From Martelella sp. HB161492 (lineage in GTDB: Bacteria; Pseudomonadota; Alphaproteobacteria; Rhizobiales; Rhizobiaceae), in the NCBI RefSeq assembly GCF_013184775.1, contig NZ_JAATVV010000002.1:462301-526300 (forward strand): a stretch of 64,000 bases of DNA. Direction: 5' to 3'. The notes beneath the pieces were generated by a model. It ran no database searches and was not told where the DNA came from. It saw only the letters and a program-made list of their open reading frames with translations. Shown here in pieces: positions 1 through 64,000 of this stretch; the stretch's first letter is position 1, and each line of letters begins with the position of its first letter. A program made the position numbers and the translations under genes.

Positions 1-687
1 CTGCTCGGTCTTGAGCGCATATTTGGCAACCTCGCCGAATTTCGCCGACCACAGTCCCGCAAGGCCGCCCTCTGCGCCGTCAACGACGCCCTGCTGCATG
101 GCGGAATAGAGTTCACCGAAGGCAAGCGGCGTCGGCACCGCGCCGAAGCGCTTCAGCATCTCGATATAGGTCTCGCTCGACATGGTTCTGAGCTTCTTGC
201 CATCGATACCGGCAACATCATCGACCGGCTCGGTCACATAAAGCGAACGGAAACCGCTGGAGAGATAGCCGAGCGGGGCGAAATTATGCTTGGCCGCCGT
301 GTCGAAAAGCGCCGCCCGCACGCCGGGATCAGCCATCACCTGCCCATACTCGTCCGAGGTGCGGAAGATATAGGGCAGATTGACGACGCCATAGGCCGGA
401 ATGACATTCTCAAGCGCTGCCGAATTGACCAGGCCGAGATCGATCACCCCCTTCTGGATCTGCTGGAAATAGTCGAGCTGATCTCCAAGCACGCCATTGG
501 CAAACACCTTGAACTTGACCCGGCCATCGGTCTTTTCCGCAACGGTGTCGGCGAATTCGGCAATCATTTCGCCTGCCGTGCTGTCGGCCTGAACATTGGT
601 GGCGATCTTGTAGGTCCTGGCCTCGGCCCCCGTCGCGGCCAAAGCCAGCACGCAGGCAACACCCAAAATCTTGACTGAATAATGCAT
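1..687 (-). CDS. TRAP transporter substrate-binding protein (DctP family), 3' end outside window
   Basis: Periplasmic solute receptor of a tripartite ATP-independent (TRAP) importer. Reading leftward from the ATG at 687, a signal peptide (MHYSVKILGVACVLALA, cleaved near AEA-RT) is followed by a DctP-type domain: an ARTYKIATN first strand, 'QIQKGVIDLG', 'GIDGKKLRTM' and 'YSAMQQGVVDGAEGG', which are the usual DctP signatures. About 229 residues are visible and the C-terminal third runs off the left edge. A good ribosome site (GGGAGG) sits 5-6 bases before the ATG. It diverges from a GH88 uronyl hydrolase and a LacI regulator, so an oligouronide or uronate ligand is a reasonable inference. The membrane subunits would lie outside the window. 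Confidence 0.9.
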   Translation of the reverse strand, partial: MHYSVKILGVACVLALAATGAEARTYKIATNVQADSTAGEMIAEFADTVAEKTDGRVKFKVFANGVLGDQLDYFQQIQKGVIDLGLVNSAALENVIPAYGVVNLPYIFRTSDEYGQVMADPGVRAALFDTAAKHNFAPLGYLSSGFRSLYVTEPVDDVAGIDGKKLRTMSSETYIEMLKRFGAVPTPLAFGELYSAMQQGVVDGAEGGLAGLWSAKFGEVAKYALKTEQ

Positions 688-946
688 TGATTCCTCCCTA
701 GGAATTTTGCGCGTCCGGCAGGGCCGATCGACCCCGCCGTCCCGATGCAGAACGGAAAACAACTGACAGCAGCCCCGCCAGCCGCCCTCCTGCCAATGAC
801 GCCAGCCCGAACACCAGTCTGGCAAACGGGACAAGCGGATGACCGGATTCATGCGACCGGCATCAACGAAAGTCAAGATAAACTTTCTCTATTGACGAAA
901 ATACGAAAATATCTGAAAAACAGGCAATCAACTCCGGGAGGCAGAC

Positions 947-2131
947 ATGAACAAGGTCGCAAACAGCTATTTTGCGCAGGAACAGGCGGCATCGCCTTCC
1001 AAACGGCATCAGGAAGCGCTTGAACGCTGCATTGCCCGGCTGGCGGAACAAATGCCGGTGATCGGCCTGCGCAATCCGAAGATCGGCACCGCGCAGAACC
1101 GCTGGATCTATTGCGACGGGCCGGACTGGGTCATGGGCTTCCTGTCGGGCACGCTCTGGCTTGCCTATCAGCTGACCGGACGCTCAGATTTCGCCCGGGC
1201 GGCAACCGCGCGACGCCCGGGCTTTCGCATGGTCCTGGAGAACCGGCGCTATCGGGATCACGATCTCGGCTTTCAGTTCTCGCTCTCTTCTGTCGCCGAA
1301 TGGCAGATGACCGGCGATCGGGAGGCGAGGCGCATGGGGCTGGCGGCAGCCGATGCGCTGCTTGGCCGCTTCCGGCCCGAGGGCGGCTATATCCAGGCAT
1401 GGACAGCGCGCGGCCCCGATGACCGCGCCCAGGCACGCTTTGCCAATGGCCGGATGATCGCCGACACGATGCAGAACCTCGCCCTGCTCTATTGGGCAAA
1501 CCGCCAAACAGGCATTGACGACTACCGCGATGTTGCTGATATTCATGCAGAAACGGCCGCGCGCTTGCTGGTGCGCGACGACGACACCAGCTTTCACACC
1601 TTCCTGTTCGACCCCGCAGACGGCACGCCCCTGCGCGGTGAAACCCATCAGGGCTTTGCCGACGGATCGTGCTGGTCACGCGGACAGGCATGGCTCATCC
1701 ACGGCTTTGCCCAATGCCATGCCTACACCCGCAACGCGGCCTTCCTTGCTATCGCAAGCCGTCTCGCCGCGCGGGCGGAAACACTGGTCGGCTCTCAGGC
1801 CGTACCGGTCTGGGATTTCGCCGATGATCCGGCCAAACCCGATCACATCGACAGTTCGGCAGGCGCGGTCATGGCAGCCGGCCTCTATCTTCTTGCCGGG
1901 CAATGCGCTGATCCGGCGGACCGGCTGCGCTGGCGCGCCTTTGCCGACAGGCTGCTCGACGGGTTGATCGCGACCTGCGACCTGACGGCAACCGAAGGCG
2001 CGCAGGGCTTTCTCGCCCATGGCGCCGCCCATGTACCAGCCGGGCGCCATGACGCGATGCTGCCCTATGGCGACTATTATTTCATGGAAGCACTGATGCG
2101 CTCGCTCGGCCATAACAGCTTTTTCTGGTAA
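947..2131 (+). CDS. GH88 unsaturated glucuronyl/rhamnogalacturonyl hydrolase
   Basis: A cytoplasmic glycoside hydrolase of family 88 (394 aa, normal length, no signal peptide). Such enzymes hydrate the delta-4,5 double bond of unsaturated uronic acids left by polysaccharide lyases, releasing the sugar. The alpha6/alpha6-barrel signatures are visible: HDLGFQF (residues 105-111, Asp106) and ADTMQNL (Asp173), which match the two catalytic aspartates of the UGL family, then CWSRGQAW near 235 and LPYGDYYF near the C-terminus. GGGAGG lies 5 bases before the ATG. It diverges from a TRAP solute receptor and precedes a LacI gene, which suggests uptake and processing of pectin- or glycosaminoglycan-derived oligomers. 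Glucuronyl and rhamnogalacturonyl specificity cannot be told apart from sequence alone. Confidence 0.88.
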   Translation: MNKVANSYFAQEQAASPSKRHQEALERCIARLAEQMPVIGLRNPKIGTAQNRWIYCDGPDWVMGFLSGTLWLAYQLTGRSDFARAATARRPGFRMVLENRRYRDHDLGFQFSLSSVAEWQMTGDREARRMGLAAADALLGRFRPEGGYIQAWTARGPDDRAQARFANGRMIADTMQNLALLYWANRQTGIDDYRDVADIHAETAARLLVRDDDTSFHTFLFDPADGTPLRGETHQGFADGSCWSRGQAWLIHGFAQCHAYTRNAAFLAIASRLAARAETLVGSQAVPVWDFADDPAKPDHIDSSAGAVMAAGLYLLAGQCADPADRLRWRAFADRLLDGLIATCDLTATEGAQGFLAHGAAHVPAGRHDAMLPYGDYYFMEALMRSLGHNSFFW

Positions 2132-2294
2132 TCAGAAAAAGCGTTAGGAAAGTTTCGCGAAATTTCGTATAACCGCCTCCATGTTAACGCCGAGCCTTCC
2201 AGATCGGTGCAATCGCCATCAGGCGCCGTCTGCGCACCCCGCATGATCATGCCGGGACAGAAAGCAGCGCCAGTGCTTCGGGAGACGTGCGGAC

Positions 2295-3359
2295 ATGTCG
2301 GCCAATCAGGACACGGGCTCTAGCCTGCCGGAACCGACCTTGAAGGATGTTGCCGAAGCCTCAGGGCTTTCAGTGGCGGCCGTTTCCAAGGTTCTGAACA
2401 ACCGGGAAGGTGTCAGCAACGCCAAGCGCGAACTGGTGACCCGCATTGCCCGCGAGCTTGGCTATAAGGGCCGCAGCGGCCGCCTGCCCGCCATCCGCCG
2501 GATCGAATCGGCGGTACTGGTGACACTCGACAAATATGTCACCAAGGATGTTTTCTACGGCGAGATCCTCGACGGGCTTTTTGAAAGCGCCCGTGACGAA
2601 GGGATTGCCATCCGCCTTGCCATTGTCACCTCCAATGATCCGCTGAGTGCCGATTTCAGGGCGCTGCGTGAGACGGAAGGCGATGCAACCATTCTCGTCG
2701 GACTGGACGAGGAGCCGGTCATCGAAGCCGTGCGCCAGGCCGGACGGCCTGCGGTTCTCGTCAACGGCATGGACCGCAAGATGCAGCTTTCCAGCGTTTC
2801 GCCGGATTATAATTTCGGCGGCTGGGCGGCAACCCGCCACCTGCTGGACCTTGGCCATCGCGAGATCGTTCACGCCACCCATATCTACCGCGAATCGCTG
2901 AAGCGCCGCCTGCTTGGCTTTCGCGACGCCCTGGAGGAAGCCGGCATTGCCTTCGCCCCGGAACGCCACGTCCTGGATGTCGGCTCGCCCGACATGCTGA
3001 CCCTGTCCTGCGCCGATATCGTCGCAAAATGGCTGAAGGCCCGCACGCCAAGGCCCACGGCCGTTTTCTGCGCCAATGACATGGTGGCGCTGGGCGTGCT
3101 GAAGGCCGCCGCCGCTATAGGGCTTGAAGTACCGAAGGACCTGTCGGTCATCGGCTTTGACGGCCTGTCGCTCGGCGCCCATTCCAACCCGCCGCTGACG
3201 ACGATGCAGATGGACCGCCGCGAGATGGCGCGGGTTGCCATCGAGCTTTTGGTCGGCCAGGCCGCAGGCGGCTTTGCATCGGCCCGGCGCATGACGCTTG
3301 GCGTCGAACGGATCGAGCGGCAGACCACGGCGGTCGCACCGCCGCCGCACCACCCCTGA
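2295..3359 (+). CDS. LacI family transcriptional regulator
   Basis: Sugar-responsive repressor of 354 aa. The N-terminal helix-turn-helix (about residues 15-40, TLKDVAEASGLSVAAVSKVL) carries the LacI signature, followed by the hinge helix and a periplasmic-binding-protein-like effector domain (FCANDMVALG, SVIGFDG). It starts 163 bp after the GH88 gene and points the same way, so it most likely controls the GH88 and TRAP transport genes in response to an oligouronide or its product. That role is inferred from position only. The gene ends 19 bp before copy 1 of the dispersed repeat described elsewhere in this annotation. Confidence 0.9.
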   Translation: MSANQDTGSSLPEPTLKDVAEASGLSVAAVSKVLNNREGVSNAKRELVTRIARELGYKGRSGRLPAIRRIESAVLVTLDKYVTKDVFYGEILDGLFESARDEGIAIRLAIVTSNDPLSADFRALRETEGDATILVGLDEEPVIEAVRQAGRPAVLVNGMDRKMQLSSVSPDYNFGGWAATRHLLDLGHREIVHATHIYRESLKRRLLGFRDALEEAGIAFAPERHVLDVGSPDMLTLSCADIVAKWLKARTPRPTAVFCANDMVALGVLKAAAAIGLEVPKDLSVIGFDGLSLGAHSNPPLTTMQMDRREMARVAIELLVGQAAGGFASARRMTLGVERIERQTTAVAPPPHHP

Positions 3360-3377
3360 CCCCGCCTCAGCCATCAG

Positions 3378-3433
3378 GCGCATCGGCCCGGAAGATCGGA
3401 ATCGATTTTCGGAGAGCACGATGCGCAGATTGA
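3378..3433 (+). repeat. Dispersed rhizobial-type intergenic repeat, copy 1
   Basis: The segment contains GCGCATCGG, ATCGGAATCGATTTTCG and CGATGCGCAGATT, the same ordered blocks as copies at 6191-6257 (inverted) and 47251-47320. The core includes a near-palindrome (CGGAATCGATTTTCG) and paired GCGCATCG / CGATGCGC ends, so it can fold into a hairpin. It sits between the LacI gene and the molybdoenzyme gene. Confidence 0.75.
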
Positions 3434-3572
3434 CCAGGCTCCAATCGACATCGCTGCGCTTCGCAAAGGCGGTACGCCTCCCGCGCTGCGCGCAATGATG
3501 CGTTTCCGAAACGGCATTGACGGGCTATCTTGACACGATAAGAACAACCAGAGCGGAACAGGAGACACGCTG

Positions 3573-5828
3573 ATGGCCGATGACCAGACCAGACGGACCA
3601 GGGTGACATCGAGCCATTGGGGCGCCTTTGAAGTGGATGTCGAGGGAGACAGGATCGTCGCCACCCGGCCCTTCAGGCGGGACCCGAACCCTTCCTCCAT
3701 TCCGGAGGCAATCCCGGCCGCGGTGCATCACAAAAGCCGCATTGCCCGGCCGGCAATCCGGCGCGGCTGGCTGGAGAGGCGCGAACGCAGCGGCCGCGGC
3801 AGCGACGACTTCGTGGCCCTCCCCTGGGACGAAGCGCTTGATATCGCTGCGACGGAGATCGGCCGGATCCTGCGCGAACACGGCAATGAAGCAATCTATG
3901 GCGGCTCCTATGGCTGGAGTTCGGCCGGACGGTTCCACCACGCCCAAAGTCAGGTCCACCGCTTCCTCAACAGCATTGGCGGCTATGTCGCCTCGTTCGG
4001 CAGCTATTCCACCGGCTGCGCCCAGTCGATCATGCCGCATGTCTTCGGGGTGAACTTTCTCAAGCTGCTCTATGAACACCAGGACGGCTGGCAGACGATC
4101 CATGATCATACCGAGACCCTGGTGATGTTCGGCGGGATAAACCCGAAGAATTCCCAGGTCAGCATGGGCGGCATCACCGAACATGAGACGGCCAGCTGGT
4201 TTGACCGCTTCCATGCCCGCGGCATGCGGCTGATCAATATCGCGCCGCAGCGCGGCGATGCCCCGCCCGGCAGCGAATGGATCGCGGTTCGTCCCGCCGC
4301 CGATACCGCTTTGATGCTGGCGCTCGCGCATACACTGGAAAGCGAGCGGCTGACCGACACCGTCTTCCTGGATCGCTATACCGAGGGATTTGAACGCTTC
4401 CGCCCCTATCTGATGGGGAAAAGCGATGGCCAGCCGAAAAGCCCGGAATGGGCCGCCCCCCTTTGCGGCGTTGCACCGCACACCATCCGCGCACTGGCCC
4501 GCCGCATGGCTTCGACCCGCACACTGATCACTGTTGCCTGGTCACTTCAGCGCGGCGAACATGGCGAGCAGCCCTACTGGATGTCGGCGGTTCTGGCGGC
4601 CATGCTGGGCCAGATCGGCCTGCCCGGCGGTGGCGTCGGCTATGGTTACGGCGCCATTGGCGGCGTCGGCAAATCGCTGATCGGCATGCGCGGCATGACA
4701 TTTTCCCAGTTCGAAAATCCGGTGAAGAAGGTCATTCCTGTCGCCCGCGTCGGCGACATGCTGCGCCATCCCGGCGCGCATTATGATTTCAACGGCAGGC
4801 GCGAGCCCTATCCCGATATCCGCCTGATCTACTGGGCCGGCGGCAATCCCTATCACCACCATCAGGATCTCAACGCCCTGCATGACGCCTGGCAGCGCCC
4901 TGAAACCATCATCGTCAACGAGCCATGGTGGACGGCAACCGCCAAGCGCGCCGACATCGTCTTCCCGGCGACCACGCCCTATGAGCGCGAGGATATCGGC
5001 CGCTCCAATCTCGATGATTATCTGTTCCACATGCCGAAGCTGATCCCGCCGGTGGCAGAGGCGCGCGATGACTACGACATTTTCACAGGTCTGGCCGAAC
5101 GGCTGAATGCCGGCGACACCTTCACTGGCGGCAAGAGTGCCGGGGAATGGATTGAATTTCTTTATGAGGAATTTCGCAGCCTTGCCGCCGGGCAGGATAT
5201 CGTCCTGCCGGATCTCGATGGTCTGCGCGCCTGCAACTGGGTGCATCTGCCGATCAAAGACGATGGCCCCAACCGCACGCTTTTTGCGCCTTTCCGCGAA
5301 GACCCGGAAGCGGCCCCGCTTGGCACACCATCGGGCCGGATCGAGATCTTTTCGGAGCGGATCGATGGTTTCGGCTATGATGACTGCCCTGGCCATCCGG
5401 TCTGGCTGCCGCCATCGGAATGGCTGGGCGCGGCAACAGCGCAAGCCCCGCTCCATCTGGTCTCGCCACAGCCGGGCGACAAGCTGCACAGCCAGCTGGA
5501 ATGCGCTCTGGCCGACCGGGCTGGCGCGCGGCCGGCAACGCTGATCATCCACCCGCAGGACGCCGACATGCGCGGCATCAAGAACCACGATCTGGTGCGC
5601 GTCTTCAACGCACGCGGCGCCTGCCGGGCCCGGGCACTCGTCTCCGATGATATCCATCCGCAGGTGATCGCACTGCCGACCGGCGCCTGGTATGGCGATC
5701 CGTCCGACAATCTGGACCCCGACGGCAACCCCAATGTCCTGACCATGGACGTCGGCACATCGCGCCTCGGCCAGGGCTCCAGTGCCCATACCGCTCTGGT
5801 GGAGGTTGCGCTGCTTTCGACGCCATAG
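3573..5828 (+). CDS. Molybdopterin oxidoreductase of the BisC/TorA (DMSO reductase) group
   Basis: A Mo-bis-MGD reductase of 751 aa, about the length of BisC/TorA enzymes that reduce S- or N-oxides such as biotin sulfoxide, methionine sulfoxide or TMAO. There is no twin-arginine signal and no N-terminal Fe-S cysteine motif, so it should be cytoplasmic like BisC. GSYSTGCAQSIMPHV at 143-157 contains the probable molybdenum-ligand serine Ser146, matching the DYSTGAAQ motif of DorA/BisC. Further family marks are YWAGGNPYHHHQD and EPWWTATAKRADIVFPATTP, plus a C-terminal MGD-binding beta-barrel. The substrate is not decidable. No cofactor or electron-transfer partner gene is adjacent, only a small secreted protein 23 bp downstream. 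Confidence 0.88.
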   Translation: MADDQTRRTRVTSSHWGAFEVDVEGDRIVATRPFRRDPNPSSIPEAIPAAVHHKSRIARPAIRRGWLERRERSGRGSDDFVALPWDEALDIAATEIGRILREHGNEAIYGGSYGWSSAGRFHHAQSQVHRFLNSIGGYVASFGSYSTGCAQSIMPHVFGVNFLKLLYEHQDGWQTIHDHTETLVMFGGINPKNSQVSMGGITEHETASWFDRFHARGMRLINIAPQRGDAPPGSEWIAVRPAADTALMLALAHTLESERLTDTVFLDRYTEGFERFRPYLMGKSDGQPKSPEWAAPLCGVAPHTIRALARRMASTRTLITVAWSLQRGEHGEQPYWMSAVLAAMLGQIGLPGGGVGYGYGAIGGVGKSLIGMRGMTFSQFENPVKKVIPVARVGDMLRHPGAHYDFNGRREPYPDIRLIYWAGGNPYHHHQDLNALHDAWQRPETIIVNEPWWTATAKRADIVFPATTPYEREDIGRSNLDDYLFHMPKLIPPVAEARDDYDIFTGLAERLNAGDTFTGGKSAGEWIEFLYEEFRSLAAGQDIVLPDLDGLRACNWVHLPIKDDGPNRTLFAPFREDPEAAPLGTPSGRIEIFSERIDGFGYDDCPGHPVWLPPSEWLGAATAQAPLHLVSPQPGDKLHSQLECALADRAGARPATLIIHPQDADMRGIKNHDLVRVFNARGACRARALVSDDIHPQVIALPTGAWYGDPSDNLDPDGNPNVLTMDVGTSRLGQGSSAHTALVEVALLSTP

Positions 5829-5851
5829 CCTCAACAAAAAGGATCCGCGCG

Positions 5852-6160
5852 ATGCTCAAACTCGCCTTTCTTCTGGCGCTTGTCGCACCGCTTCCGGTGC
5901 ATGTTGCCGCCCGTCAGGCCACGGGCCTTGATTGCGGCAACAATGAAGGCCCGATGATCTGCGCTGATCCGGTACTTGCCACGCTGGATCAGCGTCTGGC
6001 GGCGCGCTATGACGCAGCCATGCATGTCGTGCAATCGCTTGATGATGGCGCGCGCCAGGCTGAAGACGAACTGCGCAGCGTGCAGCAGGAATGGATCTCC
6101 GAGCGCAATCACTGCTGGAATGAAACTGATCTGCGCAGCTGCATCGAACAGTCCTTCTGA
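5852..6160 (+). CDS. Small secreted LprI/DUF1311-like protein
   Basis: A 102 aa protein with an N-terminal signal peptide (MLKLAFLLALVAPLPVHVAA) followed by the cysteine-containing pattern of the lysozyme-inhibitor LprI N-terminal family: DCGNNEGPMICADPVLATLD, a conserved middle (QQEWISERNHC) and a last cysteine in LRSCIEQSF. Family members usually continue for some residues after this last cysteine (often Tyr/Arg-rich), so this copy ends early. It starts 23 bp after the molybdoenzyme and may be cotranscribed. The function is unproven; inhibition of host lysozyme is known only for some relatives. Confidence 0.7.
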   Translation: MLKLAFLLALVAPLPVHVAARQATGLDCGNNEGPMICADPVLATLDQRLAARYDAAMHVVQSLDDGARQAEDELRSVQQEWISERNHCWNETDLRSCIEQSF

Positions 6161-6190
6161 AAACCAGTCTGCGATGGCGCGACCATTGGC

Positions 6191-6257
6191 GCTCTATCTT
6201 ATTGAATCTACAAATTGTTTTTCGAAAATCGATTCCGATTTTAGCGCCGATGCGCTA
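6191..6257 (-). repeat. Dispersed rhizobial-type intergenic repeat, copy 2 (inverted)
   Basis: Read on the minus strand this copy begins TAGCGCATCGGC, continues ATCGGAATCGATTTTCGAAAA and ends TAGATTCAATAAGATAGAGC. It matches copy 3 (47251-47320) nearly base for base at both ends. Its first three bases (TAG, 6255-6257) are the stop codon of the MFS gene. Confidence 0.8.
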
Positions 6258-7694
6258 GTCCTGCCGATCGCTGGAAACACCGGCATGTCTGCCCGGCAGC
6301 CCGACCGAAGCCAGAAGTGTCAGGACGTGGATGAGGCAAAGGGCCAGAAACGCCAGAGCGTAAGGGGTCGATACCGACGGGTGCGGCGCATGCCCGTCGA
6401 GATTTAGGGCAAGAAAGCTCGCGCAAAGTGTGGTGAAGGTCGGACCGCCCAGCCGCTGGACGATGTTCATGGAGGTCGTGGCCATCGGAAGGTCCGGTTT
6501 CGAGACGGACATGTAGGCTGCCGTCATCGTCGGCAATCCGATCGCGCTCATCCCCATGCCCCGCAGAAACAGTGCCAGTTCAAGCATGACCAGATCAAGA
6601 CCATGGAATGCCATATAGACAAACGGTATCGTCGCCAGCAGCGTCAGCAAGGCACCGCCGGCCGCGACTTGCCGAAGGCCAAACCGGTCGGTCAGCTTCC
6701 CCATCAACGAATAGGTGACCAGCATCCCGCCCCCCATCGGCGCGAGCATCCAGCCCATTTCGGCCGAGCTGCGGCCGCAGGCACCGATGAGAAAGGCCGG
6801 GATCAGGAACTGGCCGGCGAACTGCGCCCCATTCGACAGGAACTGTGTGAGGGCACCGATCGAAAAGGCCCTGCGCCTGAACAGCCGGAGGTCGATCAGC
6901 GCATCGCCGCGCTTGCGTCTGGCATCCGCAAGAAAGGCGACCATCATCACGATGCCGGCAACGAAAAGGACCCGCCCCATGCTCTCGCCGATCTTGTCGG
7001 CGCCATAGAGAAACAGGCCCAGGCCGGGAGAAAGCAGCGCCAGACCGACCCAGTCCAATCTTTTCGCGGTCACCGCGTCCCGCTCGTCTGGCAGAAACAG
7101 GATCGCCAGCACCAGCGCGAGAACCCCGATGGGAAGATTGATCAGGAACAGCCAGCGCCACGAGGCATATTGCAGGATCGTGCCGGCAATGACCGGCCCG
7201 AGCACCGGCGCAAGCAGAACCGGAAGCGCCATATAGCCCGCAACCCGCGCCATCTGCCGGCCGGCGGCCCTTGCGATCATCATCTGCGCCATGGGCGCGA
7301 GCAGGCCACCGCTGACCCCCTGAAGGAGCCGAAATGCGATCAGTGTGTGCGCCGACCAGGCGAGCCCGCAGACGGCCGACAGCAGCGTGAAGCTTGCAAA
7401 GCACCAGAGATAGAGCCGCTTTGCGCCGATCCGGCCAACCAGCCATCCGCTCAGCGGCAGGGCCAGCGCCAGCGCCAGAAGATAGCCGCTCATAACCCAC
7501 TGGATGGTTTGAAGGGTTGAATGGAGCTCTGTGGCGAGCGTCGATAGCGAGACATTGACAATGGTCGCGTCGAGCTGTGCAAGCAGGCCACCGAAAAGCG
7601 CGACAGCGGCGATTTTCCAGACAGACCGGTCGAGCCGGTCTTGCTGATGACACTGTTGGGAAAGGCCGTTTCCCGATGTTGGCGGAACTGACAT
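6255..7694 (-). CDS. DHA2-family MFS drug/proton antiporter
   Basis: A multidrug-efflux type major facilitator of about 479 aa with 14 predicted membrane segments (EmrB/QacA group). Visible marks are 'LDATIVNVSLSTLA' in TM1, 'LALALALPLSGWLVGRIGAKR' (motif A region) and 'RLLQGVSGGLLAPMAQMMIA'. The frame is open up to an ATG at 7727, but that start would overlap the upstream gene by 29 bp. The ATG at 7694 lies just past that gene's stop and has an AGGA 11 bases ahead, so it is preferred. This is the last gene of the MarR-led leftward operon, which suggests export of, or resistance to, a small aromatic compound. The stop codon is supplied by repeat copy 2. Confidence 0.88.
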   Translation of the reverse strand: MSVPPTSGNGLSQQCHQQDRLDRSVWKIAAVALFGGLLAQLDATIVNVSLSTLATELHSTLQTIQWVMSGYLLALALALPLSGWLVGRIGAKRLYLWCFASFTLLSAVCGLAWSAHTLIAFRLLQGVSGGLLAPMAQMMIARAAGRQMARVAGYMALPVLLAPVLGPVIAGTILQYASWRWLFLINLPIGVLALVLAILFLPDERDAVTAKRLDWVGLALLSPGLGLFLYGADKIGESMGRVLFVAGIVMMVAFLADARRKRGDALIDLRLFRRRAFSIGALTQFLSNGAQFAGQFLIPAFLIGACGRSSAEMGWMLAPMGGGMLVTYSLMGKLTDRFGLRQVAAGGALLTLLATIPFVYMAFHGLDLVMLELALFLRGMGMSAIGLPTMTAAYMSVSKPDLPMATTSMNIVQRLGGPTFTTLCASFLALNLDGHAPHPSVSTPYALAFLALCLIHVLTLLASVGLPGRHAGVSSDRQD

Positions 7695-7698
7695 CCGC

Positions 7699-8034
7699 TC
7701 AATGATCCTGAGGGGCATTGCCGCCATTGAAGCGTCCGAAGGCGCGGGCGGAGAACATGGCGATCAGCAACACGCCGATACCGGCCGACGAGGCCTGGTC
7801 GACGGCGCGGATATCGAAATCTCCCACCAGAACCAGAAACACATAGGCGAGGATGATATTCGCACAGCCCCACAGCACATTGACTGTCGAGGATGACAGG
7901 CCCTCGCCATGCGGCCTGGCAAATGGGCTCTGGAAGGAACGCCCCATCATGCCCGAGACGAAATGAGGAATGGCGTTTGCGAGGAACATGCCGCCGACAA
8001 GATAGGATAAATCGTGAAGCCAGCTCATGCGCAT
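7699..8034 (-). CDS. Small integral membrane protein of unknown function
   Basis: A 111 aa protein with three to four hydrophobic stretches (LSYLVGGMFLANAIPHF, NVLWGCANIILAYVFLVLVG, SSAGIGVLLIAMFSA). I do not recognise a named family. The start overlaps the end of the isochorismatase-fold gene by 10 bp and the stop lies 5 bp before the preferred start of the efflux pump gene, so translation is probably coupled within the operon. The conserved-looking first helix with GGMFLANAIPHF resembles small membrane proteins found beside transporters, but no function can be assigned. Confidence 0.7.
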   Translation of the reverse strand: MRMSWLHDLSYLVGGMFLANAIPHFVSGMMGRSFQSPFARPHGEGLSSSTVNVLWGCANIILAYVFLVLVGDFDIRAVDQASSAGIGVLLIAMFSARAFGRFNGGNAPQDH

Positions 8035-8594
8035 GCGCTCCTCGTTTCAAGACAATCGAGAATGTCCTGCGTTGTAGCTGTTTCTCCGATCCGGGGAAAA
8101 ACCCGTTCGGTACTCCATCTGTGCGCATCCTCGCGCATGTCGGTCATGGCATCCGTTGCCAGCGCCACATGGAAGCCGAGTTCGTGGGCCTGACGCGCGG
8201 TCATTTCGACGCCGTTGCTCGTGGAAACACCAGCGATCACAACCTGCGTCACGCCGGCAGATCGCAGATGGGCTTCAAGATCGGTGTGGGTGAACGCGCC
8301 GGGCGTCATCTTTGTCACCAGGTGATCCCCGGCCTGTCGGTTCAGGTCCGGGATCAGCTCTGCCCAGTCGTCCGGCACCTCCCGCAAGGGGCGCGGCAGC
8401 TCTGTCCGGCCTGACGGGCCGCCGGCCACATTGACCAGCACGACGGGCAAATCAAGTGTGCGAAAGGCTGTCACCAACGCCACGACATTGTCCACCACAG
8501 CGCTGATCGGATGAACCGTTGGCATCGACACGATGCCTTTTTGAAGATCAATGACGATGAGACCGCAGTCCCTGTCGAGGGGCGATATGGACAC
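8025..8594 (-). CDS. Isochorismatase-fold hydrolase lacking the catalytic cysteine
   Basis: 189 aa, with the alpha/beta fold of the isochorismatase/cysteine hydrolase superfamily. The family Asp (LIVIDLQKG, residues 12-20) and Lys (LVTKMTPGAF) are in place. At the position where N-carbamoylsarcosine amidases and nicotinamidases carry their nucleophile (T-x-x-C-V), this protein reads STSNGV, with Gly instead of Cys. It therefore resembles isochorismatase proper or an uncharacterised subgroup that does not use thiol catalysis. It is the second gene of a leftward unit, between marR and a small membrane protein, and probably modifies the compound sensed by MarR or exported by the pump. Confidence 0.82.
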   Translation of the reverse strand: MSISPLDRDCGLIVIDLQKGIVSMPTVHPISAVVDNVVALVTAFRTLDLPVVLVNVAGGPSGRTELPRPLREVPDDWAELIPDLNRQAGDHLVTKMTPGAFTHTDLEAHLRSAGVTQVVIAGVSTSNGVEMTARQAHELGFHVALATDAMTDMREDAHRWSTERVFPRIGETATTQDILDCLETRSACA

Positions 8595-8665
8595 GATAAA
8601 GTCCTTTCAGAAAATGAGGGGCGATGCCGGGCTGCCCGCCGCTGCGTTACGGGGATCGCCCGGGG

Positions 8666-9121
8666 TCATTGCGGCGAGGACGCATCCCCCAATCGCCGGA
8701 TCAGCCGCGTTGCCGCCACCAGCAATTGCCTTTCGTCGTCCGAAAATGCGGCCATCGCCTCCAGAAGCCATTGCTGCTTCGCAGCGCTTCTCCTGTCGCG
8801 GGCGTCCGCTCCCTTTGGGGTCAGCACGAACAGAACCTGTCGGCGGTCGCGCGGATGCGGGCGTCGCGCAACAAGCCCTTCGCGCTCCAGCTCGCTCAGT
8901 GTCATGCCCATGGACTGCGGCTTCACCGCTTCGGCACGCGCCAGATCGGCCGTCGTCATGGCGCCCGCTCGGTCAAGGCGCGCCAGCACGCTGGTCTGTG
9001 ACCAGCTCAGCCCATCCGGATTGGTGGCAGAGCGCAAGCGGCGCAGAAGCTGACCAATCGCCAATGACAGATCGGTGACTGCGGCTTCGGCGGACGTTTC
9101 ATTCTCGATGGAATTTGCCAT
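8666..9121 (-). CDS. MarR family transcriptional regulator
   Basis: A winged-helix repressor of 151 aa from the ATG at 9121. It has a central wHTH (QTSVLARLDRAGAMTTADLARAEAVKPQSM) and the wing with the DxRQ/R pattern (RPHPRDRRQVLFVLTPKG). The open frame reaches an upstream ATG at 9157, but that codon lies inside the palindrome at 9138-9171, so initiation at MANSIENE (9121) is more likely. First gene of the operon marR - isochorismatase-fold - membrane protein - DHA2 pump. Autoregulation through the palindrome just upstream is strongly suggested. Confidence 0.88.
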   Translation of the reverse strand: MANSIENETSAEAAVTDLSLAIGQLLRRLRSATNPDGLSWSQTSVLARLDRAGAMTTADLARAEAVKPQSMGMTLSELEREGLVARRPHPRDRRQVLFVLTPKGADARDRRSAAKQQWLLEAMAAFSDDERQLLVAATRLIRRLGDASSPQ

Positions 9122-9137
9122 GAAGGGCACGATATAA

Positions 9138-9171
9138 TTTAACAGGTAAACTTGCAAGTTTATCTGTTAAA
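9138..9171. promoter_or_regulatory. 34-bp near-perfect palindrome, probable MarR operator
   Basis: The left half TTTAACAGGTAAACTTG (9138-9154) is the reverse complement of the right half (9155-9171) except for one pair (9146/9163). It sits 17 bp ahead of the marR start, where a dimeric MarR repressor would overlap the promoter. The half-site is AT-rich, as is common for MarR operators. Confidence 0.75.
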
Positions 9172-9370
9172 AATTCGAAGACGGTCTCCGGACGTGCGAC
9201 ACCGGCAAAGCGGTCGTCTCCCGATATGCTGGAGCAAGGCACGCGGCGCATCCCTCTCCCGCCTGCGTCGGGCAAATCACCGTCCGGGGTGCTTCAATGC
9301 GATGAAAGCGCAGGCCGAACAGCCTGCGCTTTCATCTTTATTCCAGGCTCCGGCGGGAGCCGAAGAGGTC

Positions 9371-10132
9371 TCAGCGATCGAGGAGCGAAGCCGCATCCTG
9401 ATTGAGGTAGAGCGTTGCCTGCGGCGTCTTCTTCAGCAGCGAAGCCGGGCACATGAATGTGACCGGGCCTTCAAGCGCCGTCTTGATCACGGGCGCCTTG
9501 TCCTTTTCATGCACTAGTGCCAGCACGCGGCCCGGCTTCAGCAGGGCGTGCATGGTCAATGACAGGCCATATTTCGGAACGGCATCCATGGTCTTGAAGA
9601 TACCGTTCTTGAAGACCTGACCACGGGTCGTCGGATCAAGAGCGACAACGCGGATCACATCCTTGGTGTCGAAATCGGCCGGCGGATCATTGAAGGCCAG
9701 ATGGCCGCTTTCGCCGATGCCGACAACGCAGAGCACAGGCTGATGATCGTTGTAGATCTTCGTGTAGCGGGCGAGTTCGTCTTCCAGGGATTCAGCGGCA
9801 CCGTTCATCGGGTAGAAAGCCTTCGGCTTCACCTCATTCAGCAGATGCTTGCGCATGCGGGATGCACCGCTTTCCTCCTGGCTTTCATGGACACCCATAT
9901 AGGTATCGACATGCAGAACGGTGATCTTGCTCCATTCGATATCATTGCGCGCCTTGATGGCGGTGAAGAATTGCGGCTGGGCAGCGCCGAGCGCCATGAT
10001 GATGCAGATCTCGTCCTTCTTGGCGAGTTCGGCCTTGATGGTGGTGGCCAGCGCTTCGGCTGCGGCTTCGCCCTGTTCCTGATCGCTGGCACCGACCAGA
10101 ACTTCCAGCTCTCCATATTTCAGATGTTCCAT
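9371..10132 (-). CDS. NagB-like sugar-phosphate isomerase/deaminase with altered active site
   Basis: 253 aa, of the glucosamine-6-phosphate deaminase/isomerase (NagB/RpiA/SoxR-like) fold. VLHVDTYMGV aligns with the LDEYVG segment of NagB, so the proton-transfer Asp (Asp72 in E. coli) is kept. In the second site, GIGESGHLAFNDPP replaces GxGxDGHIAFNEP: the Asp141 equivalent is Glu, His143 is kept and the Glu148 equivalent is Asp. The shifted carboxylates suggest a substrate other than glucosamine-6-phosphate. GGAAG precedes the ATG at 10132. It lies 227 bp downstream of the GntR gene in the same direction and belongs to the operon with ROK kinase, PvcA-like protein and amino-acid importer, or to the same regulon. 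Confidence 0.8.
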   Translation of the reverse strand: MEHLKYGELEVLVGASDQEQGEAAAEALATTIKAELAKKDEICIIMALGAAQPQFFTAIKARNDIEWSKITVLHVDTYMGVHESQEESGASRMRKHLLNEVKPKAFYPMNGAAESLEDELARYTKIYNDHQPVLCVVGIGESGHLAFNDPPADFDTKDVIRVVALDPTTRGQVFKNGIFKTMDAVPKYGLSLTMHALLKPGRVLALVHEKDKAPVIKTALEGPVTFMCPASLLKKTPQATLYLNQDAASLLDR

Positions 10133-10302
10133 TTTTCTTCCTTTCTGTGGTCATTCCTGGTCGCCGAAAAGACACGACCGGTCCTTTTCAGCCAGCGGCA
10201 TCACCGCCGGCTGAATTGCGTGAAGGCTTGTCCTTCAGTGTCGGGCTAAAGCGCCTTTTGCTCCCAATGGTTCAGATCGGCGCCCTATCTGGATGTTGTT
10301 TC

Positions 10303-10349
10303 GAGCATAATCTTATCGACCCTCATTTCATTGCGGCCGGATTATGCTC
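10303..10349. repeat. Inverted repeat between GntR and NagB-like genes
   Basis: GAGCATAATC (10303-10312) and its exact reverse complement GATTATGCTC (10340-10349) are separated by 27 bp. The pattern resembles the abundant rhizobial repeats bounded by GAGCATAATC. It may also form a hairpin in the mRNA that affects expression of the downstream NagB-like gene. Confidence 0.55.
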
Positions 10350-10359
10350 TGGCGAAGCC

Positions 10360-11142
10360 TCAGCTCCGCTCTTCCCTCGGCGCATAGCGAACGCCGAAGG
10401 GAAAGGTCACGTTGAATTCGATTTCGAGGTCGACGAAGGTCTCCTCGAGAAAACGGTCGATGAGGAAATGGTCCTTCTGCCGGATCGCCTGCAGCTGCCG
10501 TGTATGCACTTCGATCATATGCTGCGCCCGATCCTCGGTCTGACTGAGCGCGCCGCGAAGCGGATTGAGCTCGCGATAGATACCGTTCATCGTCCGCCGC
10601 AGCACCTGATTGCCCGTTGCATGGGCGATACGGCGGTGAAACATGCCATCGGCCTGCAGCACGATATTCGGCTGATCAATATGCTTCTGCATCAGCACGA
10701 TCGTATCGGCGATCTGGTCCAGCTCGCGATCGGAGGCATTTTCCGCGGCCATATGATAGACGATCGGCTCGATCATCCGCCGCGCCGTGATCAGTTCGGC
10801 AACGTGATCGGCCTCCAGTGCAATCTTCTGTCCCAGCACTTCCGCAGGGATCATTTCCGAGGCAACGAAAATGCCGCCGGCCTGCCCCGGACGGATCAGC
10901 AGCACGCCGGAATTTTCGAGAACCCGCAGCGCCTGGCGCAGCGTCGGCCGCGAGACCTGCAGCTTCTCGGCCATGTCCTTTTCATTCGGCAGGCGATCGC
11001 CCTGCACCAGACCTTCAGCATCGATGGCATCGACAATGCGCTCGATGATGGTCTGGAATGTCCGGTGTACGGTGATGGGCTTAAACGCGCCGGAACTGTC
11101 TTTTCCGAACGGTTTGGCTCCCGACTGACTGGGTCGCATCAA
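10360..11142 (-). CDS. GntR family regulator (FadR/FCD subgroup)
   Basis: 260 aa. The N-terminal winged helix-turn-helix has the GntR signature (GDRLPNEKDMAEKLQVSRPT, then LRQALRVLENSGVLLIRPG, about residues 49-90). It is followed by an all-helical C-terminal FCD ligand domain whose histidine-rich positions (RRMIEPIVYHMAAE, MFHRRIAHATGN, HTRQL) would bind a metal and a small acid. The start overlaps the ROK kinase stop by 4 bp, so the two are translationally coupled. It is the obvious in-operon regulator of the importer / PvcA-like / ROK / NagB-like unit. Confidence 0.88.
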   Translation of the reverse strand: MMRPSQSGAKPFGKDSSGAFKPITVHRTFQTIIERIVDAIDAEGLVQGDRLPNEKDMAEKLQVSRPTLRQALRVLENSGVLLIRPGQAGGIFVASEMIPAEVLGQKIALEADHVAELITARRMIEPIVYHMAAENASDRELDQIADTIVLMQKHIDQPNIVLQADGMFHRRIAHATGNQVLRRTMNGIYRELNPLRGALSQTEDRAQHMIEVHTRQLQAIRQKDHFLIDRFLEETFVDLEIEFNVTFPFGVRYAPREERS

Positions 11143-12014
11143 AACGCCTCTTCCCTCTCCTTAAGCCCCAGGATCACACCGCGCTCTGCGGCATGATCGA
11201 GTGGTGAAATCGCGATCTCGGCGACAAACGGCTTTGAAAGGCCATCATGGTAGACATCGCTTGCCGGGCCGAGAAAATCCGCCGCCGCATGCTTGATCGA
11301 ACCGTTGATGGCAATTCTCTCCGGATGGTAGAATCGCGAGATCATCTGCATGGTTTCCCCGAGATAGCGCGCAAAGATGCGCACCGTTTTCTGTGCTGCC
11401 GCCTCTCCTAGCCGCGCACGCGCAAAGATTGTTACGGCTTCCGCACGATCTTCACAAAGTTTTTCGTATATTTCCCGCATGCCGCGTCCGCACACCGTGC
11501 GATCCAGCGAGCGGTACTCGCCCAGCTCCTCGACATAGACCGGCTGCTCGGAAATCAGGCCTGCGGCATAGCTGCCACGCAGCACCGCCCCATCGTAAAA
11601 GCCGATCCCGATTCCCGTACCAATGTTGAGCAATGCCACAGGCCTGTCGCGCGATGCCTCAACGAGACGCGCTTCGGCGATACCCATGGCATGAAGATCA
11701 TCATCGGCGTGAACTGTCTTCTTCAGTCGCTCGGCCAGATAGGCCTGCAGCGGAAAGTCGACAAGGCCGCCCATCAGCGAGGAATAGACCACATGACCCC
11801 GGTCGAGAATTCCGTTGAGGGAAACCCCGACCCTTGCGACACCCGGCGGACAGACAGCTTCGATCAGCGACGCCAGATCTGCAGCAAAAGCCTTGGTGCC
11901 GCGCCGCATCAGCGCCGTTGGCGTGCGTCCGAGCGGCAGGACATGATTATCTTCGTCAATGAGACAGTACTGGATCTTGGTGCCACCAATATCCACACAG
12001 AAATCCACCGTCAT
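11139..12014 (-). CDS. ROK family sugar kinase
   Basis: 291 aa. The N-terminal phosphate-binding loop is CVDIGGTKIQYCLID (residues 6-20), and the family's ADDDLHAMGIAE and NIGTGIGIGF segments follow, the latter being the second phosphate motif. The usual ROK CxCGxxGC zinc site is not visible; only VCGRGMREIYE marks that region, so this is a zinc-free member. It probably phosphorylates a hexose, an amino sugar or an N-substituted sugar brought in by the operon's ABC importer, before the NagB-like enzyme. The start overlaps the stop of the PvcA-like gene by 4 bp and the end overlaps the GntR start by 4 bp. Confidence 0.85.
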   Translation of the reverse strand: MTVDFCVDIGGTKIQYCLIDEDNHVLPLGRTPTALMRRGTKAFAADLASLIEAVCPPGVARVGVSLNGILDRGHVVYSSLMGGLVDFPLQAYLAERLKKTVHADDDLHAMGIAEARLVEASRDRPVALLNIGTGIGIGFYDGAVLRGSYAAGLISEQPVYVEELGEYRSLDRTVCGRGMREIYEKLCEDRAEAVTIFARARLGEAAAQKTVRIFARYLGETMQMISRFYHPERIAINGSIKHAAADFLGPASDVYHDGLSKPFVAEIAISPLDHAAERGVILGLKEREEAF

Positions 12015-13120
12015 CCAAGCACCCGATAGCCGATCGGCGCCGGATCGGCTTCGCCGTCAAGATGAAGCGCTTCCAGAACCATGTTCTCCATGCCGCCGAG
12101 ATAGCGGATCGTCCATCGCCCGTCGGCGCCGAGCACCGGCACACCATGATAAGGCAGGATCTTCGACCAGGTATTGACCGGCGTCACCGCCAGATTTTCG
12201 GGTTTCGGCGAGACAGTCAGCTTCAGTGCGTTGGGTCTGAGATTATGCAGATAGCCCGTCGAATCCCTGAGATTGATGATGGCGCGATAGGCAAAGACCT
12301 GCCGGTGCGCAACCTTCTCGATATAGTCCCGGACATAACGCAGCGCCGATTCCGTCTGATCCGGATCATAGGCGGCGGCCAAAAGCTCCGGCTCGTAATC
12401 CTGTGTCGGAACCGATGTGCGCGACGCCTTCACCGTCGTCGCATAGGCATCGACGATCCCGGCCTCGCCCTGGGCATGCAGCTCGCGCAGGCGCTCCTGC
12501 TCATGGATCCAGCGCGCCTCAAAATTGGGAATATCGCTGACCATCGTATCCAGGCTGTGAAACGTCACCCGCTGCGGATCGACACCGGCTACAGCGACAC
12601 TCGCGGCAATGCCGGCGCGATAGGCGGCAATATCCTCAGGCGGCACGCCCTGGCAGCGGCCGAGAATGCCTTCCTCAAGGATCGTCAGGCGGGCGCCCGG
12701 CGCGTAGACAGCGCCAACGGCGTCAAGGACCGCCTGGAACCGGCGCAGCATCAGAGCCTCTCCGAGATCGGGCGCCTTGCGGTCCGTCTTCAGCGGATTG
12801 GGCGACTTGTAGGGAAAGGCCATCGACACGAATTCGAGCGGCTTGCCGGCTTCGACAAAGTGGCTGATCTTCTTCAGCCAGGCCGCGCGATTGGCCGGAA
12901 TGAAGGACGGATCGCCAAACAGCACCTCCGGATCTTCGAAGATCGACAGGATACGCTCCTGCGTCGTGCCGTTACTGGCTGCCGTGACGATGATATCATT
13001 GCCAAGCAGCAGGGCATTGAGCGCTTCGGCATTTGCGACCGTCTTCTTCTCGATCTTCGGCGGCGTGAAACGCTTCGGCAATTCGGCGTTGACGTAAATA
13101 TAGGGGCTGGGCATCGGCAA
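12011..13120 (-). CDS. DIT1/PvcA (isonitrile synthase) family protein
   Basis: 369 aa. I assign this to the DIT1/PvcA family on the block FVSMAFPYKSPNPLKT (about residues 98-113) followed by PDLGEALMLRRFQ and YAPGARLTIL, which is the conserved FPxKSPNxxK - PDxGExLxL - YxPGAxxTI order of that family. Characterised members convert tryptophan or tyrosine plus ribulose-5-phosphate into an isonitrile (PvcA/IsnA) or make dityrosine precursors (Dit1). No PvcB-type iron/2-oxoglutarate oxygenase is present here. Instead the gene sits between an amino-acid ABC importer and a ROK kinase. AAGAAG lies 7 bases before the ATG. The ends overlap or abut neighbours (6 bp to the ATPase, 4 bp overlap with ROK), so it is a true operon member. 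The reaction is unknown. Confidence 0.75.
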   Translation of the reverse strand: MPMPSPYIYVNAELPKRFTPPKIEKKTVANAEALNALLLGNDIIVTAASNGTTQERILSIFEDPEVLFGDPSFIPANRAAWLKKISHFVEAGKPLEFVSMAFPYKSPNPLKTDRKAPDLGEALMLRRFQAVLDAVGAVYAPGARLTILEEGILGRCQGVPPEDIAAYRAGIAASVAVAGVDPQRVTFHSLDTMVSDIPNFEARWIHEQERLRELHAQGEAGIVDAYATTVKASRTSVPTQDYEPELLAAAYDPDQTESALRYVRDYIEKVAHRQVFAYRAIINLRDSTGYLHNLRPNALKLTVSPKPENLAVTPVNTWSKILPYHGVPVLGADGRWTIRYLGGMENMVLEALHLDGEADPAPIGYRVLG

Positions 13121-13126
13121 TCTTCT

Positions 13127-13927
13127 TTACTGACGGATCCGCGACAGGAATTCTGCCGTGCGCGGATGCTTGGAATTGCGGATCACGTCCGATGGCAAAC
13201 CGGCTTCGGCAACACGGCCGTGATCAATGAAATAGAGCATGTCGCCGACTTCCTCGGCGAAGGTGATTTCGTGGGTAACGACCATCATGGTCATGCCGTC
13301 GCGGATCAGATCCCGCATCACGGCCAGAACCTCACCAACAAGTTCCGGATCGAGGGCCGACGTCGGCTCGTCGAACAGGACAAGTGAAGGATTGGCAGCA
13401 ATCGCCCGGGCGATGGCCACGCGCTGCTGCTGACCACCGGACAATTGCGCCGGAAAGGCATCGGCGCGATTGGCAAGACCGACGCGGTCCAGCAGCAGCT
13501 TGCCGCGTTCAAACGCCTCGTCGCGATTCATCTTCAAGACCATGCGCAGGCCGGCGGTGACATTTTCAAGCGCAGTCATGTTGGGAAACAGATTGAAGCG
13601 CTGGAACACCATGCCGATGCTGCCGCGCCGGCGGGCCGTGGTTTTCGGATGGGCCTCGACGAATCGGTTGCCACGCCGTTCCGCGCCGACGAGATAATCC
13701 TCGACCCAGAGCTGACCGCCCTCATAGCTTTCGAGGCTGTTGACGCAGCGAAGAAGCGTGCTCTTGCCGGAGCCGGACGGGCCGATGACAAAGGCCGCCT
13801 GAGCGCGCTTGACCGTCAGGTCAATGCCCTTGAGCACTTCGAGATGACCGTAATTTTTCTTCAGGTCGTGAATGCGGATGACATCGTCCGCCGGCCCGGA
13901 AGCGGGCATATCGTGAACCATGTTCAT
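13127..13927 (-). CDS. Polar amino acid ABC transporter ATP-binding protein
   Basis: 266 aa, GlnQ/HisP type ATPase. Walker A GPSGSGKST, Q-loop in VFQRFNLFPNMT, signature LSGGQQQRVAIARA, Walker B LVLFDEPTSALDPE and the switch histidine in VVTHEITFAEE are all present. It energises uptake by the permease encoded 3 bp upstream and the receptor beyond. Genes immediately downstream encode the PvcA-like protein and the kinase, which ties uptake to their metabolism. Confidence 0.93.
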   Translation of the reverse strand: MNMVHDMPASGPADDVIRIHDLKKNYGHLEVLKGIDLTVKRAQAAFVIGPSGSGKSTLLRCVNSLESYEGGQLWVEDYLVGAERRGNRFVEAHPKTTARRRGSIGMVFQRFNLFPNMTALENVTAGLRMVLKMNRDEAFERGKLLLDRVGLANRADAFPAQLSGGQQQRVAIARAIAANPSLVLFDEPTSALDPELVGEVLAVMRDLIRDGMTMMVVTHEITFAEEVGDMLYFIDHGRVAEAGLPSDVIRNSKHPRTAEFLSRIRQ

Positions 13928-13930
13928 CTC

Positions 13931-14806
13931 CTATTTCTCTGTCGTCACGGTCCGGCGCTTCGTGCTGGCACTGCGCGCCAGACGCTTCTCCAGCCAGGCC
14001 TGACCGAGTGAGGCGATCGACACGAGGATCAGGTACCAGATGGAAGCCACCATCAGCATTTCGATCACATAGAAGGTCTGAGCGGCGATGCTTTGCGTCG
14101 TTCCGAGGATTTCCCGCGTGCCGATGACATAGACGAGCGAGGTTGACTTCAAGAGGTCGATGGCGAGATTTCCCGCCGTTGGAATAATCACCCGAACGGC
14201 CTGCGGCAGGACGATCTTCATCAGCGCATGCCCCGGCGTCATGCCGATCGAAAGCGCGGCCTCGGTCTGTCCCGGATCGACAGAGATCAGGCCGCCACGA
14301 ATGATCTCGCACATGAAGGCCGAGACATTCAGAAACAGGCCAAGCAGCGCCGCCGTCGTCGGATTGATCAGACTGTTGGTGGCAATCGCGTGACCGGCGA
14401 TCTCGATCTTGGGCAGGAAGAGCCCGAGATTGAACCAGAAAACGATCTGCACCAGCAGCGGCGTCCCGCGGAAGAACCAGATATAGACCGAGGCAATCGC
14501 CTCAAGCACCGGATTGCGCGAGATCCGCATGGCGGCCAGCAAAGTGCCGAGGACGAGCGAACCGACGAAGGACACGACGGTCAGGACCAGGGTCGTGCGA
14601 ACGCCCTTCAGAACCACGTCCGAAAACAAATAGTCGGCCACCACATTCCAGCGGATCTGGCCACTGCCAAGGACGATCCAGGCCGCAACACATACGACGG
14701 CAACGGCAATCAGGGCGAAGACGATGTTGCGGATCAGAGGCCCCGACCTGCGATGAATGCGCAGGCCGGCGTCCAGTGTGGGATGAGATATGATCTCATG
14801 TGTCAT
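13931..14806 (-). CDS. Polar amino acid ABC transporter permease
   Basis: 291 aa, HisM/GlnP family inner-membrane subunit. The family core is seen in 'SFVGSLVLGTLLAAMRIS', 'YIWFFRGTPLLVQIVFWF' and the EAA loop 'EAALSIGMTPGHALMKIVLPQA'. There is an extra hydrophobic segment near the N-terminus (IVFALIAVAVVCVAAWIVL). Only one permease gene is present, so it probably works as a homodimer. It is followed 3 bp later by the ATPase gene. Confidence 0.93.
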   Translation of the reverse strand: MTHEIISHPTLDAGLRIHRRSGPLIRNIVFALIAVAVVCVAAWIVLGSGQIRWNVVADYLFSDVVLKGVRTTLVLTVVSFVGSLVLGTLLAAMRISRNPVLEAIASVYIWFFRGTPLLVQIVFWFNLGLFLPKIEIAGHAIATNSLINPTTAALLGLFLNVSAFMCEIIRGGLISVDPGQTEAALSIGMTPGHALMKIVLPQAVRVIIPTAGNLAIDLLKSTSLVYVIGTREILGTTQSIAAQTFYVIEMLMVASIWYLILVSIASLGQAWLEKRLARSASTKRRTVTTEK

Positions 14807-14823
14807 GCGAACATGCCCGCCGA

Positions 14824-15723
14824 TCAGAACAGCGCATCATTCAGCGTGATCGGATCAAGCCCGCCGTCGCCGACGCTCCACTTGTCCATGATCTTCTGGT
14901 AGCTGCCGTCTTCGGCCATCGCCTGCATGGCTCCGGCAAGCGCCGCCATCATGTCCGTCTTGTCCTTGGCAAAGGCAATGCCCTGATTGGCGGGGGCAAA
15001 GCGTGGAACAGGTGACAGTTCAAGCTGGGTCTGGATACCTTCGGTCGCGGTGTGAAGCGTGTAGTTCGAGACACCATAGGTGTTCATGGTCGCATCGGCC
15101 TGGCCGCTGGCAACGGCCAGATACGGACCGGACTGATCAGCCGTCTCCGTCAAAGCGACAGGCATTTCGCACTTCTTGTTCAGATCATCGATGATGGCAG
15201 GAAACAGCGATCCGGTGACGATTGCGACCTTCTTGCCGCAGAGATCCTCCATCGTCTTGATATCCAGAGGGTTGCCCTTCTTGACGATGACGCCGGAACC
15301 TTCCTGCGAATAGTCGATGAAGTTCACAACCTCTTCGCGGGCCTTGGTGTCCGCCATGGCACTGACATAGAAATCGTAGCGGCCCGACTGAACACCGGGA
15401 ATGCCGGCCGTGAACTGAATAACACTCCAGTCAATGGTGAGGCCGAGACGCTTTGCCGCCTCGTTCATGACATCGACGTCCACGCCGACAGCTTTGCCGG
15501 TCGCCTCATCGACGAAAGACCATGGCGCATTGCCATCCGTGGTGGCCGCTGCAAGCGTGCCCTTTTCCTTGACATCGGACGGCAGCATCTCTGTCCATCC
15601 CGTTTCGGCGGCCATCTTCGGCGTCACCTCAAGCGATTGTGCTGCGGCAGTCTCTGCCAGGCAGGCAAAGGCGACACCGCAGAGCGCGGCACTCAGAAAG
15701 GCTGTGGTTTTGGAGCGGGTCAT
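14824..15723 (-). CDS. Amino acid ABC transporter substrate-binding protein
   Basis: 299 aa periplasmic receptor of family 3 (Glu/His/opine type). The signal peptide ends near ACLAETAAA. The mature protein carries KEKGTLAAATTDGNAPWSFV, the family block GVDVDVMNEAAKRLGL and the lobe-2 strand GKKVAIVTGSLF. AAGGGG precedes the ATG at 15723. It is the first gene of the leftward operon and the promoter-proximal region carries AAAGGGA/TCCCTTT inverted repeats. The ligand is unknown; an amino acid or an amino-acid conjugate fits best. Confidence 0.92.
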   Translation of the reverse strand: MTRSKTTAFLSAALCGVAFACLAETAAAQSLEVTPKMAAETGWTEMLPSDVKEKGTLAAATTDGNAPWSFVDEATGKAVGVDVDVMNEAAKRLGLTIDWSVIQFTAGIPGVQSGRYDFYVSAMADTKAREEVVNFIDYSQEGSGVIVKKGNPLDIKTMEDLCGKKVAIVTGSLFPAIIDDLNKKCEMPVALTETADQSGPYLAVASGQADATMNTYGVSNYTLHTATEGIQTQLELSPVPRFAPANQGIAFAKDKTDMMAALAGAMQAMAEDGSYQKIMDKWSVGDGGLDPITLNDALF

Positions 15724-15758
15724 AGGTCGTTCCCCTTGGTTTTATGTTGACGACGACA

Positions 15759-15802
15759 AAAGGGATACTCGTTTTCCCTTTAAATGGCAATAGGGTTTCC
15801 CT
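15759..15802. promoter_or_regulatory. Inverted repeats AAAGGGA-n9-TCCCTTT and AGGGTTTCCCT upstream of the SBP operon
   Basis: AAAGGGA (15759-15765) pairs with TCCCTTT (15775-15781), and a second small palindrome AGGG-TTT-CCCT lies at 15792-15802. They stand 36-79 bp before the SBP start and face the divergent LysR gene. A regulator site (GntR or LysR) is likely, but which protein binds cannot be told. Confidence 0.5.
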
Positions 15803-16091
15803 TTGACTTTTTTAATCGACCCCGACAAGGGCACCGACAGGCTTTCGCCACCGGTCGGAAACGCGCCGCCGGGACCTGCGACCGCCACCCCCACCGGCAT
15901 CATCGGGGGTGGCCAATGCGGCAGATCTCGGCCATTGTCAGCGTCAGCGCCTGCACCCTGGCGGTCTCAAGAATCACGCCTGCCCCGCGCATCGGCGATC
16001 CGCCCCAGGCGGCCGAAACACCGATCTGGTATCGCAGGACCCGCTCTTGCCGGACCAGTGGTCGCGCGGCGCATGCAAACGGGAAACGACA
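15803..16091. other. Rest of the SBP - lysR intergenic region
   Basis: The divergent space between 15724 and 16091 is 368 bp. Apart from the inverted repeats at 15759-15802 I see no gene. Open frames upstream of lysR (to 15909) lack recognisable protein sequence. Confidence 0.5.
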
Positions 16092-16997
16092 ATGAACATC
16101 AAACAGCTGGAAGTGTTCCGAGCGGTACTTTCCACCGGTTCGACCATTGCGGCAGCGAAGAATACCGGCCTCAGCCAGTCCGGCGTGAGCCGCATCGTGC
16201 AGCAGCTGGAAGACGAATTGCAGCTCACCCTGTTCTTGCGGGAGAAAGGCCGGCTTCTGCCCACCCCGGAAGCACGGACACTGGAGGCCGAGGCGCGAAC
16301 GGTGCTTCTGAACGTCGAACGCTTTTCCCAGCTCGCGGAAGATATCCGCACGGGAACCTCGCAGACGGAGTTCGTCCGGATCGGTCTACCCAACAGCATG
16401 TGGGAGAACTTCGCCCCGCTGATGCTGAAGGATTATGCGCGTGAATTTCCGGGCGTTCGGGTCGAGACCTTTTTCGAAACCACGACAACCATTCAGCGCA
16501 TGATCGAGCAGCGGGCGATCGATTTCGGCTTTCTTCGGCACGAAGGCGAAATCTCGCCGGGCATCGGGCTTGAAATCGTCGCCCGCGGCGAAAGCGTCTG
16601 TGTCATTCCGCAAGCACATCGTCTGGCCGGATATGAACGCATCACGCCCGATGATCTGCGCGGTGAACCGCTCGTCATGCTCGGACGGCAGCGCGAGCAT
16701 AGGGGGATTCTCGACCGGATCTTTTCCGCAGCCGCCGTGCGCCCCGATGTCCATATCGAGACCCATTCCAATTCCTCCGCCTGCGCCTATGTCGCCGAAG
16801 GGCTCGGCATTGCCATCGCCAGCAGTTTCTACGCCAATCTCTATCGTCACCTGCCGATCGTGCAGCGCCCGTTTCAGCCGAGCCTGAAGCAGGAATTCGG
16901 CATTGCGACGGCCGTGGGCATGCCGCTTTCTCTGGCTGCCAATGGTCTCCGCGAGGCACTGAAACGGCAGATTATCCGCTCGCAGGGCGGAAACTGA
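16092..16997 (+). CDS. LysR family transcriptional regulator
   Basis: 301 aa from the ATG at 16092 (MNIKQLEVFRAVLSTGS), the canonical LysR start; an upstream extension of the frame to 15909 has no family similarity. The wHTH occupies residues 1-60 (AAAKNTGLSQSGVSRIVQQLE) and is followed by the periplasmic-binding-like effector domain. It diverges from the amino-acid ABC / PvcA-like operon and lies 225 bp ahead of the peptide operon, so either could be its target. LysR proteins typically control the divergent neighbour. Confidence 0.9.
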   Translation: MNIKQLEVFRAVLSTGSTIAAAKNTGLSQSGVSRIVQQLEDELQLTLFLREKGRLLPTPEARTLEAEARTVLLNVERFSQLAEDIRTGTSQTEFVRIGLPNSMWENFAPLMLKDYAREFPGVRVETFFETTTTIQRMIEQRAIDFGFLRHEGEISPGIGLEIVARGESVCVIPQAHRLAGYERITPDDLRGEPLVMLGRQREHRGILDRIFSAAAVRPDVHIETHSNSSACAYVAEGLGIAIASSFYANLYRHLPIVQRPFQPSLKQEFGIATAVGMPLSLAANGLREALKRQIIRSQGGN

Positions 16998-17109
16998 TCC
17001 TTCCAGAATTCATGAAAAATGTTTATATTCAATCGTTTGGAATGATTATCTGAAAAACACAACCGTCCCCTGCCAGGACCGTTATCCAGCGTCACGGCCG
17101 CATATATCT

Positions 17110-17123
17110 ATGAATTTTTTCAT
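17110..17123. promoter_or_regulatory. Small palindrome upstream of the peptide operon
   Basis: ATGAATTTTTTCAT (ATGAA-TTTT-TTCAT) lies about 100 bp before the dppB-like start within an AT-rich stretch. It may be an operator; nothing else supports this. Confidence 0.3.
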
Positions 17124-17222
17124 AATATTGCGGCATCAAATTCCTATCGTCATAATCTTTTCAAAATCAGGCAAACGGAAACCAAACCTCACCAAAGAGG
17201 TGCCGTTGCAAGAGGGGTATAA

Positions 17223-18167
17223 ATGCTCAGATTCTTTCTGAACCGCCTGCTCATGGCGGTTCCGACGGTCATCATTGTATCGATTGCAGTGTTCGCGCTG
17301 ATCCGCCTGATCCCGGGCGATCCGGCGGCACTGATGCTCGGAGACATGGCCGATCCGCAGCAGATTGCCGAACTTCAGGCAGATCTCGGCCTCGACAAGC
17401 CGATGCCGCAGCAATTCGTCATCTGGGCGAAGAATGCGCTGTCCGGCGATCTCGGCAGATCGATCGTCAACGACGAACCCGTGCTGCCGCTGGTCGCCTC
17501 GCGCTTTGTCATCAGCGGCGAGATCGTGCTGATCGCGGTCATTCTCGCAGCGGTCTTTGCGGTTCCCGCGGGTGTGATCGCCGCCTGGAAGCAGAACTCC
17601 CTGACCGACCTTGCCTTTGTCGGCACCGCGACCCTGCTGCTGTCCATCCCGACCTTCTGGCTCGGCCTGCTGCTGCTGTTGCTGTTCGGTTTGAAACTCG
17701 GATGGCTCCCGGTGCTTGGCTATGTCTCGATGCGGCAGAACTTTCTCGAGGGGCTGATCTACATCATCATGCCGGTGGCGACGCTTGTCATGCACGAGAT
17801 GGGCGTCTTGCTGCGCATGTCGCGCGCATCGACGCTGGAGGTGCTGCGTCTTGACTACATCACCCACGCCCGCGCCAAAGGGCTTTCGGAAATGGCCGTG
17901 CTCTGGCGTCATGCCTTCAAGAACGCATTCGGCCCCACCTGGACGATGATCGGCCTGGTGCTCGGCAATCTGCTCGGCGGCATAGCCGTCATCGAGACGG
18001 TGTTCTCGATTCCCGGCCTCGGACGGCTGATGGTCGACAGCATTTTCCAGCGGGATTATCCGGTGATCCAGGGCTGCCTGCTGTTCGTCGCGCTTTCCTA
18101 TGTTGCGGTCAACCTGATCGTCGATCTGCTCTATCCGATCTTTGACCCGCGGGTGACGGCAAAATGA
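17223..18167 (+). CDS. Peptide ABC transporter permease (DppB type)
   Basis: 314 aa, with the N-terminal pattern of DppB/OppB (LRFFLNRLLMAVPTVIIVSI), about six membrane segments and the EAA loop THARAKGLSEMAVLWRHAFKNA. It starts a six-gene rightward operon. Its last 4 bp overlap the next permease start. The predicted role is inner-membrane passage of peptides or peptide-like compounds bound by the family 5 receptor encoded at 21518. Confidence 0.93.
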   Translation: MLRFFLNRLLMAVPTVIIVSIAVFALIRLIPGDPAALMLGDMADPQQIAELQADLGLDKPMPQQFVIWAKNALSGDLGRSIVNDEPVLPLVASRFVISGEIVLIAVILAAVFAVPAGVIAAWKQNSLTDLAFVGTATLLLSIPTFWLGLLLLLLFGLKLGWLPVLGYVSMRQNFLEGLIYIIMPVATLVMHEMGVLLRMSRASTLEVLRLDYITHARAKGLSEMAVLWRHAFKNAFGPTWTMIGLVLGNLLGGIAVIETVFSIPGLGRLMVDSIFQRDYPVIQGCLLFVALSYVAVNLIVDLLYPIFDPRVTAK

Positions 18168-18982
18168 GACATCTTTCCTACAATGCCATCATTGGCGGCT
18201 TCATCATTGCCGTGCTTCTGGCAACGGCGCTTCTCGGCGTATTCTGGACCCCCTATAATCCGCTGCAGCTGGATTTCGTGACCCGGCTTGCGCCGCCAAG
18301 CGCCGCGCACTGGATGGGAACCGACGAATTCGGCCGTGATGTCTTGAGCCGGATCATGGTCGGCGCCGGTGCCAGCGTCTGGATCGGCACGCTGACCGTC
18401 TCGCTCACCGTTATCGCCGGCACACTGATCGGGCTTGTCAGCGGTTATGCCCGCGGCGTGACCGATGGTCTGATCATGGCTGTCAACAATGCGCTGCTGG
18501 CCTTTCCGGGCATTCTTCTGGCGCTCGGCCTGCTGGCCGTGTTCGGCGCCAACCAGTATGGCATCATCTTCGCGCTCGGCATTGCCTACACGCCATCCAT
18601 GGCGCGGCTGGTGCGCGGTGTTGTTCTGACCCTGCGCGAGCGCGAATTCATCGAAGCCTCCAAGCTGATGGGCAATTCCGAGATCTACACGGTCCTGCGC
18701 CATGTCCTGCCCAATTGCCTGGCGCCGATGTCGGTACTGGCGACAACCATGTTCGGCTGGGCCATTCTGTCCGAAAGCGCGCTGTCCTTCCTCGGCCTCG
18801 GCGTGCCGCCGCCAGCCCCTACCTGGGGCAACATGCTGGCCGCTGGCCGCCCGTTCATCGAGCAGGCCGTCTGGCTCGGCATTTTCCCCGGCCTTTGCAT
18901 CGCCCTGACACTGCTGGGCATCAATCTTCTGGGTGACGCATTGCGCGACAGGCTCGACCCGCGCATGAGGGGGATCAGCTGA
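18164..18982 (+). CDS. Peptide ABC transporter permease (DppC type)
   Basis: 272 aa. DppC/OppC marks include 'HWMGTDEFGRDVLSRIMVGA', the EAA loop REREFIEASKLMGNSEIYTVLRH, and 'SALSFLGLGVPPPAPTWGNM'. The start overlaps the dppB-like gene by 4 bp and the stop overlaps the ATPase start by 1 bp, the tight packing of a single transporter operon. Confidence 0.93.
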   Translation: MRHLSYNAIIGGFIIAVLLATALLGVFWTPYNPLQLDFVTRLAPPSAAHWMGTDEFGRDVLSRIMVGAGASVWIGTLTVSLTVIAGTLIGLVSGYARGVTDGLIMAVNNALLAFPGILLALGLLAVFGANQYGIIFALGIAYTPSMARLVRGVVLTLREREFIEASKLMGNSEIYTVLRHVLPNCLAPMSVLATTMFGWAILSESALSFLGLGVPPPAPTWGNMLAAGRPFIEQAVWLGIFPGLCIALTLLGINLLGDALRDRLDPRMRGIS

Positions 18983-20610
18983 TGGACGACATCCTTCTTG
19001 ATGTGCGCGACCTGACACTGGTGCGCGGTGACGGCAAGGCCCTGGTCAATCAGGTCAGTTTCACGCTGAAGCGCGGCGAGATCTTCGGCATTGTCGGCGA
19101 AAGCGGCTCGGGCAAAACCCTGGCGACCCGGGCGCTGACCGGCCTGCTGCCGGCAGGGATCGAGGTTGCGACGGGCGAGACGCTGTTTGCGGGAACGGAC
19201 ACGCTGACCATGCCGCTGCGTGACCTTCGCCGACTGCGTGGTGCATCGATCGGCATGGTGTTTCAGGAGCCGATGACCTCGCTCAACCCGTCCATGACCA
19301 TCGGACGGCAGCTCGAGGAAGGCCTGAAGCTGCACACAAGGCAATCAGCTGCAGACCGCCGCGCGGCCATTCTGGCCATGCTGACGCGTGTCGGCATTGC
19401 CGCACCGGAGCGCGCGCTCACCGCCTATCCGCACGAGTTTTCCGGCGGCATGCGTCAGCGCATCATGCTGGCCTCGGTCATGTTGCTGAAGCCCAGATTG
19501 CTGATCGCCGACGAGCCGACCACGGCTCTTGACGCCGTGATCCAGCGCGACGTGATGGAATTGATGGTGGAGCTGACACGGGCCGAAAACACCGCCGTGC
19601 TGCTGATCAGCCACGACCTGCCGATGGTGGCGCGCTACACCAGCCGGATCGCGGTGATGGAAAAGGGCGTCGTCGTCGAAAGTGGCGCGACCGATGATAT
19701 TCTGACCCGCCCCGAACACGCCTATACGCGCAAACTACTGTCATCATTGCCGCTGCGCGGCGAAAACCGGGTCTTCGATCCGCATCAAGGCCCGCTCTTG
19801 CAGGTCAACGATCTGGTGGTGGATTACGGCGCCGCGGGCGGTCTTTTCCGCAAAGGTCAGGCCAAACGCGCACTCAACGGCGTCTCGGTGGAAATTCATC
19901 CGGGCGAAGTCGTGGCACTGGTTGGCGGTTCGGGTTCGGGAAAGACGACCCTTGGCCGCACCATTGCCGGGCTGGTCGATCAGACGGACGGCACGATCGT
20001 CTTCAACGGCAAGCCGCGTGAAGCCAACTGGAAGAACTACCGCCAGAATTGCCAGATGGTGTTTCAGGATCCGTTTTCCTCACTTGATCCGCGCATGACG
20101 ATCCTCGATCTCGTCGCCGAGGCGCTGCGCGGCATTGCCGGGCTGTCACGCGCCGTCCGAAAGGCGCGCGCGCTTGCCGCCCTTGCGGAAGTGGGGCTCG
20201 ACGATGAATTTGCCGGCCGGCTGCCGCATGAACTGTCCGGCGGTCAGCGCCAGCGGGTCGCGATTGCCCGCGCCGTTGTCCGCAAGCCGAAATTGCTGAT
20301 CGCCGACGAACCCGTTTCGGCGCTGGACGTGACCGTCAGGTCGCAGGTTCTCGATCTCTTCGCCGAACTGCAGAAACGGCACGGCTTTTCCTGCCTGTTC
20401 ATCTCGCATGATCTTTCCGTCGTCGAACAGATCGCCGACCGGGTGATCGTGATGAGCGAGGGCCGGATCGTGGAGGAAGGGCCGCGCGACGCCATTTTCG
20501 ACAATCCGCAACATGCCTATACCCGCCGGCTGCTCCGCGCCATTCCTGCCCTCGATTACAACGAGAGCGGTGGCGTGGCGCTGAAGTGGCGGCTGGAGAA
20601 CGAAGAATGA
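18982..20610 (+). CDS. Fused peptide ABC transporter ATPase (DppD-DppF)
   Basis: 542 aa with two complete nucleotide-binding domains in one chain. The N-terminal half has Walker A GESGSGKT, signature FSGGMRQR and Walker B LLIADEPTTALD. The C-terminal half has GGSGSGKTT, LSGGQRQRVAIARA and LLIADEPVSALDV. It replaces separate DppD and DppF and pairs with the two permeases encoded just upstream. The stop overlaps the start of the serine hydrolase gene (ATGA). Confidence 0.93.
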   Translation: MDDILLDVRDLTLVRGDGKALVNQVSFTLKRGEIFGIVGESGSGKTLATRALTGLLPAGIEVATGETLFAGTDTLTMPLRDLRRLRGASIGMVFQEPMTSLNPSMTIGRQLEEGLKLHTRQSAADRRAAILAMLTRVGIAAPERALTAYPHEFSGGMRQRIMLASVMLLKPRLLIADEPTTALDAVIQRDVMELMVELTRAENTAVLLISHDLPMVARYTSRIAVMEKGVVVESGATDDILTRPEHAYTRKLLSSLPLRGENRVFDPHQGPLLQVNDLVVDYGAAGGLFRKGQAKRALNGVSVEIHPGEVVALVGGSGSGKTTLGRTIAGLVDQTDGTIVFNGKPREANWKNYRQNCQMVFQDPFSSLDPRMTILDLVAEALRGIAGLSRAVRKARALAALAEVGLDDEFAGRLPHELSGGQRQRVAIARAVVRKPKLLIADEPVSALDVTVRSQVLDLFAELQKRHGFSCLFISHDLSVVEQIADRVIVMSEGRIVEEGPRDAIFDNPQHAYTRRLLRAIPALDYNESGGVALKWRLENEE

Positions 20611-21464
20611 TCAACACCGCCAGAACGATGGCAACCAGCGATGCGCTGGCCGAAATCTGCGCCCAGGAAACCTTTGATATCCGTTTCAAGGTCAAGAACA
20701 TGCTGACCGGTGAAACCATTGAGCGGCAGGCTGACATTGAAACCCCCTCCGCCTCGACCCGCAAGATCTCGATCATGATGGCGGTTCTGGCCGCCGTCGA
20801 AGCCGGCCGGCTCGATCTTGATGAAGAGATCGTCTATGAGGCCCGGCTTGCCGAAGAGGTGGCGAGCGGCATTTTCCGGCACCTGACACCGGGCATCCGC
20901 CTGTCGCTTCGCGATGCCGTCACCGGCATGATCGTCCTGTCGGACAATGTCTGCACCCGCATGGTCTTCGAGCGCCTGTCGCTGCGCGAAGTCGCAGATT
21001 ACTGCGCCGAGATCGGCATGGCGGGCACGCATCACCGGTTCCTCATTCCGCCGCTGGCTCTGCCGCACGATCACCCGCTCGACACGGTGACGACCACAAC
21101 GGCCGAGGATCAGGTGATGCTGCTGGACACGATCCTTGCCGCGCAGACCGATGCTGCCGCCGCCGCGCGGCTGAAGGTCTCCACGCCGCTTGCCGCCTTT
21201 GCCCTGAAAACGCTGAAGGGCCAGGTGCTGCGCTATGGCATCCACTCGCGCCTGCCCTTCGGAACAATGATTGCCAGCAAGGGCGGCCGTGGCAAGCGCG
21301 GTCGCATGGACGCTGGCATCGTCTACCGCGATGGCGCCCCGCTCTTCATTCTTGCCGCCTATACCGACAACGTGCCGATGGAAATGGCCGATGGCTTGCC
21401 CGGCTACACGGTGGCGCTGGAAACCATCGGAAAACTCGCCCGCGCCTGCTTTACAGGCCTCTGA
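20607..21464 (+). CDS. Cytoplasmic class A beta-lactamase-like serine hydrolase
   Basis: 285 aa from the ATG at 20607, which shares ATGA with the ATPase stop. The penicillin-binding fold motifs are clear: S50-T-R-K53 (SxxK), S112-D-N114 (SDN), and ASKGG near 230 in place of KTG. No ExxLN omega-loop motif is visible, and there is no signal peptide, so it should act in the cytoplasm. It is therefore more likely a peptidase, esterase or amidase acting on imported peptide-like substrate than a resistance enzyme. Its position between the peptide importer ATPase and receptor supports a catabolic role. Confidence 0.8.
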   Translation: MINTARTMATSDALAEICAQETFDIRFKVKNMLTGETIERQADIETPSASTRKISIMMAVLAAVEAGRLDLDEEIVYEARLAEEVASGIFRHLTPGIRLSLRDAVTGMIVLSDNVCTRMVFERLSLREVADYCAEIGMAGTHHRFLIPPLALPHDHPLDTVTTTTAEDQVMLLDTILAAQTDAAAAARLKVSTPLAAFALKTLKGQVLRYGIHSRLPFGTMIASKGGRGKRGRMDAGIVYRDGAPLFILAAYTDNVPMEMADGLPGYTVALETIGKLARACFTGL

Positions 21465-21497
21465 AAACCGCATGACAACAAGCACAAGGGAACAGAC

Positions 21498-23039
21498 ATG
21501 AAGAAACTCATTCTTGCCAGCACCATGCTGGTAGCACTTGGCCAGGTGGCCATGGCGCGCGACATCATCGTGGCACAGAGCTCCGATCTCAGATCCAATG
21601 TCCCGGGCGTCAACCGTGACGGCAATACCGACACGATCATGATGCATGTGCTGGAAGGTCTCGTCGGCTACACCGACAACGGCGCCGTCAAGCCGCTTCT
21701 GGCCAAGTCGGTTTCGATGTCCGATGACGGACTGACCTACACCTTCGATCTGCGTGACGACGTCGTCTTTCACAATGGTGACAAGCTCACCGCCGACGAC
21801 GTGATCTGGAACATGAAGCGTTACATGGATCCGGCCACCAAATGGACCTGCCTGCCCGATTTCGATGGCAGCCGGGTGGTCAAGCTGACGGATGTCGAAA
21901 AGATCGATGACGAGACGGTGTCAATGACGCTTGCCGAACCGTCCGCCGTTTTCCTCGGTTTGATGGCCCGCCCGGAATGCGGCTTCACCGGCATCATCTC
22001 GCCGAAATCGGTTGCCGCCGACGGCAGCTTCATTGCACCGATCGGAACCGGCCCGTTCAAATGGGATGCGTGGAAGAAGGGCGAATATGTTCATCTGCTG
22101 AAGAACGATGCCTATGTCTCTCCGCCCAATGATGGCAAGCCCGACGGCATGGTCGGCGCCAAGGACGCGCTGGTCGACGGTGTGAAATTCATGGTCGTGC
22201 CCGATGCCTCCACGGTCAAGGCCGGAATCCAGTCCGGCGCGCTCGATCTGGCCGAAATCTCGCCCGATCTGGTGCCGGAATTCAAGGATTCCAAGGATGC
22301 AAAGCTGATTGTGGCTGCCAATAACGGCAAGAACCTCTTCTACATGCAGACCCGCGATCCCGTGCTTTCAAAGCCGGAAGTGCGCCGCGCCATGGCCATG
22401 GCGCTCGATCTGCCGCAGCTGGTCGCTGCCGCCTCGAACGGCACGGGCAAGGCCAATTGCTCCATGGTCGCCAGCAATTCGATCTATTACAGCGAAACGC
22501 AGCAGAAATGCCTGCCCTATGATCCGGAAGCCGCAAAAGCCCTGCTGAAGCAGGCCGGCTACAACGGCGAGAAGATCAGCATCATCGCCAACAAGCGCGG
22601 CAATGTTCCAAGCTATCCGGCAGCGATCATTGCCCAGGCGATGATGCAGCAGGTCGGGCTCAACGTCGAGATCGAGGTCCTCGACTATGCCACCCAGGTC
22701 GAGCGCCGCCGCTCGGGCAATTACCAGGTGATTTCACAGTCGGTCTCGCCGCGTCTGGACCCGGCGCTGATGATGAGCTTCTACGTCGGCGACAAGGACA
22801 AGAACAGTTCGCTGATGTGGGACAATCCGAAGGCAATCGCCCTTCTGGATGCCGCCTATCGTGAAACCGATCAGGCAAAACGGCAGGCCATCTTCGACGA
22901 ATTCCAAACATTGATGCTCGAGGACATGCCGGGTCTGTTCATGTACGACATGGTTGACATCTGGGCAGCGACGGCCGGTCTTGAAGGCGACCCCGTCTGG
23001 CAGGGCAATGCCCGTGTCTGGGAAGTTTCGCTTCCCTGA
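21498..23039 (+). CDS. Peptide ABC transporter substrate-binding protein (family 5)
   Basis: 513 aa. The signal peptide is MKKLILASTMLVALGQVAMA. The mature chain shows the family 5 pattern: DTIMMHVLEGLVGY, LTYTFDLRDDVVFHNGDKL, TADDVIWNMKRYMDP, and IGTGPFKWDAWKKGEYV. It captures peptides or related compounds in the periplasm for the DppB/DppC/DppDF-type importer of the same operon. It is separated from the hydrolase gene by 33 bp with AAGGGA ahead of the ATG. Confidence 0.93.
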   Translation: MKKLILASTMLVALGQVAMARDIIVAQSSDLRSNVPGVNRDGNTDTIMMHVLEGLVGYTDNGAVKPLLAKSVSMSDDGLTYTFDLRDDVVFHNGDKLTADDVIWNMKRYMDPATKWTCLPDFDGSRVVKLTDVEKIDDETVSMTLAEPSAVFLGLMARPECGFTGIISPKSVAADGSFIAPIGTGPFKWDAWKKGEYVHLLKNDAYVSPPNDGKPDGMVGAKDALVDGVKFMVVPDASTVKAGIQSGALDLAEISPDLVPEFKDSKDAKLIVAANNGKNLFYMQTRDPVLSKPEVRRAMAMALDLPQLVAAASNGTGKANCSMVASNSIYYSETQQKCLPYDPEAAKALLKQAGYNGEKISIIANKRGNVPSYPAAIIAQAMMQQVGLNVEIEVLDYATQVERRRSGNYQVISQSVSPRLDPALMMSFYVGDKDKNSSLMWDNPKAIALLDAAYRETDQAKRQAIFDEFQTLMLEDMPGLFMYDMVDIWAATAGLEGDPVWQGNARVWEVSLP

Positions 23040-23153
23040 AGCGCCCCGCCGCGCCCTTCCCCGGGGCGCGGCCTCATCTGTTTCATCTCAAATCCTGCAC
23101 CGCGCGTTTCGCGCGCGGGCGTTTTCGTTTGCCGCCTGACAAGGAATTTTCGC

Positions 23154-24587
23154 ATGGCACAGCAAGAGGTGCTTGAACTCGCAAGCCTGATTGAAGAACT
23201 CAAGGGCGATTTCATCGCCCTTTCAGACAAGGTCTTTGATCTGGCCGAACTGAAATTCGAGGAACAGGCCTCCGCGGCCCTGCAGATCGCCATGCTCGAA
23301 CGCGCCGGCTTCTCGCTTCGCCGCAACGTCGCAGGGATTGCGACAGCCTTCATCGGCGAGCGCGGTCAGGGCGGACCGGTGATCGCCATCATGGGCGAGT
23401 TTGACGCCCTGGCCGGCATGAGCCAGGTTCCCGGCATCGCCCGGGCCGAAGCCATCCGGGAGGGTGAAAGCGGACATGGCTGCGGCCACAACCTGCTTGG
23501 CAGCGGCTCGCTGCTCGCCGCCATCGCGCTGTCCCGCTATCTCGAGCAGAAGCAGATCCCGGCCACGGTGCGCTATTACGGCTGCCCGGGCGAAGAAGGC
23601 GGCGCAGGCAAGACCTTCATGGTTCGCGACGGCGCCTTCGATGATGTCGATCTGGCACTGACCTGGCATCCCGCGCCGTTCAACGGCGTACGCTCCACCA
23701 ACAATCTGGCGATCATCGAATATCATGTGCGTTTCTCGGGCGTCGCCGCCCATGCCTCCAACGCCGCCCATCTCGGACGCTCAGCGCTGGATGGCCTTGA
23801 ACTGATGAATATCGGCGTGAATTTCCTGCGTGAACACATGCCCTCCGATAACCGCATCCACTATGCCATCACCGATACCGGTGGCGTTGCCGCAAATGTG
23901 GTGCAGGCCCGGGCGGCGGCGCGCTATCTGGTTCGCGCCCCGGATATGGCAGGCGCCATGCGGCTCGGCGAACGGGTGAAGAAGGTTGCCGAAGGTGCCG
24001 CCATGATGAGCGAAACCACCGTTGACATCGACGTCGACACCGCCACCAACAGCCTGTTGCCGAACATCGCGCTCGAAACCGCCATGCATGAGAATCTGGT
24101 GACGCTCGGCCCCGTGCCATTCGATGAGGCGGATCAGGCCTTTGCCGAGAAGATCCAGTCAACCTTTTCGCAGGAAGCGATCGATAGCAGTATCAGGCTG
24201 TATCAGATCAGGGGCGATGCGCTGGCAAACCAGCCGGTCGACAGCAGCCAGGCGCTGCATCGCGGGCTCAGGGCCTTCGAGGGACAGTCGCATTTCCGCG
24301 CTGGCTCAACCGATGTCGGCGATGTCAGCTGGGTGACGCCAACGGCACAATGCTGGGCACCGGCCTGGGCAATCGGAACGAACCCGCATACCTGGCAGGT
24401 TGTCGCCCAGGGCAAGAGCGCGGCCGCCCACAAGGCCTTCGTTCACGCGGCCAAGGCGATTGCGGCCACCGGGCTGCAAGCGGCAACGGATCCCGCCCTT
24501 TTGGAAAGAGCCCGCAACGAATGGCGCGAGAAGACAGGCGGAAAGCCCTATGTGTCGCCGCTGCCGGCGGACCGCAAACCCACTTAG
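23154..24587 (+). CDS. M20 family amidohydrolase (AbgB-like)
   Basis: 477 aa zinc-dependent peptidase/amidohydrolase of the M20 class, close to p-aminobenzoyl-glutamate hydrolase subunit B. Metal ligands are visible in GESGHGCGHNLLGSGS (about residues 104-119), CPGEEGGAGK and the later GDVSWVTPTAQCWAP; the lid-domain RxAARYLVRAPD segment is also present. It is the last gene of the peptide operon, 114 bp after the receptor, and likely splits an imported N-acyl or peptide substrate. The 3' end has a decayed relative at 26018-26105. Confidence 0.9.
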   Translation: MAQQEVLELASLIEELKGDFIALSDKVFDLAELKFEEQASAALQIAMLERAGFSLRRNVAGIATAFIGERGQGGPVIAIMGEFDALAGMSQVPGIARAEAIREGESGHGCGHNLLGSGSLLAAIALSRYLEQKQIPATVRYYGCPGEEGGAGKTFMVRDGAFDDVDLALTWHPAPFNGVRSTNNLAIIEYHVRFSGVAAHASNAAHLGRSALDGLELMNIGVNFLREHMPSDNRIHYAITDTGGVAANVVQARAAARYLVRAPDMAGAMRLGERVKKVAEGAAMMSETTVDIDVDTATNSLLPNIALETAMHENLVTLGPVPFDEADQAFAEKIQSTFSQEAIDSSIRLYQIRGDALANQPVDSSQALHRGLRAFEGQSHFRAGSTDVGDVSWVTPTAQCWAPAWAIGTNPHTWQVVAQGKSAAAHKAFVHAAKAIAATGLQAATDPALLERARNEWREKTGGKPYVSPLPADRKPT

Positions 24588-25178
24588 TCCTTCGGCCGGA
24601 TGTCAATTCGGTGTTCGACGCCGACGCCGAACAGGCGCGTCTGTCGCGACTGCTGGTACTCAAGCGAGCGGCCGACAACGATGCGGTCCTGTTCGGGGGG
24701 CACCTTTCAGGCAATTTTCGCGATCAGGGTATCTCGCAGCGGAAGAGACTTTCGGTGGCGCGCCGGCTGAAGACCGAACCCGCGCGGAGCGATTGCGGTC
24801 AAACGGAGTGGCGGGATTGCGGTAAGACTGGACGGCCGGTTCAGGCCGAACACCGGTTACGGCGAAAGGCTCTTTGGTGTCATCCTTCTACCGCCAATAT
24901 CGGAAGATCCTAAACGGCCCCTTTGCGGCCTTCCGCATGACGCAGCCTTTGTGAAGGACGTGTGTGGTCCGGGAAGCCGACCATGCCGCGTTTCAGGCCA
25001 TCTGCCCCGGGCCGGTGTAACGGCGCGTAGACGAGACCTTTCAAACGCTTGCATCCATGCCGGCGGAACCGGGGCTGACCGTGCTTGCCCAGTGTCAGAC
25101 CATCGCACCCGCTGCCGTCCGATTTGCAGCGCCCCCGGCCACACTCTCGATAAACTTATGGCCATGAACTGAGACAGG
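24588..25178. other. 591-bp stretch without a recognised gene
   Basis: Between the M20 gene and hxlR no reading frame shows a recognisable family. The base composition is coding-like and several short frames are open on both strands, so this may be old coding DNA eroded beyond recognition. I see no terminator with a T-run and no repeat of other window sequence. Confidence 0.4.
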
Positions 25179-25553
25179 TCACTGCGGATGGCCCACCGAA
25201 AAGCGAGCGGCTTCGAAAATGAAGGGCATCAGCTTTCGCCCTTCCCTCGACAATCGATATTCGACGCGCAGCGGTTTTTCCTCGAAATCGATCCTTTCGA
25301 TGAGGTGGTCCGCTTCCAGTTCCCGAAGATGCTGAGTCAGCATTTTCTGCGAAATGCCCGGAATGTCGCGCAAGAGCTGCGATGATCGCATGGCTGGATC
25401 CGCAAACAGACGGAGCAGAATGGGGAGCTTCCAGCGGCCCTGGATCATCCTGATCACGCGGATCACATGTTCGGCCGCGCCATCCGGCCCCAGGCAGGCG
25501 GCCCGATGCTCTGCCGTGACAGGCCCATTCAGGGGCGTACTTGCTTGGTCCAT
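25179..25553 (-). CDS. HxlR family transcriptional regulator
   Basis: 124 aa from the ATG at 25553 (MDQASTPLNG); one codon earlier there is another ATG. The open frame runs on to 26009, but the added residues show no family similarity and the HxlR domain begins here. Family marks are a cysteine near the N-terminus (RAACLGPDG), GRWKLPILLRLF, the recognition-helix region ISQKMLTQHLRELEADHLIER and the wing PLRVEYRLS. HxlR genes are often divergent from the oxidoreductase they control. Here the divergent gene is only a short-chain dehydrogenase stub, so the regulator may have lost its target. Confidence 0.85.
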   Translation of the reverse strand: MDQASTPLNGPVTAEHRAACLGPDGAAEHVIRVIRMIQGRWKLPILLRLFADPAMRSSQLLRDIPGISQKMLTQHLRELEADHLIERIDFEEKPLRVEYRLSREGRKLMPFIFEAARFSVGHPQ

Positions 25554-25616
25554 CATCTCGTCCAATCGTCTGCATCTCGCAATCAACATGGCGTGCTCAG
25601 GGTGGAACCGCAACTG

Positions 25617-25712
25617 CACGAGAAGACCGTGCTGGTGACCAAAAGCAGCAAGGGCATCGGAGAGGCAATCGCCAGAAAGCTTTCGCAGGCTTCCGATATC
25701 GCGGTTTTCTGA
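25617..25712 (+). pseudogene. N-terminal stub of a short-chain dehydrogenase/reductase
   Basis: The + frame here encodes HEKTVLVTKSSKGIGEAIAR, then KLSQASDIAVF and a stop. This is the Rossmann start of an SDR (normally KTVLVTGSSKGIGxAIA), but the first glycine is Lys and only about 32 residues remain. No continuation appears in any frame downstream. It lies divergent from hxlR, the usual arrangement for HxlR and its target. Confidence 0.65.
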
Positions 25713-26017
25713 GGACGCCGTGTGCGTCGCCCGGCCGGTCTCCGGCGCAATGCGCGCCAGCCAAAAACCATAAAATTTCGTTGCATCCTGAGGGTAATAG
25801 CTCGGCTTGTCGCCAACGACACCGATGAAACTGTTGAACGCCCTGCGCTTCACCTTGCGCCGGGAGAACCTCTGGAAATCGCTCTTTCCGCTCAGCTCCG
25901 GCGCGGCGATCTCGTCAATATTGACGGCAAAGCCCCCCGAACGCCAGGATGTTTTTCTGACCCGATAACAGCCGATGCTTCGTGGCCACCCGCAAGCACC
26001 GAGGCCCAAAATGCATT
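25713..26017. other. Decayed DNA between SDR stub and M20 remnant
   Basis: No intact gene. The minus-strand frame continuing from hxlR is open to 26009 and reads protein-like (for example VKRRAFNSFIGVVGDKPSYY), which may be another eroded gene; I cannot name it. Confidence 0.35.
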
Positions 26018-26105
26018 GTCACCAGGGGCAAGCGCACGGCCACCCACCAGGCCTTCCTCCACGCTGAAAAGGCGATTACGGCCACCGGGCTGCAAGCGGC
26101 TATGG
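26018..26105 (+). pseudogene. Remnant of the 3' part of an M20 amidohydrolase gene
   Basis: About 85 bp match 24404-24488 of the intact M20 gene at roughly four bases in five, including the exact stretches AAGGCGATT and GCCACCGGGCTGCAAGCGGC. In translation it reads GKRTATHQAFLHAEKAI then TATGLQAA, against GKSAAAHKAFVHAAKAI and AATGLQAA in the intact protein. The similarity does not extend upstream, so it is a decayed fragment of a second M20 copy. Confidence 0.7.
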
Positions 26106-26210
26106 CACTCAGTTCGAAGCCAGGGCATTTTGCAGCTGCAGGGATGGGAAATGCCCGGCGCATGCCCCGGGTCTGGCAGGCGGCAAGGCGCAGATAAATG
26201 CAGATATACA

Positions 26211-26295
26211 TGGTGCGCGTGAAGGGACTCGAACCCCCACACCTCTCGGCGGCAGGACCTAAACCTGCTGCGTCTACCAATTCCGCCACACGCGC
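26211..26295 (-). tRNA. tRNA-Leu (anticodon UAG)
   Basis: Reverse-strand sequence folds as an 85-nt class II tRNA: acceptor 5' GCGCGTG pairs with 3' CACGCGC followed by A and an encoded CCA (26211-26213). The anticodon stem GCAGG/CCTGC frames a loop TTTAGGT with anticodon TAG. A long variable arm (CCGCCGAGAGG) and the T-arm GGTTCGAGTCC are present. Confidence 0.95.
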
Positions 26296-26621
26296 AAGGT
26301 CGCCCTTCATAGGGCAGTTGCCACGCCGTTGCAAGCGGTGAGACAGGCATGCAAGGCCGGGTAAAGCCCTACAAAAATCAGGGAAATAACAGCATGCCAG
26401 TGGAAATCTGCACATCAGATTGCCCGTCATTTGGCCAGTTTTAAGCCACTTTTATAACCTCACAATATTGGCATGCGCAAAATGCATATCTTCCATGTTC
26501 AGATGGCACTCCAATTCTGCCACATTCCTCGGTATAACAAAATCAACGAAGCGACGGAGACCTTACAAGCCAAAGCGGTTTGGACCTGAGATCCTCGCAA
26601 ACCCGCCTCGCGGGATGACAA
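26296..26621. other. Intergenic region upstream of the sRNA
   Basis: 326 bp, more AT-rich than its surroundings from about 26380 to 26570. No gene seen; it should contain the promoter of the sRNA at its right end. Confidence 0.4.
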
Positions 26622-26749
26622 AGTTTCGAAGACGCGTACTCCTCCTCCCAACGCGCTTCGATCAGGTTGACGACACTCCTCCTCCCAGTCGTCAGCCACA
26701 CCAAATGACGCTCACCGGATCCTCCTCCCCCGGTGAGCGTTATTTTTTT
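26622..26749 (+). ncRNA. nfeR1: alpha-r14 / NfeR1-like small RNA with three anti-SD loops
   Basis: Three successive hairpins each expose the same CTCCTCCC loop, an anti-Shine-Dalgarno sequence: hairpin 1 26627-26660 (CGAAGaCGCGT ... ACGCGcTTCG), hairpin 2 26668-26694 (TGACGAC ... GTCGTCA), hairpin 3 26708-26740, which is also the rho-independent terminator with a T7 tract. This architecture and the length of about 125 nt match the rhizobial alpha-r14 family, whose S. meliloti member NfeR1 influences osmoadaptation and nodulation through its repeated anti-SD motifs. The 5' end is estimated; the identification rests on the loop motif and terminator, not on an alignment. Confidence 0.75.
26708..26749 (+). 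terminator. Rho-independent terminator of the sRNA
   Basis: ACGCTCACCGG (26708-26718) pairs perfectly with CCGGTGAGCGT (26730-26740), followed by TATTTTTTT. Confidence 0.9.
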
Positions 26750-26984
26750 GCCGGTATGCGCCGATTCCGGCCGGGAAAGCAGAACTCTCCTTCTTTTCTC
26801 AGCCCCCCCATCCAAAGATGCGTTGATGACCGCTTTCCGGGCAGGCTTCGGCCCAAGCCGTGCATTCAACGCATAGGCGACAGGAGCAACGCGCGCTGCC
26901 GCTCACGGCGCGACAGGCGTATATTCAAACCATCAAAAAGGTAGGGCGCGGGATGCGCCGGTGACGAAAGCAAGAGGTGTCGCC

Positions 26985-27128
26985 ATGATGATGATTCGCT
27001 CGTTCAACAACTGGCTCAAATATCGCCAGGCCGTATCGCAGATCAGCCAGCTGAGCGAAAGAAAGCTGTCGGATGTCGGCATCGCACCGGCAAATATTCG
27101 TGCCGTTGCCCGCAAGGCCTGCTTCTGA
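26985..27128 (+). CDS. DUF1127 micro-protein (first of pair)
   Basis: 47 aa, below usual gene-calling length. It reads MMMIRSFNNWLKYRQAVSQI and then SQLSERKLSDVGIAPANI, the classic DUF1127 pattern (YjiS-like): a basic amphipathic first helix, LSxxxLxDIGI, then a basic tail. Three ATG codons in a row open the frame. Alphaproteobacterial DUF1127 proteins have been linked to RNA-related regulation and phosphate/carbon metabolism, but no role can be read from this copy. A second DUF1127 gene follows 219 bp later. Confidence 0.82.
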   Translation: MMMIRSFNNWLKYRQAVSQISQLSERKLSDVGIAPANIRAVARKACF

Positions 27129-27347
27129 GCCCTTTCAATTCTTTCTGCCGGACCTTTTGGCGCTGAAAGCCCAAAACGGGCGCGATAACAGCCTCAATTT
27201 CAGCCATTCACCCTCGATTGCCTACGAAATAGTCGACACTTCGCATAAATGCATGGCAGTTGCACAAGCTTTGCACACCATCTTTGTAAAATACCGACTA
27301 TATGAACGGCCAAGGCAACAAGCCAAGAAAAATCGAGGAAACACTCA

Positions 27348-27491
27348 ATGAACCCCTTTCGACTGACTGGCGCATGGCTCAGCTATCGCCGCACCCGTTC
27401 CCAGCTGCGTCGGCTGAGCGATTACGAACTGAAGGATATCGGCCTGACGAGCTCCGATATCGACCGCGTAGCCTCACGGGCATTCCGCTGA
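27348..27491 (+). CDS. DUF1127 micro-protein (second of pair)
   Basis: 47 aa: MNPFRLTGAWLSYRRTRSQL followed by RRLSDYELKDIGLTSSDIDR, a more canonical DUF1127 core than its neighbour (LSDYELKDIGLTSSDI). A GAGGAA ribosome site stands 7-8 bases before the ATG. It is separate from the first copy by a 219-bp AT-rich leader that probably carries its own promoter, and a strong terminator lies 135 bp downstream. Confidence 0.85.
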   Translation: MNPFRLTGAWLSYRRTRSQLRRLSDYELKDIGLTSSDIDRVASRAFR

Positions 27492-27625
27492 TCTGCGCAC
27501 AGCACGGCGACAATGCCGCGCTGAGACTGCATGAGCCTTACGACAGGCATGTCGGCGAGAAGACGCCCAGCGGGCAAGACCTTGCGGACATGCAGACAAG
27601 CTCACGTGAAATGACCTACGAGTAA

Positions 27626-27658
27626 ACGGCGCCCCTCCCTGCGGCGCCGTTTTCTTTT
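27626..27658 (+). terminator. Rho-independent terminator after the DUF1127 genes
   Basis: ACGGCGCC (27626-27633) pairs with GGCGCCGT (27643-27650), followed by TTTCTTTT. Confidence 0.88.
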
Positions 27659-27786
27659 GTGCATTGATGCATTTCCTTCTGACCCCGGGCGGCAGGCGCA
27701 TCATCGCCGGATCAATGCACTTGTCAGGACGCTATTTCCGCCTATGTTGGGGCACTTTTTCTGAGAAGCATTCTGGAAGCCTGCCC

Positions 27787-28899
27787 ATGTCGACCTTTGG
27801 CCGTTTCACCCCGCTGATTAACGCATTGCCGTCAACCGTTCCCTTTGTCGGGCCGGAGGCACTGGAACGCATCTATGGCAGGCCGATGCAGGCACGCATT
27901 GGCGCCAATGAAAGTGGCTTCGGACCTGCCCCCTCGGTGATCCGCGCCATGCAGGAACAGGCTGGCTCGGTCTGGATGTATGCGGATCCGGAACATTTTG
28001 CGCTGAAGCAGGCGATCGCCACGCATCACGGCCTGTCGCCAAAGAACATCGCCATCGGCGAAGGGGTCGACAGCCTTCTCGGCCTGACGGTCCGGCTGGT
28101 GGTGGAAAAGGGCACCAAAGTCGTCACCTCAAAGGGTGGCTATCCGACCTTCTCCTACCATGTCGACGGTTTCGGCGGTGAGCGTATTGGCGTCGCCTAT
28201 GATGGTGACCGTGAGAACCTGCCCGGCCTGCTTGAAACCGCCATCCGCGAAGATGCGACCATGGTCTATTTCGCCAATCCCGACAATCCGATGGGGAGCT
28301 GGTGGGAAGCGACGGATGTGCTGGAATTTGCCCGCACTCTGCCGGAAACCTGCCTTCTGGTCCTGGACGAGGCCTATTGCGAGTGCGGACCGCTCACCGC
28401 CTTCCCGGACAGCGACAGCCTGATCGATCTGCCGAATGTGCTTCGTTTCCGCACATTTTCCAAGGCCTATGGCCTGGCCGGCGCACGCGTTGGCTACGCC
28501 ATGGGCGCGCCGGAAACAATCGCCATGTTCGACAAGATCCGCAATCACTTCGGCATGCCGCGCCTGAGCATTGTTGCAGCACTTGCCGCCCTTGCCGATC
28601 AACCCTATTTGCAGGCCGTGATCGGCAGGATCCGCGAATCGCGCGACGAGATCGGGCGGATCGCCACCGCAAACGGGTTTGAGGCCCTGCCCTCGGCAAC
28701 CAATTTCGTCGCGGTTGATTGCGGCCGCGATGGCGCCTATGCCCGTGCCATCGTTGAAGCCCTCGGCAAGCGCGGCGTCTTCATCCGCATGCCGGGCATC
28801 GCCCCGCTCGATCGCTGCATCCGCATTTCCACCGGACCGTCCGGCGATATGGAGCAGCTGGAAGCGGCATTGCCGGCCGTTCTCGCCGAACTTGGCTGA
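27787..28899 (+). CDS. Class I/II aminotransferase, HisC-like
   Basis: 370 aa PLP enzyme from the ATG at 27787 (MSTFGRFTPLINALPSTVPF); the frame extends upstream to 27664 without family similarity. Typical fold-type I marks: ARIGANESGFGPAPSVIRAM, FANPDNPMGSWW (Asn/Pro substrate region), VLDEAYCE (Asp that pairs with PLP) and FSKAYGLAGARVGY with the PLP-binding lysine. It resembles histidinol-phosphate aminotransferase but stands apart from any histidine genes, so it may be a broad aromatic or amino-acid transaminase. Confidence 0.88.
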   Translation: MSTFGRFTPLINALPSTVPFVGPEALERIYGRPMQARIGANESGFGPAPSVIRAMQEQAGSVWMYADPEHFALKQAIATHHGLSPKNIAIGEGVDSLLGLTVRLVVEKGTKVVTSKGGYPTFSYHVDGFGGERIGVAYDGDRENLPGLLETAIREDATMVYFANPDNPMGSWWEATDVLEFARTLPETCLLVLDEAYCECGPLTAFPDSDSLIDLPNVLRFRTFSKAYGLAGARVGYAMGAPETIAMFDKIRNHFGMPRLSIVAALAALADQPYLQAVIGRIRESRDEIGRIATANGFEALPSATNFVAVDCGRDGAYARAIVEALGKRGVFIRMPGIAPLDRCIRISTGPSGDMEQLEAALPAVLAELG

Positions 28900-28918
28900 A
28901 CCGCCGGCAGCAGATTTG

Positions 28919-29167
28919 TCAGTGCAGCGTCATCCACTGGCGCGCGGCACGCAGCGCCTGCGCCAGCTGGTCCTTGCTCATGTGGAGCGCCAGCTCCGCA
29001 CGATAACGCTCGGCTCTCTCGTCACCGGCAATCGCTGCGATATTCAGCCACTTATGCGCCTCGACGAAATCGGCCGGTCCGTCATGGCCAGCCGCTGCCC
29101 GCAAGCCGAGCCTGAGGCAGGCTGCGGTGTTGATGCGGGCAAGCGGCGCCTCTTCAGCCATATGCAT
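28919..29167 (-). CDS. Small Sel1-repeat-like protein
   Basis: 82 aa from the ATG at 29167, which has AGGAG 7 bases ahead; alternative ATGs lie at 29173 and 29161. The chain holds one Sel1/TPR-like unit: CLRLGLRAAAGHDGPADFVE then AHKWLNIAAIAGDERA, followed by a helix (MSKDQLAQALRAARQW). Short proteins of this form are common in rhizobia. The function is unknown; Sel1 units mediate protein contacts. Confidence 0.75.
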   Translation of the reverse strand: MHMAEEAPLARINTAACLRLGLRAAAGHDGPADFVEAHKWLNIAAIAGDERAERYRAELALHMSKDQLAQALRAARQWMTLH

Positions 29168-29382
29168 TGTCATTCTCCTATCACCTGTGCCGTCATTGCG
29201 GCCACGGAGCCTTTTGGCCCTTCGTTGAAATCGACAATGCCGCCGAGGCTTTAACAAATCTCCTAACGCATTTGCTTAACAAAATGGTTCAGCGGCACCG
29301 CAGATCTGCAAATGCGATAAAATATATTAAAATCAATACTTTGTACGATTATTCTCGATTTAACATCGGTTTACCATCAAAA

Positions 29383-29418
29383 AAAGCCGTCCAGCTTTTC
29401 CACAGCTGAACGGCTTTT
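29383..29418. terminator. Bidirectional hairpin terminator after the GST gene
   Basis: AAAGCCGTCCAGC (29383-29395) pairs with GCTGAACGGCTTT (29405-29417) with one mismatch; an A-run on one side and a T-run on the other allow either direction. It lies 20 bp past the GST stop. Confidence 0.8.
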
Positions 29419-29438
29419 GACGACAATTTCTGGCGCTG

Positions 29439-30137
29439 TCAGCGGGCTTTCTGGCCGAACAGCACATTCTGCGCGCCCTTGTCGGCGGCAAGGTTCATCT
29501 TGGCGCGCTCATCCTGGCCGACGGAAAGGCCGCGCTTGACCGCCGGGCGGTCCATCACCGCCTCATACCAGCGCTTCAGATGCGGGAAGTCATCAAGGGT
29601 CTGCCCCTGTGCCTCATGCGATTTGACCCAGCCGATCGAAGCCATATCGGCGATGGAGTAATCGCCGCCGAGATAGTCGACCGCGGCAAGACGCGTGTTC
29701 ATCACGCCGTAGAGACGGTTGACCTCATTGGTGTAGCGATTGATTCCATATTCGATTTTCTCAGGTGCATAATTGCGGAAGTGATGCGCCTGTCCTGCCA
29801 TGGGGCCAAGGCCGCCGATCTGCCAGAACAGCCATTCCTCGACGGCGACCCGTGCACGCTCGTCTTCGGGATAGAATTTTTTGAACTTGCGGCCGAGATA
29901 TTGCAGGATCGCCCCCGATTCGAACACCGAGATCGGCGCACCGCCGGGCCCGTCCGGATCAATGATTGCGGGCATGCGGTTATTGGGCGAGATCTTGAGG
30001 AAGTCCGGCTTGAACTGGTCGCCCTTGCCGATATTCACATAATTGACGTTGTAGGGAACGCCGGCCTCTTCCAGGAAAATGGTTATCTTGTAACCGTTTG
30101 GAGTCGGCCAATAATAAAGCTCAATCGGTGTGTTCAC
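29439..30137 (-). CDS. Glutathione S-transferase (YfcG/Nu-class-like)
   Basis: 232 aa. The N-terminal thioredoxin-like domain starts IELYYWPTPNGYKITIFLEE, with the TPNG segment typical of the YfcG/YghU disulfide-bond oxidoreductase GSTs. NRMPAIIDP provides the cis-proline and FESGAILQYL the glutathione-binding Glu-Ser. The helical C-terminal domain ends with the usual YSIADMASIGWV N-capping box. It likely uses glutathione for peroxide or disulfide reduction in the cytoplasm. Single gene with its own terminator. Confidence 0.92.
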   Translation of the reverse strand: MNTPIELYYWPTPNGYKITIFLEEAGVPYNVNYVNIGKGDQFKPDFLKISPNNRMPAIIDPDGPGGAPISVFESGAILQYLGRKFKKFYPEDERARVAVEEWLFWQIGGLGPMAGQAHHFRNYAPEKIEYGINRYTNEVNRLYGVMNTRLAAVDYLGGDYSIADMASIGWVKSHEAQGQTLDDFPHLKRWYEAVMDRPAVKRGLSVGQDERAKMNLAADKGAQNVLFGQKAR

Positions 30138-30247
30138 GACAAATCTCCTTGTCTGTATGCTTCAAGATATAGCGAGGAATCGGCAGGATAAAAGGGAAGT
30201 TACCAAGAGACGTATCCCCTTTTGCCGCGCCCAGAAGGATCGGACCG

Positions 30248-31744
30248 ATGCATTTGAATCATTCCCCCTTTACCGAAATCATCCGGCCGGAGCCGGTCGA
30301 GCCACGCCATTTTGGCGATGCGCGCGAGGCCGTGGCAGCCATCAAGGCGCTCTACAAGCGCAATACGCGCTTCCTGATCGATGCCTTTGTCGGTCTGGCA
30401 AACGGCGCCGAGATCAAGGGACGCTATCGCGCCTGCTATCCGCAGGTCGGCATTGAGATCGGCAGCTACAGCCTGACCGATTCACGCCTCTCCTTCGGCC
30501 ATGTTGCCTCCCCTGGCACCTACACGACGACGCTGACCCATCCGGACCTATTCGAGAACTATCTGATCGAGCAGTTCGACCTTCTGATCCGCAATCACGG
30601 CGTTCCGCTGACAGTGTCCGAATCGGCCACACCCATCCCGCTGCACTTCGCCTTCGGTGAGAATGTTCATGTCGAGGCCAATGTCGCCGCCCTTGCTGAC
30701 GTGCCGCTGCGCGATATCTTCGACACCCCCGACCTCAACACCACCGATGACCTGATTGCCAATGGCGAATATGAGCCGGAATCCGGCGAGCCGCATCCGC
30801 TGGCGCCCTTTACCGCACAGCGTATCGATTACTCGCTGGCTCGCCTCAGCCACTATTCGGCGACCAGTGCGGCGCATTTCCAGAATTTCGTGCTGTTTAC
30901 CAACTACCAGTTCTATGTCGATGAATTCTGCGCCCATGCGCGCAAGCTGATGGCTGAAGGCGGAGGCGGCTATTCGGCCTTTGTCGAACCGGGCAACAAT
31001 GTCACGCTTGCAGGCGCCACAGAACCGGAAGACGGCTTTACCGCCGTCCGCCTGCCGCAAATGCCCGCCTATCATCTGAAGCGGCCGGACAATTCCGGCA
31101 TCACTTTGGTCAATATCGGTGTCGGCCCCTCCAACGCCAAGACGATTACCGACCACGTCGCCGTGCTGCGCCCGCATGCCTGGCTGATGCTGGGCCATTG
31201 CGCCGGTCTGCGCAACTCCCAGCGCCTTGGCGACTATGTGCTTGCCCATGCCTATGTGCGCGAGGACCACGTGCTGGACGACGATCTGCCGGTCTGGGTG
31301 CCGATCCCGGCGCTTGCCGAAATTCAGACAGCACTCGAAGAGGCCGTTGCCGAGGTAACCGGCCTTAAGGGATACGAGCTGAAGCGCATCATGCGCACCG
31401 GCACCGTTGCCACCATCGACAACCGCAACTGGGAACTGCGCGACCAGTCCGGCCCGGTAAAACGGCTCTCCCAGTCCCGCGCCATTGCCCTCGATATGGA
31501 ATCAGCGACCATCGCCGCCAATGGCTTCCGCTTTCGCGTGCCCTATGGAACGCTGCTCTGCGTCTCCGACAGGCCGCTGCATGGTGAGCTGAAACTGCCC
31601 GGCATGGCCACTGCATTCTACAAGACGCAGGTGAGCCAGCATCTTCACATCGGCATCATGGCGATGGAAAAGCTGGCAGCCATGCCGTCTGAGCGGCTCC
31701 ACTCCCGCAAGCTCAGAAGCTTTTACGAAACGGCATTCCAGTAA
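30248..31744 (+). CDS. amn: AMP nucleosidase
   Basis: 498 aa, full length for bacterial AMP nucleosidase, which hydrolyses AMP to adenine and ribose-5-phosphate and so buffers adenylate pools. The N-terminal AMP-nucleosidase-specific domain (EIGSYSLTDSRLSFGHVASP, TTLTHPDLFENYL) is followed by the nucleoside phosphorylase-like catalytic domain (TLVNIGVGPSNAKTITDHVA, WLMLGHCAGLRNSQRLGDYV, ALDMESATIAANGFRFRVPYG). It ends 6 bp from the convergent lipid kinase-like gene. Confidence 0.95.
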   Translation: MHLNHSPFTEIIRPEPVEPRHFGDAREAVAAIKALYKRNTRFLIDAFVGLANGAEIKGRYRACYPQVGIEIGSYSLTDSRLSFGHVASPGTYTTTLTHPDLFENYLIEQFDLLIRNHGVPLTVSESATPIPLHFAFGENVHVEANVAALADVPLRDIFDTPDLNTTDDLIANGEYEPESGEPHPLAPFTAQRIDYSLARLSHYSATSAAHFQNFVLFTNYQFYVDEFCAHARKLMAEGGGGYSAFVEPGNNVTLAGATEPEDGFTAVRLPQMPAYHLKRPDNSGITLVNIGVGPSNAKTITDHVAVLRPHAWLMLGHCAGLRNSQRLGDYVLAHAYVREDHVLDDDLPVWVPIPALAEIQTALEEAVAEVTGLKGYELKRIMRTGTVATIDNRNWELRDQSGPVKRLSQSRAIALDMESATIAANGFRFRVPYGTLLCVSDRPLHGELKLPGMATAFYKTQVSQHLHIGIMAMEKLAAMPSERLHSRKLRSFYETAFQ

Positions 31745-31750
31745 CAGCAT

Positions 31751-32662
31751 TCAGCCATTCGCCAGCGGCGAACCGCGCGGGACAAGCACATTCAGCGCGC
31801 GCGGCTGCTGGCGGATGGTCACATTGGAAATACCGCCGAAAGGATCGCCATCAAGCGCCTGATCCGGCAGATCACTCTCGAAGTGAAGCGTCACCTCTTT
31901 CGGATAAAGCTTGATAATCGCTTCACTTTCATCGACTCGCCCCGAAACGAAATCGAAAGCAAGACGACCGACGATATCGGCTTCCAGCGCCTTGATGAGA
32001 TAAAGGCCAAGCCGCCCGCCCTGCGGCTGGTCGGTATAGGGCAAGGCGTTGCGGTCAATCCGGTTATTGGTGACGCCGACATGGGAGAACAGCCCCTCGC
32101 CGCTGCCGGCATCGGATTCATAGCGGAGACGGAACTGCGGCATATCGCCAAGCACATCCAGCCACGCCCGCAGACTGACCGAAAGCTTGCCCAGCCGTGA
32201 CTGATAATCCATCGTCTCGCGGGAATGGATCATCTGCGCATGCAGCCCGGCGGAGAACTGGTGGATGAAGGGCCGGCCATCGGCGAGCGGAATATCGACG
32301 GAGGCGGCGACGCCATCGGCCAGTTCGCCAAGCGCCTGATCAAGGTCGCTCGCAAAGCCAAGCGCCCGGGCAAAGAGGTTCATCGTCCCAGCCGGCAGCA
32401 CGCCGAGGACTTTTTGCGTGCCGGAAAGCCGGGCTGCCGCCAGCGAGATCGTGCCGTCGCCACCGCCGACCACAAGCCCGTCGAATTCGGCATTTGTTGC
32501 CGCATCATCAATGGCATGCATGACATCGCTGCCCGAAACCGGATCGCAGGCAAATTCGTGCCCCGCCGCAGCAAAAGCAGCATGCGCCTTGTCGCAGAAA
32601 GCCTTCAGATCCGTTGTCTTGAAGGTTCCGCCATCGCGATTGAAGATACCGAGAAACCGCAT
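31751..32662 (-). CDS. Diacylglycerol kinase-like lipid kinase
   Basis: 303 aa from the ATG at 32662 (MRFLGIFNRDGG); the frame stays open to 32860 but that stretch lacks similarity. The DAGK catalytic core is present: FDGLVVGGGDGTISLAAARL, GVLPAGTMNLFARALG, and a C-terminal DGDPFGGISNVTIR strand. It probably phosphorylates a lipid such as diacylglycerol or a sphingoid base. AGGAAAGG lies 9-16 bases ahead of the start. Confidence 0.85.
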   Translation of the reverse strand: MRFLGIFNRDGGTFKTTDLKAFCDKAHAAFAAAGHEFACDPVSGSDVMHAIDDAATNAEFDGLVVGGGDGTISLAAARLSGTQKVLGVLPAGTMNLFARALGFASDLDQALGELADGVAASVDIPLADGRPFIHQFSAGLHAQMIHSRETMDYQSRLGKLSVSLRAWLDVLGDMPQFRLRYESDAGSGEGLFSHVGVTNNRIDRNALPYTDQPQGGRLGLYLIKALEADIVGRLAFDFVSGRVDESEAIIKLYPKEVTLHFESDLPDQALDGDPFGGISNVTIRQQPRALNVLVPRGSPLANG

Positions 32663-32756
32663 TCTGTTCTGCCTTTCCTGAAAGTCCCGCACTGCAGGAC
32701 ACCGCAGAACGATAACGCAGCAGAGACGGAAACGGCCCCCTATTGATAGCAAAAAA

Positions 32757-32781
32757 GGCGCCGAGCGGATCGGCACCTCCT
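32757..32781 (-). terminator. Hairpin terminator (copy 1 of a duplicated element)
   Basis: On the minus strand GGTGCCGA-TCCGC-TCGGCGCC is followed by six T (32751-32756), an ideal rho-independent terminator for transcripts coming from the ETF-QO gene. The same 35-bp segment, without the T-run, occurs at 32986-33020 directly at the ETF-QO stop. Confidence 0.8.
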
Positions 32782-33020
32782 GATTGCTGACAAAGTCATT
32801 CAGATTGCATGCTTGAGGTGGAGTAGCGCCTCCCTCCGTCGTCATCCCCGTGCTTGTCACGGGGATCCAGCTTCATAAGGCATTCAATAGAAAAGTTCTT
32901 TCGCCGCGCAGACGCGCGTCGGCTGGATGCCTGTGACAAGCACAGGCATGCCGTCAAAAAAAGGGAGGTTTGTCAGCTGTCTGAAGGCGCCGAGCGGATC
33001 GGCGCCTCCTGATTGCTACA
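32757..33020. repeat. Direct repeats flanking a palindromic mosaic element
   Basis: The segment GGCGCCGAGCGGATCGGC-A/G-CCTCCTGATTGCT appears at 32757-32792 and 32986-33020. Between them two related sequences lie in inverted orientation: GTCATCCCCGTGCTTGTCAC plus GGGGATCCAGC (32841-32871) and GCTGGATGCCTGTGACAAGC plus ACAGGCATGCCGTC (32923-32956). Each arm is itself palindromic and the base changes between the arms are compensatory (CCCCGTG/CACGGGG versus GCCTGTG/CACAGGC). This is the architecture of a small mosaic or MITE-like repeat. The rest of the 353-bp gap from 32663 to 33015 holds no gene. Confidence 0.7.
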
Positions 33021-34674
33021 TGTTCGGGTAGACCGGTCCCTCACCGCCCTGAGGCGGTACCCAGTTGATATTCTGGTTCGGGTCCTTGATGTCGCAGGTC
33101 TTGCAGTGAACGCAGTTCTGGGCATTGATGACGAAACTCATCGCGCCATCCTTTTCCACCCATTCATAGACACCGGCAGGACAGTAGCGCGTCGACGGGC
33201 CGGCATAGATCTCGTATTCGGACGATGCCTGAAGCGCCGGATCCTTCAGCTGCAGATGAATGGGCTGGTCTTCCTCGTGATTTGTATTGGAGAGAAACAC
33301 GGAGGACAGCCGGTCGAATGTCAGCACGCCATCGGGCTTGGGATAGTCTATCGGCTTGTGCTTTGCCGCCGGCTCCAGCGAGGCGGCATCCGTCTTGCCG
33401 TGGCCAAGCGTGCCGAACAGCGAGAAGCCGAACAGGGTGTTGGTCCACATATCAAGCCCGCCAAGGCCAATGCCGATAAAGGTGCCGAATTTCGACCACA
33501 ACGGCTTGACGTTCCGCACCAGCTTCAGATCCTTGCCGATCGGGCTTTCACGCCAGTCGCTCTCGATCTCGGCAATCTCGTCATTGGCGCGGCCCGCCGC
33601 AAGTGCTTCGGCCACCCGTTCGGCGGCAAGCATGCCAGAAACCACGGCATTATGGCTGCCCTTGATGCGCGGCAGATTGACGAAACCTGCGGAACAGCCA
33701 ATCAGCGCACCGCCTCTGAATGACAGTTTCGGCACGGACTGATAGCCGCCTTCGGAAATGGCGCGCGCGCCGTAGGAGATGCGCTTGGCGCCTTCGAAGG
33801 TCGGGGCGATCGCCGGATGGGTCTTGAAGCGCTGGAACTCCTCAAACGGGAAAAGATAGGGGTTCTTGTAGTTGAGGTGGACAACAAAGCCGACTGCGAC
33901 CTGATTGTCTTCCAGATGATAGAGGAAGGAGCCGCCACCCGTCTTTCCATCAAGCGGCCAGCCAAAGGAATGCTGCACCAGGCCGGGTTTATGCCTTGCA
34001 GGATCGATTTCCCACAATTCCTTGATCCCGATGCCGAATTTCTGCGGCTCGCGATCCTTGTCCAAGGCGAACCGGGCAATCAGCTGCTTGGCAAGCGATC
34101 CGCGCACGCCCTCTCCGATCAGGACATATTTGCCCAGGAGAGCCATGCCCCGGGTGTAATTGGGGCCATGCGAGCCGTCACGCTCGATCCCCATATCGCC
34201 CGTTGCCACGCCGATAACCGCGCCATCATCGCCATAAAGCACTTCAGCGGCGGCGAAGCCCGGATAGATGTCAACACCCAGCGCCTCGGCCTTCTCGGCC
34301 AGCCAGCGACAGACATTGCCGAGCGAGACGATATAGCTGCCGTGATTGTTCATCAAAGGCGGCATCAGGATGTTGGGCAGCGTGATGGAACCGGCCGGCC
34401 CCAAGAGCATGAAGCGATCTCTGGTCACCGGGGTCTTGAAGGGGTGCCCCTCTTCGTCGCGCCAGCCCGGAAGCAGCCGGTCAATGCCAACCGGATCGAC
34501 AACCGCGCCGGACAGGATATGCGCACCAACTTCAGCCCCCTTTTCCAGCACCACCACCGAAAGGTTCTCGTCGAGCTGCTTCAGGCGAATGGCAGCGGCA
34601 AGGCCGGCAGGTCCCGCACCGACAATCACCACATCGAATTCCATGCTCTCGCGCTCAGGCAATTCCTCTGCCAT
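33016..34674 (-). CDS. Electron transfer flavoprotein-ubiquinone oxidoreductase
   Basis: 552 aa, full-length ETF-QO, the inner-membrane enzyme passing electrons from acyl-CoA and amino-acid dehydrogenases (via ETF) to ubiquinone. It has the FAD-binding GAGPAGLAAAIRLKQL near the N-terminus, the quinone-binding/membrane region in the middle, and the C-terminal [4Fe-4S] site with RYCPAGVYEW and NCVHCKTCDIKDP. Upstream to 34911 lies a 237-bp divergent region shared with an SDR gene. Confidence 0.95.
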   Translation of the reverse strand: MAEELPERESMEFDVVIVGAGPAGLAAAIRLKQLDENLSVVVLEKGAEVGAHILSGAVVDPVGIDRLLPGWRDEEGHPFKTPVTRDRFMLLGPAGSITLPNILMPPLMNNHGSYIVSLGNVCRWLAEKAEALGVDIYPGFAAAEVLYGDDGAVIGVATGDMGIERDGSHGPNYTRGMALLGKYVLIGEGVRGSLAKQLIARFALDKDREPQKFGIGIKELWEIDPARHKPGLVQHSFGWPLDGKTGGGSFLYHLEDNQVAVGFVVHLNYKNPYLFPFEEFQRFKTHPAIAPTFEGAKRISYGARAISEGGYQSVPKLSFRGGALIGCSAGFVNLPRIKGSHNAVVSGMLAAERVAEALAAGRANDEIAEIESDWRESPIGKDLKLVRNVKPLWSKFGTFIGIGLGGLDMWTNTLFGFSLFGTLGHGKTDAASLEPAAKHKPIDYPKPDGVLTFDRLSSVFLSNTNHEEDQPIHLQLKDPALQASSEYEIYAGPSTRYCPAGVYEWVEKDGAMSFVINAQNCVHCKTCDIKDPNQNINWVPPQGGEGPVYPNM

Positions 34675-34911
34675 ATCATCCCCTTGAACTGACCTAATGG
34701 TTAGGTGCTTCCACTATACAGCGAACTTCACTTTACAGATATTGGTATCGCTGAAAGCTCCTTAGCTCAACTTTTCACAGACAAGTTTGATCAGGCACAC
34801 ATAGTTGCGCCCAATTCTGATTGATGTGCGCCCTCCGGGGCGGTTAATGTAGCGACCAAACGACCGACAGCCACCCGATGGCTGGCCCCTAGAACAATAA
34901 GGAGACATCCC

Positions 34912-35700
34912 ATGGACCTCGGAATCGCCGACAAGAAAGCGATCGTCCTCGCCTCTTCGCGCGGTCTTGGCGCCGGCATTGCCGAGGCGCTTGCCAAGGA
35001 AGGGGCCCATGTCCTTCTGTGCGGGCGCACGGGCGACAGGCTGGCCGCCAATTGCCGCAGCATCAACGAGACCACCAAGGGCAAAGCAGACTATGTCGTT
35101 GCAGATCTTTATGATGGCGGCTTCGTCGAGACCCTTCTGGCGGCAGCAAAGGAGAAGCTCGGCCAGATCGATATTCTCGTCAATAATACCGGCGGGCCGA
35201 CGCCGGGCGGCGTTGCCGAGATGACGCCGGAAAAGCTGACAAGTTTCTTTCAGGCCATGGTTCTGCGAATCATCACCCTCACCAATGCCATCGTCCCGGA
35301 CATGAAGAAGCGCGGCTGGGGCCGGATCCTGACGGTAGCCTCCTCGGGCGTGATCGAACCCATCCCCAACCTTGCGCTGTCGAACACACTGCGCTCGGCG
35401 CTCGTCGGCTGGAACAAGACGCTTTCAAGCGAAATTGCCGCCAGTGGCGTGACAGCCAATCTCATCCTGCCCGGACGGATCCACACCGACCGTATCGATG
35501 AGCTTGACCATGCCAATGCCGAAAAGGCCGGCAGCAGCCTTGAAGACGTTCGCCGGGCTTCGCTTGCTTCCATCCCTGCGGCAAGGCTCGGACGTGTGGA
35601 CGAATTTTCTTCCGTCGCTGCCTTTCTTTGCTCCAAGCCGGCAAGCTATGTTACCGGAAGCCTTGTGCGCGTCGATGGTGGCGCCGCACGCGGAATTTGA
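34912..35700 (+). CDS. Short-chain dehydrogenase/reductase lacking the YxxxK motif
   Basis: 262 aa SDR. The nucleotide-binding SSRGLGAGIAEALAKEG (residues 13-29) and the NNTGGP strand are normal, and the C-terminal PGRIHTDRIDELD and SYVTGSLVRVDGG are typical. In place of the catalytic Tyr-x3-Lys, however, the protein has NLALSNTLRSALVGWNKTLS, so the usual tyrosine is Leu and the lysine is Asn. Some annotated 3-oxoacyl-ACP-reductase-like SDRs share this LSNTLR variant. It may act as a reductase with altered chemistry or as a non-catalytic protein. AAGGAGA precedes the ATG. Confidence 0.85.
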   Translation: MDLGIADKKAIVLASSRGLGAGIAEALAKEGAHVLLCGRTGDRLAANCRSINETTKGKADYVVADLYDGGFVETLLAAAKEKLGQIDILVNNTGGPTPGGVAEMTPEKLTSFFQAMVLRIITLTNAIVPDMKKRGWGRILTVASSGVIEPIPNLALSNTLRSALVGWNKTLSSEIAASGVTANLILPGRIHTDRIDELDHANAEKAGSSLEDVRRASLASIPAARLGRVDEFSSVAAFLCSKPASYVTGSLVRVDGGAARGI

Positions 35701-35753
35701 ACAATGACAATTCGAGCCATGCAAAAGCTGCATGAGGACGTGCCGACATATCG

Positions 35754-36623
35754 ATGATCACCGCGGAGCAGCTCGCAGCACAAGAACTTGCGGCCCTGAT
35801 GCATTTCTATGCTGATTCCGGGATCGATGTTCTGTGCGAGGATATGCCGGTCGATCTGACCGCGCTGCAGCCGGAACGCGCCGCAGCGGCCGCCGGGCGC
35901 CGGCCGGAGGCAACGCCCGCCAGGCCATCGCCGCCGGCGGAGGCAAAGCGACCGCTTGCACCGCGCCCGGCCCAGCAGGAAACAACGGCGAGCGCCATCC
36001 CGATCGATCCTGCCACCATTCCCGATGATCGGGCGATTGCCGACGCCCGCTTTGCTGCGGAGAGCGCCCGCTCTCTCGAGGAGCTGAAACAGGCGCTTTC
36101 CATCTTTGCCAGCTGCAATCTGCGTCACAATGCCCGCTCGACCATCTGCCTGGAGGCCGCCAAGCCGTCCGGCATCATGATGATCTGCGGATTTCCAAAC
36201 GGCGATGACGATCGCTCGGGTGCAGCCCTTTCCGGGCGCGCCGGCCAGCTTTTTGATGCCATGCTGGCCGCCATCGGCCTGTCGCGAGACATGATCGCCC
36301 TGACCACGGCGATCCCGTGGCGCACGCCGGGCGACAGAAGTCCGACCATGTCGGAAGCCGAGATCTGCCGCCCCTTCATCGAACGCCAGATCGCCCTTTG
36401 CGAGCCGAAACATCTCTTGCTGCTCGGAAACTTCGCCAGCCGGCTGCTGGTCAACCGTGACAAGACCGTTTTTGACCTGCGCGGCGACTGGCACGACATC
36501 GCGATCGGGAACCTGAAATTCCGTGCGCTTTCCACGCTTGCCCCCTCCGAATTGCTGGCAGCACCGACGAACAAGAAACTCGCCTGGCAGGACCTTCAGC
36601 GTTTCCAGCAGGAAATCGCTTGA
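35754..36623 (+). CDS. Family 4 uracil-DNA glycosylase-like protein with altered motif 1
   Basis: 289 aa. A roughly 100-residue Pro/Ala-rich N-terminal extension precedes the UDG domain. Family features are seen in GRAGQLFDAMLAAIGLSRDM, IALTTAIPWRTPGDRSPTMS, CRPFIERQIALCEPKHLLLL and GNFASRLLV. The first active-site motif, normally GEAPGxxED, reads GFPNGDDDRSG here, so the catalytic-side Glu is lost. Cysteines for the family's 4Fe-4S cluster are partly present (SCNLR, STIC, EIC, ALC). DNA repair of deaminated cytosine is the family role; activity of this copy is uncertain. Confidence 0.8.
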   Translation: MITAEQLAAQELAALMHFYADSGIDVLCEDMPVDLTALQPERAAAAAGRRPEATPARPSPPAEAKRPLAPRPAQQETTASAIPIDPATIPDDRAIADARFAAESARSLEELKQALSIFASCNLRHNARSTICLEAAKPSGIMMICGFPNGDDDRSGAALSGRAGQLFDAMLAAIGLSRDMIALTTAIPWRTPGDRSPTMSEAEICRPFIERQIALCEPKHLLLLGNFASRLLVNRDKTVFDLRGDWHDIAIGNLKFRALSTLAPSELLAAPTNKKLAWQDLQRFQQEIA

Positions 36624-37266
36624 ATGTAAGGCAAACTCGCCGCGTAAATGCTTTCTTTTTGATCAAAGCGACCGTTTCACGACATGGGCATGCAAGGCGC
36701 GCATGGCTGCGTTTCGCCAGGTCACATTGCTGATGCTGCCGAATAGGTTCATATAAGGGTCGTGTCTTGGGAGGATGTGATGAACAGGAACCAAGGCAAT
36801 GGGACCTTTAGAAGATATGGATGTATCTCGCATGCAGAATAACAGGCTTGCTCTCGAACTCGGCCGCTCGACCAATGGCTACCATGGCCAGCGCGGAATC
36901 GACCGGGCAATTGCAAAGGGCTTCTGCCGTGCAGACCGACATCACGATGCCGGCATCTTGCGGCCGAGCCAGCGCGCCATCGGCGCCTGAGATTTTTCGC
37001 CGCCCGGCGATCAAGGGCGGCGTCATGCAAAGTTTACATGGCTGCCATACTTTGCAGGCGTTGTTGTTTTGCGGCAGCCGCACTATTTGTTTCTCATACG
37101 GATGCAAAAGGGCTGCACGAAATACGGCGTAAAAACTGTTCTTCTTCCCTGGTTGGACGATTTGACCGCCGCAGGATCGACAGAGACAGCATCTTGTGTG
37201 TTAATGCCCTTATCGGGTGAAAAAGGAAATCGACCTTTCTTCCCCGCGTAGTGACTCCAAAATTAA
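36624..37266. other. 643-bp gap with no convincing gene
   Basis: The region is flanked by the UDG gene and a hairpin. A minus-strand frame (stop at 36663) ends with LFGSISNVTWRNAAMRALHA, which resembles the FGGISNVTIR C-terminus of the DAGK-like protein at 31751, possibly a gene remnant. On the plus strand a good ribosome site (GGGAGG) precedes a 20-codon frame starting at 36781. Neither is strong enough to call. Confidence 0.4.
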
Positions 37267-37296
37267 GAGCGAATGCCCACGGCATTCGCTCTTTTT
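37267..37296. terminator. Perfect hairpin terminator
   Basis: GAGCGAATGCC (37267-37277) pairs exactly with GGCATTCGCTC (37281-37291) across a 3-base loop, followed by TTTTT on the plus side and TTAATTTT on the minus side. It lies 27 bp past the stop of the minus-strand PAS gene and probably ends that transcript. Confidence 0.88.
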
Positions 37297-37323
37297 GTTT
37301 GTCCGCTGCCGTTCAGAAGAACG

Positions 37324-38694
37324 TCATTCGTCCAGCGTGACGGTAATGGTCGTTCCCGTTTCAATCGACGTGTCGATGGTAAGCCGGCCGCCGAGATGCT
37401 CGACAGCCAGGCGCGCACGGGCGATGGCGGTGTGGGAAAAGCCGGTGGACAGGTCCGGTTGCTCAGCCACCAAAGCCAGCTCTTCCTCACTCAAGCCGCG
37501 GCCAATATCCTTGAAACGTGCAACGAAGCCGTAGGGGCCTGCCCGCTCCATGGTGATTTCGGCATCACAATATAGCGGACTGACGGCGATAAGCCGCTTG
37601 ATCAGAAGGTCAAACAGCGGCCGCAGTGTCAATTCGTCCACGGCCATCTCGCCAATGCTGTCGTCAATGCGGACAACCAGATGGACGCATTCGCCAGCAG
37701 CGGCAAGACGATGCCCCTCGCATGCACTTCGAAGCGCCTTGGCGGGCTTGACCTTGGGCAGTTCGGAAACCTTGCGCTTCTGCTCCCGCACGGACTCGAA
37801 TTCAGCATAGAGGTCGCGCTGTTCAGCAGGGCCGCGGCGCGATATCTGCGGTGCCGGGGCGGCGGTGCGTTGGGCAACCTCGGTCTTGGCCCAGGCCTCT
37901 TTCAGGGCCGCAGCACGACCGGCAGCGGCCTCCTGCGCAACCTTGCGCGGAACAGGTTCATTTGTGCCAAGCACCGCGGACGGCCATACGGGCTGACGCG
38001 ACACCTCTGCCTCGCGGAAGACAGGTTCAGGGGACATCCCGGCCGCGGAAATGCCGTCCTCATGGCCGACATCAGGGAAAGGCGTGTGCGATGCAGGCTC
38101 TTCGATGACCGGATCCGGCGCTTCAACCGAATGTCTCGGATCAATGACAGCGCTATCTTCAACACGAACAGACGAAATCTGCATACCTGTCATATCTGAC
38201 GGCCTTGCGGTTTCGACAGCGGCCTGCCTGGCATCTGTTCTGGCTCTGGCTTCGCGATCATAGACCCAAACGGATGAGGGTCGTTCAGGCTCGTTCTCCG
38301 TGACAGGCGACAGTCCGCGCGGCATCGCTGCCGCCTGAACGATGACGCACAGTCCCTGACGATGCTTCATGCGTGCGAGCGAAACCTTGACGGCGCGAAT
38401 TGGCGGACGCGCAGTACGAACCTCGATCTCCTCAAGCTGGTATCCGGACGCAGACCGCGCTGCCCTCTCCAGACACTGATTGATCTGATCGCGATACTCG
38501 ACTGCGAAAAGATCGGTGATCACCCTGCCCAGCAAGTGCTCTTCGGGCTGACCGAACAGCACGATGGCGGCCTCATTGGCAATCTCGATGCGTCCGTTCA
38601 GACCGGTTATGATCACCGTCTCCGGCGCAGCATCAATCGTATCGCGCATGCCGCCGGCGGCTCCGTCTGCGCTGCTCTTGTCTGATCTCATCAT
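37324..38694 (-). CDS. PAS domain protein with C-terminal GHKL ATPase-like domain
   Basis: 456 aa soluble protein. The N-terminal PAS domain (about residues 15-120) begins TIDAAPETVIITGLNGRIEI and contains ANEAAIVLFGQPEEHLLGR. A long variable linker rich in Pro/Glu follows (about 130-330). The end is a histidine-kinase-like ATPase domain (LRPLFDLLIKRL, FKDIGRGLSEEE, LAVEHLGGRLTIDTSIETGT). No phosphoacceptor histidine helix is evident between them, and the N-box is poor. It may be a non-canonical sensor or an ATP-binding signalling protein without autophosphorylation. Single-gene transcription unit with its own terminator. Confidence 0.7.
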   Translation of the reverse strand: MMRSDKSSADGAAGGMRDTIDAAPETVIITGLNGRIEIANEAAIVLFGQPEEHLLGRVITDLFAVEYRDQINQCLERAARSASGYQLEEIEVRTARPPIRAVKVSLARMKHRQGLCVIVQAAAMPRGLSPVTENEPERPSSVWVYDREARARTDARQAAVETARPSDMTGMQISSVRVEDSAVIDPRHSVEAPDPVIEEPASHTPFPDVGHEDGISAAGMSPEPVFREAEVSRQPVWPSAVLGTNEPVPRKVAQEAAAGRAAALKEAWAKTEVAQRTAAPAPQISRRGPAEQRDLYAEFESVREQKRKVSELPKVKPAKALRSACEGHRLAAAGECVHLVVRIDDSIGEMAVDELTLRPLFDLLIKRLIAVSPLYCDAEITMERAGPYGFVARFKDIGRGLSEEELALVAEQPDLSTGFSHTAIARARLAVEHLGGRLTIDTSIETGTTITVTLDE

Positions 38695-38897
38695 CTGTCA
38701 ACCCCTGGCCGGGTGCCGTCGCTGCTTCCGTTCGGTCAATGCCGATCGAAGCCTCCCGACCCGTTTGTTTCAGCAACCGCTTAAACCCATGATGCGGCAA
38801 ACCGGTTCAGAATGTCTTTAGTGACATAATTAACATTCTTCTAACCTGACATAGCAAAATGTGAAAGACGGCAATTTAAAGGTGACACGAAAACGTT

Positions 38898-39740
38898 TCA
38901 GCGCAAGGCCTGTTCAAAAGCCAGATCGACATAGTGAAACTTGACCGCCTGCCAGCGGCAATAGTCCTTCACATAGCTTTCTGCGACCCACATCTCGCTG
39001 TCAAAAGCCTTGCCCTGCCAGCCAATGCATCCCGCCTCAACGACCTTCTTGACGGTACGCTGAAGATGGGTGCGTGAAATGATCATTTTCGTCGCCATAT
39101 CCCGGGTATCAAGCGCCGGAATATTGTAGCGCCCCGCTATGCAGTCCTTGTCGCCCAGCAAAATCATGATCTGATCCATCACCAGGCCACCCGACGTCGA
39201 GCGCAACAGCAATCCGATATGTTCAGGCGGCTCGCGCCAGCGCGCGTCTTCAATGCAGTGATCGGCAAGCAGCGGCTGGGCTAGGGACAAGAGGTCCGGT
39301 CGCGCGCGAAACAGCGGCGCCCGTCCGCCGCCATCCAGCATGTCAAGCACCTGAAGATTTGCAGCGAACCAGGCCGTCATGGCCTCGAGTACCGCGTCGG
39401 AAGGCGCCCAGAAGCGCGGCCTGCGGCCGGGCCGGGCGATATCCGGCTTGATCAGCTGATAGGCAGCCAGCTCGTCAAGAAGATCACGGACAGTGTTCGG
39501 ACTGGCGATGCCGAATGCGCCGACCCTGGCGATCAGCGCGCCTGCGCTGAGCTGATTTTGCGGCTGCCAGTAAAGACTGAGTGCCGCCATGGAAATCAGC
39601 CAGCGGCGGTGAAAGGCAAAATTCGCCGCCAGACGCTGATTTTCATCGTAGACATCTTTCAACCGACTTCCATAGGCGGCAAGGACCGGCAGAAACAGCG
39701 GATGACCGGCGATGGAAGATATCGGAAGGGGCATGTTCAA
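38898..39740 (-). CDS. Winged-helix DNA-binding-like protein of unknown family
   Basis: 280 aa, with no named family recognised. The middle reads as a winged helix (LSAGALIARVGAFGIASPNT followed by VRDLLDELAAYQLIKPDIA), and a second helix-turn-helix-like stretch occurs later (ATKMIISRTHLQRTVKKVVE). Two such modules with a helical segment between them suggest a transcription regulator. Its start diverges from the MFS gene at 39983, the likeliest target. Confidence 0.6.
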   Translation of the reverse strand: MNMPLPISSIAGHPLFLPVLAAYGSRLKDVYDENQRLAANFAFHRRWLISMAALSLYWQPQNQLSAGALIARVGAFGIASPNTVRDLLDELAAYQLIKPDIARPGRRPRFWAPSDAVLEAMTAWFAANLQVLDMLDGGGRAPLFRARPDLLSLAQPLLADHCIEDARWREPPEHIGLLLRSTSGGLVMDQIMILLGDKDCIAGRYNIPALDTRDMATKMIISRTHLQRTVKKVVEAGCIGWQGKAFDSEMWVAESYVKDYCRWQAVKFHYVDLAFEQALR

Positions 39741-39982
39741 TCTGCACGTTTAAGGTCACAAACTCAAACAAATACAACTGGATAGAGGCCATGACGAGAA
39801 AGGATTTCAGAGCTGCAGACCTTATTTCACAGAATCGATGAAAGGCAAATCCCTCAATGGGCCGACCGCAACGCTTGAAGAGCGCGGCCGAACTGTTTAT
39901 AGCGCGCGAAAACGGAGCGTTCCGACGCGACAAAGCCGCAGAACGACTGACGTGCCGCAGCCCGGCGCCAAAGAGGCTTCCC

Positions 39983-41275
39983 ATGTTTGCCAGTCTGATA
40001 TCCATCACCAGCCTTATGTTCTCGACCTTTCTGATGATGGTCGGCTATGGATTGATGAATTACCTCATTCCCGTGCGGTCGGTCGCCGAGGGTTGGTCGC
40101 CGTTCCTCATCGCCATGACAGCGACCGGCTACACGCTGTTCTTCACGCTCTCCTGTGTCCTGACACCCATGCTGGTGGCGCGTGTCGGCCATGTACGGGT
40201 ATTCGGGGCACTGATCACACTGCTGACCGTATCGATTCTTGCAAGCTCGCTCTATGTTCACTGGCAGGCCTGGCTGCTGCTGCGCGGTATCGCCGGTTTC
40301 GCCATTGCCGGCTGCTATCTGATCATCGAAAGCTGGCTCAATGAACGTGTGACCAACGAAACGCGCGGAACGATCTTCGCAGTCTATATGATCGTCGCGC
40401 TCGTCGGGCCGATCCTCGGACAATATCTGGTGCCGCTTGGCGATCCCAACACGACCGTCCTGTTCATCGTCTGCGGTATCATTTTCTCCATTGCGGTACT
40501 GCCCACGGCGCTGTCGACGGCGCAGTCGCCTGCACCGATCGCGCATGTGGAATTCGGGCTGAAAAAACTCTACCGCCGCTCGCCCGCCGCTTTTGTCGGC
40601 GCAATTCTTGCCGGCATATTGTCCGGCACATGGAGCGGCCTGGGAGGCGTCTACACCACCAATAGCGGCCTTTCCACCGCCGAAGGCGCAACACTGCTGG
40701 CCTGTGTGCTTGCCGGCGGCGCGCTGGCGCAGATCCCGATCGGCCGGATCTCCGACCGGCTCGACCGGCGTTATCTGATGATCGCCTGCGGTGTTGTCGG
40801 CACGGTTGTCAGCATTTTGATGGTGATTCTCGGCGGCCTGTCGATGTCGGTCCTCTATGTCCTGGCCTTTCTCGTCGGCTCGATGCTCTATCCGATCTAT
40901 TCCCTCAACGTCGCCCATGCCAATGACCGTGCGGACCCGACCGAATATCTGACGATCTCCTCGTCGATGATGATCCTCTATGGTTTCGGCACGGTCGCCG
41001 GACCGCCGGTCGCCGGCGGTGCGATGCAGATCTTCGGCCCGAGTGGCCTCTTGTGGTATCTCGCCATCGGCTTTGCACTCTATGCCGGATACACGGCGTG
41101 GCGCGTGTGGAAGGGCAATCCGAGCGTTGCACCGGAAGAACGGGCAGATTTCTATCCGATCTCACTGCCTCTGCGCGGTACCGACCCGGCCGGCAGCATC
41201 GCTGTCGACTACACCGAGGAGATGCCGGAACCGCCGGTTGCCACCGAAATCAAAAGTGACGGCACCCATGGCTGA
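39983..41275 (+). CDS. MFS transporter (YcaD-like)
   Basis: 430 aa from the ATG at 39983 (MFASLISITSLMFSTFLMMV); the frame opens at 39857 but the added residues are hydrophilic and unlike the family. It has twelve hydrophobic segments, with the YcaD-type pattern of a first helix VGYGLMNYLIPVR, 'GIAGFAIAGCYLIIESWLNE' in TM4-5 and 'RISDRLDRRYLMIACG' in the central loop (motif A). The substrate is unknown. The start diverges from the winged-helix gene. Confidence 0.87.
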   Translation: MFASLISITSLMFSTFLMMVGYGLMNYLIPVRSVAEGWSPFLIAMTATGYTLFFTLSCVLTPMLVARVGHVRVFGALITLLTVSILASSLYVHWQAWLLLRGIAGFAIAGCYLIIESWLNERVTNETRGTIFAVYMIVALVGPILGQYLVPLGDPNTTVLFIVCGIIFSIAVLPTALSTAQSPAPIAHVEFGLKKLYRRSPAAFVGAILAGILSGTWSGLGGVYTTNSGLSTAEGATLLACVLAGGALAQIPIGRISDRLDRRYLMIACGVVGTVVSILMVILGGLSMSVLYVLAFLVGSMLYPIYSLNVAHANDRADPTEYLTISSSMMILYGFGTVAGPPVAGGAMQIFGPSGLLWYLAIGFALYAGYTAWRVWKGNPSVAPEERADFYPISLPLRGTDPAGSIAVDYTEEMPEPPVATEIKSDGTHG

Positions 41276-41341
41276 CACCCTGCACCGGTGACGCGTCACC
41301 GGTTGCAGCTGTTCGTCCGAAGACGCCTGGCATTGAAAAGC

Positions 41342-42289
41342 TCAATGCGGGTTTTGCGATGGGACGACGCTGCGTTGCCTGCGCCGCTCCAGCCCCAGAC
41401 TGTGCTCGCGGTAAATGATGAAAATGCCGGCGCCTATGACGAAAACCGAACCGATCAGGGTGGGCGCGGTCGGGAACTCGCCGAAGATCACGTAAGAAAT
41501 GGCGATACCGAGGATCATCGACGAATAGTCGAACGGCGCAATCGTCGAAACATCGGCGTAGCGATAGGATTCGGTCAACAGGATCTGACCGACGCCGCCG
41601 AAAAGACCCGAGCAGATCAGGAGCACTGTCGGCCAGACAGGCAGGACCTCCCAGCCGAAGGGCAGCGTCAGAAGAGAGATCAGCGCCGCGAATGTGGAAA
41701 AGTAGATGACGATCGTCGGCCCCTTCTCCGTCGCCAGCAGCCGGCGCACCTGAATCATGGCCAGCGCACCGAGCGCTGCGCCGACCAGAATCATGACGAC
41801 AGCCAGCGCTTCTTCCGATCCCATGCCGCCTTCCCTGAAAAGCGTCAGCTTCGGCCAGGAGATGATCATCACCCCGAAGAGCCCGACCGCGACGGCCGAC
41901 CAGCGATAGATGCGAACGACTTCGCCGAGAAGCAGCGCAGCAAAGACGACGGAGAGCAGCGGCGAGGCATAACCCAGCGCGATCGTTTCCGGCAGCGGCA
42001 GCACCATCAGCCCGTAAAACCCCATCCCCATCGAGATGATGCCGAGCAGCGAGCGCTTGAAATGCCCGAAAGGATGCTTCGTGCGGTAGGCGTCCCGGAG
42101 CTCGCGGCGCCAGGCCAGATAGATGATGATCGGCGCAATTCCGAAAAAGGAGCGAAAGAATGTCACCTCGCCGGGCATGATGCCACTTCCGGCGAGCTTG
42201 ATGCAGGTCTGCATGCCGAGAAAGGCAAGCACGGAAAGGAGCTTCAGAACAATCCCGCGAACGGAACTGGCATTTTGATCTTCGATCAT
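41342..42289 (-). CDS. EamA/DMT family transporter
   Basis: 315 aa from the ATG at 42289 (MIEDQNASSVRG); an upstream extension to 42427 is not family-like. Ten hydrophobic segments form two EamA halves, with 'PLPETIALGYASPLLSVVFA' in half one and 'APFDYSSMILGIAISYVIFG' in half two, plus the usual GEFPTAPTLIGSVFVIGAGI last-helix region. Probably exports or imports a small metabolite across the inner membrane. Diverges from pepN. Confidence 0.88.
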   Translation of the reverse strand: MIEDQNASSVRGIVLKLLSVLAFLGMQTCIKLAGSGIMPGEVTFFRSFFGIAPIIIYLAWRRELRDAYRTKHPFGHFKRSLLGIISMGMGFYGLMVLPLPETIALGYASPLLSVVFAALLLGEVVRIYRWSAVAVGLFGVMIISWPKLTLFREGGMGSEEALAVVMILVGAALGALAMIQVRRLLATEKGPTIVIYFSTFAALISLLTLPFGWEVLPVWPTVLLICSGLFGGVGQILLTESYRYADVSTIAPFDYSSMILGIAISYVIFGEFPTAPTLIGSVFVIGAGIFIIYREHSLGLERRRQRSVVPSQNPH

Positions 42290-42487
42290 GGAAACAGCAT
42301 TCAATTGGAAGAGGTCGTCTCGACGGCGGCATTTCAGCGCAGTGGGAGGCTTCTCAATATCGCAGTTTGTCAGCGATTGGCAGTGTTGCCGGCCGGCAAA
42401 AAAGGAAATATTTGCCTTAAGGCGCAATCAGGGCTTTGTTACCGCTCAACCGCATAAGCGCGCATGATGACTGAAAGAGGTAAGATG

Positions 42488-45136
42488 ATGAAAACGGATA
42501 CACCACAACCGGTCTATCTGAAGGACTACCGACCGACCGACTTCGTTCTTGAGACCGTCGCATTGACTTTCGAACTGGGCGAGACGGAAACCACGGTCAC
42601 GAGCCAGCTCCGCTTTCATCGCCGCCCCGGCGCCGCTGCCGACGCGCCGCTTCACCTTGATGGCGACGCTCTGACGCTTGTTGAGCTTGCTGTCGACGGC
42701 GAGCCGGTCGCCTCCGAACGCTACCAGCAAAGCGGCCCCGGCCTCGTCATTTCCGGCCTGCCGGCTGAAGCGGCGTTCACACTGAGCGTGACGACCCGGA
42801 TCAACCCGACGGCAAATACGCAGCTGCTGGGGCTCTACCGCACCAATGGCATCTATTCCACCCAGTGCGAGGCGGAAGGCTTCCGCCGCATCACCTTCTT
42901 CCCGGACCGCCCCGATGTTCTCGCGGTCTACACGGTAACGATCATCGGCTGCAAGAAAACCGAACCTTTGCTGCTGTCGAACGGCAACCTCATTGAAAAG
43001 AAAGACCTCGGCGATGGACGCCATATGGCGGTCTGGAACGATCCGCACCCCAAGCCTTCCTATCTCTTTGCGCTGGTGGCTGGCGATCTCGCCGTGATCG
43101 AGGACCATTTCGTCACCGCTTCCGGCCGCAACGTGAAGCTCGAGATCTATGTCGAGCATGGCAAGGAAGGCCGTGCTGGCTATGCAATGGACTCGCTGAA
43201 ACGCTCCATGCGCTGGGACGAGGAACGCTTCGGTCGCGAATACGACCTCGACATCTTCATGATCGTCGCTGTTTCGGACTTCAACATGGGAGCCATGGAG
43301 AACAAGGGGCTGAACGTCTTCAACGACCGGCTGATTCTCGCCGATCCGCAGACGGCCACCGACGATGATTACGAGCGGATCGAAGCCGTTGTCGCGCATG
43401 AATATTTTCACAACTGGACCGGGAACCGCATCACCTGCCGTGACTGGTTCCAGCTCAGCCTCAAGGAAGGCCTGACGGTCTATCGCGAGCATGAATTTTC
43501 CGCCGACCAGCGCTCGCGCCCGGTGATCCGCATCAATGAAGTGCGCTTCCTGCGCTCCAACCAGTTCCCGGAAGACGGCGGCCCGCTCGCCCATCCGGTG
43601 CGCCCGACGCAATATCTCGAAATCGACAATTTCTACACGACCACGGTCTATGAGAAAGGCTGCGAAGTCTCGCGCATGATCGCAACGCTGATCGGCAGGG
43701 ACGGCTTCCGCAAGGGCATGGACCTCTATTTCGAGCGCCATGACGGCGGTGCTGTGACGATCGAGGACTATCTGAAATGCTTCGAGGATGCGACCGGACG
43801 CGACCTCACCCAGTTCTCGCTCTGGTATCATCAGGCTGGCACGCCCGTGATCACGGCGACAAGCCAGTATGATCCGTCAGCAAAGACATTGTCGCTCACG
43901 CTTGGCCAGTCGATCCCGCCAACGCCCGGCCAGACAGACAAGAAGCCGATGCATATCCCGATCCGCACCGGCCTGATCGGCGCGAATGGCGAGGAGATCG
44001 AACCCGTTTCCGTTTCCGGCGGAGAACGCACGGGCGACGTGCTGCATCTGACCCGGGCCAGCCAGACTTTCGTGTTTGAAGGGATCGCCAGCAAGCCGGC
44101 AGTCTCGCTCAATCGCGATTTCTCCGCCCCGGTTCGGGTGAGCTACGACCAGCCGGTCGCAGAACGCGCACTGATCGCCCGTTCGGAAACCGATCCGGTG
44201 GCGCGCTGGGATGCGGCCAACGGCCTTGCGCTTCAGGCGCTTTGCCAGATGAGCCGTGCCCTGCAGGCCGAAGAAGCCGCCGAGGCCGACGAGACCGTCG
44301 CCCGGGTTCTGCTGGCCTTTGCCGCAGACGAGACGCTGGAACCGGATTACCGGGCGCTCGCGCTCACCCTGCCTTCGGAAACCGATGTTGCGCGTGAACT
44401 CGGCGAGAATGTTGATCCCGAGGCCGTTCACGAGGCCCGGCAAATCCTGGCAGCAGCGATTGCCAAGGCCGGCGGCACACTGTTTGCCCGCCTCGCAGAC
44501 GAAATGCGTGATACCGGCGCGTTCAGCCCGGATGCAGCCAGTGCCGGACGGCGCGCCCTGCGCAATATTGCACTTTCCTATCAGGCCCGGATCAGCGATG
44601 ACCCCGAGCCTCTTCTTGCGGCCTACAAGCAGGCCAATTCGATGACGGCGCTGATTGGTGCCTTGCGGATTCTGGTGAGCGGATTTGCCGATACGCCTGC
44701 AGCATCGGAAGCGCTTGCCGATTTCCGCACCCGCTTCGCCGGCGAACCGCTGGTCCTCGACAAGTGGTTTTCGGCCCAGGCAGCCATCGCCGGTGAAGAG
44801 GCACTGGAGCGGGTGAAGGGACTGATGCGGGACGCAGCCTTCAACAGCGGAAATCCGAACCGTGTGCGCGCGCTGATCGGCGCCTTTGCCGCATCCAACC
44901 CGACCGGCTTCAACCGCGCCGACGGGCTTGCCTATGACTTTTATGCCGATTTCCTGCTCGACATGGATAAACGCAACCCCAATCTGACGGCGCGGCTGAT
45001 GACCTCGATGCGCTCCTTCGAGACGCTGGAGCCGATCCGCAGGGCGCGGGCACGCTCTGCCATCGAACGCATAGCGGAAGCAGACGGCCTTTCCCGCAAC
45101 CTGCGCGATATTGTCAACCGCATGTTGAAAAACTGA
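42488..45136 (+). CDS. pepN: Aminopeptidase N (M1 family)
   Basis: 882 aa, the standard PepN length, from the ATG at 42488 with GAGG 7 bases ahead; an ATG lies one codon upstream (42485). The substrate-recognition motif MGAMENKGLNVF and the zinc site VVAHEYFHNWTGNR with its downstream Glu in LKEGLTVYREHEF are intact. It is a cytoplasmic zinc peptidase removing N-terminal residues from peptides. Followed by its own terminator. Confidence 0.95.
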   Translation: MKTDTPQPVYLKDYRPTDFVLETVALTFELGETETTVTSQLRFHRRPGAAADAPLHLDGDALTLVELAVDGEPVASERYQQSGPGLVISGLPAEAAFTLSVTTRINPTANTQLLGLYRTNGIYSTQCEAEGFRRITFFPDRPDVLAVYTVTIIGCKKTEPLLLSNGNLIEKKDLGDGRHMAVWNDPHPKPSYLFALVAGDLAVIEDHFVTASGRNVKLEIYVEHGKEGRAGYAMDSLKRSMRWDEERFGREYDLDIFMIVAVSDFNMGAMENKGLNVFNDRLILADPQTATDDDYERIEAVVAHEYFHNWTGNRITCRDWFQLSLKEGLTVYREHEFSADQRSRPVIRINEVRFLRSNQFPEDGGPLAHPVRPTQYLEIDNFYTTTVYEKGCEVSRMIATLIGRDGFRKGMDLYFERHDGGAVTIEDYLKCFEDATGRDLTQFSLWYHQAGTPVITATSQYDPSAKTLSLTLGQSIPPTPGQTDKKPMHIPIRTGLIGANGEEIEPVSVSGGERTGDVLHLTRASQTFVFEGIASKPAVSLNRDFSAPVRVSYDQPVAERALIARSETDPVARWDAANGLALQALCQMSRALQAEEAAEADETVARVLLAFAADETLEPDYRALALTLPSETDVARELGENVDPEAVHEARQILAAAIAKAGGTLFARLADEMRDTGAFSPDAASAGRRALRNIALSYQARISDDPEPLLAAYKQANSMTALIGALRILVSGFADTPAASEALADFRTRFAGEPLVLDKWFSAQAAIAGEEALERVKGLMRDAAFNSGNPNRVRALIGAFAASNPTGFNRADGLAYDFYADFLLDMDKRNPNLTARLMTSMRSFETLEPIRRARARSAIERIAEADGLSRNLRDIVNRMLKN

Positions 45137-45177
45137 ATCTGGACTTGCCAATTTCGAGCATTTGAGTCCGCCAGTGA

Positions 45178-45212
45178 AGCCCGGCCGCTGAGAATTCGGC
45201 CGGGCTAATTTC
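45178..45212 (+). terminator. Rho-independent terminator of pepN
   Basis: AGCCCGGCCG (45178-45187) pairs exactly with CGGCCGGGCT (45197-45206), followed by AATTTC. The T-run is weak but the stem is very stable. Confidence 0.75.
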
Positions 45213-45360
45213 ATCTTTGTTTTTGCTGATCACAAATTTTCCTTTTTATATATATGGTTAACAAAAGCTTGATGATCATGACTGGACAAGCCGAATCGGT
45301 TTTGATTCATTAGGGCAGGTTCGCAGAGCGGCTTCGCGAATCACACGAGGGATCAGCGTC

Positions 45361-47253
45361 ATGAAGAAAGCGGATGTGCGGCTTCGCGCCACACTCAACG
45401 AAGGATTGCGCCCGCAATTCGGAGAAAACCGTGCGGCGGACGGCTTTGCAAACACCTATTCCGGTCCGTTCGCGAGCGTTCTGACGCTCGATCCGCCGAC
45501 CATTGAAAAGGCGCTGCGACGTGCCATTCCGATCCTGATCATCGCTTTTCTGATTGCTGTCGCGACAACGCGCGGATTGACGCTTCTGCAGAGCCATGGC
45601 CGGTTGCAGACGGCAATCCAGGACCAGACAGAACTGGTCGCTGCCATGGCCTATGCTGCGTTCTCCGAACATGCCGACATGTTTGAACCCGGCAATGCGG
45701 ATGCGGCCAAGGCCCATCTGCAGGCGCTCCTGAATGTTGCCGACCTCGACCCCGATACGGCTCTTTTGCTAATCGACACCGAAGGAAAGGTTTTTGAGGC
45801 CAGCAATAACGGCGCCGGCTATATCGGCGACAATCTCGCCACCCTGCTTCCAGCTGTCGCTGCTGCCCGGCATATCAAGGTCGGCAAAAGCGGTGCGCTT
45901 GAAACCATGATCGACGGCAGCGAGCATGTCGTTTCACTCCACCTGATCGGCAATGATGGTGCCATGGTGATGGCCATCCACACCAAGGGCGCAGCAGCAA
46001 GTGTCTGGCGCACGGAAATGAACCTGAACGTCACATTGTTTGCGGCAACAGCCCTGCTGCTGATCGTGCTGACCTATGCCTATTACGCCCAGCTTGACCG
46101 TGCAGGGCGCAACGGACAGGCGCTGTCCCGCTACCGCGACGACAGCGAAACGATGCTTGCAGGCGGCGAGGCTGGCCTTTGGACTTTTGATGCGGAAGCC
46201 AGATCCGTCGTTCTGACAAGTTCGGCCCTGGAAGCGCTCGGTCTTCCAGGCTCAGCCGGTCCGCGCAGCCTGCGCAGCCTGCTGGAGCGGCTCCATCCCG
46301 ATGACCGGCGCACGATCAAAGCCCTGCTCAGGCCTTCGGACGCCGGACGGATTGACGCCGTCATTCGCTTCCGCCAGCGTGACGACCGCTATGCCCGCTT
46401 TTCCATACGCGCCCAGTTCAGCACGCTCGATGGCCGCATGAGCATTGCCGGCCTGATCTTCCGCATCACCAACGGCCGGGCAGCAGATACCGCAGCCTGC
46501 AATGGCCAGATGCTCTCCGCAGCACTTGAGGCTGTTCCGCAATCGGTTGCCATCTGGGCGCGCGATGGCCGGCTGCTCGCAGCCAACGCCCATTTCCGCA
46601 CCGCCTATGGTGCCGGTCTGGACATTACCGGACTGACCCGTGAAGCGCTTTCCGGCTCACACCCGTCGGCGATCATTGTTCGGCAAACCCGCCTGCCCGG
46701 CGTCGCATCCGGCAATTGCTTTGCCGAAACCCAGACGATGCAGGGTCGCTGGATCCAGCTGGACGAGCGCCAGCTTGCCTCTGGTGAAACCATCTCCATC
46801 GGTACCGATATCACGCGCTTCAAGGATAACCAGCAAAGGCTGCAATCGGTTCAGGACCGGCTGCGCAAGACGGTCAACGAGCTCGCCTGCTCCAAGCGCC
46901 GTCTCGAGCAGGAGACAGCAAGCCTCAAGGCGGCGCTGTCATCCATTCGCACGCCCGCTGCGGCCGACCGGACTGCCGAAGAGCGACTGACCCACGCCAT
47001 GCGAGAAGAGCTGACCACGGTTGTCGGCTATTGCGAAATCATGATGGGTGAAACGGAACAGGACGCCACCCGGGCGCGGGATTACGCCCGCAGCATTCAC
47101 GCTGGCGGCATGGCCCTCAAGGCGATCATCGAAGAAATGGTGCAAAATCAGGCTGGCGCAAGTCGCTCGGCCGCTCCGACCTCGAGCCCGGTTGCCATAA
47201 AGCCCGGCGTTCTGATGCGCCGCGTGATCAGCACCGCCACCAAGGCACACTAG
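45361..47253 (+). CDS. Membrane PAS sensor protein without kinase ATPase domain
   Basis: 630 aa. Two membrane helices (IPILIIAFLIAVATTRGLTL near residue 57 and LFAATALLLIVLTYAYYA near 225) enclose an extracytoplasmic sensor region. Two PAS-like regions follow (about 260-375 and 385-480), then a coiled coil. The end has a degenerate dimerisation helix (THAMREELTTVVGYCEIM) that aligns with SHEIRTPLNAIIGF of histidine kinases and keeps the His but loses the acidic and Pro residues. No ATPase domain follows. The TAG stop is the first three bases of repeat copy 3, so the gene may have been shortened. It lies just before glnE on the opposite strand. Confidence 0.7.
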   Translation: MKKADVRLRATLNEGLRPQFGENRAADGFANTYSGPFASVLTLDPPTIEKALRRAIPILIIAFLIAVATTRGLTLLQSHGRLQTAIQDQTELVAAMAYAAFSEHADMFEPGNADAAKAHLQALLNVADLDPDTALLLIDTEGKVFEASNNGAGYIGDNLATLLPAVAAARHIKVGKSGALETMIDGSEHVVSLHLIGNDGAMVMAIHTKGAAASVWRTEMNLNVTLFAATALLLIVLTYAYYAQLDRAGRNGQALSRYRDDSETMLAGGEAGLWTFDAEARSVVLTSSALEALGLPGSAGPRSLRSLLERLHPDDRRTIKALLRPSDAGRIDAVIRFRQRDDRYARFSIRAQFSTLDGRMSIAGLIFRITNGRAADTAACNGQMLSAALEAVPQSVAIWARDGRLLAANAHFRTAYGAGLDITGLTREALSGSHPSAIIVRQTRLPGVASGNCFAETQTMQGRWIQLDERQLASGETISIGTDITRFKDNQQRLQSVQDRLRKTVNELACSKRRLEQETASLKAALSSIRTPAAADRTAEERLTHAMREELTTVVGYCEIMMGETEQDATRARDYARSIHAGGMALKAIIEEMVQNQAGASRSAAPTSSPVAIKPGVLMRRVISTATKAH

Positions 47254-47320
47254 CGCATCGGCTCGAACATCGGATACGACTTTCGAAAAGAACGATGCGT
47301 AGATTCAATAAGATAGAGCA
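47251..47320 (+). repeat. Dispersed rhizobial-type intergenic repeat, copy 3
   Basis: Reads TAGCGCATCGGC, then CGAAAAGAACGATGCG and TAGATTCAATAAGATAGAGC, matching copy 2 (6191-6257, inverted) at both ends and copy 1 in the core. Its first bases TAG form the stop of the PAS sensor gene. Confidence 0.8.
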
Positions 47321-47380
47321 TCCTGGTGCGTCCAAAAGGACGCGCGGCGCTCGAGGAACCACGGTTGCTGTGACGCAGCC

Positions 47381-50332
47381 TCACGTCGAAAGCGTCTTCA
47401 AGAAAATGCTGCGCACCGCCTGTCCGGTATCCTTCAGCAAGGCTTCGACCATGCTGATATCCGGCTGGTCCGCGATGCGACACACACGCTCGATCAGGGC
47501 TGACGGTGCTTCCGCAGGCTCAAATCCGGATGGCAGGCAGGCCCGGGTCAGCTGCGACAGATCGGTATAGAGCCGCAGCGCATTGCGGCAGATGGAAACA
47601 TCTTCGAACGACATCACCAGTTCCCCATACTGCTCAAGCGTGCCATCGGTTGACATCAGGGTCTCCTCATCCGATCTGGCGTCTTTCTGCCCACCGGCGC
47701 TGAGGCGGCTATATTGCGCCAGGAACTCGATATCAATGAGTCCGCCATCCACCAGTTTCAGATCCCATAGGCTCTTTGCGGGCTTCTCCCTGCCGATCCT
47801 CGCACGCATATCGGCAACGTCAAAAGCAAGACACTTCTGATCGCGTTCTCTGGAAAGCACCTCATCGATGACGGCAGCGGCATCCTGCATCAGCGAGGCA
47901 TCTCCGCAAAGCGGGTGCGAGCGCGACAGAGCCATGTGCTCCCAGGTCCAGGCTTCCTGCTTCTGGTATTTCTCAAAGGCGGCCAGCCGGGTCGCCAGCG
48001 GCCCGGCATTGCCCGACGGCCTCAGCCGCATGTCCACCTCATAGAGAACGCCCTCGGCAGTCGGCGCAGAAAGCGCGGCGACCAGCCGCTGTGTCAGACG
48101 GGCAAAATACCGCGTCACATCGAGCGGCTTGTCACCATCGGAGACCGATAGCGGATCGGCGCAATCATAGAGCACGATCACATCAACATCGGAGCCCGCT
48201 GTCAGCTCGGCACTTCCGAGTTTTCCCATCGCCAGCACCGCGACACGCTGACCAGCCACACGCCCGTGAGCGGCCTCCATCTCCGTCTCGGCGGCCTCAA
48301 GCGCATCCCCGATCGTCAGCGTCGCAAGCGTGGTGAAAGCATGCCCCGCGGCAAAGCCGCTGATCGCTCCGGTCATCAACCGGATGCCGATCAGGAAACG
48401 CTGCTCCGCGGCGAAGATCCGCAGCCGGTCCAGCCGCTCCTCGTAAAGCGTGGCGCCGCTCATGAAGGCCTCAAGGCGGCGCGAGAGATAATCTCGGGTC
48501 GGCAGCTCGGTCAGCAGAGCCGGGTCCAGCATGCCATCAAGGATATGCGGCCGCGCGGCCAGAATTTCGGCCATACGCGGCGCTGCTGACATGATCTCGA
48601 CAACCAGCCGCAACAGATTGGTATTGTTGGTCAACAAGGAGAAGAGCTGAATGCCGGCAGGCAAGCCGGAGAGAAAGCGATCAAAGCGCAGCAGCGCCTC
48701 ATCGGCCCTGCGGCTTTCACCAAAGGCTTTCAGCAGTGCCGGCATCAATGCCGTGAGCCTTTGACGCGCCTTGGTCGACTGGGTGGCCCGATAGCGTCCA
48801 TAATGCCAGGTACGGATGACCCGGGAGATATCCGAGGGTCGCTCGAAACCGAGACGGGAAAGCGTTTCAAGCGTCGAGGGATCATCATCCTCGCCGGTAA
48901 AAACCAGATTTCCAGTTTCCGACGACAGGGTTTCCTCACGCTCGAACAGACGGGCATAGCGCTTTTCGACGACTTTGAGTGTCTTCAGAAGCACCTCGGC
49001 AAAGGCGGCGACGCTGTCAAAACCCAGCATGAAGGCAATGCCCAGAAGCTCATCATCGCCCTCCGGCAGCACATGGGTCTGCTCGTCGCGCACCATCTGG
49101 ATGCGATGCTCGACGTCACGCAGGAACCAGTAGGCCTTCTTGAGTTCGCTGCTGGTTGGCTCATCGATCCAGCGCGCCTCACGCAGCGCATCGAGCGCGT
49201 CGATCGTGCGGCGCTGGCGGAGCTGTGGCATGCGGCCACCAGCGATCAGTTGCTGGGTCTGAACAAAGAATTCGATCTCGCGAATACCGCCACGCCCGAG
49301 CTTGACATTATGGCCGTTCACGGCGACGAGCCCGAAGCCCTTGTGGGCATGGATCTGCCGCTTGATTGCATGGATATCGGCAATCGCCGCGTAATCGAGA
49401 TACTTCCTGAAGATGAAGGGCGTCATCTCCCGGATGAAGGCCTCGCCCGCAGCAATATCCCCGGCAATCGGCTTCGCCTTGATATAGGCAGCGCGTTCCC
49501 AGTTCTGACCACGGCTTTCATAGTAGACGAGCGCGGCCTCGACAGGCACAGCCAGAGCCGTCGAGCCCGGATCCGGACGGAGGCGAAGATCGGTGCGAAA
49601 GACATAACCGTCACCGGTGCGCTCCTGCAGGATCCGCACGAAGCGCCGCATCATGCGCGGGAAGAAGGCCAAAGACCGGTCGGGATCGGGAATGGCGGCA
49701 CAATCGGGATTGAAGAAGACCACAACATCGATATCGGAGGAATAGTTCAGCTCCCCGGCGCCGAGCTTGCCCATGCCCAGCACGACCACGCCCGAACCAA
49801 GCGAAGGCCGATCAGGCTCAGCGAGCGTCATGTCGCCCGAATCATTTGCTGCCCGCAACAGATGATCCATGACAGAGGCGACGGCAGCCTCGGCAAAGCG
49901 GCTCAGAAGACCGGTGGTCGTCTCGGCCGGCCATAGCCCGTCCAGATCGGCCAGAGCTGCGAGAAAGGCAAAATGGCGCTTTGCCCGACGCAGACGCGTC
50001 ATCAGCTGCGCCTCGCTTGCATTGCCATCCCCCTCGCGCCAGGCCTGCCGCACATCCACGATCAAGGCATCTAGCTGCGCACCCAGCGGCAGGTCGATCG
50101 CGGCCAGAACGGTCGGATCACTGCGGCAGGTATCGAGAAGATAGGGAGAGAGCGAAAAGGCCGCACTCAGGAAATTGAAGAGCGGCGTAGGCTGCTCGGC
50201 CAGATCCGGTCTGGCGATCTTTGCTGCGGCTTCGCCGAGGGCCACACAGGCCCTGGCAAGGGAAGCATCGCCAAGCGGATGGATCAATGGCTCCGGGCGC
50301 CTGCCCAAGCACGCCTCTCCTGGCAACATCAT
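47381..50332 (-). CDS. glnE: Bifunctional glutamine synthetase adenylyltransferase/deadenylylase
   Basis: 983 aa from the ATG at 50332, chosen because GGGAGG stands 8 bases ahead; the frame opens 12 codons earlier. GlnE adds AMP to, or removes it from, glutamine synthetase in response to PII state and so sets nitrogen assimilation. The two nucleotidyltransferase cores are seen: GELNYSSDIDVVVFF in the N-terminal deadenylylase half and SAELTAGSDVDVIVLYD in the C-terminal adenylyltransferase half, each followed by its HD-like helical domain (GRGGIREIEFFVQ, DGGLIDIEFLAQ). Neighbouring two-component genes keep the rhizobial order. Confidence 0.96.
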   Translation of the reverse strand: MMLPGEACLGRRPEPLIHPLGDASLARACVALGEAAAKIARPDLAEQPTPLFNFLSAAFSLSPYLLDTCRSDPTVLAAIDLPLGAQLDALIVDVRQAWREGDGNASEAQLMTRLRRAKRHFAFLAALADLDGLWPAETTTGLLSRFAEAAVASVMDHLLRAANDSGDMTLAEPDRPSLGSGVVVLGMGKLGAGELNYSSDIDVVVFFNPDCAAIPDPDRSLAFFPRMMRRFVRILQERTGDGYVFRTDLRLRPDPGSTALAVPVEAALVYYESRGQNWERAAYIKAKPIAGDIAAGEAFIREMTPFIFRKYLDYAAIADIHAIKRQIHAHKGFGLVAVNGHNVKLGRGGIREIEFFVQTQQLIAGGRMPQLRQRRTIDALDALREARWIDEPTSSELKKAYWFLRDVEHRIQMVRDEQTHVLPEGDDELLGIAFMLGFDSVAAFAEVLLKTLKVVEKRYARLFEREETLSSETGNLVFTGEDDDPSTLETLSRLGFERPSDISRVIRTWHYGRYRATQSTKARQRLTALMPALLKAFGESRRADEALLRFDRFLSGLPAGIQLFSLLTNNTNLLRLVVEIMSAAPRMAEILAARPHILDGMLDPALLTELPTRDYLSRRLEAFMSGATLYEERLDRLRIFAAEQRFLIGIRLMTGAISGFAAGHAFTTLATLTIGDALEAAETEMEAAHGRVAGQRVAVLAMGKLGSAELTAGSDVDVIVLYDCADPLSVSDGDKPLDVTRYFARLTQRLVAALSAPTAEGVLYEVDMRLRPSGNAGPLATRLAAFEKYQKQEAWTWEHMALSRSHPLCGDASLMQDAAAVIDEVLSRERDQKCLAFDVADMRARIGREKPAKSLWDLKLVDGGLIDIEFLAQYSRLSAGGQKDARSDEETLMSTDGTLEQYGELVMSFEDVSICRNALRLYTDLSQLTRACLPSGFEPAEAPSALIERVCRIADQPDISMVEALLKDTGQAVRSIFLKTLST

Positions 50333-50450
50333 GAAAGCGTCCTCCCTTTGTCCAAACGTTGCCGGCAACGGTTCGGCAACACGGAGCAGTCCATGCCGCG
50401 TTAGAGCGGTTTGTCAGGACAAAGGCAAGCCCGGTCAGAGACGCATGGCC

Positions 50451-51863
50451 TCAGACCGCGCTGAGCGGGAGTTTCACGATGGCCGCAAGGCCTTGAATCT
50501 CTGGGAAATACTGCGAAGCTGGCGCCAAAGAGAGTTCGCCCTTATGCATCTCGACAACGGCTTCCACCAACGACAGGCCGAGCCCCGTTCCCGGCTTTGA
50601 CCGGCTGCTGTCCAGCCGGACGAAACGCTTCTTGACCTCATCCATCTGTTCAGGCGGGATCCCCGCCCCATCATCGGCAACGATCAGCGCAGCCGCGTCA
50701 TCGTCACGCCGCAGGACAAGCCGCAATTCACCGGTTTTCGAGCAATCGGAAGAATATTTGATCGCATTGTCCAGCAGATTGAAAATTGCCTGACCGATCA
50801 ATTCGCGATTGCCGGAAATCTTCAATCCATCCTCGATGTCGCAGACCAGTCGCAATCCGGCCTCTTCGGCCACGGGATCGTAAAGCTCGCCGCTATCCGT
50901 GGTGATGGCGGAAAGGTCAATCTCAGACATTTCGGCAGCAGAGGAGCCGGCTTCGACCCGCGAAATCATCAGGAGTGCATTGAAGGTTCGGATCAGCTGA
51001 TCCGACTCGGCAATGATCCCCTCCAGCGCCAGCCGGCGCTGCTGCTCATCTTCTTCGGCAATGGCGTCCGCCGCCTTGTTGCGCAACCGCGTCAGCGGCG
51101 TCTTGAGATCATGGGCAATATTGTCGGAGACCTGCCGCAGCCCCTCATTCAGCTTGACGATGCGTTCGAGCATGACATTGAGCGAGTCAGACAGGCGATC
51201 GAACTCATCGCCGGACCCCGAAACCGGAAGCCGTTGCGACAGATCGCCTGCCATAATCTTGCGGCTCGCACTCGACATGCCATCGATGCGCTGCAGTGCG
51301 GTCCTGCCGATCGCCAGCCAGATGATCAGCGCACCAACCCCCATGATCAAGAGGGCAAGCAGCAGAGCCTGTTTGAGGATCAGTCGCAGTTCTTCCGGAT
51401 CACCAAGATCGCGCCCGATCAAAAGGCGCATGCCGTTCTGCAGTTCAAAGACATAGCCTGTAGCAACATTGGCCCGGCTGGGTCTGTCAGGCTCCGAGAA
51501 TCGCTCATAGCTGAAAGGCGGATCAATCCAACCGGTATCATTAATCGTGCCCGGCTGAATGGAGGCGACGTTGCCAGCAAGCACTTCGCCCTGTGGGCTG
51601 GCAAGAACGTAGATATTCGCACCAGGCTGATGCGCCCGCCTGTCAATCACGCTGAACAGCAGACGCATACCGCCACGCTGATAGGTGTCGCGCATCTGTG
51701 TGATCTCCTGCTCCAGGGAATCACGCATGTGATGAACCACAAGACGTTCGGAAACGGCCGTGACATAGACAACCATCACGGCAGCGCACAATCCAAACAG
51801 CACAACGTAAATGATCGACAGCTTCACAGCCGTCGATCGTAACAAGAGGCGTAACCTGCCCAT
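50451..51863 (-). CDS. Sensor histidine kinase (OmpR-partner class)
   Basis: 470 aa. Membrane helices near residues 15-35 and 170-190 enclose a periplasmic sensor domain; a HAMP domain follows. The phosphoacceptor box is NIAHDLKTPLTRLRNKA (about residue 250), followed by N-box FNLLDNAIKYS, G1 VADDGAGIP, and G2 GTGLGLSLVEAV. Its gene follows the response regulator gene at a zero-base gap and the pair lies between degP and glnE, the arrangement seen in related rhizobia. Signal unknown; the position beside degP suggests envelope stress. Confidence 0.9.
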   Translation of the reverse strand: MGRLRLLLRSTAVKLSIIYVVLFGLCAAVMVVYVTAVSERLVVHHMRDSLEQEITQMRDTYQRGGMRLLFSVIDRRAHQPGANIYVLASPQGEVLAGNVASIQPGTINDTGWIDPPFSYERFSEPDRPSRANVATGYVFELQNGMRLLIGRDLGDPEELRLILKQALLLALLIMGVGALIIWLAIGRTALQRIDGMSSASRKIMAGDLSQRLPVSGSGDEFDRLSDSLNVMLERIVKLNEGLRQVSDNIAHDLKTPLTRLRNKAADAIAEEDEQQRRLALEGIIAESDQLIRTFNALLMISRVEAGSSAAEMSEIDLSAITTDSGELYDPVAEEAGLRLVCDIEDGLKISGNRELIGQAIFNLLDNAIKYSSDCSKTGELRLVLRRDDDAAALIVADDGAGIPPEQMDEVKKRFVRLDSSRSKPGTGLGLSLVEAVVEMHKGELSLAPASQYFPEIQGLAAIVKLPLSAV

Positions 51864-52538
51864 TCAGTCTGCCTTGATCATATAGCCCGAGCCGCGGATC
51901 GTCTTCAGCAACGGACGATCAAAATCCTTCTCGATCTTCGAGCGCAGGCGTGAAACATGAACATCAATGACATTCGTCTGGGGATCGAAATGATAGTCCC
52001 AGACATTTTCGAGAAGCATGGTGCGCGTCACCACCTGGCCTGCATTCTTCATCAGATATTCGAGCAGCCGATATTCGCGCGGCTGCAGCGATATCTCGCG
52101 CCCCGCCCGACGCACTTCATGGGAAAGGCGGTCGAGTTCAAGATCCCCTACCCGGTACATCACGTCCTGATCCGGCGCACCCTTGCGCCGCCCCAGAACC
52201 TCGACCCTGGCAAGCAATTCACTGAAAGCATAAGGTTTTGGCAGGTAATCATCACCACCGGCGCGAAGACCCGTTACCCGGTCGTCGACCTGCCCCAGTG
52301 CAGAGAGAATCAGAACCGGCGTATGGCTGCCCTTTTCGCGCAGGGCGGCAATCAGGGAGAGGCCATCTCTGCGCGGCAACATCCGGTCCACGATCAGAAC
52401 ATCGTAATCATTTTCACTGGCCATAAACAGACCGCTCTCGCCGTCGCCGGCATGCTCACAGGCAATCCCGGCCTCGCGAAAGGCTTTTGTCAGATAGGCT
52501 GCAGCCTCAAGATCATCTTCAATAACAAGAACACGCAT
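51864..52538 (-). CDS. OmpR-family response regulator
   Basis: 224 aa from the ATG at 52538 (MRVLVIEDDLEAAAYL), the family start; an open upstream frame to 52688 is not homologous. The receiver has the acidic pair EDD, phosphoacceptor Asp in VLIVDRMLPRRDG and Lys in YLPKPYAFSE. The winged-helix output domain has VTRTMLLENVWDYHFDPQTN and VIDVHVSRLRSKIE. It is the partner of the sensor kinase encoded immediately downstream. Confidence 0.93.
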   Translation of the reverse strand: MRVLVIEDDLEAAAYLTKAFREAGIACEHAGDGESGLFMASENDYDVLIVDRMLPRRDGLSLIAALREKGSHTPVLILSALGQVDDRVTGLRAGGDDYLPKPYAFSELLARVEVLGRRKGAPDQDVMYRVGDLELDRLSHEVRRAGREISLQPREYRLLEYLMKNAGQVVTRTMLLENVWDYHFDPQTNVIDVHVSRLRSKIEKDFDRPLLKTIRGSGYMIKAD

Positions 52539-52716
52539 GGCGGCGACATTAGCGCCCTGCGAAGCCTGGTTACAAGATGCAGCATCGCTTTCAACTGCGT
52601 TCATCGCATTTTCCCCGTCGCATATGGCATTGCCTGCTTCGATCTGAAGCATTCCGACACAGCAAGTGAGGCTGAAAGGCGAAATCACCGCCTGCCAGCC
52701 TCACGATCAGGCTGAA

Positions 52717-54255
52717 TCAGCCCTTGTCTTCGTCGTCAGTCGGCAGAGCCAGGAAGCTCGTCCCGTTCTGGGTCTCGACCTGGAACAGAGCCTGAGAGCG
52801 CCCCTTGTCGGAAGATGCCTGAAGCTGCTTCAGAACGTCATCGCTCGAACCGACGTCGGCATTGTTCACGCTCAGGATCTTCTGACCTTCGGCAATACCC
52901 TTGTCAGCAGCGACCGAGTTCGGGTCGACGGACGTTACCGTCACGCCCTGACCATCGTCGGAAGGCTGGACCGTAATTCCGAGACGCTTCATCAGCATGT
53001 CGGAGCCAGTCGCCGAGCCATTATCCGTGCTGCCGTCAGCAGCGGCCAGCTGATCGTCCGTCGGGAAGGTACCGAGCTTGAGAGTGACCGTTTTTGACTT
53101 GCCGTCATGCCAGACGGAGAGCTCAACTTCGTCACCCGGCTGCATGCTTCCGATCTTGCGGGAAAGATCAGCCGCATCCTTGACGACATCGCCATTGACC
53201 GCCGTGACAACATCACCCTTTACCAGGCCAGCCTTGGCACCGGGGCTGTCTTCGGTTGGTTCGGCGATCATCGCGCCTTCGGGCTTGGCCAGACCGATCG
53301 ATTCAGCAATATCCTTGGTAACTGGCTGAATACGAACGCCGAGCCAGCCGCGGCTGACCGAACCGTCGGTGATCAGTTCCTGAACCACGTTCTTGGCGAT
53401 GTGGGCCGGAATGGCAAATGCGATACCGACATTGCCTCCCGAGGGCGAGAAGATCGCCGTATTGATGCCGACAACCTCGCCGTTCAGGTCAAATGTCGGA
53501 CCTCCGGAATTGCCGTGGTTCACGGCAGCATCGACCTGAATATAGTCATCGAAGGTACCGGATGAGATGTCGCGGCCCAGCGCCGAAACGATGCCGGCCG
53601 TTACCGTACCACCGAGACCAAATGGATTTCCGACGGCAACAACCCAGTCGCCGACGCGCAGCTTGCTGTCATCAGCGAACTGAACATAGGTGAACTTCTT
53701 GTCAGCATCGACCTTCAGGACCGCAAGGTCAGTGCGCGGATCGGTTCCGACGAGCTTGGCATCATACTCCGTGCCGTCATTCATCACGACCGAGAAGGCA
53801 TCGCCTTCCTTCACCACATGGTTATTGGTGACGATGTATCCGTCATCGGAGACGAAGAAACCCGAACCCTGAGCGACGGGACGCGGACGGCCCTTACGCT
53901 GAGACGGCACCGGCGGCTGGTTGGGAGAGCCAAGCTCAGGGAAAAGCTTCCTCAATGGGCTGTCCGGCGGCAGATCATCAAATCCGCGACCGCCAAAGCC
54001 GAAGGAGAAACCGTCATTCTGAGACACCTGCTTGACGCTGCTTTCTACAACAACGGAAACGACAGCAGGCGACACAGCAGAAACGACGTCGGCAAAACCA
54101 GGGACATCAGGGGCATCGACGTGAATCGGATCAGCCAGCGCCTGTTGAACTCCGACGGGAACACCAGCAGAGAAAAGCACAGCGGCAACGCCAGCCGCGG
54201 CAGAAGCCTTCAGGAGCGGCTTGAACTTCAGGCGTTCATTATTCTGGTGAAACAT
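52717..54255 (-). CDS. degP: Do-family serine endoprotease DegP/HtrA
   Basis: 512 aa periplasmic protease/chaperone. After a signal region (AGVAAVLFSAGVPVGVQQALA) comes the trypsin-like domain with the catalytic triad in VTNNHVVKEG (His), DPRTDLAVLKV (Asp) and VNHGNSGGPTFD (Ser). Two PDZ domains follow (about 290-380 and 400-490). It degrades misfolded envelope proteins. It sits between the two-component pair and the cytochrome c maturation operon, as degP1 does in Sinorhizobium. Confidence 0.95.
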   Translation of the reverse strand: MFHQNNERLKFKPLLKASAAAGVAAVLFSAGVPVGVQQALADPIHVDAPDVPGFADVVSAVSPAVVSVVVESSVKQVSQNDGFSFGFGGRGFDDLPPDSPLRKLFPELGSPNQPPVPSQRKGRPRPVAQGSGFFVSDDGYIVTNNHVVKEGDAFSVVMNDGTEYDAKLVGTDPRTDLAVLKVDADKKFTYVQFADDSKLRVGDWVVAVGNPFGLGGTVTAGIVSALGRDISSGTFDDYIQVDAAVNHGNSGGPTFDLNGEVVGINTAIFSPSGGNVGIAFAIPAHIAKNVVQELITDGSVSRGWLGVRIQPVTKDIAESIGLAKPEGAMIAEPTEDSPGAKAGLVKGDVVTAVNGDVVKDAADLSRKIGSMQPGDEVELSVWHDGKSKTVTLKLGTFPTDDQLAAADGSTDNGSATGSDMLMKRLGITVQPSDDGQGVTVTSVDPNSVAADKGIAEGQKILSVNNADVGSSDDVLKQLQASSDKGRSQALFQVETQNGTSFLALPTDDEDKG

Positions 54256-54396
54256 GTTGGATTACCTTTTCCTCTCAGTAACGTTTCTTGAACGAAGCGT
54301 CTTATTGGATGAGGAGAATATATAAACAGCAGGATTACAGAATACTGTCCTCTGAATGACGTTTTGGTAATGTAACGTATTTTTTATATTCAACCA

Positions 54397-54858
54397 TCAA
54401 TTTCTATCGAGAATACGCGATATTTCTGCCTCTTCCGCATGGGTAAGCGGCTTTGTTTCATCGTTTGTCTTGCGACGTCTTACAAGGATGACCCCGGCCC
54501 CGGCCACAAGTAATATGATGGGGGCACCCCAGAGCAGCAGGGTCTGGATCGTCAGCCGCGGCTTGAGCAGAACGAAATCACCGTAACGCGACACGATATA
54601 GCTGATGACCTGCGAATCAGAGTCACCATCAACAAGCCGCTGACGTACCAACACCCGCAAATCACGGGCAAGGTCAGCATCCGATTCATCGATGGTCTGG
54701 TTCTGGCAAACCATACAACGCAGTTGCGCCGAAATCGCCCGGGCACGATGTTCAAGAGCGGGATCGCTCAGCATCTCGTCCGGATCCACCGCAAACGCCG
54801 CGATCGGCCAGCCAAGTCCGAAAATGAGAAGCAGAACAAGGAAAGTGGCGCGCATCAT
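54397..54858 (-). CDS. ccmH: Cytochrome c maturation protein CcmH (CycL)
   Basis: 153 aa. After a signal peptide (FLVLLLIFGLGWPIAAFA) comes the thiol-disulfide active site RCMVCQNQTIDES, which keeps apocytochrome cysteines reduced for heme attachment, then one membrane anchor (LLWGAPIILLVAGAGVILVRR). The start overlaps the ccmF stop by 4 bp. Last gene of the cycHJKL operon. Confidence 0.95.
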   Translation of the reverse strand: MMRATFLVLLLIFGLGWPIAAFAVDPDEMLSDPALEHRARAISAQLRCMVCQNQTIDESDADLARDLRVLVRQRLVDGDSDSQVISYIVSRYGDFVLLKPRLTIQTLLLWGAPIILLVAGAGVILVRRRKTNDETKPLTHAEEAEISRILDRN

Positions 54859-56882
54859 GCCATATCTCCCTCACCGACCGGGCTGTCCGGCACTGCCGTT
54901 TCGGTCGCTTTTGACGGGGGGCGGGCCTTGGAGCGCTGCGGCACTCCGAGCCGGAGACGACGGTCGCTCAACGAAACCCCACCGCCCACAGCCATGACAA
55001 TGGCTCCGAGCCAGATCAGCAGGATTCCCGGCTTCCACCAGATACGTACGACCGTTTTGCCATCCTTGCTGTCATCGCCGAGAGAAATGTAGATCTGGCT
55101 GACCCAACGGGTCAGCATTCCTGCCTCTGTCGTCGGCATATCGTTTGCAAGATAAACGCGCTTGGCCGCATAGACCTCACCCAATTTTGCACCAGAGCGC
55201 CTGGCCACACCAAAATAGCGACGCGTCTCGACATAATTCGGACCTCGTGCGGGCTCCTTGCGCAGATAGGTGATCTGGAAATTGCCGATTTCGGTTCTGT
55301 CACCGGTTTGCATTTCCAGCACATTCTCGGTTGCAAACAGGCTGACGACAACAATGCCAAGAACACTCACACCGAGGCCCAGATGTGCAAGCGCTGCACC
55401 GAATGCCGAACGCGGCAGGCCGAGAAAACGGGACATCGCGACAGCAGGCGATACGCGCCCGAAACCAGAACGATATACAAGATCGCTCAGCGCGCCCAGA
55501 ATCAGAAAGACGGCAAGCGCCACAGCCGGCATCGCCAACAGCGGCCCATCGGAATACAGATATACGACGACGGCGCCACAAATAAGCGCGAGACCTGCGG
55601 CCGCGAAGAGCCTCTGTCCAACCGCAGCGAGGTCGCCGCGCTTCCAAGCCAGCATCGGCCCGAACGGCACAGCAAGCAGGAGCGGAACCATCAGCGTGCC
55701 AAATGTCAGATTGAAAAAGGGCGCTCCGACAGAGATTTTGTTCCCCGTGAGTGTTTCCAGAATCAGGGGATAGAGCGTTCCCGTCAACACGGTGCCGGCA
55801 CCAACGGTCAGGACCAGATTGTTGAAAATCAGCGCGCCCTCGCGCGAAATCGGCGCAAACACCCCCCCCTGCCGGAGCAGCGCAGCACGCCAAGCATAAA
55901 GCGCCAGAGAGCCCCCGATGAACACCGTCAAAATAGCCAGGATGAAGATGCCCCGGGACGGGTCAGTCGCAAAGGCATGGACCGATGTCAGAACGCCGGA
56001 TCGCACCAGGAACGTGCCCAGCAGTGACAGGGAAAAGGTCAGGATCGCCAGCAGCACGGTCCAGACCTTCAGCGCTTCGCGCTTTTCCATGACGATCGCA
56101 GAATGCAGCAGTGCCGTCCCGACAAGCCAGGGCATAAAGGAAGCATTCTCAACAGGGTCCCAGAACCACCATCCGCCCCAGCCCAGCTCATAATAGGCCC
56201 ACAGCGAGCCCATTGCGATGCCAAGCGTCAAGAACATCCAAGCCAAAAGCGCCCACGGGCGGACCCAGCGCGCCCACGCAGAATCAAGACGTCCGCCGAT
56301 AAGCGCCGCAACCGCAAATGAGAAGCACACCGAAAATCCGACATATCCGAGATAAAGAAGGGGCGGATGGATCGCCAGCCCGGGATCCTGAAGGACGGGG
56401 TTTAGGTCGCGACCCTCAGCGGGAGCAGGAAACTGCCGAAGGAAGGGATTGGAGGTGAAGATAATGAAGAGAAGGAACGCCAGGGCGATAGACGATTGAA
56501 CAGCAAGCACACGTGCTTTCAACTCGGGAGCAAGCCCATGGCCGAAAGCTGCGACAAGAGCGCTGAAGAAGCTCAATATAAGCAACCACAGCATCATAGA
56601 GCCTTCGTGATTGCCCCAGACGCCCGTAAATTTATAGATCAGCGGCATCAGCGAATGGGAATTCTCCCATACATTCCTGACGGAGAAGTCCGATGTGACA
56701 TAGGCGTGAAGGAGCGTGCAGAACGACGTTGCTATCAGCGCGAACATGACAAGCGTGCCGCTGCTGCCAACGGCCATCCAGACGCGATTGCCCAAAGCCG
56801 CCCCGACCATCGGCATCACCATCGTGATCACCGAAACGGCCAATGCGAGGAACAAGAACAAATGCCCCAGCTCGGTGATCAC
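54855..56882 (-). CDS. ccmF: Cytochrome c heme lyase subunit CcmF (CycK)
   Basis: 675 aa polytopic membrane protein, normal CcmF length. It carries the WWD heme-handling motif ([16 protein letters not shown]) and the histidine-rich helices of the family. It joins heme from holo-CcmE to apocytochrome c at the periplasmic face. The start overlaps ccmE by 4 bp and the end overlaps ccmH by 4 bp. Confidence 0.96.
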
Positions 56883-57331
56883 TTCCCCTCCTCTTTATCG
56901 CCTTCCCAGACACCGTCGCGCCTCAGGCGATCCGCGACATCCTTGGGCATATAATTCTCATCATGTTTGGCCAGAACCGTATCGGCAATGAAGATATCGC
57001 CCTTGCTGTCGAAATGTCCTTCCGTAACAACGCCCTGCCCTTCACGAAAAAGATCCGGCAGAATTCCGCTATAGCGAACCTGAACCTTGGCGCTGCCATC
57101 CGTGATCTCGAAGCGAACAATACGCCCTTCGTCGCGGATCACAGAACCTGTCTCGACCAGACCGCCAAGCCGTATCCTTGTCCCGGAGGAAACCGGGTTG
57201 GCGCGCAGGTCGGCAGGCATATAGAAGTAGGAGATTGAACGGCTGAGCGCGAACAGCACGAGCAGGATCGCGACCGCGATGAAGGCAATGCCGCCGGCAA
57301 TGACTGCAAGTCGTTTCTGCTTCCGCTTCAT
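56879..57331 (-). CDS. ccmE: Heme chaperone CcmE (CycJ)
   Basis: 150 aa. One N-terminal anchor ([20 protein letters not shown]) precedes the beta-barrel OB-like domain. The heme-binding site reads [13 protein letters not shown], with the covalent-heme His and the Tyr four residues on. It receives heme from CcmC and hands it to CcmF. Overlaps ccmI by 4 bp. Confidence 0.95.
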
Positions 57332-58194
57332 GGCGTAGTTCCTGGCAATTCGCTTGTGCCCGCCGGTTGGGCCGCGGCCTCATTCAGGCGAATGTGCTGG
57401 TCAAGAAGCGCACTCCAGCGGTCGGACGGCGGAGGCAAAGGCTTCATAGCCTCGAACAGGGAAAGCGCCCGATCATGTGCGCCGCTTTGCTCGGAAGCCA
57501 GGGCTTTGTAAAAGGAAGCACGGAAATGGTCACCGGGCAATGCCAAAGCCCGATCGAACAAATCAAGCGCCTGGTCAGTGACAACACCTGACGCGCCAGC
57601 TACGAGCGCCTCTCCTGCACCGGTCAATCTGTCAGCATCGGCGCCGAGGATCGCAATTGCTCTCGAATAGGCGATCTCTGCCTTTTCGAAGGCACCTTCC
57701 CGAAAATAGATCGGCGCGATCAGCTCCCAGCCTCGCCCGTCTTCCGGCACTTCCGCCAGATGACGTTCAACCTTTGCGATCAGAATAGGCAGATCGGGTT
57801 TTTCGGCAGCGAGTCTCGCATCAAGCGGCATGTCGGGCATGTTTGGCGATCCGAAGAACAGATAGCCAAAACCGCCAAGCATGATCACAGGCAACACAAT
57901 TGCCAGCGCTGCAACCACACGTCTTTTGCTCTCATCGCGTGTGGTTTTGTCGCCAATCTCATTCGAGATGGCAATCAGCCGCCGGCCGACCTCAGCCCGT
58001 GCACTCTCATAGGTGCTCGCGTCAATGACACCCTGTGCCAGGTCATCCTCAATCTGTTCGAGCTGGTCAGCAAACAGCCGCTTTCGATGCTCGCCCGGCT
58101 GTTGCTCACGCTGGGTCGCCCTGCGCACAAAAGGCAGCATGACCGCAAGAACGGTGAGGCAGACAAACAGTGAGGCAGTTACGAAAAACAGCAT
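57328..58194 (-). CDS. ccmI: Cytochrome c biogenesis protein CcmI (CycH)
   Basis: 288 aa from the ATG at 58194 ([20 protein letters not shown]), where the first membrane helix starts; an ATG 13 codons earlier (58233) is less likely. A second helix ([21 protein letters not shown]) precedes the periplasmic TPR region ([20 protein letters not shown]), which presents apocytochrome to the ligation complex. First gene of the cycHJKL operon. Confidence 0.93.
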
Positions 58195-58276
58195 TCCCCT
58201 TGCTACGTCAGGAACAGGAAATTTCCAACACACGAAAAATTCACTGCAGCAACCAAATCATCGCGGATGTTCCGCT

Positions 58277-58693
58277 TCAATCGAGCGCCACCCACGATCC
58301 GCCATCGCTGCGACAGGCCGCACCGCGCGCAACGAATTGCGTGCCATTGACATTAATCTTGTGGGTGTATTGTCGGCACTCCTCATCACCAACACGATAG
58401 GGAGAGGCTGCTGAGACGCTGCCGGAAGCCTGCTTCCCCTGCCAGGGGACGTCTTCTCCGGCCGGAGCCGAATCCAACGCGTAATACTCGGCCTCAATAG
58501 CCTTATTCGCATCGGATGCGCTCAATGTCGCTCCTGACCGACGAAGCAATGCAGCATCAAGGGCGCTCGAACTGGTATCTGCCTTTTGTGCCCCATCAGA
58601 TACGACCTTCTGGATCGATATGCTGGGTGCAGGAAGGGTTGAACAACCGGCAAGGCCGAGCAACAGAAAGACAGCATAGGTGGATTGCTTCAC
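58277..58693 (-). CDS. Outer-membrane lipoprotein of the 17 kDa surface-antigen-like type
   Basis: 138 aa. The lipoprotein signal ends in the lipobox LAGC (residue 17). The C-terminal part (DEECRQYTHKINVNGTQFVA and RGAACRSDGGSW) matches the GExCREYTxxVxIxGxxxxxxGTAC pattern of the RT0821/Lpp0805 surface-antigen family common in alphaproteobacteria. A stand-alone gene between cycH and feuQ. Function unknown. Confidence 0.78.
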   Translation of the reverse strand: MKQSTYAVFLLLGLAGCSTLPAPSISIQKVVSDGAQKADTSSSALDAALLRRSGATLSASDANKAIEAEYYALDSAPAGEDVPWQGKQASGSVSAASPYRVGDEECRQYTHKINVNGTQFVARGAACRSDGGSWVALD

Positions 58694-58829
58694 GTTATGA
58701 CCGTTTCAGACGGCGCAACAAAGAATTTTAAGCAAAACGCACGCCGATTGCGTTTGCTCGTTTCGGAGCGAGACTATCGAAACCCGTTCTTAGCGGTGGT
58801 AATTTTCCGATATGGCGCCATTAAGGCTA

Positions 58830-60209
58830 TCAGATGCGTTTGCCGGGCAGAACGACGCGCGCGCGCAGTCCGCCCTCGGCCAAGCCGGAAAGTTCGAATG
58901 AACCACCATAAGCATTCACAATGTCATCAATGATCGACAAACCAAGCCCTGCGCCGAGGCCGTTCTCGTCGAGGCGCTGACCACGCTTCATTGCACGTTT
59001 GATCTGGTCTGGCGTCAAGCCGGGTCCATCATCTTCCACGCTTATCTCTATCCAACTTTTGTCGTGCCCCTCCTGCCACTCTGCAAGCTCGACAGCCGCG
59101 ATCGACACCTGGCGTGCAGCGAACCGCCCGGCATTCTCGAGAAGATTGCCAATGATCTCCTCCAGGTCCTGCTGTTCGGTCATCGCAACGAGATTGGCAT
59201 CGCAGGAAAGCGCAAATTCCAGATCAGGATTGAGACGGCGCATCACGCGCCTGAGACGTTCAAGCGTCGGCAGAAGATCGCAACGGGTCAACACGGACTC
59301 CGATTGCGCGGCAATTCTTGCGCGATTGAGATAGGCCGTCACCTGAGCCTGCATCACCCCGACTTGTGATGTGATCAGCTTGCCGTGTTTCTCATCCATC
59401 GCCTGTGCTTCATTGACGAGCACCGCAATAGGCGTCTTCAGGGAATGGGCGAGATTGCCAACCTGCATGCGTGCGCGCTCGACGATCGCTCGGTTATTCG
59501 AGAGAAGTGCATTGATCTCGTCTACAAGTGGCTGAATCTCGGCTGGAAAAGCACCCGCAAGATTTCCATCGCCGGTCGCTGAAATTTCGCTCAAAGCGCG
59601 CTGGGTCTCATCCAGTGGCTTCAGCGCCCACAAAATCGCCAGCGCATTCACCAGAATGCTGGCGATGCCAAAGAGCGCGAGCGCAAGATAGAGCCGCCGT
59701 GAGAACCAGCGGACATCCTCATCAACGGCCTTTCGGTTTCCGGTCACACGAAAACGGGCGGTACGTCCGTCATCGTCCAGAACAACCGTGGTCTCAAGAA
59801 CTGTAAGGTTGTTTCCCTTGTCGTCATGAACGACATAGCTGCGCCGGAAGTTGCCGTCATAAGGAACCGCGTCACCGGCCATCGGCAGATTGCTGCCCCC
59901 CAGAGACGGCGAAGTCAGGGAGTGGCTGCCTTCGGCATAAAGCGGATCGACAACCCAATACCAGCCCGTCGACGGCTGCTGATAGCGCAGATCCCCCAGC
60001 TGCGGCGAACCGGCCAGTTCGCCCTTGTGGTCGATCGAAACAGAATTGATCACATTGTACATTTCCGCCTGAAGCAACTGGCGGAAGCCGCGCTCGGCGG
60101 CCTGCTTGTAAAGCGCTGAGATCACAAATGCGATCACGACAAGGGCAACGACGCACCAGAAAGTGGTCAAGGCCAGCGATCTAGACGTAAGTGACCTGAT
60201 TCGCTTCAT
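58830..60209 (-). CDS. feuQ: Sensor histidine kinase FeuQ
   Basis: 459 aa from the ATG at 60209, which shares ATGA with the feuP stop. PhoQ-like kinase: two membrane helices (LTTFWCVVALVVIAFVISAL near the start and LALALFGIASILVNALAILW near 190) around a periplasmic sensor, then the phosphoacceptor VGNLAHSLKTPIAVLVNEA, N-box IGNLLENAGRF, G1 VEDDGPGLTP and G2 LGAGLGLSIIDDIV. In Sinorhizobium meliloti FeuQ with FeuP controls cyclic beta-glucan export and osmoadaptation. The place next to cycHJKL matches that locus. Confidence 0.92.
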   Translation of the reverse strand: MKRIRSLTSRSLALTTFWCVVALVVIAFVISALYKQAAERGFRQLLQAEMYNVINSVSIDHKGELAGSPQLGDLRYQQPSTGWYWVVDPLYAEGSHSLTSPSLGGSNLPMAGDAVPYDGNFRRSYVVHDDKGNNLTVLETTVVLDDDGRTARFRVTGNRKAVDEDVRWFSRRLYLALALFGIASILVNALAILWALKPLDETQRALSEISATGDGNLAGAFPAEIQPLVDEINALLSNNRAIVERARMQVGNLAHSLKTPIAVLVNEAQAMDEKHGKLITSQVGVMQAQVTAYLNRARIAAQSESVLTRCDLLPTLERLRRVMRRLNPDLEFALSCDANLVAMTEQQDLEEIIGNLLENAGRFAARQVSIAAVELAEWQEGHDKSWIEISVEDDGPGLTPDQIKRAMKRGQRLDENGLGAGLGLSIIDDIVNAYGGSFELSGLAEGGLRARVVLPGKRI

Positions 60210-60868
60210 AATGGCGGTTGCATCCTGTAACCCAGGCCGCGAACGGTTTCGATCCACTCCGCGCCGACCTTCTTCCGCAATCGGCCGATAAAGACTTCAA
60301 TCGTGTTGGAATCACGATCAAAATCCTGATCATACATATGCTCGGTGAGTTCGGTGCGGGAGACAACCTCGCCCTGATGGTGCATCAGATAAGAGAGAAG
60401 TCGGTATTCGTGGGAGGTCAGACGCAGCAAATTGCCATCCATGGTCGCCTTGGATGCCTTGACGTCAATCTCGATTGGCCCGCAGGTAAGCCGTGTCGAA
60501 GCGTGTCCGGCGGCGCGGCGGATCAGCGCCCTGATCCGCGCCATCACCTCTTCGGTATGAAATGGCTTGGTTACGTAGTCATCAGCCCCGGCATCGATAC
60601 CCGCAACCTTGTCACTCCAGCGATCCCGCGCCGTCAGAATCAACACAGGCATGTTCCGCCCGGCTGATCGCCATCTTTCCAGAACCGTAACGCCATCAAT
60701 GTTGGGAAGACCAATGTCCAGAATGACGGCATCATAGGGCTCGGTATCACCCAGAAAATGCCCCTCTTCCCCATCGAAGGCGGCATCAACGACATAGCCA
60801 GCCTCCTGCAGGACACTGGCAAGCTGCCGGTTCAGGTTGGCATCATCCTCAACAACCAGAATTCTCAT
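60206..60868 (-). CDS. feuP: Response regulator FeuP
   Basis: 220 aa OmpR/PhoP class. The receiver has acidic EDD, phosphoacceptor Asp in DAVILDIGLPNIDG and Lys in DYVTKPFHTEE; the output winged helix has LTSHEYRLLSYLMHHQ and NTIEVFIGRLRKKVG. It is coupled to feuQ by an ATGA overlap and sits upstream of the cycHJKL genes as in Sinorhizobium. It probably activates the cyclic beta-glucan exporter gene and other envelope functions. Confidence 0.92.
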   Translation of the reverse strand: MRILVVEDDANLNRQLASVLQEAGYVVDAAFDGEEGHFLGDTEPYDAVILDIGLPNIDGVTVLERWRSAGRNMPVLILTARDRWSDKVAGIDAGADDYVTKPFHTEEVMARIRALIRRAAGHASTRLTCGPIEIDVKASKATMDGNLLRLTSHEYRLLSYLMHHQGEVVSRTELTEHMYDQDFDRDSNTIEVFIGRLRKKVGAEWIETVRGLGYRMQPPL

Positions 60869-60913
60869 GTATCAACCGTTTCTTCCTTCAGCAAAGCAGA
60901 GCGGGCAGTCGGA

Positions 60914-61153
60914 TCAACCCGCTCCATTCGCTGGAACTGTTCGGGAAATCTTGCGCGGCGGACTGCCGTCATTCGAATTGACGATCACCGTTACGACGCA
61001 TTTTGAGCCATCCTCTGCGGGCACAGCCGAAAGGAGCTGACCGCCTGTACTCGACACCACAGCTGATGCCGCCTTGCTGCAATCAGCAGCCAGACTCGAT
61101 TGCACCGGGGCAAGGCCCCCCAGCAAAATAGCGATCAGCATCAGCTTCTTCAT
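60914..61153 (-). CDS. feuN: Small periplasmic protein, probable FeuN
   Basis: 79 aa from the ATG at 61153 (MKKLMLIAILLGGLAPVQSS), a clear signal peptide; the frame opens 24 codons upstream without signal-like sequence. The mature part (about 58 residues) has two cysteines (ADCSKAA, SKCVVTVIV) and a basic end. In S. meliloti a small exported protein, FeuN, encoded just upstream of feuP binds and restrains FeuQ. Location, size and signal peptide support the same role here; I did not compare sequences. Confidence 0.75.
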   Translation of the reverse strand: MKKLMLIAILLGGLAPVQSSLAADCSKAASAVVSSTGGQLLSAVPAEDGSKCVVTVIVNSNDGSPPRKISRTVPANGAG

Positions 61154-61378
61154 CGCGCTGCCATCTCTGAACAAAATATACACACCCGGCACAGGAACGC
61201 CTCTAATCATGGTTTCGTCTATCAAAAACAGGCTGAATGGTGAATGAATAGCTTACATTGCAGCCAGTATCTACAACGGGCTATTCAATATGGGCAGAGA
61301 TGGCATGTGGGAAAGCGGTCAATGCTCCCCGCCGCATGCCCGACGGGAGGCTTCTCCCGCATGCCGCTCCGACACTGG

Positions 61379-61591
61379 CTAGGCTTTCAGCGATTTGGTC
61401 GCAGACAACCGCCCGATCAGCGCAAGAACGCCACCGCCAGCGCTGACAAGTGTCATGATCGAATTCAGAAGTTCGGTCTGCATGCCAGCATCGACCTCAA
61501 CACCACCGACCTTTGCCAGTGAAGCCGAGATTGCAATCAGAGCTCCCCAAACGGTCTTGGAGAGGTACCACTTCTTTACATTTTCCATCAT
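61379..61591 (-). CDS. Small holin-like membrane protein next to GTA genes
   Basis: 70 aa. Two hydrophobic stretches (WGALIAISASLAKVGG and LLNSIMTLVSAGGGVLALIG) with charged ends (VKKWYLSKT, SATKSLKA) and size typical of phage holins or similar small membrane proteins. It lies 14 bp downstream of the GTA tail gene on the same strand. AAGGAGAAA precedes the start. The role is inferred from form and place only. Confidence 0.65.
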   Translation of the reverse strand: MMENVKKWYLSKTVWGALIAISASLAKVGGVEVDAGMQTELLNSIMTLVSAGGGVLALIGRLSATKSLKA

Positions 61592-61605
61592 TTTCTCCTT
61601 TGCTT

Positions 61606-64000
61606 CTAGAACTGAATCGTCCTTTCCAGTGCCACGCCGAACGGAACCTTCCGCCCGAGCTGGTACAGTCTGACCGAAATGGCTTCCGGCACAGATCCAA
61701 AGTCGGCGAGCTGCATATCTTCTGTGTAGATGAACGCCGTCGTATCGATTTCGACGAGTCTGGCAACGCTGCCAGAAACAAGAATTTCCAGCCTGTAGGC
61801 TTCGCTGTCTTCATCAAGCGGTATGTCAAAAGCCGCCCAGTCATCAGCGTCAATGCGTGACCTGCGCACCCAGCTGAAGGCAACATCATTGCCGCCATTG
61901 CGTTGTCCGCGCAGATGAACCGGCGACAATGGCATCTCTGCGCGAAGGCCGCCGGTGAAGGCATAGGGAGCCGCCGGATCAACCTGCGCCAGAGATGTTT
62001 CCACGAGATAGTTTCGCTCCAGGCCACGCGCTTCTGCGCTCAGTTCAATCGACACCACAGCCTGGTTCAGAAGCACCGCATCTGCCCCGATCTCAGCACC
62101 CGCCGTCATGGCATCTTCAGTTCCGGCCAGCCCGCGCAAAAGGCCGGAAAGGCTCCAGAGCCCCGGCGCCGTTTCTTCGGCATTCAGATAGCCGATGATC
62201 TCGAATTGGCCGTTGGCGGCCCGCACAGCCAGCCGGTTGGATCCATTCAGAACAGCCAGCTTCGACGCTGAGGCAAACGCACCGAAATCCAGAGCTATCA
62301 CGAGCGACTGCGAATAATCGAAACGCCCGGAAACGCCGGAGCCGAGGGATGCGGCAACGGATCCCGTCGATGCCGGCCGATCGACCGTCATGCACATTGA
62401 ATAACCTTCGCTCTGTGATGACGAGGACAGAACCAGTCGTTGCCATGGATTTGCGTAAGCCGCAATCCTGGCAAAGCTTTCGGCCTCGTCGCTGTTAAAG
62501 CGGGCCAGATCCATGAGAATGACCCGCGGCGCAAAGCCCGATGGGCTCAGCCTTGGCAATCGCGGCAAGACCTGTTCGCCGGATGAAGCCGCCGATACCG
62601 ATGGCGAAAAGGCACGCGCGGTAACCTCAATCGCCCCGTTCTGCTCAAGCCGGGTCACCAGGAAACGGCCAGCGGGACCGTCGCTGAGGGATACGACATC
62701 GCCCAGTTCGAGTTCAAGGCGTTGTGGCGACAGCGAGAAGCTGAGTTCACGCTTGGCAATTCGCCCATCCCTGAGCAGATTGTCTGCCAGAAGGCGCACG
62801 CCGGATTCGTTGAACACCGCGGGCAGGCTATGCATCGCAACCCGGTCATTGTCCACGAGCGTTCGACTGGAACGGACCGTTGCCTGTTCATAGTCGTTGG
62901 CAGCATCGCTGAAAATGGCAACCACCTCGCCGGCGATCTCTGCCTCGTGCAACAGCTTTTCACTCCATTGCGGTGCGTTTGGAGAGTCCACAAGCACCGG
63001 CAGCTCGGCTGGCGGAAGGCTTGCTCGAAGCCTCGACCGAAATGTCAGAACCCCGCCGTCCTCGCATACATCGACAAGTCCGAATTCAAGAAGAGGATCA
63101 AGCAGGTCTCTTGCCGATGCCAGTTCGGCCTGTTGATAGCCGATCAGATCATCACTGACCTGCCCGGCGTCGAAGTTGTCGAAGCCGTGGTCCGTCAGGA
63201 GCGTTTCAATCGTATCACCGAGCGTAGAAGCGCCGAGACGTCCGTTGAGCCAGTGCCCCCGGAGCCAGTTGGCCCCGTCGCTCCAGACAGTGGTATCACT
63301 TGGAAATGCTGGAAATGGTCGTGCATCCCAGCACCACAGGAAGATCTTGCCCGGATCGACCATACCCGCCAGAGCGTCGTCGCTTTCCCAGTATCCAAGA
63401 TGGGCCTCGACGAAACGTCGCTGGCTTGCATCAGAGCGGGTTCCGCTCGAAAAATAGGGCAAAGCGCTTTCGGTGGACTTCGGATCGAAGAAAACATTTG
63501 GCTGGTTCGCACCGGCATCGATTGCAGGGCAACCCAATTCGGTGAACCAGACCGGCTTCATCCCCGGCTGCCAGGCGGTTGGCGTGGCGTTCTCGGCGCC
63601 GTCGCGACGCTCATGGTGATAGTTGGACCACCAGTTTTCGATGTCCTTGTAGCGGAAAACCCATGGCTTGCCCGCAAGTCCGTCAGTAATGGGCGTACGC
63701 TGCCGTGCATCGCGGGCGTCTGAGCTGGCATAATACCAGTCGAACCCTTCGCCGGACGTGATATTCCTCCTCAACGCCGCCAGATCATTGGCCAGCCTGA
63801 AACCGTCGGGGCTGGCAGAAGCCAGATCCTCGTCGCGCCAGTCGGACAAGGGCATGTAATTGTCAATGCCGATGGCATCGATGGCCTCACATGCCCAGAG
63901 CGGATCAAGATTGAAAAACACATCGCCGTCGGGCGCGTGATAGCCGAAATACTCGCTCCAGTCGGCTGCATAGGTCAGCGCCGTTGTCGTCCCGACGACG
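61606..64000 (-). CDS. GTA/phage tail host-specificity protein (TIM-barrel domain), 5' end outside window
   Basis: Large gene transfer agent tail-tip protein, of which the C-terminal 797 or so residues are visible; the frame is open past the right edge. The N-terminal visible part is the GTA TIM-barrel-like domain (DWSEYFGYHAPDGDVFFNLD, IGIDNYMPLSDWRDED, KPVWFTELGCPAIDAGANQP), and the rest matches the phage tail / receptor-binding part. In Rhodobacter-type GTAs the equivalent gene lies near the end of the cluster and contributes to host-cell recognition. A holin-like gene follows. Confidence 0.9.
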   Translation of the reverse strand, partial: VVGTTTALTYAADWSEYFGYHAPDGDVFFNLDPLWACEAIDAIGIDNYMPLSDWRDEDLASASPDGFRLANDLAALRRNITSGEGFDWYYASSDARDARQRTPITDGLAGKPWVFRYKDIENWWSNYHHERRDGAENATPTAWQPGMKPVWFTELGCPAIDAGANQPNVFFDPKSTESALPYFSSGTRSDASQRRFVEAHLGYWESDDALAGMVDPGKIFLWCWDARPFPAFPSDTTVWSDGANWLRGHWLNGRLGASTLGDTIETLLTDHGFDNFDAGQVSDDLIGYQQAELASARDLLDPLLEFGLVDVCEDGGVLTFRSRLRASLPPAELPVLVDSPNAPQWSEKLLHEAEIAGEVVAIFSDAANDYEQATVRSSRTLVDNDRVAMHSLPAVFNESGVRLLADNLLRDGRIAKRELSFSLSPQRLELELGDVVSLSDGPAGRFLVTRLEQNGAIEVTARAFSPSVSAASSGEQVLPRLPRLSPSGFAPRVILMDLARFNSDEAESFARIAAYANPWQRLVLSSSSQSEGYSMCMTVDRPASTGSVAASLGSGVSGRFDYSQSLVIALDFGAFASASKLAVLNGSNRLAVRAANGQFEIIGYLNAEETAPGLWSLSGLLRGLAGTEDAMTAGAEIGADAVLLNQAVVSIELSAEARGLERNYLVETSLAQVDPAAPYAFTGGLRAEMPLSPVHLRGQRNGGNDVAFSWVRRSRIDADDWAAFDIPLDEDSEAYRLEILVSGSVARLVEIDTTAFIYTEDMQLADFGSVPEAISVRLYQLGRKVPFGVALERTIQF

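Follow-up and report, generated by a model that had tools for sequence, protein, structure and literature searches.

Enzymes of the PvcA/IsnA group (PF05141; PDB 3e59, 9dh4, and 9dhm) are isonitrile synthases, and PvcA relatives join the nitrogen of an amino acid to a carbon of ribulose-5-phosphate. Sialic acid and amino sugar operons bring together NanR, NanK, and NagB, and the Amadori operons (frl and fra) place an SIS-type deglycase beside a kinase. Within the PvcA/DIT1 superfamily, yeast Dit1 is described as resembling isocyanide synthases without being one (PMC7345447); likened here by that description, it offers a precedent for a different product, its own context being the spore wall.

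The operon analyzed here, from Martelella sp. HB161492, resembles each of these systems in part. Its PvcA/DIT1-superfamily enzyme, referred to here as PVC, shares the isonitrile synthase fold and profile and keeps a set of Phe, Lys, Lys, Asp, Glu, Tyr, and His invariants, but other canonical residues are replaced, PvcB is lacking, and the gene sits with an importer, a ROK kinase, and a NagB-type or SIS-type enzyme. As in sialic acid and amino sugar operons, a NanR-like GntR regulator, a NanK-like ROK kinase, and a NagB-like isomerase are present, but these proteins score below curated cut-offs, PVC and a PAAT importer are found instead, and none of the seven operon genes matched a lyase, epimerase, or deacetylase family in Pfam. 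The Amadori logic of importer, kinase, and sugar-phosphate deglycase or isomerase is likewise similar, with an SIS enzyme in 4 of the 5 loci of one architecture (type B, below), whereas type A loci have no SIS match, and the operon differs further in its ROK-family kinase and its extra PvcA-fold enzyme. No account of a PvcA-ROK operon was found among the titles and abstract openings of the open-licence literature.

Organization, regulation, and distribution of the operon

The window, a 64-kb stretch of DNA, contains seven leftward genes (Table 1) whose positions, from ORF calling on the minus strand, match exactly those given in the initial annotation. The families it had assigned were confirmed by the ORFs and Pfam, with all seven proteins exceeding their cut-offs, and the 3- to 6-bp gaps and 4-bp overlaps it described from the permease to GntR agree with the measured spacing: 17 bp between SBP and permease, 3 bp between permease and ATPase, 6 bp between ATPase and PVC, 4-bp overlaps at both PVC/ROK and ROK/GntR, and 227 bp between GntR and NagB. 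All seven genes are under purifying selection relative to Martelella alba (dN/dS of 0.014 to 0.063), and PVC distances track those of the other six (r of 0.71 to 0.88). Because gene order is conserved (below) and is accompanied by purifying selection and coevolution, a chance grouping is rejected; the seven-gene operon is real and old.

Table 1. Features of the PVC operon and its putative operators, in positions of the window
Feature	Position	Strand	Basis
NagB-I-like sugar-phosphate isomerase/deaminase	9371..10132	-	PF01182, 62.4 bits
GntR/FCD regulator, NanR-like	10360..11142	-	PF00392, 49.6 bits; PF07729, 74 bits
ROK sugar kinase, PVC-linked subfamily	11139..12014	-	PF00480, 90.3 bits
PVC, PvcA/DIT1-superfamily enzyme, new subfamily	12011..13120	-	PF05141, 70 bits; fold; hhalign
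Importer ATPase	13127..13927	-	PF00005, 107.4 bits
Importer permease	13931..14806	-	PF00528, 67.5 bits
SBP, PAAT family 3 solute-binding protein of importer	14824..15723	-	PF00497, 108 bits
Proximal putative operator, AAAGGGA-N9-TCCCTTT, exact palindrome	15759..15781		5' of SBP gene
Distal putative operator, 2 mismatches, abuts proximal site	15782..15804		Motif search

The SBP gene is preceded by a putative operator, whose motif has 2 matches in the window when up to 2 mismatches are allowed (0.14 expected); the proximal site is the sole exact match in the 5.28-Mb genome. Of 11 type A loci, 8 carry such a site no more than 100 bp 5' of the SBP gene, and 5 have another lying 23 bp upstream from it. 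A whole-genome regulon search at up to 2 mismatches returned 17 matches versus 16 for the control and pointed to no further targets.

Three architectures were recognized. Type A (ABC/NagB) shows the identical seven genes in identical order, with the SBP gene first, in all 10 relatives, which come from Devosia, Kaistia, Mesorhizobium, Martelella, Rhizobium, an Enterobacterales-labelled metagenome-assembled genome, and two Actinomycetota; the ROK, NagB, and ABC partners are conserved throughout. Neither of the outcomes that would have refuted the initial annotation occurred, and its proposal that the enzymes form one pathway is supported. Type B has a TRAP importer and usually an SIS enzyme; no SIS match was found in any type A locus. 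PVC is accompanied by a regulator and by an importer of the ABC or TRAP kind in all 16 type A and B loci, window included. In type C, from CPR bacteria, no importer or regulator was recognized, HAD hydrolases are present, and a second, very divergent PvcA paralogue is encoded; in a Lokiarchaeon, too, this paralogue stands ahead of PVC. Two PvcA paralogues and a kinase are retained in CPR bacteria whose genomes are about 1 Mb in size. The distribution is a lower bound, drawn from at most 400 genomes per group plus one scan with two peptide patterns; one scan of IMG/VR viral contigs with the PVC profile found no relative. In a tree, PVC types A, B, and C did not group together to the exclusion of the divergent CPR paralogue.

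Several loci depart from these patterns. In one CPR-type genome, PVC lacks a ROK partner and is interrupted by a stop codon. A changed genetic code for TGA in the PVC of genome G754 is unsupported, since reading TGA as Gly leaves 9 of 11 other ORFs (of at least 150 codons) unchanged and lengthens the remaining two by 6 and 26 codons. On a Mesorhizobium plasmid, NagB (75%) is retained beside a truncated GntR while PVC and ROK are absent, and this NagB looks like a remnant; for the same reasons, the idea that Mesorhizobium AR07 combines NagB with a SolA-type oxidase in an alternative pathway was dropped. Five PF05141 proteins with no ROK match beside them were not counted as PVC: the tree places L012, L052, and L054 outside PVC, and L046 and L053 were left out of tree placement.

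The PvcA-superfamily enzyme and its partners

PVC belongs to PF05141, as the initial annotation had held (cut-off of 26.4 bits; Table 1). The match covers profile positions 1 to 120 of 273 only, but homology and fold extend past this N-terminal half: hhalign against canonical-type rows gave an E value of 1.7e-22 over 257 columns (PVC residues 82 to 367), and the AlphaFold (AF2) model (pLDDT of 91.6) had PvcA 3e59 as its top PDB match, with a Z score of 25.8 and an rmsd of 2.9 over 287 residues. Identity to PvcA/IsnA structures in Foldseek alignments is 17 to 24%. The next-nearest fold, that of class I tyrosyl-tRNA synthetases, follows far below at a Z score of about 11. PVC and canonical-type rows have F102, K105, K111, D118, E121, Y167, and H325 as common invariants, whereas every one of the 23 PVC copies has E, S, K/R, and Y in place of D116, H258, Q260, and W282 (L056 numbering), relative to a canonical-type reference of 4 rows assigned by score and context; the weight of these residues is judged from conservation. 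The aligned stretch of PvcA 3e59 carries the same Asp, His, Gln, and Trp as those rows.

Against the L-tyrosine isonitrile synthase equivalog (NF045653), PVC reached 43.1 bits, compared to a cut-off of 600. The absence of a PvcB oxygenase remarked on earlier was upheld: no PvcB-type gene lies near PVC, the genome's only TauD-family match is on another contig, and the ORFs of 19 relative loci gave no PvcB match at E values up to 1e-3. TauD is next door in 2 of 3 canonical-type loci inspected. PVC is placed, on sequence grounds, outside the isonitrile synthase equivalog, given a score far short of the threshold, altered canonical residues, and the lack of a nearby PvcB. A PF05141 protein of the PVC kind, in locus L007, is publicly annotated “L-tyrosine/L-tryptophan isonitrile synthase family protein,” a label that is probably misleading.

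PVC and ROK together are the core of the system. Their genes adjoin in 19 of 20 loci across the three architectures (stop-to-start distances of -29 to +3 bp), the sole exception being a broken PVC copy, and overlap by 4 bp in all 11 type A loci. The kinase exceeds the PF00480 cut-off of 22.9 bits, and the catalytic Asp of ROK kinases is invariant in 19 of 19 rows. Most ROK proteins carry a GxGH/CxCG zinc motif; its absence from all 19 PVC-linked rows marks a subfamily and does not exclude them from ROK. The kinase comes closest to N-acetylmannosamine and N-acetylglucosamine kinases, with scores below curated cut-offs. Among 259 genomes sampled from the host's order, both with a close ROK were PVC genomes, as were both with a close NagB among 249 sampled.

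The remaining partners match known families without reaching their curated models. For the importer ATPase, the top NCBIfam model was GlnQ (289.6 bits; cut-off of 379). In all 11 SBP rows, an Arg is kept, presumably to bind a carboxylate, and Thr replaces the Asp of a glutamine/arginine-binding relative, a position that we take to hold the alpha-amino group; this pocket argument is soft, because the SBP of locus L023 has an Asp one position ahead of the Thr. An SBP structure model was discarded (pLDDT of 51). Related PAAT importers were found beside sugar-phosphate enzymes. Of the “dedicated amino-acid importer” of the initial annotation, the importer in a dedicated operon stands, while “amino-acid,” given the Thr for Asp, is only a family label. 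GntR scored 92.5 bits against NanR (cut-off of 260), and the NagB-like protein scored 102 bits against nagB model TIGR00502 (cut-off of 236.9). The catalytic residues of Escherichia coli NagB are Asp72, Asp141, His143, and Glu148; in 11 of 11 rows the equivalents of Asp72 and His143 are kept, and Asp141 and Glu148 become Ser and Asp. Given these substitutions and the low score, the protein may not be a glucosamine-6-phosphate deaminase. SIS proteins scanned from three type B loci were GlmS/NagB-II-like, below every cut-off. The isomerase slot is thus taken by either of two unrelated families, NagB (type A) or NagB-II/GlmS-type SIS (type B), both of which include glucosamine-6-phosphate deaminases.

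A candidate catabolic pathway and its alternatives

Beside the observed homologies, gene order, coevolution, operator motif, and selection, we infer a direction, step order, PVC chemistry, and substrate as follows. With a probability of roughly 0.45, the genes form a catabolic operon under GntR control that breaks down an imported compound, either a carboxylate-bearing amino sugar or a sugar-amino acid conjugate. The compound would enter through the PAAT ABC importer (type A) or the TRAP importer (type B), the dedicated ROK kinase would phosphorylate its sugar part, PVC would handle an amine/ketose-phosphate imine of the kind met by its PvcA relatives and thereby separate or rearrange the conjugate, and the NagB-I-like or NagB-II/GlmS-like SIS enzyme would convert the (amino)sugar phosphate to a ketose phosphate for glycolysis. 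Since the chemistries of NagB-I, NagB-II, and PvcA all pass through an amine on the sugar C2, a Heyns-type (C2-N) linkage is, by analogy, probably to be preferred over an Amadori (C1-N) linkage.

Of the two readings offered in the initial annotation, the catabolic one is favored because of the importer and regulator in every type A and B locus, the two unrelated families in the isomerase slot, and the replacement of canonical invariants in all PVC copies; the isonitrile one rests on the fold. Also counted in favor of catabolism were the amino-sugar kinases nearest ROK and NanR nearest GntR (all below cut-offs), the SBP residues and the genomic company of related PAAT importers, the lack of a nearby PvcB, the conserved order and PVC-ROK adjacency, the confinement of close ROK and NagB to PVC genomes in the sample, and the local operator. 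Counted against catabolism were the NagB score below the nagB cut-off and the SIS scores below every cut-off, the NagB catalytic substitutions, the Mesorhizobium NagB without PVC and ROK, the CPR-type PVC without ROK, and the Asp in the L023 SBP. In addition, the known Amadori operons, to our knowledge, need no PvcA-like enzyme, so analogy does not account for the role of PVC. Type C, with HAD hydrolases and neither importer nor regulator, fits better with an intracellular or biosynthetic role.

That observation, together with PvcA homology and fold and the seven shared invariants, would also suit a new isonitrile- or N-formyl-type biosynthesis in which ROK and NagB or SIS supply a ketose phosphate, PVC joins it to an amino acid taken up from outside, and the product serves without PvcB. 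The example of Dit1, which most likely makes N-formyl tyrosine, not an isonitrile (PMC7345447), speaks for it. The NagB and SIS families matched use hexosamine phosphates, not pentose phosphates, and the equivalog score, the replaced residues, and the missing TauD partner likewise make this route rather unlikely. An Amadori (fructosamine) pathway, with ROK as fructosamine kinase and NagB/SIS or PVC as 6-phosphate deglycase, would agree with locus L007, where TRAP-PVC-ROK is flanked by an asparaginase, a pair of SIS proteins, and a second PAAT importer that comes with a BadF kinase, and with the importers and deglycases involved in Frl and Fra use of Amadori compounds. Amadori deglycases belong to the SIS family, however, and type A loci have no SIS match; no fructosamine deglycase of the NagB-I fold is known to us; and ROK is nearest to amino-sugar kinases. 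A kinase and an SIS enzyme would suffice, leaving PVC superfluous. We regard this pathway as improbable. Less probable again is that PVC acts apart from any sugar-amine linkage, for example in amino acid transfer or activation, while ROK and NagB serve a plain amino sugar: the tyrosyl-tRNA synthetase-like fold would allow it, but that similarity is far below the one to PvcA, and the near-universal PVC-ROK pairing, with its constant type A overlap, speaks against it.

Implications for the PvcA fold

A PvcA relative and a specialized sugar kinase share a tightly conserved uptake operon, which suggests that unrelated microbes use the PvcA fold to dismantle a sugar-amino acid compound. A wider and doubtful, if conceivable, extension is that the fold has a second, older role in primary metabolism. 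In that case, the PVC-ROK module would break or make sugar C2-amine linkages, constituting the first dedicated Heyns-conjugate pathway in proteobacteria and actinobacteria, with an intracellular version alongside a divergent PvcA paralogue in CPR bacteria and Asgard archaea, and isonitrile synthases would be derived. The named host species (Kaistia soli, Devosia elaeis, Martelella alba, and Rhizobium smilacinae) make the operon directly testable. If the proposal is true, the PvcA fold performs carbon-metabolism chemistry, sugar-amine compounds have a new catabolic route, and the unusual isonitrile-forming reaction acquires a possible evolutionary origin.

The conserved PVC-ROK core

An ORF check of the window confirmed the leftward operon described in the initial annotation: seven minus-strand genes filled the region at the places first noted, every family assignment exceeded its Pfam cut-off, and intergenic distances along the operon were 17, 3, 6, -4, -4, and 227 bp. 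The PvcA/DIT1-superfamily protein (PVC) was the sole PF05141 match of its genome. Since dS against Martelella alba was 0.54 for the isomerase gene NagB and 0.13-0.27 for the other six genes, recombination or a separate history of the window NagB is possible. An inverted repeat directly past the NagB stop was terminator-like in a scan for the plus strand only. The genes that come next on the operon's strand, which are outside the conserved seven, encode a membrane protein that looks efflux-like by eye, a hydrolase of the isochorismatase family, and a MarR-type regulator.

Two peptide patterns run against 84,980 species genomes located 17 loci, a lower bound, and the loci sorted into three architectures. 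Type A (the window and L014-L023) reads solute-binding protein (SBP), permease, ATPase, PVC, ROK sugar kinase, GntR regulator, NagB; this order was unchanged in all 10 relatives, which include the Actinomycetota Nakamurella (L021) and a Microbacteriaceae MAG (L023), and L019 carried two NagB genes. Type B (L025-L027 and plasmids L007 of Agrobacterium and L008 of Microvirga) comprises an AraC regulator, the TRAP importer DctP-DctQ-DctM, PVC1, and ROK, with a second PVC in 4/5 and an SIS-family enzyme in 4/5. On L007, a second operon lay beside TRAP-PVC-ROK, adjoining a ROK regulator and with an asparaginase on its far side. Type C (L024, L028, and L029, labeled Patescibacteria group, candidate division CPR3, and Paceibacterota, respectively) consists of a 343-531 aa upstream protein, PVC, and ROK. 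HAD hydrolases were nearby in all three (by Pfam for L028 and L029, by similarity only for L024, where the gene is on the other strand). A Lokiarchaeota contig (L030) encoded a 321-aa counterpart of this upstream protein followed by a PVC running into the contig end, with any ROK beyond view. One of three upstream proteins scanned matched PF05141, below cut-off (19.2 bits), and profile comparison identified the upstream proteins as very divergent PvcA paralogues over nearly their full length (hhalign E 6.2e-12).

PVC and ROK were adjacent in 19 of 20 loci, L030 not being countable. In 18 relatives ROK came directly after PVC with a spacing of -29 to +3 bp (starts picked by alignment), and the 4-bp overlap in the window recurred in 11/11 type-A loci. 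The exception, in genome G754 from the phylum of L028, was a PVC gene with one in-frame TGA that had neither ROK nor a PvcA paralogue next to it and is likely decaying. All 19 ROK rows lacked the His and zinc motif typical of these kinases while retaining the catalytic Asp. Among 176 plasmid records, the best two ROK matches were both PVC linked (138 and 127 bits; the other ten listed scored 58-66), and among 259 genomes of the window's order the two close ROK matches were both in PVC genomes, a third match being weak (9e-16). By these comparisons the kinase is a dedicated subfamily. The two close NagB matches among 249 genomes of the order were likewise both in PVC genomes. A counterexample for NagB was a Mesorhizobium sp. 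AR07 plasmid, whose NagB (75% identical) occurred without PVC or ROK; GntR is truncated there (58%), and the region is probably what is left of a type-A operon. Near it were an ORF resembling a transposase by eye and an operon that combines ABC genes with a SolA-type oxidase.

With the centre genomes included in the counts, PVC matches were found in 5/297 genomes of the order, one of them (G237) from another subfamily; in 2/385 of the class, namely the window's own and a canonical-like one (G614); in 3/239 of the phylum of L028, including the broken G754 copy and a weak partial match (G827); and in 1/148 of the Lokiarchaeon's phylum, that genome itself. PF05141 in general was found in 6/398 Pseudomonadota, five above cut-off. 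A different PF05141 subfamily of ~470 aa without ROK occurred in the window's order (L012, adjoined by a HAD hydrolase) and family (L052, near aldo/keto reductase and RES domain genes). Across ten type-A loci (L020, a near copy of the window, was left out), PVC distances correlated with those of the other six genes (r 0.71-0.88), and 0-1 of 2000 permutations were as high.

Coordinates of features in the window and in relative loci
Locus	Position	Feature	Detail
Window	6255-9157	genes beyond operon	minus strand
Window	9301-9336	inverted repeat	15 bp
Window	9371-15723	seven-gene operon	minus strand
Window	9371-10132	NagB	minus strand
Window	12011-13120	PVC	minus strand
Window	15759-15781	palindrome AAAGGGA-N9-TCCCTTT, exact	23 bp; upstream of SBP gene
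Window	15782-15804	second palindrome, two mismatches	23 bp; abuts first
L007	12317-16938	second operon	SIS enzyme, PAAT ABC importer, BadF-type kinase
L012	8586-10001	~470-aa PF05141 protein	
L024	8192-9787	divergent PvcA paralogue	upstream of PVC
L028	7071-8135	divergent PvcA paralogue	upstream of PVC
L029	20-1051	divergent PvcA paralogue	upstream of PVC
L030	1675-2640	divergent PvcA paralogue	upstream of PVC
L045 (G754)	8543-9664	lone PVC	
L052	8217-9617	~470-aa PF05141 protein	
L058 (Mesorhizobium sp. AR07 plasmid)	9341-10757	probable remnant	truncated GntR, intact NagB

Fold and residues of PVC

The 369-aa PVC matched PF05141 with 70 bits over profile positions 1-120 only, the remainder being divergent, and its NF045653 score was 43.1 bits where the cut-off is 600. 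An 18-protein PVC profile aligned over window residues 82-367 to four canonical-type PvcA rows (hhalign E 1.7e-22), which were picked by PF05141 score and are not proven enzymes. The AlphaFold model (pLDDT 91.6, pTM 0.90) superposed on PvcA 3e59 with Z 25.8 and rmsd 2.9 over 287 residues. Together, the profile alignment and the predicted structure assign PVC to the PvcA fold. After the PvcA/PIsnA entries, the next fold matches were class I tyrosyl-tRNA synthetases (model residues 49-369, Z ~11), and cyclodipeptide synthases matched weakly; these model comparisons suggest a common amino-acid-binding ancestor for the three groups.

PVC retained the canonical invariants F102, K105, K111, D118, E121, Y167, and H325 (window numbering), and Arg114 was invariant. 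Four other canonical residues were replaced in 23/23 PVC copies (D116 by Glu, H258 by Ser, Q260 by Lys/Arg, and W282 by Tyr), whereas the aligned stretches of PvcA 3e59 carried the canonical residues at those sites. In a tree rooted at its midpoint, one split (support 96/93) separated PVC types A, B, and C plus the divergent paralogue from the canonical and remaining PF05141 rows; type A was one clade (100/99), B and C joined at only 81/82, and PVC did not emerge as a single clade relative to the paralogue, long branches being flagged. A TauD (PvcB-type) gene lay next door in 2/3 canonical-type loci examined, and a search of the 19 relative loci turned up no PvcB relative. PvcA is reported to combine an amino-acid nitrogen with a carbon of ribulose-5-phosphate (PMC7949033). 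There is precedent in the family for a different product: yeast Dit1 reportedly is no isocyanide synthase (PMC7345447).

Candidate operator

The two abutting palindromes were the sole window matches at <=2 mismatches (0.14 expected), and the exact one occurred once in the 5.28-Mb genome; looser matches were at background genome-wide (17 versus 16 in a control). A site (<=4 mismatches) lay in the 100 bp upstream of the SBP start as called in 8/11 type-A loci (0.005-0.078 expected per locus, from density over the locus), with a second site 23 bp further upstream in 5/11. The site in L022 fell 93 bp inside the called SBP gene, whose start was probably set too early. L019 had a similar sequence at the SBP start with >4 mismatches, and L023 had no site by the <=4-mismatch measure in the 100 bp 5' of SBP; with a looser regular expression, 9/11 loci had the element close to the start of SBP. 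The palindromes are consistent with binding by GntR as a local repressor.

Neighboring enzymes and a proposed pathway

NagB fell in the glucosamine-6-phosphate deaminase family at 102 bits against an equivalog cut-off of 236.9. In 11/11 rows, two catalytic-site equivalents were kept (Asp72 and His143, E. coli numbering) and two were changed (Asp141 to Ser, Glu148 to Asp). In type B, SIS enzymes occupy the place of NagB; for four SIS proteins from three loci the top-scoring models were GlmS isomerase or NagB-II, none reaching its cut-off, and PDB matches included the deaminase 8eol. The chief reason to place an amine on sugar C2 is that two unrelated families, each containing glucosamine-6-phosphate deaminases, share one slot. 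ROK most resembled kinases of N-acetylmannosamine and N-acetylglucosamine, and GntR most resembled NanR, with every score below its cut-off. SBP kept an Arg, presumably carboxylate binding, and in 11/11 Thr replaced the presumably amino-binding Asp of a glutamine/arginine-binding relative; in L023 an Asp stood one place before the Thr. By sequence, this substitution would suit an N-substituted ligand. On Agrobacterium-type plasmids, related PAAT importers (SBP 33-36% identical) adjoined genes for sugar isomerases/epimerases, and one such importer lay beside an SIS enzyme and BadF kinase.

The initial annotation had proposed either isonitrile-type synthesis or catabolism of an amino acid-sugar conjugate, and this interpretation is supported in part. 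In the catabolic mechanism, the compound would be imported and phosphorylated by ROK, PVC would act on an amine/ketose-phosphate imine by hydrolysis or rearrangement, with the sugar left unfragmented, and NagB or SIS would deliver a ketose phosphate. PvcA, which uses C2 of ribulose-5-phosphate, presumably acts via such an imine at the start of its reaction. Protein families and gene context support the import and the final step, while the PVC step and substrate class are what we infer. Three points speak against this mechanism: kinase plus deglycase suffice for Amadori compounds, which leaves PVC unexplained by that analogy; NagB and SIS may act on other substrates; and type C has HAD hydrolases and no recognized importer, so that its module may be biosynthetic or serve salvage. 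No description of the PVC-ROK operon appeared among the titles and abstract starts returned by searches of open-licence literature; PVC and its operon represent a new subfamily and a new operon type.
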